From positions 1-28,404 of IMG/VR virus record IMGVR_UViG_3300020457_000067: a stretch of DNA of 28,404 nucleotides. One strand, written 5' to 3'. Positions 1 through 28,404 of the stretch are shown one piece after another. Positions within the stretch are counted from its first letter, which is position 1. Every line of letters starts with the position of its first letter. The translations under genes and the position numbers were made by a program. The DNA is from a virus. The notes beneath the pieces were generated by a model. That model searched no databases. It saw nothing but the letters and a program-made list of their open reading frames with translations, and had not been told where the DNA came from.

Positions 1-53
1 CCGTCATCATCTATGTAATCACCAGTCCATTCTATTTTATGTTCTTCTTCCAT
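1..53 (-). CDS. Partial unknown protein, cut by window edge
   Basis: Only the first 17 codons are inside the window, reading MEEEHKIEWTGDYIDDD, and the frame is open at the left edge. A very strong ribosome binding site (GGGGAGGAA) lies just upstream of the ATG and overlaps the end of the preceding 40-aa gene. The next gene ends at 54, so this is the third cistron of a leftward mini-operon. The visible part is acidic. No function can be assigned. Confidence 0.6.
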   Translation of the reverse strand, partial: MEEEHKIEWTGDYIDDD

Positions 54-176
54 TTATTCCTCCCCTTCCATACAAATTAAAGTATCAATGGTGTAATTAA
101 ATTCTTGTCGGTCTTGTTCACTTAATAAAAGAAACGTCTTTAAATGTTCTAATAATTCGATTTTATTTAATTCCAT
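54..176 (-). CDS. Small unknown protein, 40 aa
   Basis: This short gene starts MELNKIELLE and ends CMEGEE. Its ATG overlaps the stop codon of the upstream 85-aa gene by one base (TAATG), which implies translational coupling. A CTCC on the plus strand gives it a GGAG-type ribosome site (AGGAGGAAAA) just inside the end of the upstream gene. The protein is mostly helical with a Leu-rich first half and a single Cys. I do not recognise a family. The coupling and ribosome site are the main reasons to call it real. Confidence 0.55.
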   Translation of the reverse strand: MELNKIELLEHLKTFLLLSEQDRQEFNYTIDTLICMEGEE

Positions 177-433
177 TATTTTTCCTCCTGTAATACAAAT
201 GCCGGTTCGTCTTTATGGTTATGACAAACCTTAATTAATCTGTTGTAGAATTTAATTGCTGACTTAGAAATTCGTTCTGCGTTTTTTGAACATTTAGCAA
301 ATTTTAAATTATGATCTATTGCGTCTTGTAAATATGCAATTCGTTCATTATGACTACAAAATGCTAAGTCTTGATACAAGCCACTAGGTATTATGTGTTT
401 CTTGAGATTATTATGCTTGTAAAATATATTCAT
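176..433 (-). CDS. Unknown helical protein, 85 aa, first gene of the leftward operon
   Basis: The frame can be extended to a GTG at 463. I chose the ATG at 433 because a clean GGAGG sits 8 bases before it, and because the GTG would overlap the -10 box of the best leftward promoter. The protein begins MNIFYKHNNLKKH, is basic, His- and Cys-containing (Cys at about 26, 48 and 70) and predicted helical, with no membrane segment. It lies opposite the early recombination operon, where a lambda-type phage would keep its repressor, but I see no clear helix-turn-helix. Its function is unknown; a regulatory role is only suggested by position. Confidence 0.7.
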   Translation of the reverse strand: MNIFYKHNNLKKHIIPSGLYQDLAFCSHNERIAYLQDAIDHNLKFAKCSKNAERISKSAIKFYNRLIKVCHNHKDEPAFVLQEEK

Positions 434-454
434 TTTTTTGCCTCCGTTGAACAC

Positions 455-483
455 ATTGTACACTAATTGGCTACAAGATACAA
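455..483 (-). promoter_or_regulatory. Candidate sigma70-type promoter for the leftward small-gene operon
   Basis: On the minus strand, a -35 like TTGTAT (478-483) is followed after exactly 17 bases by TACAAT (455-460). It lies about 22 bases upstream of the ATG at 433. One copy of the TGGCTACAA repeat falls in the spacer and another just upstream of the -35, so a protein bound there would interfere with polymerase. Seen in sequence; activity is inference. Confidence 0.5.
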
Positions 484-499
484 GATATTTTGGCTACAA
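467..499. repeat. Two direct repeats TTGGCTACAA, operator-like
   Basis: TTGGCTACAA occurs at 467-476 and again at 490-499, 23 bp apart, straddling the -35 box of the leftward promoter. TGGCTACAAG recurs once more at 4282-4291 in the control region before the integrase. A related TGGCTATAA lies at 566-574. Repeated, near-identical short motifs limited to non-coding control regions are typical of regulator binding sites. Alternatives are integrase arm sites or chance. Confidence 0.45.
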
Positions 500-538
500 T
501 TATTTGAGGATATACAACACTTACAGCCTATTACTGTT

Positions 539-565
539 CACCTTAACACTATTTAAAAGGTGTTA
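539..565. promoter_or_regulatory. Dyad operator candidate with two overlapping pairings
   Basis: Two inverted repeats overlap here: CACCTT (539-544) with AAGGTG (557-562), and TAACAC (544-549) with GTGTTA (560-565). The two pairings share GTG at 560-562 and exclude each other. The dyad TAACAC-N10-GTGTTA ends 14 bp before the -35 of the rightward promoter, a good place for a repressor or activator. The core AGGTGTT recurs at 4486-4492 in the integrase control hairpin. Confidence 0.4.
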
Positions 566-579
566 TGGCTATAAAATGT

Positions 580-608
580 TTGCAATGAGTCGAAAATCGA
601 ACTATAAG
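580..608 (+). promoter_or_regulatory. Candidate sigma70-type promoter for the early operon
   Basis: TTGCAA (580-585) and TATAAG (603-608) are separated by 17 bases. The 5' leader to the first gene would be about 135 nt and would contain the 14-bp inverted repeat at 685-742. The -10 matches the consensus at five of six positions and the -35 at four of six. It is the best rightward match I found in the divergent region. Confidence 0.4.
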
Positions 609-684
609 GACAATTAGAATTTATTGATCTGATCGTTAGTAAATTCGTTTTGAGATGATCTAGTAAAGACTCCTTTTTTTAAAT

Positions 685-742
685 GTAAGGGTATGGGTAC
701 TAGGTCGGAGGTTAATTACCTTTTCATAACCTATACCCTTAC
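685..742 (+). promoter_or_regulatory. 14-bp inverted repeat in the early leader
   Basis: The arm GTAAGGGTATGGGT (685-698) pairs with ACCTATACCCTTAC (729-742) over 14 positions with one G-U wobble. The 30-base loop has a small internal hairpin, AGGT-TAATT-ACCT (709-721). The structure ends nine bases before the GTG at 751, so in RNA it could bury or expose the initiation region of the exonuclease gene. It is not followed by a T tract, which argues against a simple terminator. It could be an attenuator, a translational operator or an origin element. Confidence 0.5.
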
Positions 743-750
743 TTATAGAA

Positions 751-1770
751 GTGGTGAATGAATTGCAATTAAAAAAACAAAATGAATCCGGTAAAATAAA
801 AGTTTGGTCTGGCAAAGACCCCAATCAAAAACAAATTATTCAACAATGGTGTATTGAAAATAATTTTACTATCGGTGATGAATGGATTAATGCCGGTATT
901 CAATGGTTAAGTAATGGCTCAACTTCAGATACTCCTTTAGATATATGGTGGTATGGCTACATCAAAAATCCTACTAACAGGCATAATTTCTCAAGACACA
1001 GTAGAATGGAATTTGGCAAATATTGTGATGAGGGTAGTGGCTATATATTGGAGGGGAAAAGTAGCTTAGATCAAGTTATGACTAATATATATGAGTCTGC
1101 AAAAAGAATTATACCTTCAAATGCCGATGATACAGACCAGGAAAGAATAGATTATTACATAACAATTTGTGAAAAATATATTGTGCAAATTGTAGATACC
1201 TTAATGCCTCTTAAACAAGAGTATGGTGAGATCATGACTCAATATCCAATCGTATTAACTATGAAGGGTTTGACTGTTCCGTTTATTGGTTTTGCTGATT
1301 TTGTTTTTATAAAAGACAATAAGATATCGAGAGTAGTAGAGCTAAAAACAATGTGGCCTAATCCTAGAGGTTATTACAAAAAAGATTATAAAGATAAATT
1401 GCAAGGTGATCGAATTTGGACAAAACAAAGTTTACCGGTAGAGGCAAAACCGATCAACCTCCCCCAACTTGCAATCTACTCTGCCGGTTTAGATCACTTG
1501 TTAGATATATTGTATGTAAATGAAGATGATTGCGTTTTAATGGAATACGAAGATCATCCGGAAATTCAATGGGAAAATTTAACTGAAATTTTAAAGTACG
1601 TTAGAATTAATGCAATTACTCGGCAAAATTATTTGTCGCTAGTAGATGACCCAACAGAATTATATCAAATTATACAGCCGGACTTTTCTCATTGGAAATG
1701 GCGCGGTGTAGAAAAAGAGTTTTTAAATGATGCTAAAAACATATGGCTTAATCAGAAAGGAAAAGTGTAA
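751..1770 (+). CDS. PD-(D/E)XK (RecB-like) exonuclease
   Basis: This is probably the phage recombination exonuclease, which resects double-stranded DNA to single strands for the annealing protein encoded next. The 339-aa protein has the PD-(D/E)XK core near residues 180-245: GFADFVF with Asp183, then VVELKT with Glu197 and Lys199, then a RecB-type Q-x3-Y (Gln239, Tyr243 in LPQLAIYSA). The start is uncertain. GTG at 751 or 754 follows only a weak AGAAG, and there is no in-frame ATG before about residue 86. The gene opens the early operon directly behind a strong inverted repeat, and its stop overlaps the ATG of the ERF gene. Family and role are confident; exact substrate polarity is not. Confidence 0.85.
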   Translation: MVNELQLKKQNESGKIKVWSGKDPNQKQIIQQWCIENNFTIGDEWINAGIQWLSNGSTSDTPLDIWWYGYIKNPTNRHNFSRHSRMEFGKYCDEGSGYILEGKSSLDQVMTNIYESAKRIIPSNADDTDQERIDYYITICEKYIVQIVDTLMPLKQEYGEIMTQYPIVLTMKGLTVPFIGFADFVFIKDNKISRVVELKTMWPNPRGYYKKDYKDKLQGDRIWTKQSLPVEAKPINLPQLAIYSAGLDHLLDILYVNEDDCVLMEYEDHPEIQWENLTEILKYVRINAITRQNYLSLVDDPTELYQIIQPDFSHWKWRGVEKEFLNDAKNIWLNQKGKV

Positions 1771-2333
1771 TGGCAAAGCAAGAAAAACCGGTAGAACAAA
1801 AATCGGTAGAACAAAAACCGGTAAAACATAAAGAGCCGGTAATGATACCTTTAAGTGCAAGATTGTTTGGCGCGATACAGGACTGCCAATCAATTGAAAA
1901 ACAAAACAATAAGTTTGTTAAAGGTATGGCACACAATGACGTTAATGACGCAGTAAGAGAGGCTTGCATTAACAATAGAATACTTCCTCAAATGGAACAC
2001 CAGTTTGAAAAAACTGATGATGGTATAGGAGTCACTTCATATTTTATTGTCGAAAATCCAGACAACTCTTTTATGCACGAAGGTAAAATATATTATGATC
2101 GTAAACCAGTAAGTACAGGATATGCCTTTCTTAAATGGTCATCACGATTAGCAGAGGCGCAAGTAGTAGGCTCAGCGATAAGTTATGCTGATAAATATGC
2201 TATGGCAAAAGGATTCTTTTTAAGAACATCTGATGAAGATGACTTAGATCATTCATCAAATAAACTTAATAGGAATAATGGGAGTGGTGAAATAAAAAAA
2301 CCAACTTCTTTAACTAACTTAATAAACAAATAA
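1770..2333 (+). CDS. ERF-family single-strand annealing protein
   Basis: ERF proteins bind and anneal complementary single-stranded DNA in phage recombination and genome circularisation. The 187-aa protein has the family signature GSAISYADKYAMAKGFF near residues 134-150, followed by an acidic DEDDLD (155-160). The ERF core spans about 28-160. The N-terminus is a short Lys/Glu/Val repeat (KPVEQ, KSVEQ, KPVKH) encoded by three 15-bp units, and the C-terminus is a low-complexity tail. The start overlaps the exonuclease stop (TAATG), so the pair is translationally coupled, as in other Red-like systems. Confidence 0.88.
   Translation: MAKQEKPVEQKSVEQKPVKHKEPVMIPLSARLFGAIQDCQSIEKQNNKFVKGMAHNDVNDAVREACINNRILPQMEHQFEKTDDGIGVTSYFIVENPDNSFMHEGKIYYDRKPVSTGYAFLKWSSRLAEAQVVGSAISYADKYAMAKGFFLRTSDEDDLDHSSNKLNRNNGSGEIKKPTSLTNLINK
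1783..1827 (+). repeat. Three tandem 15-bp repeats inside the ERF gene
   Basis: Units at 1783-1797, 1798-1812 and 1813-1827 read AAAAACCGGTAGAAC with one or two changes each. They keep the reading frame and add five residues per unit to the flexible N-terminus. Length variation between related phages would be expected by replication slippage. Confidence 0.75.
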
Positions 2334-2349
2334 CAGAAGGATAAATACT

Positions 2350-2664
2350 ATGGCTTATGACGTATTAGATAAAGGTATGTATGTTGGCATGAGAGCAGTC
2401 AAAGGAGATAAAGAGCATGAAATGGCATCTGACTTTAAGGCTGAATTTAACAATGAAGAGTCAACTAACATTCTATTTGACCAGGCTTTGATTGAACAGA
2501 TGAGAACAGATAAGGGCTGGATTCAATTTGATGCTTACTTATCATTTGACCCAAAGGAAGATAATGAAGGTAATAACATTGGAGATATGGTTAGACAAAT
2601 CTTTAATGAAAACAATGGTAAAATTAATATGAGATTTAAACCTCGTTATAAAAAACCGGAGTAA
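2350..2664 (+). CDS. Unknown early protein, 104 aa
   Basis: A good ribosome site (AGAAGGA) precedes the ATG. The protein is acidic in the middle (DPKEDNEG) and ends in a basic tail (RFKPRYKKPE), with mixed alpha/beta character and no Cys or membrane segment. It directly follows the annealing protein, a slot often used for single-strand DNA-binding or recombination accessory proteins, but I see no OB-fold signature that would support naming it so. It is called real from its ribosome site, coding character and operon position. Confidence 0.75.
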   Translation: MAYDVLDKGMYVGMRAVKGDKEHEMASDFKAEFNNEESTNILFDQALIEQMRTDKGWIQFDAYLSFDPKEDNEGNNIGDMVRQIFNENNGKINMRFKPRYKKPE

Positions 2665-2670
2665 TTAAAT

Positions 2671-2979
2671 ATGCAATATGCGAGTGAGACTTGCGATCAT
2701 GCAAAGAACCTTGTGCAAGGTGATCGGCAAAAACAACATGGTGATAAATACGATAATCATTTAAACATTGCTACCTTATGGTCGGCTTATTTAAAACTTT
2801 CAATATCACCGGATGAAGTGGCAGTTTTATTCGCATTAGCAAAGATCGGTAGAACCTTAGAAGGCGCATACAATCCAGATGATTATATAGATGCTGTTGG
2901 CTATATCGCGATTGCCCATGAATTAAAATCTAAGAGAGAAGATGAATTAACTTATGAAAGAAGTAAAAATACCAAATAG
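2671..2979 (+). CDS. DUF6378-like phage protein
   Basis: The 102-aa protein matches the pattern I associate with DUF6378: an N-terminal GDRQKQHGD (17-25), a helix with IATLWSAYL (33-41), the ISPDEVAVLFALAKIGR stretch (45-61) and a conserved DDYIDAVGYIAIA ending (70-82). The family is widespread in phages of alphaproteobacteria and has no established reaction known to me; its pattern of conserved Asp/Lys/His looks compatible with a catalytic helical fold, which is inference. The gene lies six bases after its upstream neighbour and overlaps the next by 26 bases. Confidence 0.75.
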   Translation: MQYASETCDHAKNLVQGDRQKQHGDKYDNHLNIATLWSAYLKLSISPDEVAVLFALAKIGRTLEGAYNPDDYIDAVGYIAIAHELKSKREDELTYERSKNTK

Positions 2980-3409
2980 AATGACTGGCACAGGACAAAA
3001 ATTTTTAATTATAGGAACTAATGGCGGAGGTTATAAGACTCATGCCATGATTTACTGGCCATTAAAAGATATAAATAAAAAAACAAATTTACCAAATATT
3101 AGAAAATTAAAGATATCAGCTAGACCACTTAAAGGCGCAACTGCACCTTACGATTTTGTTAACACATTAATAGAAGAATCTTTAATAGGTTTTAATCGAA
3201 ACTTAAAAAAAGGCGGAGATTTTGAAGAAGAATGTAATGCGCTTGGCAAATCTGGTTTTGTAGGTGTAGTAGCTAATTATGTTAAAGAAAATTTGCACCA
3301 AATAATGAACGAGAAACCATCCGGTAATCAAATAGTATTGCAATTAGATTCTAAGAACAGGCTTAGTAGTGATTACAAAGATAAATTAATTAATGGAGGA
3401 ATTATATAA
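2954..3409 (+). CDS. Unknown early protein, 151 aa
   Basis: The ATG at 2954 lies inside the end of the DUF6378-like gene, and the stop overlaps the next ATG (TAATG), so this is a coupled cistron. The protein has a Gly-rich stretch, LIIGTNGGGYKTHAM (17-31), that only superficially resembles a nucleotide-binding loop; it lacks a GxxxxGK[ST] Walker A. The rest is basic and mixed alpha/beta with one Cys. No family is recognised. A nucleic-acid-related role is suggested only by its place in the recombination operon. Confidence 0.72.
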   Translation: MKEVKIPNRMTGTGQKFLIIGTNGGGYKTHAMIYWPLKDINKKTNLPNIRKLKISARPLKGATAPYDFVNTLIEESLIGFNRNLKKGGDFEEECNALGKSGFVGVVANYVKENLHQIMNEKPSGNQIVLQLDSKNRLSSDYKDKLINGGII

Positions 3410-3765
3410 TGGGGAATAGAACCAAATATGAGAATAGGATAATACATAAAACATTATCAGTATCTATGAGAGAAGATGATCTGATTGCAGTTAATAATCA
3501 ATTACATGAAATTGTACATTATAAAAATGCAGAATGGAGAAAGAAGGCAAAGCAATTGGAAGGGCAAGCTCAAATAGATGGTATTGAAGTACAAATAAGA
3601 CCTCAAAAAAATTACATAAGTAAACAACATATTATTAAAGATTTAATACAAAAAGAATGGGATGCTACTGTTGGTATAGAGAGAGGTATTAAGAATGATC
3701 TTGAGGCTTATGAAATGGTAAAAAAAGCCAATGGAGGTATTCATCCGGCAGACGAGGTAGATTAA
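3409..3765 (+). CDS. Unknown early protein, 118 aa, possible ribbon-helix-helix type
   Basis: A strong GGAGG precedes the ATG. The N-terminus, KTLSVSMREDDLIAVNNQL (14-32), looks like the strand and first helix of a ribbon-helix-helix DNA-binding protein, and SKQHIIKDLIQKEW (71-84) looks like the second helix. They are separated by a charged insertion of about 40 residues that an ordinary RHH protein would not have. I cannot confirm the fold. If right, this is a small DNA-binding regulator or accessory factor of the early operon. The stop overlaps the next ATG. Confidence 0.7.
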   Translation: MGNRTKYENRIIHKTLSVSMREDDLIAVNNQLHEIVHYKNAEWRKKAKQLEGQAQIDGIEVQIRPQKNYISKQHIIKDLIQKEWDATVGIERGIKNDLEAYEMVKKANGGIHPADEVD

Positions 3766-3920
3766 TGTTTGCGATAGAGTCTAGTAATAATAAGGATTTA
3801 ATATTTAAGTGCGATGATGAAAATATTACTCACCATATTTGCGATTTATTAAACAAGTATAGCGAGCATACAACATATAGTGTGCTACCAGATAATGAGA
3901 TCAAGGGATTTCCTGTTTAA
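3765..3920 (+). CDS. Small unknown protein, 51 aa
   Basis: The ATG overlaps the preceding stop as TAATG, and the stop overlaps the following ATG the same way. The protein begins MFAIESSNNKDLIF and contains two Cys (16 and 26) and a His pair. No domain is recognised. Its support is the unbroken chain of coupled starts and stops through this part of the operon. Confidence 0.6.
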   Translation: MFAIESSNNKDLIFKCDDENITHHICDLLNKYSEHTTYSVLPDNEIKGFPV

Positions 3921-4075
3921 TGTTTTCTGGCGAGAAGAACTGCTTAATTTGTGGTGATGTATTTTTATTTACAAGGCATCAAACTACAAAAAAATATTGT
4001 TCAGATCAATGTCATCGAAAAGCTAATCGAAAGAAAAAACCTAAACTAGAGGAAAGAATTATTAAACATGGTTAG
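3920..4075 (+). CDS. Zinc-finger miniprotein, 51 aa
   Basis: The sequence has a C-x2-C (Cys8, Cys11 in CLICGD) and a C-x3-C (Cys27, Cys31 in YCSDQC), followed by HRKANRKKK. This is the pattern of a small treble-clef or zinc-ribbon module with a basic tail, as found in many phage DNA- or RNA-contacting miniproteins. Zinc binding is inferred from the four Cys. It is coupled to both neighbours: TAATG at its start, and an 8-base overlap with the next gene at its end. Confidence 0.65.
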   Translation: MFSGEKNCLICGDVFLFTRHQTTKKYCSDQCHRKANRKKKPKLEERIIKHG

Positions 4076-4220
4076 TAACATACTCAAAATATTTATCATA
4101 ATATTATTACTAATTATTATCTATATAAATTGCAGATACGTCAAAGTAGGTTGGTGTGAATCTGAAATACAAATCATGCGCGATCAAATGAGTCATTTGT
4201 ATTTTGAATCCATAGAATAA
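4068..4220 (+). CDS. Single-pass membrane miniprotein, 50 aa
   Basis: One uninterrupted hydrophobic helix rich in Ile and Leu spans about residues 5-20, followed by a short soluble tail with two Cys (22 and 30). It has a single basic residue before the helix and no lipobox. It ends the early operon and overlaps the zinc-finger gene by 8 bases. Early membrane miniproteins of this kind can act in superinfection exclusion or host membrane modulation, but nothing here shows which. Confidence 0.55.
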   Translation: MVSNILKIFIIILLLIIIYINCRYVKVGWCESEIQIMRDQMSHLYFESIE

Positions 4221-4480
4221 GACTCAAGGCAAGTTTAAAAAATAAAAAATTCACTTGCAAAAGTTCAACAGTAGTGAATAATGGCTACAAGTTAATTAAA
4301 TTCGTGGTGAATTTTGAATTATATATTAGAGAAATGTACGAGTATTGGCCGGACACAGCAAATTCAAGAACATTATGTACCGATGTTGTTTAGTCCAGGA
4401 TTCGTTGGTTTATATAAAAAACCACTAAATTCTATGCACATTTTTTTATTGTATAGCTTTACTTTTTAAAAGTTCACCAC

Positions 4481-4501
4481 ATACGAGGTGTTCACTCGTA
4501 T
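4481..4501. promoter_or_regulatory. Perfect 7-bp inverted repeat overlapping the integrase promoter
   Basis: ATACGAG (4481-4487) and CTCGTAT (4495-4501) are perfect complements around a 7-base loop, GTGTTCA. The right half covers the proposed -35 box TTCACT. TACGAGTA also occurs once at 4337-4344 in the same region. This suits a repressor operator or an integrase arm site. Confidence 0.45.
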
Positions 4502-4520
4502 AAAGGTAATTTGGTATGAT
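4491..4520 (+). promoter_or_regulatory. Candidate promoter of the integrase operon
   Basis: TTCACT (4491-4496) and TATGAT (4515-4520) are separated by 18 bases and lie about 58 bases before the 64-aa gene. The -35 sits inside the 4481-4501 inverted repeat, so a protein bound there would block initiation. The boxes are imperfect, so this is a weak prediction. Confidence 0.3.
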
Positions 4521-4577
4521 TCGAAATAATAGAGGCATATTTCAATTATCTTTACAAAATGAAAGGTAAATGGAACA

Positions 4578-4772
4578 ATGAAAACTAATAAAAACAATTT
4601 TAAGAAAATAGTAGTTTTTAATTATTTGCGAGATAGGAGGTTTGGCGAAGATGCTTTAACTCAAGATCAAGCAACGGAGGTAATCAATAACGATCAGATA
4701 TGTGAGTTAATGTACAAACACATAGAGCAATTAAAGGAGGTTTATAATGGGAAGTGTGCATTTATTAAGTAA
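4578..4772 (+). CDS. Small unknown protein, 64 aa, possible recombination directionality factor
   Basis: The protein begins MKTNKNNFKKIVVFNY, has a basic N-terminal third and a helical, acidic C-terminal part, and overlaps the integrase start by 26 bases. Its ribosome site is weak (GAAAGG, 12 bases upstream). A small gene co-transcribed with the integrase is the usual place of an excisionase, but I see no winged-helix signature. Its own coding sequence carries the strong ribosome site of the integrase, so it may mainly couple translation of the two. Confidence 0.5.
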   Translation: MKTNKNNFKKIVVFNYLRDRRFGEDALTQDQATEVINNDQICELMYKHIEQLKEVYNGKCAFIK

Positions 4773-6039
4773 AAGACAAATTGTTAATCAATGGGAGAAA
4801 GAGAATGGCCAATCTTCTATTTATAATATTTATAGGAAAGGCGAATTTTATGGTTATCAAACTAAATTAAAAAGACTTGATGGTTCGGTAAAACAAATTA
4901 CGAGCAAAGATTATGATAAGCTCTTAAAGAAAATAGAGGGTCAGTTAAAGAAAATTGACGAGGGTAAGATACTTGTTAAAAGACCGAAAGCAACAATCAT
5001 TAGTGCAATTCATGGATACGTTGAGGAACTAAGGAAACAAACAAAGGTATTAGATCGGCAAGATAAACCGGTAGTATCAATTGGCAACTTTAATTATAAA
5101 AGTGGTTTAGCAAAAGTTGTTATGGAAACGATTTCTAAAGATGAAACACTTTCTAAAAAAAATATAAACAGTTGGCAAGGTTATGACATGGTAAGGGTCA
5201 TGGCTGTATTAAGAGAACGATCATCTTCTGCGAATGTACTTGGTGCGTATTTGCGTATATTAAAGGACTCTTTTTTCCATGCTATGAATACAAATGATTT
5301 TGATATTCAAAAAGAAAATCCAGTTGTGCAATATAAGAAGAATCCAATTAACATGGCTGAGTTAAAGGTTGACCCATTTATTCATATAAACGAGACAATG
5401 AATTTAATTGAAAGATGGCATATCCCATTCGTTAACAAGTTTACATCTAGTATTAATGACCCTGTATATAAAATTTTAATTCGTTTATGTTTTAGTTATG
5501 GATTGAGAATAGGTGAGGCACTTGCGCTAAGTGTAGATGACTTCATAGACAAGGTTGGAAACATAGCTCCAAAACTTGATGTATATGGTCAGATTTCCAA
5601 AGATGAGTATAAGAGAATTACTAAAACACCTTCTGGTAAAAGATTAATACCGGTTGGTAAGGGGTTAGCAGATGAATTGAGGGAGTATATTAAATTTAGG
5701 AAGGAAAGTGTGTATGACTCAAATTGTGATGCTTTGTTTCCATATGATCGTTATGGCCAAAAAGGTTATCATATTTATAGGACTGCCCATAAACAGTTAA
5801 TGAGATATACAGTTGATGAATTTGAACTGCCTAATAATCATAAATTTCATTTCTTTAGGCATTGGTGTATCACTTCCTGGAAACGTAATGCTATACATAC
5901 AGGCTATGATATTAGTAGGTTTGTAGGTCATAAGAACCCAGCAGTTACGGAAAGACTATATACCCATTTATATTGTACTCAATTAGAAGAAGAACATAGA
6001 GTTGATAAACAGGATTACTTAGATAATTTACTTTTTTAA
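4747..6039 (+). CDS. int: Tyrosine-family site-specific integrase
   Basis: The enzyme integrates and excises the phage genome at att sites through a 3'-phosphotyrosine intermediate. The 430-aa protein has all catalytic positions: Arg254 in YGLRIGEAL, a strand lysine near 298 in PSGKRL, His368 and Arg371 in HFFRH, His395 in VGHKNP and nucleophile Tyr405 in RLYTH. Residues 20-75 form an N-terminal arm-binding-like region and about 80-195 the core-binding helices. AAAGGAGG precedes the ATG. The gene converges on the late operon, and their coding ends overlap by 12 bases. It shows a temperate lifestyle, unless the element is a defective prophage. Confidence 0.93.
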   Translation: MGSVHLLSKRQIVNQWEKENGQSSIYNIYRKGEFYGYQTKLKRLDGSVKQITSKDYDKLLKKIEGQLKKIDEGKILVKRPKATIISAIHGYVEELRKQTKVLDRQDKPVVSIGNFNYKSGLAKVVMETISKDETLSKKNINSWQGYDMVRVMAVLRERSSSANVLGAYLRILKDSFFHAMNTNDFDIQKENPVVQYKKNPINMAELKVDPFIHINETMNLIERWHIPFVNKFTSSINDPVYKILIRLCFSYGLRIGEALALSVDDFIDKVGNIAPKLDVYGQISKDEYKRITKTPSGKRLIPVGKGLADELREYIKFRKESVYDSNCDALFPYDRYGQKGYHIYRTAHKQLMRYTVDEFELPNNHKFHFFRHWCITSWKRNAIHTGYDISRFVGHKNPAVTERLYTHLYCTQLEEEHRVDKQDYLDNLLF

Positions 6040-6357
6040 TTTTAGTAGGTGATCGAGAGGATTTTTTGGGAAACCTAAATCACTTTTACGTTGGTTTTCT
6101 TCTTCGATTCTTTTGTTGTTAAAATGAATTTCTAAACATTTATCCATAGGAGAATGATGAAAATAAGTTTTTTCGATTGTAGGAAACATTTGTTCCTCTA
6201 CTACAAAACCATCTTTTCTTAAAACATCTTTCTTACAAATAGGACAAGTACCCATAACATCAGTACCTGGATATTTTCTACTGTAAGGATGATATTTGTT
6301 TGGTTGCCTATTTTTTACCAAAAAACTTTGTAGCTCCACGAATTCCAAATGACGCAC
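6028..6357 (-). CDS. Putative zinc-binding protein, 109 aa, last gene of the late operon
   Basis: The protein has a CPIC motif (Cys38, Cys41), then FHH (His67, His68) and a Cys74/His78 pair, a plausible single zinc site. The C-terminal third is basic and Asn/Lys-rich. The ATG at 6357 gives a 50-base overlap with the holin gene and has a weak ribosome site. The next in-frame Met (residue 35) would be unusually close to CPIC, so the start is uncertain. Function is unknown. Its 3' end overlaps the integrase 3' end on the other strand. Confidence 0.55.
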   Translation of the reverse strand: MRHLEFVELQSFLVKNRQPNKYHPYSRKYPGTDVMGTCPICKKDVLRKDGFVVEEQMFPTIEKTYFHHSPMDKCLEIHFNNKRIEEENQRKSDLGFPKNPLDHLLKLKK

Positions 6358-6688
6358 TTACGATTAAACCTAATGTATATTTGTACCAGTCCGGAGCTTG
6401 CTTTAATGCCTCAAAACCAGCAAACACTATATCTCTACCCCAATCACCACAGAACGCGAGTATCAAGGGGATGCTGAAAAGCAAAGTTAACCATTCGTCT
6501 TTCCAGCTATCATCTGCTTGTTTAATTGCCTCAATATCCCAATCAATTTCTCCAGCTATCTGTTTCTTTTTAATTTCAGTTTCAGCTTTTATTTGAGTTA
6601 GTTTTTGCTCTGCTTTTGCTTTTCTTGTTTCAACAACACCACCAACAATACTGCCGGCAACATCCATTAATGGTTTTAACCAGATCAT
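6308..6688 (-). CDS. Holin, GTA/3TM type
   Basis: Holins collect in the inner membrane and open it to release the endolysin. The 126-aa protein has a charged coiled-coil-like N-terminal half (20-55), the family-like segment DDSWKDEWLTLLFSIPLIL (59-77) leading into the first clear membrane helix, and a second one at about 101-115, with a basic C-terminus KFFGKK. This is the architecture I know from the 3TM holin family of gene-transfer agents and alphaproteobacterial phages. It overlaps the upstream exported protein gene by four bases and lies two genes from the M15 peptidase. Confidence 0.75.
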   Translation of the reverse strand: MIWLKPLMDVAGSIVGGVVETRKAKAEQKLTQIKAETEIKKKQIAGEIDWDIEAIKQADDSWKDEWLTLLFSIPLILAFCGDWGRDIVFAGFEALKQAPDWYKYTLGLIVSASFGIRGATKFFGKK

Positions 6689-6918
6689 ACTTCTTCTCCT
6701 TTAATCATTTTACATTTAAAATTTATTTGCAATAAATGTTCCGGTTGGTTTTCAAATACATGAATAAGGTCATGCTTTAAATCAATACTGTTATCTTTTA
6801 AGAATACCTTGCAACTATCCTCATTATTAAATCTTACTTTTTGATACTTGGACTCAACGGATTCCGAGTTAGCAAAAATTAGGACTACTGTAATTGCCCA
6901 AATGTTTAATAGCTCCAT
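6685..6918 (-). CDS. Small exported or membrane-anchored protein, 77 aa
   Basis: Residues 4-16 are a hydrophobic segment (LNIWAITVVLIFA) followed by NSES, which reads as a short signal peptide or anchor. The mature part has two Cys (36 and 69) that could form a disulfide in the periplasm. It lies between the M15 peptidase and the holin and overlaps both, so a part in lysis, for example spanin-like, is possible. There is no lipobox and no Pro-rich segment to prove it. Confidence 0.55.
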   Translation of the reverse strand: MELLNIWAITVVLIFANSESVESKYQKVRFNNEDSCKVFLKDNSIDLKHDLIHVFENQPEHLLQINFKCKMIKGEEV

Positions 6919-7334
6919 ATAGTAGGCCTTAATACACCCTCTTGCGCTGTAATCATGTCTAAATGGATGAATCTGGAGTTTCCTCTCTGGTTGACCCCAA
7001 TGCCCATAAAATTCATTTCCATAGCCATTTTAAGCACTATATAAGCTCTTTCTCGATCACAAACGATGTCAACAGCCTTTCCAGTCGTATGCGCGCCTCC
7101 ACCATTGCCTTTTGCAAGTTCAATGCTGTGATTTGGGTCGCGATAGAATGAACTTATAACAAATGGAAAACCACACTTCTCTCTAAGGGTAGTTAAGCTA
7201 TCCATGAACCTTTCATCATATCCAAGAATGTTTGTCTCTTTACATTTAACCTCATCTATTGAGAAGTATTTGTAATCCCATTTATCTACATAGCTTATTG
7301 GGTCTTGTATTTTTATTAAATCATCATTTTTCAT
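6906..7334 (-). CDS. M15-family peptidase, endolysin
   Basis: M15A peptidases cut peptide cross-bridges of peptidoglycan using a zinc ion. The 142-aa protein begins with the family-like F-S-I-D-E-V-K-C region (24-31), has the ISSFYRDPNHS segment (60-70) and the zinc motif AHTTGKAVD with His82 and Asp89, and ends with IHLDM (third ligand His124) and RPTIWSY. It is a single catalytic domain without a signal peptide, so release needs the holin. Its start overlaps the stop of the nuclease-like gene (ATGA). Confidence 0.88.
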   Translation of the reverse strand: MKNDDLIKIQDPISYVDKWDYKYFSIDEVKCKETNILGYDERFMDSLTTLREKCGFPFVISSFYRDPNHSIELAKGNGGGAHTTGKAVDIVCDRERAYIVLKMAMEMNFMGIGVNQRGNSRFIHLDMITAQEGVLRPTIWSY

Positions 7335-7639
7335 ATTTTTTTCTTCTTTGGTTTAGTTACTGTTCCATCTTCCATTACATAGATTAATTGAATATTTAAT
7401 TTTTTCTGTTTCTCGGAAGGTACTCTGTGTATTAGCCTCATGTCTCCATGATGCCATCTCTTACTACCATATTTAACATCCCATTTTTGTACTTTGCCTG
7501 TTTTTGTGTTTAAGGTAGCAAAATCACATAAACCGACTCCGTTTAAAGCTGTCAATACAATTGTGTTTGGCAAGGTGCAGAAATGCGCATATGCAATTTG
7601 CTCTGCCCACAAGCCTTTTTGTGCAGTTGTTTTTTTCAA
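7331..7639 (-). CDS. Putative PD-(D/E)XK-type nuclease, 102 aa
   Basis: The short protein has an N-terminal helix with Glu13 (GLWAEQIAYAHF), then GLCDFATLN (Asp39) and KWDVKYGSKR (Asp54, Lys56). This is the E..D..(D/E)xK order of the restriction-endonuclease-like fold of Holliday-junction resolvases and VRR-type nucleases. The C-terminus is a Lys-rich tail. It sits inside the lysis cassette, where a structure-specific nuclease could act in DNA packaging or host DNA degradation. The assignment rests on motif spacing only. Confidence 0.55.
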   Translation of the reverse strand: MKKTTAQKGLWAEQIAYAHFCTLPNTIVLTALNGVGLCDFATLNTKTGKVQKWDVKYGSKRWHHGDMRLIHRVPSEKQKKLNIQLIYVMEDGTVTKPKKKKI

Positions 7640-7652
7640 AATGTGTTTTTGA

Positions 7653-7889
7653 TTATTTTAGAATATACTCGTAAATAATAGTTTGAACTTCATCTACAAA
7701 CATTAAGATAATTAATGTTCCAATAAATAATGACCATTTCCATAATGTTGCAAGAGACTTTTCAGTATGATACCAATGATTTTCTTTCATTACTTTTAAA
7801 TCATTTTCCATGAGTTTATGACTCATCTTAATATTATGTATATCTTCTTGGATAGTTTCTATTTTATCTAATATTTTTTTCGTACTCAT
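7653..7889 (-). CDS. Coiled-coil plus C-terminal membrane protein, XhlA-like
   Basis: The first 45 residues of this 78-aa protein form a heptad-like coiled coil (ILDKIETIQEDIHNIKM and on). A single membrane helix follows at about 50-66 (WKWSLFIGTLIILMFV), then a short tail. That order matches the hemolysin XhlA family of phage lysis accessory proteins, often next to a holin and an endolysin, as here. The family assignment is by architecture only. Confidence 0.55.
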   Translation of the reverse strand: MSTKKILDKIETIQEDIHNIKMSHKLMENDLKVMKENHWYHTEKSLATLWKWSLFIGTLIILMFVDEVQTIIYEYILK

Positions 7890-7890
7890 A

Positions 7891-9000
7891 TTAAGTCTTT
7901 ATAATATAACTCATGGCTATATATGGGTTAATGATTGAGGCACTATTACCAGTAAAATTAGGTGCAGATACAGAACCACTAGCAGTTGTTGTGCCACCAC
8001 TTAGAGATGCAGATGCAGAAAAACTATGTGTGTGTCCAGAGTTTCCACCAACACTACTTGTTTGAGCTAATGTAGGTGCAGTTGTTGTATGTGATAATGT
8101 GTAATCATTATTTCCAAACCCACCAGCACTTGCTTTAGCAATAGATGAGGTGGTACTCATGTTTACATTACTAACATTAGTATTGGCTAATATTTTGTGA
8201 TGGTGACTTGGTATTTGTGCCTCAGTTAATGTATGTGAACCACTTGTGCCAGATATAGAAACTGAACCAGAAACACTACTAGATGAACCGGAGAATGTTG
8301 GTGCAGATACTGAGCCGGCTGGTGTCATAGTAGCAGACCCACCAGTTCCACCTAATGTAGAGTAAGTTGACCCTTTACCAATTACAAATTTGTCTTTTAA
8401 GTTAGGTAAATAAAATTGTGATGCAGATGGTGTTCCGTAAGTAGAGCCAATTGCGTTCCATAATCCAGCATAAGTTGTTTTAGAAACAAAACTGCCATCA
8501 GCTAATAACCATCCATCCGGTAGGTTTGCTGTTGACCACATAATAATACCACCAGTATTAACATTTGTTGGTGATGAAGTGTTTACAGATGATATAGCTC
8601 CTATTTTAAAACTTGTTATTGTACCAGAGCCAATTGATGCAGAGTTATCAAATGACATAACAATTGTTGTATTCGGTGAATTAAAAGAAACAGTTGTTAT
8701 TGTTCCATAAATAGTTGTGCCAGTTCCATCTACAATTTTTACTCTCCGGCCAACATGATATACGTCAATAAGATTTGCACTTATAGTTACAGTAGTTGAA
8801 TTTACTCTTGTATAAGTTGTTGACCCATTTCCAATACCATATTCAATCCATTGAGGGTCGTTATAAAAATTTCTTAAATCTGCTAATGCCTGTCTAATTG
8901 CATCATTAAGTGTACTAGGTGCTTGCCCTTCTAAAAGGCTACCGGTTGCAAGTACCGAACCATTATTTCCAGGTGTTGTGTTATAATTTTCAATTCCCAT
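7891..9000 (-). CDS. Phage tail-collar domain protein (fibre tip), copy 2
   Basis: The protein is likely a receptor-contacting tail fibre or collar protein. An N-terminal virion-attachment region (1-145) is followed by a tail-collar domain starting GGIIMWS, with the typical DGWLLADGS and QFYLPNLKDKFVIG (about 147-210). The C-terminal half is Ser/Gly/Thr-rich with SAPxF(S/T)GxS repeats and two His motifs, SHHHK and GHTHSF, like the metal-binding HxH of T4-type trimeric fibres. GGAGATAG precedes the ATG. It is a diverged duplicate of the 351-aa gene directly upstream. Total length is 369 aa. Confidence 0.85.
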   Translation of the reverse strand: MGIENYNTTPGNNGSVLATGSLLEGQAPSTLNDAIRQALADLRNFYNDPQWIEYGIGNGSTTYTRVNSTTVTISANLIDVYHVGRRVKIVDGTGTTIYGTITTVSFNSPNTTIVMSFDNSASIGSGTITSFKIGAISSVNTSSPTNVNTGGIIMWSTANLPDGWLLADGSFVSKTTYAGLWNAIGSTYGTPSASQFYLPNLKDKFVIGKGSTYSTLGGTGGSATMTPAGSVSAPTFSGSSSSVSGSVSISGTSGSHTLTEAQIPSHHHKILANTNVSNVNMSTTSSIAKASAGGFGNNDYTLSHTTTAPTLAQTSSVGGNSGHTHSFSASASLSGGTTTASGSVSAPNFTGNSASIINPYIAMSYIIKT

Positions 9001-9008
9001 TCTATCTC

Positions 9009-10064
9009 CTAAAATTTAATTATGTAATTAACAACTTGGTAAGGATTAGTTAAATTTAAACTACTTCCTGTAAAAGTCGGTGCAGATACTGAACCAGATG
9101 GTGTTGCAGATGTACCACTAAAAGTTGCTGAACCAGACCAACTATGACTATGACCAGCACCAGAACCACCAAGAGGTATAACTGCTGTCTCATAAGCACC
9201 ACCAGAACCAGATGACGAACCTTTATTGTCAGCACCCTGTTCAGTTTTAAACATTTTAGTAGTGTTTAAATTTATATTAGGTAATTCTGCTTGAGTAATT
9301 GAATGGTTTGCTACTGAACCAGAAACACTAATTGAACCGGCTGGTGTAAAGGCACTACCAGTAAAATTAGGCGCAGAATTTGTGCCAGATGGTGTTTGTG
9401 CAAAAGCACCGCCAGAAGAACCAAGCGCATAAGAACCAGACTTACCTAATGGGAATTTAGCTTGCAAATTAGGTAAGTAAAAATTAGTTGCTGTCGCAGT
9501 TCCATAAGTATTACCTAAGACACTAAACAGACTTGCGTAAGAAGTTTTTGCAACTGCTGAGCCATCACAGATTAGCCATCCACTAGGGGCAGTTCCACCA
9601 CCATACATAATAATTGAACCGGTAGGATTTACTGCCGGCAACGAAGTATTGTTTGGACTTATAATTCCATATTTTACAGATGTTGGATTGCCAGAACCTA
9701 AATTAGAACTATCAAAATCAAAAGTAATTGTTGTATTTGGACTAGAGTATGTGGCTGATTCTACTCGACCATATCTAGTAGCTCCTGTGCCATCAATAAC
9801 TTTAACTCGCCTATTCACAAGAAATTGCCCAGTAACATCTAAGGGTATAGAAATAGAAGTAGCTGAAACCCTTGTATATGTTGTTGTGTTTGAGCCAGTA
9901 CCAAATTCATACCACTCAAGATCGTTTGCCCAAGCTCTAATGCTGGCTAATACATCTCTTGAACCATCATTCAATGTCGAGGGAGATTGTCCTTCTAAAA
10001 AATTACCACTATTTAAACGATTACCATTTTGACTAGCGGTTGTACTCCATGCAGTTATACTCAT
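9009..10064 (-). CDS. Phage tail-collar domain protein (fibre tip), copy 1
   Basis: This 351-aa paralog of the following gene has the same plan: an N-terminal region with matching SxLEGQxPSTLND, a collar domain (GSIIMYGG, SGWLICDGS, NFYLPNLQAKFPLG) and a Ser/Gly-rich tip with SAPxFTGS repeats. It keeps the C-terminal His motif as GHSHSW but has PNINLN where the other copy has SHHHK. I start it at the ATG at 10064, which overlaps the upstream stop (TAATG), rather than at the TTG two codons earlier. Together the two copies suggest a hetero-oligomeric or alternative receptor tip. Confidence 0.83.
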   Translation of the reverse strand: MSITAWSTTASQNGNRLNSGNFLEGQSPSTLNDGSRDVLASIRAWANDLEWYEFGTGSNTTTYTRVSATSISIPLDVTGQFLVNRRVKVIDGTGATRYGRVESATYSSPNTTITFDFDSSNLGSGNPTSVKYGIISPNNTSLPAVNPTGSIIMYGGGTAPSGWLICDGSAVAKTSYASLFSVLGNTYGTATATNFYLPNLQAKFPLGKSGSYALGSSGGAFAQTPSGTNSAPNFTGSAFTPAGSISVSGSVANHSITQAELPNINLNTTKMFKTEQGADNKGSSSGSGGAYETAVIPLGGSGAGHSHSWSGSATFSGTSATPSGSVSAPTFTGSSLNLTNPYQVVNYIIKF

Positions 10065-12208
10065 TACCAAGCTCCACTTTTTAATACATCATCAACGGAA
10101 AGTTTTTTATTATCCTGTATCTGTGCATTAAATTGATCTTTAATATCATTCCGAGCTTGATAACCATAAGGCATCTGTTCAGCACCAATAGTTCCATAAG
10201 GCCTGGCAACAGAATGATAAATAACATTAATTATATCATCAGTTACTCCGCTTTTACTCATTCTAATAATTTCATCTAAATTTTTTGAATTTTCTAAAAA
10301 CTTTTGTAGTTTTTGCGCGTTCCATTTTGCCCATTGATCTCTGATTTCTCTTGTCCAAGTTGAAGGGTTTGCTAAATCTCTAGGGTCAAAACCATATTGT
10401 TGCGCGTATCTTTGAAATGCTTGTAGTGGTTGTGTTATTGACTCACCCTGTCTTGTTTTAAAAGTTTTTACAGTATCAAGCCATATTAAAATACCATTTG
10501 AGGCATCATCTAATTCAGATGGTGTAGGGTATTTACCATGTTTTATTTTGTAATCTTCCCTAATTAAAGTTTTGATACGATCATAACTTTGCCTTTTTTT
10601 ACCTAGTTTTTCACCAACTTTTATAGCATCGTCAGAAGTACCTTGTGTAACACTTTTAATTACTTTAGTAATATGCATCTCGAACACTTGATCTATTACA
10701 CCATCACCATTAATTGCTCTTAATCCTTTAACAATAGGAGCTAAATCATCTGTCATATGATTAGAAGAAGTCATTAAAAGATCAATTGCTTGTATTATTT
10801 TTTTTGGGTCTCCTTTGCCATCTTTTATAAAAGCAACGAGTTTCTCTGCCCTTAATGGGTCAATAGAATTTTTCATTGTTTCTTCAAATGTTTTTCTAGC
10901 AGTTGCATAATCATCAAAATTATCAGCTACTGCCAAATGACTATCATCAATTAAAGACTTTACAATTTTATCTAATCCTTTTTCAAGATTTAGTTTATTG
11001 CCATCAATCTCCATTCCATTTGTTTTAAATGTATCTAAGTCATTTTCCATTCTTCTAAGAACATTGTTTAGTTTATCAATATCACCAGTTTGGATTGCGT
11101 CATCAAGTAGATCGGTAAAGTATTCTAATTGTTTTCCACCAACACTTGAACGATTGCGTACTCTGTTCCAGGCATTGTCAATATTTTCAACTAATAAAGT
11201 TTTCATGTTGCCATTATTACCAACACCATCGACAATTTTTTGACCTTTAATTTCACCAATGTCATCTCTAAATTGTTTATTAGTTTTGTTAGTAAAGTTT
11301 TTATAATTATCAAACCAAACTTTTTGTTGTTGTATAAAACTTGGAAAGTCATCAAGATTTTCAACACCTTTAAGTAAATTTTGTGTTAATATATCACCTT
11401 GCTCTGCGTTAAATCTTGCGGTTTTACCATTATCCATCATAGATAGAACTCTATATAAACTTCCCATTTCTGGGAACTCAGCAAATAATTGTTCAGCAGA
11501 AAGTTGAACCCCTTCTTCTTTTGCTTTTCTAAGTCTGTCTTGAATTAAAACTAATTGCTGTTGTATTTTTTCATCTGGAATATCACCCATAGTTTCTTTC
11601 AACATTTTCTGTATAAAACCCTTGCTGTTTCTAAAGGTTTTGTAATCAGCAATTAAATTAAAAACTAAAGATGGTGTGTCAACAGCTAACCCCCACATAT
11701 TTTCTGGGCTTTCAATGTCAAGACCTTCTTGTATATACTCTGAGCCAGTACCAAAACCAAGACCATGAATCGTTCTACGCATATTAAATGGAGCAGTTAA
11801 AATGTTTTTACCCATGTTTAACCCACCTAAAGAACCCCATTGAGAGCCAATATCAAGTGCGTTTGGGTCTGGAAAATAAGGAACATCATAATCTTGGGTT
11901 TGCAATATTCCTTTATTATTCGCGTCATAATTTATAACATTAGAGCCATAAGGTTGCGTTAGCCATTTTGCGTCTTGATTAAAACTAGGAAACCAATCTT
12001 CGCCTTCTCTGAAAGGGGCTGTTGCTAGATCAATACCACCTCTTACTAAACCTTCTCCTAAATATGGAATATCGCCCAATGTTAGTAAACCTTTGGCTAG
12101 ACCTCTAGGTGTACTAGCACCATATTCTGTTAATAGACCACCTAAACTATAATCGTAATCTTCATTAGTCTCTGACTGGTTGTATGCTGATAATAAATCG
12201 TTACTCAT
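10064..12208 (-). CDS. Large internal virion (ejection-type) protein, 714 aa
   Basis: I do not recognise a family, but position and composition fit the large internal or ejection proteins of podoviruses, which leave the head and form a channel for DNA. A Gly-rich, amphipathic stretch lies near residues 22-65 (GGLLTEYGASTPRGLAKGLL and following), and about 190-600 is long, charged and helical. No lysozyme or transglycosylase motif is visible. It sits between another internal-protein candidate and the tail-collar genes. Confidence 0.65.
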   Translation of the reverse strand: MSNDLLSAYNQSETNEDYDYSLGGLLTEYGASTPRGLAKGLLTLGDIPYLGEGLVRGGIDLATAPFREGEDWFPSFNQDAKWLTQPYGSNVINYDANNKGILQTQDYDVPYFPDPNALDIGSQWGSLGGLNMGKNILTAPFNMRRTIHGLGFGTGSEYIQEGLDIESPENMWGLAVDTPSLVFNLIADYKTFRNSKGFIQKMLKETMGDIPDEKIQQQLVLIQDRLRKAKEEGVQLSAEQLFAEFPEMGSLYRVLSMMDNGKTARFNAEQGDILTQNLLKGVENLDDFPSFIQQQKVWFDNYKNFTNKTNKQFRDDIGEIKGQKIVDGVGNNGNMKTLLVENIDNAWNRVRNRSSVGGKQLEYFTDLLDDAIQTGDIDKLNNVLRRMENDLDTFKTNGMEIDGNKLNLEKGLDKIVKSLIDDSHLAVADNFDDYATARKTFEETMKNSIDPLRAEKLVAFIKDGKGDPKKIIQAIDLLMTSSNHMTDDLAPIVKGLRAINGDGVIDQVFEMHITKVIKSVTQGTSDDAIKVGEKLGKKRQSYDRIKTLIREDYKIKHGKYPTPSELDDASNGILIWLDTVKTFKTRQGESITQPLQAFQRYAQQYGFDPRDLANPSTWTREIRDQWAKWNAQKLQKFLENSKNLDEIIRMSKSGVTDDIINVIYHSVARPYGTIGAEQMPYGYQARNDIKDQFNAQIQDNKKLSVDDVLKSGAW

Positions 12209-12218
12209 ATAATTTCCT

Positions 12219-13826
12219 TTACTCTAATAATCCATATTGTTGATAAAGTTGTTTTTCCTTTAACGTAAATGGATAACCACCTTCCATTTCCATCCCAAAT
12301 AAATTAAAAGATGCCACACTTGATTCAAACATTAACCTAACTTTTTCATTTTCGGTCAATCCAACATTTTGTAAGCCAGCATCAACACCTTCTGGTAAAT
12401 GTAGTTTCTTCTGATCTAATAATTCTTTCTTTGCTTTTTCAAAGTGCTGTTCTTTCCATTTTTGTCTGTAAAGACCAACTTCTTCTGAGGTAAACAAATA
12501 ATTCCTTTTAGTATTAAACCTGGTGTTATTCATGTCATCTCTATAAAAAGCATTTTCTCTATCAGAGTCATAATTCTTTTGTGCTTTCTCTACTTCGTCT
12601 GCTGGAATAATTCCATCTTTAATTAAAGTTTGGAATATATTATCGTCAGTTAAGAAATTGAATCTGGAATAACTATCTCTAGTAACTTCTGTAAGTTTAT
12701 CCATTTTAGTTTCAAACTCAATTGGCGAGTCTCCTTCTGGCAAGAAGAAATTAGAAAAGTCTCCACTAAATTCTAATGATGGCATAGCTCTTCTTAATCG
12801 TTGAACTTCTTTCTCTGACATTTGCGCGCCTGTAATAAACTTAACGTAAGCATTGAACATCATAAAGGAATCAACACCAAACTTAGTTTTATTTTCTAAC
12901 CAGGCTCTTTCTTCTGTGCTTAAATTTTGTCCATTTACACTTAGCCATTGTTCTAAATTTAACTTGCTCCCTTTCCATTTTCCATAAATTGTCAAGAATT
13001 CTGGATTATAATTGTCAGTCATATCCATTAACTCACGCATTGTTTTTGAGTTTACTAGTTTTTGATCTGAAATATCTCTCCAAGTTTTACTGTCCTTGTC
13101 TGTATTTTTAAACCAAACATTAGCACCACTCATAGAAACATCATCTTCTTCCGGCATATCTGTTCCAGTTTCCAAAGTAAATCCACCCTTACCATCGGAA
13201 GAAATTCTCATGCCTTTATCAAAAAGAGCATCTGCCCACATTTGCATTTCAGCTTTATCCACAAAGCTCCTAGATATTTTGTATTTTGCAAGTGCATCTT
13301 TCCACATTTGAAACATATCCAACTTTTTTTGTATATCGCCATTATTGTCAGTAAACTTCCATTTTTCATCTATGGAGTTTGCTAGTTCTTCTTGCCCATT
13401 TTCCATGTACTGAATATACTTTTTATAAGCAAATTCTCTTTTTTCTGGTTCAGTTAGAACACCGGTTGCTGGTTGGTTAGTAATTCTATTTTCAATAAAT
13501 TTCTTAGGATTTAATTGAAATAAAACTCTTTCATCTGCATCTAAATCTTGCCATAAATCACTTACAGCTTGAGGGCTTATTTTTTGACCTTTATTATTTT
13601 GTGCAAACCAACTTCTAATTTTATTAAAAGCATTTTCATCCGGCTTTACTTGTTTCTTTTTCCAAGTTTCATAATTAGGTGTGGGATTTTTGCTTGCAGT
13701 TGTATTACGAGAATTTTGTGTAGCATTGTATAAATTTTGGTTATTCAAATATACATTATTCAAACCTTTAAATTCTGGCATCGGCTCAAAATTAAGAGGT
13801 TTGTTTATGTCAAATATATCAGCCAT
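12219..13826 (-). CDS. Unknown large virion protein, 535 aa
   Basis: This is a soluble, charged, mostly helical protein with an Asn-rich N-terminus (FDINKPLNFEPMPEFKGLNN) and no Cys or membrane segment in the stretches I read. It lies in a run of four consecutive genes (10064-15468) with the size and order of a podovirus internal core. Its ATG overlaps the stop of the upstream 142-aa gene (TAATG). A structural or ejection role is inferred from position alone. Confidence 0.62.
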   Translation of the reverse strand: MADIFDINKPLNFEPMPEFKGLNNVYLNNQNLYNATQNSRNTTASKNPTPNYETWKKKQVKPDENAFNKIRSWFAQNNKGQKISPQAVSDLWQDLDADERVLFQLNPKKFIENRITNQPATGVLTEPEKREFAYKKYIQYMENGQEELANSIDEKWKFTDNNGDIQKKLDMFQMWKDALAKYKISRSFVDKAEMQMWADALFDKGMRISSDGKGGFTLETGTDMPEEDDVSMSGANVWFKNTDKDSKTWRDISDQKLVNSKTMRELMDMTDNYNPEFLTIYGKWKGSKLNLEQWLSVNGQNLSTEERAWLENKTKFGVDSFMMFNAYVKFITGAQMSEKEVQRLRRAMPSLEFSGDFSNFFLPEGDSPIEFETKMDKLTEVTRDSYSRFNFLTDDNIFQTLIKDGIIPADEVEKAQKNYDSDRENAFYRDDMNNTRFNTKRNYLFTSEEVGLYRQKWKEQHFEKAKKELLDQKKLHLPEGVDAGLQNVGLTENEKVRLMFESSVASFNLFGMEMEGGYPFTLKEKQLYQQYGLLE

Positions 13827-14254
13827 TATGTAAGCAATCCTTTATTTAAAAGTGGTGAGTTTAATAATCCCATTCCTGTTTCATTCTTATTCACATTACT
13901 TAATTGTATTGGTGAAAATGGTCTAGGTGATGCTGTTGGCATACTAACTCTTGGAGCAGAAGTGTCAGCATACTGCATTACATTTCCGGAAGAAGAACTT
14001 TTTTGTTCTTTTAATCCTTCCAATGTTTCAGCAATTTCTTCCATGCCTTTATAGTATTCATCTACATTATCAAAACCTTGAAAGAACTCACTTTCACTCA
14101 TGTATTTTTGAGTTACAGGATTCCAATATGGTGTTGAGCCGGTATAATCCGGATTAGTGGCTTGGTGATACATACTTGTATAGTTTATTCCTGTGCCATT
14201 CATCATTTTATCAAAAGCATTGGAATCCATAAGTGTATAATCGAATGTACTCAT
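13826..14254 (-). CDS. Unknown virion-module protein, 142 aa
   Basis: The N-terminal half is acidic and aromatic (repeated Tyr, Met and Asn, residues 1-75). The second half is a low-complexity Ser/Pro/Asn-rich tail ending NSPLLNKGLLT. It is coupled to both neighbours by 1- and 4-base overlaps. It could be a small core or assembly protein of the internal complex. No domain is recognised. Confidence 0.6.
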   Translation of the reverse strand: MSTFDYTLMDSNAFDKMMNGTGINYTSMYHQATNPDYTGSTPYWNPVTQKYMSESEFFQGFDNVDEYYKGMEEIAETLEGLKEQKSSSSGNVMQYADTSAPRVSMPTASPRPFSPIQLSNVNKNETGMGLLNSPLLNKGLLT

Positions 14255-15468
14255 ACTAATTCTCCATAATTAACTTTTAAATATCCGTTTGCATCTTGAA
14301 CTACTGCATTAGGTAAATGAGCTACTTCCTGTGCAATAACACCAACATTATAATTAGGGTACATTTCTGGAATACCTAACTCTTTTGCTTTATCATTCCA
14401 TTCCCAAGAATAAATGTTAATGCCATTAGCAAGTTTAAATAAAAACTTAATTGCTTTTTTAAGTCTGTTATCTGAGAAAGGTAAATTTGCACTAAATCCA
14501 AACCCACCACTTCTACTTGATGACGTACCACTTGAATCAACAGTTGGAAATCCAGTAGCAATACCTTGAATAACATTGTAGTAATCCATCATCTTACTCA
14601 TTGGAACACCTTGATCGTACATCATTTTTGCAATTTCAAGTTGTTTACCAGCATCTATCATCTCTCTATTTTTACCCATAAATCCAAAAGAAGTTCCCAG
14701 CATATCTGCGTAGTTATTTGCAATATCTCGTCTGCGTCTAGGGTCTCCTTCAGCAATATTAATTTCAGCATCACTTAATCCTCTACCGGCTCGGTACATA
14801 TTATCTGCTGTTACGTTGCCAGCATTGTATAGGTTTGTAATGTTGTCGCGTTCTGAGGTAAACTCTCTGCCTCTTTCATTTTCTGATGCTAAGAATAAAT
14901 CATCAGCTATTTCATTGGCCACACCTTGACCAACATTTTGACCAAAAGTTGCAGAGTTAGGGTCGTATCTACCCATTTTACCCATAGTATTTGAAACTTG
15001 ATTAACTATTCTATCAGTTACGTTGCTTGTTAAATTACTTAGGTATTCATCTGAGTTCGCACTCATTCCGTCATAAGCTGTTCTATTAGTTCCAGCATTT
15101 AGTTCATCTAAATAAGTTCCTGTTTTTCCGGTAGCAAGGTTAGTTAATGCCATACCTCCTGTACTTGTAGGATTGCCAGCGAGATATGAATTTAACATAG
15201 CATCACTTGACGCAAACTTTGTAGGGTCTAAATAATTAAAGGCATCTGAACCTTTAGCAATAATATCTTTTTCACCAGCAGTATATGGAGTTAAATAATT
15301 TGTATAATCATACCCACCCATAAATTTTTGATTGTCTGGGTCATCATACCAATCACCCATATCTTTCATAATTTTATCTAAATGTTCTACAGTCGGCTCA
15401 TATGGTTTGTATTCACTTGTGCCAGATTCACTTGTTTTAGATTTACTTCTACTTCCGCCTATTGACAT
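14251..15468 (-). CDS. Virion protein with C-terminal S74-like chaperone domain, 405 aa
   Basis: The first 300 residues are helical and Asn/Gly-rich, like internal virion proteins of marine podoviruses. The last 74 residues are a compact peptidase-S74-like intramolecular chaperone: SDNRLKK (Ser332 and Lys337 at the spacing of the autocleavage dyad), INIYSWEWN, VGVIAQEV, then VNYGELV at the end. S74 domains usually terminate fibres and are followed by a long coiled coil; here the protein stops right after the core. Autocleavage is possible but unproven. An RGG-like linker (RSGGFGF) precedes the domain. Confidence 0.7.
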   Translation of the reverse strand: MSIGGSRSKSKTSESGTSEYKPYEPTVEHLDKIMKDMGDWYDDPDNQKFMGGYDYTNYLTPYTAGEKDIIAKGSDAFNYLDPTKFASSDAMLNSYLAGNPTSTGGMALTNLATGKTGTYLDELNAGTNRTAYDGMSANSDEYLSNLTSNVTDRIVNQVSNTMGKMGRYDPNSATFGQNVGQGVANEIADDLFLASENERGREFTSERDNITNLYNAGNVTADNMYRAGRGLSDAEINIAEGDPRRRRDIANNYADMLGTSFGFMGKNREMIDAGKQLEIAKMMYDQGVPMSKMMDYYNVIQGIATGFPTVDSSGTSSSRSGGFGFSANLPFSDNRLKKAIKFLFKLANGINIYSWEWNDKAKELGIPEMYPNYNVGVIAQEVAHLPNAVVQDANGYLKVNYGELV

Positions 15469-15481
15469 ATTCTTTCCTTTT

Positions 15482-15916
15482 TTATTTAGTTATTTTTTTT
15501 TCAAGGACTATATGAGTTTCTCTGTACCCATATTGTTTAAATACTTTTGACCATCCTTTTCTTGCAAGATGTACGGATTTATAACATCCATTTTTCTTTG
15601 CATATTCTTCAAAAGTGTTTTGTGCTTTTATTTGCCATTTTAATCTGTCTTGACCCAAGACCATAAAAATAGAAAATATTTTAAATTGTGGTCTTTGTAA
15701 TATTTCAGTAATTACAAAACCTAATTTTTTTTTGTTTTCAATATCCCAAACTAACCATAAGTTCATATCGCCATTTGTAAGTTCTTTTATAACATCTTGA
15801 CTTGCGTAACCATTTTCAGCTTTTAATAAGGTTGCATTTATTTCTTCTGCCACCATTGGATAAACTTTTATAATTTTTTCTGTTGGTATAAAAACAATAT
15901 CTATATTGTCAGCCAT
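15482..15916 (-). CDS. GNAT-fold-like protein, T7 gp13 type
   Basis: The 144-aa protein resembles the small GNAT-like proteins of podoviruses such as T7 internal protein A. The features are LWLVWD (53-58) followed by LGFVITEI, a helix NTFEEYAKKNGC, then RKGWSKVFKQYGYRETHIVLEK near the C-terminus. I see no clear acetyl-CoA pyrophosphate loop (R/Q-x2-G-x-G/A), so it may be non-enzymatic and needed in virion assembly. It overlaps the upstream beta-rich gene by 16 bases and precedes the internal virion genes, as expected for that role. Confidence 0.6.
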   Translation of the reverse strand: MADNIDIVFIPTEKIIKVYPMVAEEINATLLKAENGYASQDVIKELTNGDMNLWLVWDIENKKKLGFVITEILQRPQFKIFSIFMVLGQDRLKWQIKAQNTFEEYAKKNGCYKSVHLARKGWSKVFKQYGYRETHIVLEKKITK

Positions 15917-16284
15917 TTATTAGTGCCATTGTATATAAGTTTAACAAGACCATAGTTTGTAGAAATTACTTTTGTGTTTGCGCCTTCAATTGTATCTCCA
16001 GACCCAGATGTTACTGTGATGTTATTAGTAGAGGCATTACCACTTGTATCTTTAATAATGTAGTTAGTACCTATCGGTGCATTAACCGGTAGATTAATTG
16101 TTGTAGCTTGGCTTACATTCACATCTATAAAAAGATCATCTACTTTTGCACCATAACTTGAGGCAGTTAATTTTTTATAATTAATATTAACCCTATTTAC
16201 TAATTCATTTACAGCCTGTTCTAATTGTTTGTTGTAATATTCTTGATTAGTAGTTGGAGTTCTTCTTATGTACTCAATACTCAT
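15901..16284 (-). CDS. Small beta-rich virion protein, 127 aa
   Basis: A helical N-terminus (NQEYYNKQLEQAVNELV, 13-29) is followed by alternating beta strands rich in Thr, Asn and Gly, ending VKLIYNGTNKWLTI. That ending is common to small beta-helix or jelly-roll decorations of phage structural proteins. It probably is a fibre or decoration component. No family name can be given. It overlaps both neighbours. Confidence 0.6.
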   Translation of the reverse strand: MSIEYIRRTPTTNQEYYNKQLEQAVNELVNRVNINYKKLTASSYGAKVDDLFIDVNVSQATTINLPVNAPIGTNYIIKDTSGNASTNNITVTSGSGDTIEGANTKVISTNYGLVKLIYNGTNKWLTI

Positions 16285-16535
16285 TAATCTATAATTTTTT
16301 TAATTCTTACTCTGCAAGTGTCTGGTGTTACACAATCTGTATAAACCTCTGCTGTAACTGATTTACAACTGACCATTATACCCTCTTTTTCATCTATTCT
16401 CTTAGCAACCTTGCGTTTTTCTTCTAAACATTTAGAAAGAGATGTAACTCCATTTTCATCATACATAGGTGTATGTTCCATTATCTTCCCATCAGCAGTT
16501 GTAATTAGCATAATTGCAAATACCATCTCAATCAT
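16284..16535 (-). CDS. Small Cys-rich, possibly exported protein, 83 aa
   Basis: A short hydrophobic start (MVFAIMLITTA, 4-14) may be a signal peptide. The remainder carries four Cys (35, 54, 64 and 70), enough for two disulfides. A second small exported-type protein, encoded at 6685-6918, has the same general layout (hydrophobic start, few Cys). Its place among structural genes gives no function. It overlaps its neighbours by 1 and 8 bases. Confidence 0.55.
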   Translation of the reverse strand: MIEMVFAIMLITTADGKIMEHTPMYDENGVTSLSKCLEEKRKVAKRIDEKEGIMVSCKSVTAEVYTDCVTPDTCRVRIKKIID

Positions 16536-16932
16536 GTTTTCCGTTTCCCCTTAATTTGTCTGTTAGTCCTTCTAAATCTATTACTCGTTCCTCAAGAAAA
16601 TCTACTTGCAGTTGGGCTTTTCCTATTAATGGTAATTGTGTTTCTGCGTTATTTTGTAACGATTCTAATCTACCACTAATAAATTCTATTAAAAGAAATG
16701 CCTCTTTAAGTTGGCTGTCAATTTCTGTTACTGGAATAGTATCTATATGTTCATTTATTAATTCTATATCATTTAGAACTAATGCAGATTGTGTTTCTAG
16801 TGCAGTAATTCTGTTCGTTAAACTGCTGTACCCAAATACTGCTGATGCAACTACCATTATAATTCCAATTAAGTTAATAATTGGCATGGAAATTGCTCTA
16901 TCCGAACTAACACTAAGAGGTTCTTCAGCCAT
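16528..16932 (-). CDS. Membrane-anchored coiled-coil protein, 134 aa
   Basis: One membrane helix lies at about 16-38 (INLIGIIMVVASAVFGYSSL), followed by a long heptad-patterned coiled coil to near the end (ITALETQSALVLNDIELI and LQVDFLEERVIDLEGLTDKL). The C-terminus is basic (RGNGKHD). Position in the late operon and topology would fit a spanin-like or lysis-regulating factor, or a virion protein that inserts in the host membrane. It overlaps both neighbours. Confidence 0.58.
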   Translation of the reverse strand: MAEEPLSVSSDRAISMPIINLIGIIMVVASAVFGYSSLTNRITALETQSALVLNDIELINEHIDTIPVTEIDSQLKEAFLLIEFISGRLESLQNNAETQLPLIGKAQLQVDFLEERVIDLEGLTDKLRGNGKHD

Positions 16933-18614
16933 TATTGAACTCCGTCAACTGTTGCCTCAATCTCAAGACCCATAGCATCATTCCATACCGAGTTGGCTGG
17001 AACTTTCACCTCTATCTTGTGATACTTCCCAGACTGTCTAAAAGTTGCTACACCATTATCGTTACAAGCAGAAAATCCTGTTTCAGTTGTAGTACCTCCG
17101 GCTCTTTCTCTACTTACTAAATTTATTTGTGTTGGTTGATAACCGGTAAAATTTACAGCACTTATCGTTTGATCTGGCGCAACAACAATAGAAAGCAATG
17201 TATCTGAAACTATTGTCGCTACAATAAACTTTGAGTTATTAAATTGACTTGTTACATCTGCAATTCGTATAACATCACCAACATTTAATTCACTTAAAAA
17301 TTTTGTTCCTGTTCCATTAACTGTTGTAGATGAAATTGCTATTTTCCCTGTTTTCACTACTGGCTCAACATCAATTACTGGGTTTATTGAAGATACAAAA
17401 GTTCTTTTTCCGTCTTGGTATTCCTGTTCACCAACACTTATAGTTGCCTCTAAATTATTACCACTAAAAGTTGCAAATTTATTTGTACTATCAAAAGCAG
17501 AGAAGAATAATGTACCTCCTTGCCATATTCTACTATCAAAAGAGTCTGTAAATCCTGTATCTACGTTTGTTGATATATTATCTAATAATTCTAATGTAGT
17601 TCCTGTTGTAAATGCAGAGCCAACAAATTGAGTTGCAATATCAATATAAGACCATCTATCTGCTGAATAGTTATAGCACAATATTCTGTCTGGATTGCCA
17701 TTTGATGAGTTAGTAGATGGATAAGACCAGAAAATTAATTTATTTAGTGGGTCATGCCCACTTGTAATTCTTAAAATATTAGATTGATCTAGGTTGCCAT
17801 CAAAAAAATCATCAATTCTATTTTCACCAATTAACTTTGTTGTCTCACCATCGGTGCTTGCAAATCCATCTTGACTTAAAAAATAAGTTGTATTTCCAAC
17901 TGTAACAAGACTACCATGAGCTATACATCCTCTTTCTTGCTCGATGGTTCTAATCTGAAATATGCTTGAACCACCTACAAAGTTAAGTTGAAATATTTTT
18001 CTAAGGCCAAATATAATTCCAAATTCTCCACCTACCACACCGGTTATTTCTGGTGTATCATAAATAGTTTCAAAATCAGATGAATTATTTCCGGCTGTCC
18101 ATCCAGCATGATTACCTATTTCTGACCATTGTATTCTGTTTCTGTTTGTTGGTTGCCAGGCTGTTACTAAGAAATTTCTTACAACAGCACTATGCCAAAA
18201 CGTAGGAGGTGAACCACCTAAATTACCAAATGCTGTTGCATTATCTAATTGCCATACTTGGGGAGGATTAGCTCCATTACTTGCAATTATATAGTTACCA
18301 AACTGTGTAAATTGCCAATCGTTTTCCCCTCCTGTTGCAAATGTAGTACCACCAGAAACGTCAGAAAAAGTATTTGATAAATACTTATAAAGTTTTGTCT
18401 TATCTCCGGCAAACGATGTAATATTGCCAGCACTTGATCTAAATGATGCAAAACCTTGACATCTATTTGTTAGCGCGTTTGTGCTAACACTAGAAATCCC
18501 TTTCATTGGCCTATAACTTTTAAATGAAGGAACTACATTCTTAGCATCAGTTAGACCTTCATTTCTAAAATCTGGAGCATCTGGCAAAAAATCTTTAAAA
18601 TCTTTATAAGCCAT
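16932..18614 (-). CDS. Packaged-DNA stabilisation / tail hub protein, P22 gp10-like
   Basis: The 560-aa protein resembles the stabilisation proteins that plug the portal and make the tail hub of short-tailed phages. The N-terminus DFLPDAPDFRNEGLTDAKNV (8-27), the repeated beta-propeller-like strands with TFWHSAVVRNFLVTAW (137-152) and RNRIQWSE, and the later GETTKLIGENRIDDFF and WSYPSTNS elements match what I know of this family. The C-terminal 170 residues look like an added beta-rich domain. It lies directly downstream of the head-tail adaptor, as expected for a neck component. Confidence 0.75.
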   Translation of the reverse strand: MAYKDFKDFLPDAPDFRNEGLTDAKNVVPSFKSYRPMKGISSVSTNALTNRCQGFASFRSSAGNITSFAGDKTKLYKYLSNTFSDVSGGTTFATGGENDWQFTQFGNYIIASNGANPPQVWQLDNATAFGNLGGSPPTFWHSAVVRNFLVTAWQPTNRNRIQWSEIGNHAGWTAGNNSSDFETIYDTPEITGVVGGEFGIIFGLRKIFQLNFVGGSSIFQIRTIEQERGCIAHGSLVTVGNTTYFLSQDGFASTDGETTKLIGENRIDDFFDGNLDQSNILRITSGHDPLNKLIFWSYPSTNSSNGNPDRILCYNYSADRWSYIDIATQFVGSAFTTGTTLELLDNISTNVDTGFTDSFDSRIWQGGTLFFSAFDSTNKFATFSGNNLEATISVGEQEYQDGKRTFVSSINPVIDVEPVVKTGKIAISSTTVNGTGTKFLSELNVGDVIRIADVTSQFNNSKFIVATIVSDTLLSIVVAPDQTISAVNFTGYQPTQINLVSRERAGGTTTETGFSACNDNGVATFRQSGKYHKIEVKVPANSVWNDAMGLEIEATVDGVQ

Positions 18615-18616
18615 AA

Positions 18617-19255
18617 TTACTCGTTAGATACAGTACCCCTCATAACTAGAGGAGCATCTTGGTTGTATTTGTTTGCAAGGTTAATGTTAATAACTCTATC
18701 CAAACCATTCGTGTAAAACTTAAACCATTCTTGAACTATCTGTTGGTCTATGCCCCTTATAAAAGAATGTGCAAAGTATAAAGAACCAAATAAATATACG
18801 TCTGGATGATATGTAAGAACATCATTAGTATCTGTATCATTTACTAAAGCATCAAATTGTTTGTAGTAATACATTTTAACAGAGTAAGTTGAATCCGGTA
18901 CAGGGTAAAAATGAATTTTATCATTTATAATTGTATATACTTTTGGCATACCAGTTAATGATGAACCATACATATCAAAAGCCTGTGATGGTGTTACATA
19001 AGCTAATGCAACTTTTGGACTTCTATCTACATAAATAGAATTTATACCTAAAAACCCTGTCGGCAGAGACTCTGTTTCAGCATCCGCGCTTATAGTTTGC
19101 AGATTTATCATTTTGTTGTAACCGCTTTGAGCTAATTTTGAATTAAAATCTTGCTCTGCTAATGCAACAAAATCAGACAATTCGTTTGTTAAATCTGATC
19201 TACCAAGCCAGTTTGCTATACTTGATTTTAAGTTTGCGTAATTATTTAGTGCCAT
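18617..19255 (-). CDS. Head-tail adaptor, SU10-type
   Basis: The 212-aa protein has the conserved start NYANLKSSIANWLGRSDLTN (5-24), then SDFVALAEQDFNSKL, PTGFLGINSIYV and HFYPVPDS. This is the pattern of the phage adaptor family, whose members ring the portal and hold the tail hub. It fits the SU10-type capsid protein in the same operon. The gene abuts the upstream 110-aa gene without overlap and lies two bases from the stabilisation protein. Confidence 0.78.
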   Translation of the reverse strand: MALNNYANLKSSIANWLGRSDLTNELSDFVALAEQDFNSKLAQSGYNKMINLQTISADAETESLPTGFLGINSIYVDRSPKVALAYVTPSQAFDMYGSSLTGMPKVYTIINDKIHFYPVPDSTYSVKMYYYKQFDALVNDTDTNDVLTYHPDVYLFGSLYFAHSFIRGIDQQIVQEWFKFYTNGLDRVININLANKYNQDAPLVMRGTVSNE

Positions 19256-19588
19256 TTAGTAAGTTCCCTCTGATGTTCTTAAATATGCCCATTGTGGGTC
19301 GTTAAGTTTTTTTTGTAAGTATTTGTGCTGTTCATCTGGTTGCATAGAAAATAAAAATACTTGATCGTCTTTTAGCCATTGATACAAAACTATTTGTGGT
19401 ATTTCTGCAACTGACAACATTGACTTGTCAGAATTGTACCCACTAAAGTCATTTCTCTTAGCTTTGTTTTCTTTTAAAATATCTTTTACGTCTTGATATC
19501 TATGGTGTACTAATGTTTTACCATCACTATCACCTTCCCAAATTTCGCCTTCTATTCCGTTATGTGTATGTTCGTAAGTCTTTGCCAT
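19256..19588 (-). CDS. Small conserved phage protein, 110 aa
   Basis: A charged soluble protein with a His/Glu/Asp-rich N-terminus (TYEHTHNGIEGEIWEGDSDG) and a helical second half ending QWAYLRTSEGTY. I recognise the general type as a small gene next to the adaptor in marine podoviruses but cannot name a function. A neck or head-completion role would fit its place. It starts two bases after the stop of the 2OG oxygenase's upstream side boundary and ends where the adaptor begins. Confidence 0.55.
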   Translation of the reverse strand: MAKTYEHTHNGIEGEIWEGDSDGKTLVHHRYQDVKDILKENKAKRNDFSGYNSDKSMLSVAEIPQIVLYQWLKDDQVFLFSMQPDEQHKYLQKKLNDPQWAYLRTSEGTY

Positions 19589-19590
19589 TT

Positions 19591-20241
19591 TTATTTATAA
19601 TTTTTGTATTCCCAATCTACTTTTTGTAAATTTAATTGAGGTTTATTTATGTCAGTTATCTGTCCACAATTCCAATTTTCATGTTCTTTAAAAAAATCTG
19701 GTGTAACTTTCCACAATGCAGTTGCTAAATTATATCGAGTACCTTGATATATACTTGATACTCTATGTAATTGTGCAGAGTCAATTAAGACCATTCTGTT
19801 TTCTACTGCTTTAATTCTTTCTATTTCGTTATTGTCAATACACCTTGCAGATTTTTGTGAGTCTTCTAATCCATTTCTATTTTTGTAAGGTGCAATTTCT
19901 AAAAACCCCCCTTTACAATCAGCAGTAACTTTAGGGTAATAAAGTAAACTTTGTTCAGAAATCCAATAATTATCACTAAAATAATAATACTCACCAGTAT
20001 CTTGATGCCATTCTAAAAATCCACCAGAGCTTATAACCCTAGACCAATACTCAAAACCACCATTGGGGTATTCAGTTGGGTCAATATAGTCTTGCCACAA
20101 TAATTGTATAACTTCTTCAACTTTATTTCTTGGTTCTTCATTCCACCAGCCACACCAGTAATTATATTGTGGCATAGTTTTATAACTTAAATGTTCAGTT
20201 AAATCGTAATTTAAGTTAAGAACATTATCCTTAACGATCAT
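19591..20241 (-). CDS. 2-oxoglutarate/Fe(II)-dependent oxygenase
   Basis: These enzymes use Fe(II), O2 and 2-oxoglutarate to hydroxylate or otherwise oxidise a substrate, here unknown. The 216-aa protein has the jelly-roll motif His79-Gln80-Asp81 (EWHQDTG), a distal His159 (QLHRVS) and Arg169 ten residues later (QGTRYNLA), which would bind 2-oxoglutarate. GGFLEI and ENRMVLID are typical strands. I start it at the ATG at 20241, which overlaps the stop of the membrane-protein gene (ATGA), rather than 16 codons earlier inside that gene. Prolyl-hydroxylase-like and phage DNA or protein hydroxylases are both possible. Confidence 0.8.
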   Translation of the reverse strand: MIVKDNVLNLNYDLTEHLSYKTMPQYNYWCGWWNEEPRNKVEEVIQLLWQDYIDPTEYPNGGFEYWSRVISSGGFLEWHQDTGEYYYFSDNYWISEQSLLYYPKVTADCKGGFLEIAPYKNRNGLEDSQKSARCIDNNEIERIKAVENRMVLIDSAQLHRVSSIYQGTRYNLATALWKVTPDFFKEHENWNCGQITDINKPQLNLQKVDWEYKNYK

Positions 20242-20447
20242 AAATAAACTAAAAAATTTAAGTAATCTAAAATAGGTGCATATTTCCAACCAAATCCAAA
20301 TAGAAAATTGGCAACATATATAAACCCATTAATAATTATTATTTTAGTTCCTAAGAATACAAAGATTACAAATAGAATAGTTTTAGTTAATCCGTAATTT
20401 TTGTGAAAGTTAATTAATTTTCTTAGTAAAGGAAAATTCCATTTCAT
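20238..20447 (-). CDS. Small membrane protein, 69 aa, between COQ4-like and oxygenase genes
   Basis: A basic N-terminus (LLRKLINFHKNYG) is followed by two closely spaced hydrophobic stretches, about 21-39 and 41-58, then a hydrophobic C-terminus. It overlaps the COQ4-like gene by four bases at its start and the oxygenase by four at its end (ATGA at both), so the three are coupled. COQ4 acts at membranes on a lipid quinone, so a membrane anchor or lipid-access partner is an attractive guess, but no homology supports it. Confidence 0.55.
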   Translation of the reverse strand: MKWNFPLLRKLINFHKNYGLTKTILFVIFVFLGTKIIIINGFIYVANFLFGFGWKYAPILDYLNFLVYL

Positions 20448-21298
20448 ATTTGTTTTATGTTATCTTCTTTTTTATCTTTATGTAGTGGATGTTGCCACGC
20501 ATTGTAGTAATCCCATTTTTCAATTTGTCTGCATGAGTAAGGTGCTAAATGATTATGGTATCTTTTTTCAAATGCCTCATAGATAGGCACTTCACCAATG
20601 TTAAATTTTTTTCTGACTTCTTCTAAATCACTTTCTAAAAAATCTAATGGGCTAATTACCCCTAGTTCTTTTTTACATTTTTTTAGATTTGCTTTACACT
20701 CTTTGTAAACTTTCCAAACACCTCTGTAATCACCAGTTTTTTTTGCTACGGATAACATAACAACAAAACCAATTATTTGTGATGGCTTGTAGTCTAAAAG
20801 GTGTCCAGTTACTTCTTGAATTAAACCCTCACCTAAAGCATGAGTATTGTATCTAAACAAGGTATGTAAAATATCATGTGTAATTACTACATGACGAGAT
20901 AAGTTTGTTCTTACAACATCAAGACGAGATTTCACTTCGTCATCTTTAAATCTTTGGTTATAAAGTACCTCAAGACCAAGATTTCTAACAATTTTATAAT
21001 ATTCTGCACCGACTGTATTGGATGGCAAAGATGACAAATAATCCATATCCATCAACTTAGGTAAAACTGTTTTTTCAACATAATCTTTATCGTTATGTTT
21101 TCTACCCCATACAACGTCTTGACCTAAAGTTGTTTGAGTAGCTTTATTCATCATCATAAGGCCAAATGGGAATTGCATTTCTCTATATAATGTTGTGACT
21201 GGAATACCCAGTTTATCTTCTTCCATCTGTTCTTCAGATTTATTGTATATCTGAATAATGTCATTTAATGATCTTCCAATTTTATATAAATTCCACAT
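20444..21298 (-). CDS. COQ4-family protein, putative ubiquinone-biosynthesis factor
   Basis: COQ4 is required in coenzyme Q synthesis and has been linked to the C1 oxidative decarboxylation and hydroxylation step. The 284-aa protein has the family core in order: LPSNTVGAEYYKIV (91-104), RFKDDE (116-121), and the metal motif HDxxH-x11-E fully intact as His141, Asp142, His145 and Glu157 (HDILH ... LGE). Helices after that are amphipathic (IIGFVVMLSVAKKTGDYR). The N-terminal 60 and C-terminal 70 residues go beyond the minimal fold. The gene lies in the late operon between unknown genes and an oxygenase. Enzymatic activity is inferred from motif integrity. Confidence 0.78.
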   Translation of the reverse strand: MWNLYKIGRSLNDIIQIYNKSEEQMEEDKLGIPVTTLYREMQFPFGLMMMNKATQTTLGQDVVWGRKHNDKDYVEKTVLPKLMDMDYLSSLPSNTVGAEYYKIVRNLGLEVLYNQRFKDDEVKSRLDVVRTNLSRHVVITHDILHTLFRYNTHALGEGLIQEVTGHLLDYKPSQIIGFVVMLSVAKKTGDYRGVWKVYKECKANLKKCKKELGVISPLDFLESDLEEVRKKFNIGEVPIYEAFEKRYHNHLAPYSCRQIEKWDYYNAWQHPLHKDKKEDNIKQI

Positions 21299-21299
21299 A

Positions 21300-21983
21300 T
21301 TAAATTACTATCTTTATGATTCTTGCTGGTATTGAGCTTTCATTTTTAATTGAAACTGAAATACTTTTTAATTGTCTTAGTTCGTTTTCTTCTATGTTAG
21401 AGCTTGCTATTGAACAGTTAGCAGAAAATAGAAGGTAGTTATCACCATCTGATTTATTTATTGTTTTTGTTTGGCCAACATCAATATCAATAATTTTTAA
21501 ATCATAGGGTTTGTCAGATATAAAACAAAATAACCTGGTATCATCTTCTTGAGCCATAATGTCGGTTTTTGTTGCTAATGCCCACTCATTAGCTTTAGGG
21601 CTAAACTCATCATAATCAGCACCAAAATTATAAATTGTAGTTAATTGTTTATTTGCGATTGCGTCTGGTGTTGACGTTTGGTTATAATTACCAGAACGTA
21701 TTTTATCATCACTTGTTAAATCTTTATATCTATCTATATCAGCAGTTGTAATATCACCATCATTATCCCAATATTGTTTGTACTCAACAGAGCCTTTTAA
21801 CAATATTAAATTGTTTGGTGTCTTAAAAATTTTAGAACTTTGTGTGTCGTAAGTTAAATTATCACCATTAACATTATCACTTAAATTAATTCGTTGTATT
21901 AAATCAAATTTATTACCAGCATTTATTGTAATTTCTGATTCATTAAAATAATGTTTTTTGATTGCGTTAAAATCGTATCTCAT
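21300..21983 (-). CDS. Unknown late protein, 227 aa
   Basis: A soluble, Asp/Asn/Thr-rich, mostly beta protein with segments such as LILLKGSVEYKQYW and a C-terminal strand series ending SIPARIIKIVI. It has two Cys and no membrane segment. It starts at the stop of the upstream 131-aa gene (one-base overlap) and ends one base before the COQ4-like gene. It could belong to the fibre module upstream or to the accessory cassette downstream. No family is recognised. Confidence 0.55.
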   Translation of the reverse strand: MRYDFNAIKKHYFNESEITINAGNKFDLIQRINLSDNVNGDNLTYDTQSSKIFKTPNNLILLKGSVEYKQYWDNDGDITTADIDRYKDLTSDDKIRSGNYNQTSTPDAIANKQLTTIYNFGADYDEFSPKANEWALATKTDIMAQEDDTRLFCFISDKPYDLKIIDIDVGQTKTINKSDGDNYLLFSANCSIASSNIEENELRQLKSISVSIKNESSIPARIIKIVI

Positions 21984-22378
21984 TATATATCTGCTACCTC
22001 CATTTCTTCTTCATCATGTTTTTTAGTAAGTGTCTCCTTATCTATTTCTTGTTTTTTTCCTAAATCAACTTTGACTAAGTTATTAGCAATAATTGTCTCG
22101 TCATCTTTTGTTTCTTTAGAAATTTCTTCAAAAAAATATTGTTCACTAAATCCTAAATTAGTAATCCATTCTCTTTCAACAGTTTTAAAAAACTTATTGT
22201 GCATTGGAACTGTAGCAACATGATTATTTCTTAATAAATAATTAAAAGACTCGCCCTCAAAATTTAATGGTGTCCAATAAGTAATCATTAAATCTTCTAT
22301 TTTTTCTTCGTCATTCTCTACGTGTTTACAAACATCTTTTTCATAAACTTTAGTGTAAGTTTTATATTTATATTCCAT
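21983..22378 (-). CDS. Unknown late protein, 131 aa
   Basis: The N-terminal 80 residues are mixed alpha/beta with several aromatic residues (ITYWTPLNFEGESFNYLL). The last 50 residues are a Lys/Glu-rich tail (ISKETKDDETI, KKQEIDKETLTKKHDEEEMEV), probably disordered or coiled. It lies one base after the fibre-like gene and overlaps the next start by one base. It might be a fibre assembly or attachment factor. Confidence 0.5.
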   Translation of the reverse strand: MEYKYKTYTKVYEKDVCKHVENDEEKIEDLMITYWTPLNFEGESFNYLLRNNHVATVPMHNKFFKTVEREWITNLGFSEQYFFEEISKETKDDETIIANNLVKVDLGKKQEIDKETLTKKHDEEEMEVADI

Positions 22379-22379
22379 G

Positions 22380-22979
22380 TTAATATGTAAGAGTAAAAGT
22401 AACTGAATTACCGACTTGGTTTGTCATATAAGTTAGTTGTGCTGAAGCTAAATCAAAGGCAACTCCACCACCTGGAGTTGTATTTTGTAAGAACATATTG
22501 CTATCACCAGAACTTGGTGCTACAAAAGAATAGGTAGTACCACCAACAGTCATACCCCTAACATTACCAGTATTATAAATATTATATCCGTTACCACTTC
22601 CGCTGAAAACTACTTCTATACCACCAAGACCAAGTGTGACTATTCTACAATCACTAATTGTATAAGAGTTTAAATTGTTTGTAGTAACTGCACCATCTGA
22701 CATACTTCCATTTGCACCACGATAAGTTATAACATTTTTTCCACTACCGGTACTATAAGTCTGAACTGTAAAACTAAAATTATTATCAGCAGTTGCAGAC
22801 GCACCACCATAAAAATCATCAAATTGAATTTGACCACTTGTCGGTATTGAATTGTTTGCTGAACTGTTGGGAACATTAGAACCACCTCTATAATATTCAT
22901 TTATTGAATGAGGTGTACTTCCACCAAATTCCCCAGCAATATTGGACAAAGATATTGCACCAGATGTTTGCAAAGCCAT
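22380..22979 (-). CDS. Fibre-like structural protein, 199 aa
   Basis: The start, ALQTSGAISLSNIAGEFGGS (2-21) with EYYRGG and SGQIQFDDFYGG, is a module I know from tail or fibre proteins of marine phages, where ISLSxI and DFYGG mark an attachment domain. The rest is Gly/Ser/Asn-rich beta structure (VTTNNLNSYTISDCRIVTLG). It directly follows the S74 fibre. Probably it is a second, shorter fibre or cap protein. A precise role cannot be read. Confidence 0.65.
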   Translation of the reverse strand: MALQTSGAISLSNIAGEFGGSTPHSINEYYRGGSNVPNSSANNSIPTSGQIQFDDFYGGASATADNNFSFTVQTYSTGSGKNVITYRGANGSMSDGAVTTNNLNSYTISDCRIVTLGLGGIEVVFSGSGNGYNIYNTGNVRGMTVGGTTYSFVAPSSGDSNMFLQNTTPGGGVAFDLASAQLTYMTNQVGNSVTFTLTY

Positions 22980-22982
22980 ATT

Positions 22983-25349
22983 TTAATCCTCACACTTACA
23001 AAGTTTTTTTGTTTTTAATTCCTCAACTTCACTTTTTAATTCTTTGATTGCCTCAATTAGATAGCCAACTGTATTACCATAAGCAACAGATTTACTTCCC
23101 ATTTCATCATTTGCTGTATGCACTAACTCTGGTGCAATCTTTTCAAGTTCTTGTGCGATAACACCAGAACCCTTAGTGTCATCTTTTGTAAATGTAACAC
23201 CTCTCATTTGTGTTACTTTGTCTAAAGCATTGTCGATTGTTTTAACATCTGACTTTAATCTTTCATCTGAGTAAGCGGTTACATTACCAGTTGCAGTTGC
23301 ATTACCAGAGGTGTCTATTGTGAAATGATCGGTATTACCATTGTTGCACCTAAAAAACATACTATTAGCTGACTTAATATAAGTATGACTGTTATTTGAA
23401 AAATAAAATCTTTCTTTACTATCGCTAGTCGAATACCAACCATCAGTTTTAAATCTTTGACCACTATCTAAAGTTGCAAGTAAATCAGTAGCAGTTAAAT
23501 CTCCTGTTACAGTTACTCCACCACTTGTGGTTGCAAGTTTTTCAGCATCATCATAATATAACTTAACATCACCATTTATTGCACATCTCACCGCACTTTC
23601 GCTACCAACACCTAGTGCTATTACTGAATCACCTCTTAAATATAATCCACCAGTTCCAACATCTTTGATAAATGAGTTAGTTCCGTCATGGTAAATCTCT
23701 AAATCATTACTTGCACCAAATGTGGCTTTGACATTATCGCCATGTGCAAGATTACCTGTCATAGTGCCACCAGTTGTTGCTAAATAATTTGCACCATTAG
23801 TTAATTGATTATTGTTTGTTGGAACAGTTGGTTTGTTTGACAAGTCAGCATAAGAACCAGATGTAGCAACAGTTGAAAGACTTGGTTTGTTTTGAATAAA
23901 AGCATCTGACGTATTAGATGACTCAGACCAGTTTGCTTGAACATTGACCTCTGCACCACTTGAAATGCCATCAAGTTTTGTACCATCAGTTTGTAAATCT
24001 CTACCATCTACTGTACCAGAAACAGTTATGTTTCCAGTAACCCCAAAACCATCAGTAAGGGTTTCTGCTTTTTTTGAATTATCAAAGTATAAATCAACAC
24101 CATCATTTTCATCTGCTCTTATTAGTGTTTCACTATTACCTTGATTTTGAAATTTGTAGGTTGATGACCTAAAAACTAATTCCCCAGTATCATTTTGTAT
24201 ATTACTATTTGAGGTGTCATGGTAAATTTGTAAATCGCCACTACCACTTGCACCGCCTAAAGATAGTTTCACATTATCGTTAAGGTGTAATTCACCAGTA
24301 AATGTGCCACCAGATTGCAATACAGATGGTATGGTAGCTGAACCACCTAATGCAACTGCTGTACCATTAATTGTAATCGTATTTGTTGGAATAGTTGTTG
24401 CTACACTTACTGCACCAGTTGAACTCATGTTAGCAGTACCAGTTACAGCCCCAGTCAAAGTTACACTTGCAGTCTTGTTGTCAAAACTATTTGAACCATC
24501 ATGTACTAATATTTGTCCGGATGATGGCGATGTTATAGCTGTATCACCAGCCTCTGCAATCGTATCTATTCCAGAAATTTGCGCGTCAACGTAAGTCTTA
24601 ATTGCTTTACTAGATGCTATTTCATTGTCTGAACCACTTACACTTGTGATATCCGTATCTACAATACTTGTTAAAGCTGAATAGGGAACATTTGTAATTG
24701 TATTATTAGAACCATTTATAGTTTTATTGGTTAATGTATCGGTGCTTGTAGCAGTTATATAACCACTATTGTTTGTCCATTGAGATATGCTACCAGATTT
24801 ATTAGTAAGAGTTGATGTTGAAGATGGAGTTATATATCCACTATCATTTGTCCATTGAGAAATATCACCACTTTTATTTGTAAATGTTGCGCTATCGGAG
24901 GCATAGCCTGTTAACTCACCTTGTACAAAAGCAGTTGTAGATATTTTTGTTGAATTATCATTTGCACTCTGAGTAGGTGCAGTAGGGTTGCCAGTAAATG
25001 TAGGAGAGGCAAGAGGAGATTTTGAATTTAATTGTGTTTGAATATCGCTTGTGACTCCGTTTAAGTAGCCCATTTCCGCAGTAGTTACACCACCAGCTAA
25101 ACTAAATATTAAATGACCATTAGGGTCATCATATACTGGTGTAATTCCAGAATGGGAAGAATGACCGGTAAACATAGCTCCCACAGTATCTTGAATACCT
25201 TCTGTGTTTACACCAAAGAATGTTGCTAATTCAGAGATGTTTGCTCGTTTAGTATGATTAGCTGATGTATCTGCAATAACTATATTATCATCACTTGCGA
25301 TCTGGCCAGCAGTCATTGATGTCATTTCCGATATTTTCTTATCCGCCAT
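22983..25349 (-). CDS. Tail fibre with S74 intramolecular chaperone, 788 aa
   Basis: The N-terminus, KKISEMTSMTAGQIASDDNI (4-23), is an attachment module common in marine phage fibres. The long body is Thr/Ser/Asn/Gly-rich with a 25-residue tandem repeat (155-204) and strand modules of the LEIYHDGTNSFIKD type (about 570-590). The last 95 residues are a peptidase-S74 domain: SDERLKSD with Ser694 and Lys699, GVIAQELEKIAPELV, VAYGNTVGYLIEAI, and a coiled coil. The domain is expected to help the fibre trimerise and then be cut off before Ser694. The ending CKCED adds two Cys. Confidence 0.85.
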   Translation of the reverse strand: MADKKISEMTSMTAGQIASDDNIVIADTSANHTKRANISELATFFGVNTEGIQDTVGAMFTGHSSHSGITPVYDDPNGHLIFSLAGGVTTAEMGYLNGVTSDIQTQLNSKSPLASPTFTGNPTAPTQSANDNSTKISTTAFVQGELTGYASDSATFTNKSGDISQWTNDSGYITPSSTSTLTNKSGSISQWTNNSGYITATSTDTLTNKTINGSNNTITNVPYSALTSIVDTDITSVSGSDNEIASSKAIKTYVDAQISGIDTIAEAGDTAITSPSSGQILVHDGSNSFDNKTASVTLTGAVTGTANMSSTGAVSVATTIPTNTITINGTAVALGGSATIPSVLQSGGTFTGELHLNDNVKLSLGGASGSGDLQIYHDTSNSNIQNDTGELVFRSSTYKFQNQGNSETLIRADENDGVDLYFDNSKKAETLTDGFGVTGNITVSGTVDGRDLQTDGTKLDGISSGAEVNVQANWSESSNTSDAFIQNKPSLSTVATSGSYADLSNKPTVPTNNNQLTNGANYLATTGGTMTGNLAHGDNVKATFGASNDLEIYHDGTNSFIKDVGTGGLYLRGDSVIALGVGSESAVRCAINGDVKLYYDDAEKLATTSGGVTVTGDLTATDLLATLDSGQRFKTDGWYSTSDSKERFYFSNNSHTYIKSANSMFFRCNNGNTDHFTIDTSGNATATGNVTAYSDERLKSDVKTIDNALDKVTQMRGVTFTKDDTKGSGVIAQELEKIAPELVHTANDEMGSKSVAYGNTVGYLIEAIKELKSEVEELKTKKLCKCED
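24738..24887 (-). repeat. Two 75-bp tandem repeats in the tail fibre gene
   Basis: The fibre protein repeats a 25-residue unit at residues 155-179 and 180-204 with the core SGxISQWTNxSGYIT. The DNA is similar over both units. This is a candidate for length variation between strains and a hinge or knob in the fibre shaft. Confidence 0.7.
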
Positions 25350-25481
25350 TTATAATCCTTTACTTCTTCTTTTATGTTTATTCATAGAACTCGTTTTTAA
25401 TTTAGTTCTTTTGGGGTTGCCAATAGAGGTTCTTTTAGCAATTTTTATATGTGAGTTATAATCAAATGATTTTTTAGCCAT
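25350..25481 (-). CDS. Lys/Arg-rich small phage protein, 43 aa
   Basis: The protein, starting MAKKSFDYNSHIKIAKR and continuing SIGNPKRTKLK, is strongly basic and resembles small MAKK...SIGNPK proteins I associate with marine podoviruses, where they sit just before the fibre genes. It has no hydrophobic segment. The ATG overlaps the preceding stop (TAATG). A head or DNA-binding role is only a guess. Confidence 0.6.
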   Translation of the reverse strand: MAKKSFDYNSHIKIAKRTSIGNPKRTKLKTSSMNKHKRRSKGL

Positions 25482-25612
25482 TAGATATTATTCCATTGAC
25501 TTTTTAGATCACTTTTCTTTTTTTTCTCTTTTTGTTTTTTCTTCTTACCAAAAATTGAGTTGTAATTTTCACTAAATTCTTTGGATGGAAGATGAATACC
25601 ATCTCTAGCCAT
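25481..25612 (-). CDS. Small charged protein, 43 aa
   Basis: It starts MARDGIHLPSKEFSEN, is followed by a poly-Lys-type stretch (22-34) and ends SQWNNI. Both ends overlap neighbours as TAATG, in a chain of three tiny coupled genes (25350-25821). The function is unknown. Its composition, acidic-aromatic head then basic centre, is unlike its neighbours. Confidence 0.5.
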   Translation of the reverse strand: MARDGIHLPSKEFSENYNSIFGKKKKQKEKKKKSDLKSQWNNI

Positions 25613-25821
25613 TAGCTTACTATTGGTTCATTGGTGTCTAACAAGTAAGTACGACCTTCTTCAAGAACTACGTTGTGGCCATCTTCTTGTATTAAAATAT
25701 TAAAGCTACCACCAGAACCATCATCGCCTTGTATGTTAAATCCACTTACATCAACTCGTCTGCCACGATATCTTGCCGGTGATCTGACATTTTTTCTTTG
25801 TGTTAATCTTCCGCCTAACAT
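25612..25821 (-). CDS. Small unknown protein, 69 aa
   Basis: The protein has a basic first third (GGRLTQRKNVRSPARYRGRR, 3-22) and an acidic, beta-rich second part (SFNILIQEDGHNVVLEEGRTYLL). This suggests a nucleic-acid- or head-contacting N-terminus. It starts at the stop of the upstream head paralog (one-base overlap). No family is recognised. Confidence 0.55.
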   Translation of the reverse strand: MLGGRLTQRKNVRSPARYRGRRVDVSGFNIQGDDGSGGSFNILIQEDGHNVVLEEGRTYLLDTNEPIVS

Positions 25822-26114
25822 TATCTAGTACACTCTGTTATATACATAGTACCATTCTGTGTAGCGAATTTTAAAACAGCTACCTTTTCGCCTTCTGGTA
25901 TAACTATATATTCAATTGTATATGCCGGTAGCATAGCTGAGCTAGTTGTGGCTGTTGGGTTTACTCCAATTGCTATATGTGAATCACATGAGCCAATTAT
26001 TCTGTAAACATTTAATTTACCACTAACTGCTGATGACTGTGCAGATGAAGTACCGATTGATACTGTTTGTGTATTTCCTAGTATATAGGATGTTGGATAT
26101 CCTCCGATTGCCAT
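25821..26114 (-). CDS. Small beta-rich head protein, paralog B, 97 aa
   Basis: It shares its core with the 89-aa gene directly upstream: IGTSSAQS, then HIAIGVNPTAT, then PEGEKVAV. The protein is strand-rich and small, typical of capsid decoration or head-fibre proteins. It follows the capsid gene and its hairpin. The N-terminus (MAIGGYPTSYIL) is specific to this copy. The decoration role is inferred from place and size. Confidence 0.6.
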   Translation of the reverse strand: MAIGGYPTSYILGNTQTVSIGTSSAQSSAVSGKLNVYRIIGSCDSHIAIGVNPTATTSSAMLPAYTIEYIVIPEGEKVAVLKFATQNGTMYITECTR

Positions 26115-26126
26115 AATGATATTTCC

Positions 26127-26396
26127 TTATTTTGTAAGTGAGGTTACGAAAGCTGATCCACTTCCGGTTGTTGTTCTTAATGCTACTTTTTCACCAGATG
26201 AAATACCTACATACAATTCTGCTTTCGCTGGTATAAAGGCATCATTAACTGTTGCTGTTGGATTAACACCAATAACAAAATGTGCATCAACAGTTGTAAT
26301 TATTCTTACATTACTAATCCCAACTTCAATAGCTGTTGATTGTGCCGATGTAGTACCAATTGCTACTTTAGATGTACTTTTATCTCTGTATTCCAT
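26127..26396 (-). CDS. Small beta-rich head protein, paralog A, 89 aa
   Basis: The protein has IGTTSAQST (13-21), HFVIGVNPTAT (40-50) and SSGEKVAL (71-78), each aligning with the downstream copy, so the two arose by duplication. It is the first gene after the major capsid protein and its intergenic hairpin. Decoration or cement proteins often occupy this place. AAGAAGGACA precedes the ATG as a ribosome site. Confidence 0.62.
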   Translation of the reverse strand: MEYRDKSTSKVAIGTTSAQSTAIEVGISNVRIITTVDAHFVIGVNPTATVNDAFIPAKAELYVGISSGEKVALRTTTGSGSAFVTSLTK

Positions 26397-26423
26397 TTAT
26401 TGTCCTTCTTTAGAATGATTATA

Positions 26424-26452
26424 AAGTAGGGGTCAAAATATGACCCCCACTT
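26424..26452 (-). terminator. Hairpin after the capsid gene, terminator-like or mRNA-stabilising
   Basis: AAGTAGGGGTCA (26424-26435) and TGACCCCCACTT (26441-26452) form a 12-bp stem (one wobble in the minus-strand transcript) with a 5-base loop. It lies 9 bases after the capsid stop. No clean U tract follows on the minus strand, only TATAATCATT. It may therefore be a partial terminator that lowers downstream expression, or a 3' end protecting the capsid mRNA. Confidence 0.6.
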
Positions 26453-26460
26453 ATTAGTGA

Positions 26461-27426
26461 TTACGATGTAGTTAAATCTGCAACACAACCATTACCAGCC
26501 TCATTTTTACTGATAAGAGTATGTTCACAAGTTAATAACCAATGTTTTGCATCACCAGTTTTAGCAAGTTCTTCAACTTTATAGTCTCTTAGAGTTGCCA
26601 ATGCCCATAAGTCTGGGTCAATAGCAAATAAGTCTCTAGCTTGTTGGTGTCTTGACGCATTTATAGTCAAAGTACCGAAGTCAGACTGGTAAACTGAGAC
26701 TGCACCATAGACTGTTGAGTCTTTAGTTTCTCTGTTTACTTGAGTTGCTCCACCAGTAAATACTGATGAGATTTTTTGTTTGTTGAATGAACCAACGTAG
26801 ATGTTTTTAGCATCTCCGCCATTATCCCAGATATCTTTAAGAACTCCTTTAAGTAAGTCCTCAGTTAAAGCTCTCTGTGTTCCGTTAGTTGGTGCGTTAG
26901 TTCCAAGACCATTAGGGTTAGCTCCAGAGCCTCCTCCTTTTGATCTGTTAGTTGCAATCCATGATCTTAGACCAGCAAGTTGTCTAGCAGTAGTAGTACC
27001 ACCAGTAACTTTTGCTCCGTTTTGCATTAAAGCTGTTTCAATATCAGTTTTAAGTTCTTTAGCTCTCTTACTTAAAACGTAAGCAGAGTAAGTTGACATT
27101 GAACTGTGATCTACAGAGTCTTGTGTACCACTCACAGCAAACGACTTAGCAAAAATTTGACACATATTGTCCAATCTTGTTACATCAGTAACGGCAGTTG
27201 CACTATATGTCTCTCCTTCTAACTGTGCGTTTGAAGTTGATGGAGATGCAAGAGCATCTTTTAGGAACTCAACTTTAGTATTTTTTGCGTTTTCTTTTCT
27301 TAAACTCGATAGGAACGGAGTTTCATAAGGTGAAATATTTGAAATCACATCAGAAAGCTGTTCACGAATCGAATTAGCTTGACCGCCAGACGCATAAGTA
27401 TTAGCGGAATTGGTTACGATAGCCAT
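26461..27426 (-). CDS. Major capsid protein, SU10 family
   Basis: The 321-aa protein follows the SU10 capsid pattern of the HK97 fold: REQLSDVISNISPYETPFLS (22-41), then RLDNMCQIF, the SGTQDSVD segment (98-105), AKELKTDIETALMQNGAKV (121-139), TARQLAGLRSWI (145-156) and a C-terminal VEELAKTGDAKHWLL. There is no N-terminal delta domain or protease; assembly probably uses the separate scaffold encoded upstream. GGATAAGC precedes the ATG. A hairpin directly downstream and more careful codon use than the small genes fit a highly expressed late gene. Confidence 0.9.
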   Translation of the reverse strand: MAIVTNSANTYASGGQANSIREQLSDVISNISPYETPFLSSLRKENAKNTKVEFLKDALASPSTSNAQLEGETYSATAVTDVTRLDNMCQIFAKSFAVSGTQDSVDHSSMSTYSAYVLSKRAKELKTDIETALMQNGAKVTGGTTTARQLAGLRSWIATNRSKGGGSGANPNGLGTNAPTNGTQRALTEDLLKGVLKDIWDNGGDAKNIYVGSFNKQKISSVFTGGATQVNRETKDSTVYGAVSVYQSDFGTLTINASRHQQARDLFAIDPDLWALATLRDYKVEELAKTGDAKHWLLTCEHTLISKNEAGNGCVADLTTS

Positions 27427-27467
27427 TAGCTTATCCTTTCATTTTATTTATTTTTAAAAAAAGAAGA

Positions 27468-28404
27468 TCAACCAAATATGTCTTTTAACACAGCAGTCGC
27501 ATCATCAATTGAACCGGATTGTTTCAACTTACTCATTTTATCAGCATTAACTTTTTGCTGTCGTTGAGCTTTAGTTGAAGTTACTCCACCTCTAACAACT
27601 TTAGGCGCGCCTTGAACTTTTTTGATAACATTGGATTTTGATTTAGCAAGCTGTTGCCATTTCATACCATCTCTTATCAATTTAACGTAACGATGGTCAT
27701 TAACCGAATTTACTTCTTCTTGGTTAAATCCCATTTTAGTTAAATAATCTCTCATGCTAGACACGAACTTAGTTCGAGTAGATTCCTCTCTCATTTCTGG
27801 AATTTCCATGTACATTTTATGCTGTTCTTGTTGCATAACCTTTTTCATTTCTTCATTCCGAATTTTTTGAGCCTCATTCTCTTGCGCTTGCAATTGCATG
27901 GCGCGTTGTTCGAGCATATGTTTTTTACGCATACCCTCTACTGGGTCGCGTTGCATAAGTTCATTTAGATCACCGGCATCTAGGTTTAATTGTTTCCTAG
28001 CCATCATCGTCATTTTTTCAAGGTTAGTTAATTTCTGCTCTATTATAGAACTTTCATTTTTAACTTGCTCTTGATGTTGCTGTTTCTCTATGCTTAAAGA
28101 TTCAGTTTTTCTTCGATAGTCTGATTCTCTCTGATATCCAGCTTTTAGTTCATCTAGGTTGACATCTAAAGTTTCGCCTTGAACCTTGACTGTATAAGTT
28201 GGTTCTGCGATTTCCTCATCTGATGTTTCTAGTGGCTGGTCTATATCCTGTTCAGCAATAGAATCTTCGGCAACTTCTTCAGCAGTTTCATCAGTAACAG
28301 CGACTTCCGAATCCGGTTGAGCCTCGTTAATTGTTTCTTCTGTTTCAGTTGTTGCTTGTTGAACAGGGTCTTGTTTTTGCACAATGGGAGCATCTTCACT
28401 TAAA
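27468..28404 (-). CDS. Scaffolding-type capsid assembly protein, 5' end outside the window
   Basis: The frame stays open through the right edge. A GTG at 28382 exists, but upstream codons read LSEDAPIVQ without a stop, so the real start is probably outside. The N-terminal part is very acidic (Glu/Asp/Thr). The middle has TVKVQGETLDVNLDELKAGY and RESDYRRKTESL, the module of phage scaffolding proteins. A long coiled coil of Gln/Glu/Met/Lys follows, then a basic C-terminus that would bind the capsid protein. Its place before the capsid gene supports the assignment. Confidence 0.78.
   Translation of the reverse strand, partial: LSEDAPIVQKQDPVQQATTETEETINEAQPDSEVAVTDETAEEVAEDSIAEQDIDQPLETSDEEIAEPTYTVKVQGETLDVNLDELKAGYQRESDYRRKTESLSIEKQQHQEQVKNESSIIEQKLTNLEKMTMMARKQLNLDAGDLNELMQRDPVEGMRKKHMLEQRAMQLQAQENEAQKIRNEEMKKVMQQEQHKMYMEIPEMREESTRTKFVSSMRDYLTKMGFNQEEVNSVNDHRYVKLIRDGMKWQQLAKSKSNVIKKVQGAPKVVRGGVTSTKAQRQQKVNADKMSKLKQSGSIDDATAVLKDIFG

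Follow-up and report, generated by a model that had tools for sequence, protein, structure and literature searches.

The window, by which we mean the whole stretch of 28,404 bases analysed here (33% G+C, from a record of an uncultured virus), contains a gene for a COQ4-like protein that reads from an ATG at 21298 down to 20444, stop codon included, and whose stop overlaps by 4 nt the start of a gene for a small membrane protein (Table 1). The same strand carries an SU10-type major capsid protein, an SU10 adaptor and tail-fibre genes, in agreement with the late-operon placement given in an earlier note on this DNA. By capsid, the nearest isolates are mixed and comprise phages of Pseudomonas, Pelagibacter (HTVC106P) and Sinorhizobium. 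The tyrosine integrase suggests a temperate lifestyle, no tRNA was found within the window, and the 227-residue protein encoded directly upstream of the COQ4-like gene matched nothing in Pfam or PHROGs. In another record, L007, homologues of the window's M15-type peptidase and holin-like region sit shortly downstream of the COQ4-like gene and its membrane partner.

Table 1. Features of the window discussed in the text, with position, strand and supporting evidence.
Feature	Position	Strand	Evidence or remark
COQ4-family protein, 284 aa	20444..21298	-	Pfam Coq4, motif, Foldseek, dN/dS
69-aa single-pass membrane protein, constant partner	20238..20447	-	MKWNFP N-terminus
227-aa protein, directly upstream of COQ4-like gene	21300..21983	-	Conserved neighbour in late-operon placements
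2OG-Fe(II) oxygenase-like protein, downstream of pair	19591..20289	-	Pfam 2OG-FeII_Oxy_3, 27.6 bits
SU10-type major capsid protein; marks phage group	26461..27426	-	PF17236, 282.6 bits
SU10-type adaptor protein; late operon	18617..19255	-	PF24175, 108.9 bits
Tyrosine integrase	4747-6039	+	
M15-type peptidase, likely endolysin	6906-7334 (region 6308-7334)		
Possible holin-like membrane protein	6308-6688		

Membership of the COQ4 superfamily, which the earlier note had proposed from the letters of the gene, is well supported by profile, profile-profile comparison, fold and motif. The Pfam Coq4 HMM matched the window protein at 27.7 bits (E 2e-6; cut-off 22.9) over profile positions 71-220 of 221, and matches in other records reach positions 28-218. 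All 10 proteins in one set of other records and 17 of 20 in another scored above the cut-off; a few distant members fell under it (18.9 bits for L049, 21.8 for L024), and the best score among phage members, 49.9 bits (E 3.3e-13, for L045), was above the window's own. Aligned by hhalign against ten plasmid-borne cellular Coq4 proteins, the phage alignment matched with 98% probability (E 1.1e-13) and with the motifs in register. Two AlphaFold models reached pLDDT values of 77 and 80, with low confidence in the N-terminal loop and at the C-terminus, and a Foldseek search of the PDB with these models returned as significant (E<=0.001) only the COQ4-family entries 6e12 and 3msq, at E values of about 1e-5 to 1e-4 and target-normalised TM scores of 0.72-0.78. 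Nothing similar to this fold was present in the BFVD viral structure library, and no PHROGs family matched the protein. A chance occurrence of the motif is ruled out by the Pfam and hhalign matches, the fold and the invariance of the motif across distant phages; identity as a DUF3793 protein was rejected, as that match (E 0.013) lay below the cut-off.

The residues H141, D142, H145 and E157 occupy the HD-xx-H-x11-E spacing in the 284-residue ORF exactly as first described, a motif found also in human and ancestral COQ4 (PMC7615680) and spanning H163-E179 in the human protein (PMC9774615). The metal residues proved to be kept without exception in a comparison of 31 phage proteins, the most distant of them about 25% identical, and the motif is present in nine of nine plasmid-borne cellular proteins as well. 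Upstream of it, the LP..(V/L)GxEY element was correctly recognised, its sequence SLPSNTVGAEYY being the counterpart of the cellular LPxxTLGxxY. The proposed R-F-x-D-D-E element stood only in part: aligning the whole family shows R116 in every member and F117 in most, without conservation of the D-D-E that follows, and other phages have RFKPEE, RFEEPE or RFKKEE at this site. Across 27 diverse members the invariant columns are P44, T95, V96, G97, R116, N132, H136, H141, D142, H145, Y150, T152, G156, E157, E200, D224 and R229, so the four motif residues are among the few that never change. The gene is under strong purifying selection, with dN/dS values of 0.07-0.23 between the window copy and six relatives.

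Beyond the protein itself, our analysis revealed a two-gene module that is new here and does not appear in the earlier note. At 27 of 28 loci the next ORF downstream of the COQ4-like gene encodes a small membrane protein of 55-82 residues that overlaps or abuts it; overlaps range from 1 to 62 nt and are most often 4, the start codon being uncertain where the overlap is long. These partner proteins have one or two predicted hydrophobic segments, mostly a single transmembrane helix, preceded in 25 loci by a W-[NDK]-[WF]-P segment; two further loci, L049 and L053, carry a divergent version. The sole exception among the 28 loci is the T4-like record L046, in which no partner is in place downstream of the COQ4-like gene. 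The association also holds in the reverse direction: pattern searches with subsets of the partner alignment returned, for the window's subclade, 17 loci, every one on a contig already known for its COQ4-like gene, and, for a second subclade, 11 loci, made up of seven known contigs, one cut off before the gene and three new contigs in which a COQ4-like gene lies directly upstream of the partner.

The pair is common to SU10-like podoviruses and T4-like phages, and among the latter, two almost identical contigs show a clean exchange of exactly these two genes. Between the T4-like contigs L038 and L043, flanking proteins are 93-99% identical, whereas the COQ4-like proteins share 49% and the partners 43% identity; L038 and L040 are about 97% identical in DNA on either side of a stretch between about 10015 and about 11050, where the figure is about 50%, and this stretch matches the ends of the COQ4-like and partner genes. 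In a podovirus comparison that leaves out loci L031-L047, the pair retains 67-90% identity, whereas the genes around it mostly show much lower similarity or are absent. Taken together, the two-gene swap in T4-like phages and the conservation of the pair amid differing podovirus flanks indicate that the pair travels as a unit.

The surroundings of the pair fall into distinct arrangements. In podovirus-type late operons, and in L046, whose T4-like identity was checked by its head closure, head-tail adaptor and sheath stabiliser genes, the COQ4-like gene is preceded by a protein of about 230 residues. Homologues of the window's 227-residue protein share 24-43% identity with it where the similarity is directly detectable, and in other phages 4-14 nt separate their genes from the COQ4-like gene that follows; such homologues occur in different phage groups (L022, L025, L032, L034, L046, L047 and L053), and the copies of L046 and L025 connect to the window copy via L053 and L022. 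Such a conserved neighbour within a tail-fibre context, recurring in a T4-like phage, speaks for a reading in which the COQ4-like protein is a virion or tail-assembly protein with a retained fold, and its partner and the protein of about 230 residues are assembly factors. We consider this improbable, as a strict metal motif and a membrane-spanning partner would be unexpected for a fibre chaperone, the pair has been swapped without its neighbours, and in one T4-like group it lies away from structural genes. The 2OG-Fe(II) oxygenase-like gene downstream of the pair is a recurrent, not constant, neighbour: it is also present in L001 and L011, another 2OG-oxygenase gene follows the pair in L053, and no homologue was found in L005, L007 or L013.

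In that T4-like group (L019, L029, L038, L043 and L075), the pair clusters with genes for a redoxin, a phosphoribosyltransferase, a glutaredoxin, a glycosyltransferase and PhoH, and in some members also with IscU and IscA-type genes, which are missing in L038; families were scanned on L043, and genes of the other contigs were recognised by sequence similarity. A compact redox and Fe-S island is seen in L043 (8836-12317), L075 (3992-7280) and L029 (8862-12068), composed of a redoxin, a phosphoribosyltransferase, a small transmembrane protein, the COQ4-like pair, IscU (NifU_N), an IscA-type protein (Fe-S_biosyn) and a glutaredoxin. Judged by one glycosyltransferase, the nearest isolates of the L043 group are mainly alphaproteobacterial phages; the corresponding regions of Sinorhizobium phage phiM12 and Caulobacter phage Cr30 contain a glutaredoxin and a glycosyltransferase and no annotated COQ4-like gene. 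These neighbours bear on the idea that the module attacks host respiration, depleting or modifying the host quinone so as to halt competing metabolism or prepare lysis. A late position with a membrane partner and an intact metal site would suit such a role, but redoxin, glutaredoxin, IscU and IscA-type neighbours fit redox support better than destruction, and we regard it as a poor prospect.

An IMG/VR protein search yielded 17 close loci, and profile searches brought the total to 52, down to 25-30% identity. A tblastn search with five diverse phage proteins (P0001, L022, L024, L029 and L075) against 50,697 phage records returned nothing, or noise at E 0.9. Two scans in which about 85,000 prokaryote genomes were searched for peptide patterns, a method that can miss divergent copies, found no close cellular relative, and the cellular relatives that were found are weak matches in plasmids. 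In a maximum-likelihood tree whose cellular sampling consists of nine plasmid-borne proteins, phage and cellular sequences split with 100/100 support on long branches, and podovirus and T4-like copies interleave within the phage part. From these sequences, the phage proteins appear to form a deep branch of the COQ4 superfamily that is confined to phages, and given the length of this branch and the lack of a close cellular relative among the genomes scanned, the substrate is not readable from orthology. We found no paper in the open-access literature searched that ties coq4 to a phage gene, and a phage COQ4 branch with a constant membrane partner is previously unreported in the sources searched. 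A ubiG gene in Baltic Sea viruses resembles our case in that viruses were proposed to influence the ubiquinone pathway through it; it was rejected as a viral coq4 precedent because it is a different gene, a methyltransferase of an unrelated family, and the paper names no COQ gene (PMC9301287).

Known members of the family offer a guide to function. With human and yeast COQ4 (PF05019), the phage protein shares the profile match, HD-xx-H-x11-E, the LP..T(L/V)G..Y element and an all-helical fold (predicted in the phage protein); it differs in having no mitochondrial or synthome context and in having a dedicated membrane partner. The phage proteins also have an N-terminal MWN..KI segment that COQ4 lacks and, except in the subclade of the window, a C-terminal HPxYxD likewise absent from COQ4. 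The solved homologues Alr8543 of Nostoc sp. PCC 7120 (PDB 6E12) and Npun02000094 (PDB 3MSQ) are the best Foldseek matches, with the motif aligned, but are about 14-18% identical to the phage protein and are bacterial genes of unknown physiological role; to our knowledge they have no conserved membrane partner. COQ4-family genes are also found in cyanobacteria, which make no ubiquinone. On Novosphingobium plasmids, Coq4-family genes (L087, 457-1275; L086, 1210-2028) adjoin "acyclic terpene utilization" genes, a setting unrelated to ubiquinone. Human and ancestral COQ4 have Zn-dependent decarboxylase activity (PMC7615680), and the homologue from Nostoc, whose ligand was at first given as geranylgeranyl monophosphate in an entry since replaced, has Mg at the motif (PMC9774615); the 6e12 structure of Alr8543 has oleic acid bound.

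Combining this literature on COQ4 and its Nostoc homologue with the membrane partner, we arrive at a COQ4-type protein that would be docked at the membrane and act there on a prenyl lipid. In such a module, the small membrane protein translated from the overlapping ORF would insert into the host inner membrane and recruit or stabilise the helical COQ4-like protein there; the helices of the latter would enclose a polyprenyl lipid, on which the HD-xx-H-x11-E metal centre would act. The likeliest substrate would be the quinone pool of the host or a precursor of quinone, and the module may thereby keep up or alter respiratory or redox capacity during infection. A quinone or other prenyl lipid is likely to be acted on at the host membrane, and the quinone pool is the leading candidate because of the redox and Fe-S neighbourhood in T4-like phages; the C1 oxidative decarboxylation of ubiquinone synthesis, to which the earlier note pointed, may be one possibility among several. 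We regard the chances for and against this membrane module, with a quinone or its precursor as the likeliest substrate, as evenly balanced. Neither UbiA (PF01040) nor UbiE (PF01209) was found in 18 phage records, none of them known to be complete, which counts against a quinone explanation, although the host may supply both. The podovirus location in a tail-fibre region beside the protein of about 230 residues, away from metabolic genes, likewise argues against it, and the lack of a partner in place in L046 argues against the module explanation.

The strongest competitor is that the COQ4 fold has been reused, the module binding a polyprenyl phosphate or a fatty envelope lipid, such as undecaprenyl phosphate, for late functions that could include setting the time of lysis, altering the envelope or shutting out competing phages. 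The podovirus late-operon site beside tail-fibre genes, upstream of an M15-type peptidase homologue in L007, is consistent with this, as are the geranylgeranyl monophosphate or oleic acid held in a Nostoc COQ4-family structure and the existence of COQ4-family genes in non-ubiquinone settings (the Novosphingobium terpene-utilisation plasmids and cyanobacteria). Against it, one T4-like group has the pair among redox and Fe-S genes, and the invariant HD-xx-H-x11-E suggests chemistry over plain binding, and we think reuse of this kind rather unlikely. Returning to a quinone or prenyl-lipid role, we tentatively propose, with slightly less confidence than in the membrane module itself, that a mobile module of a COQ4-family enzyme and a membrane partner, often with the protein of about 230 residues as a third component, changes the host quinone or prenyl-lipid pool during infection.

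COQ4 was long held to be a scaffold, and a catalytic role has been assigned to it only recently. Our searches of phage records, BFVD, PHROGs and open-access papers turned up no viral member of the family. If true, the module would represent COQ4 in viruses for the first time and add a new, membrane-anchored variant to the family. Its small soluble-plus-membrane pair would provide a compact test system for the membrane docking of COQ4 and for the role of its metal motif. The exchange of exactly two genes, together with strong selection, points to a benefit during infection from acting on a lipid of the membrane, which may be the respiratory quinone.
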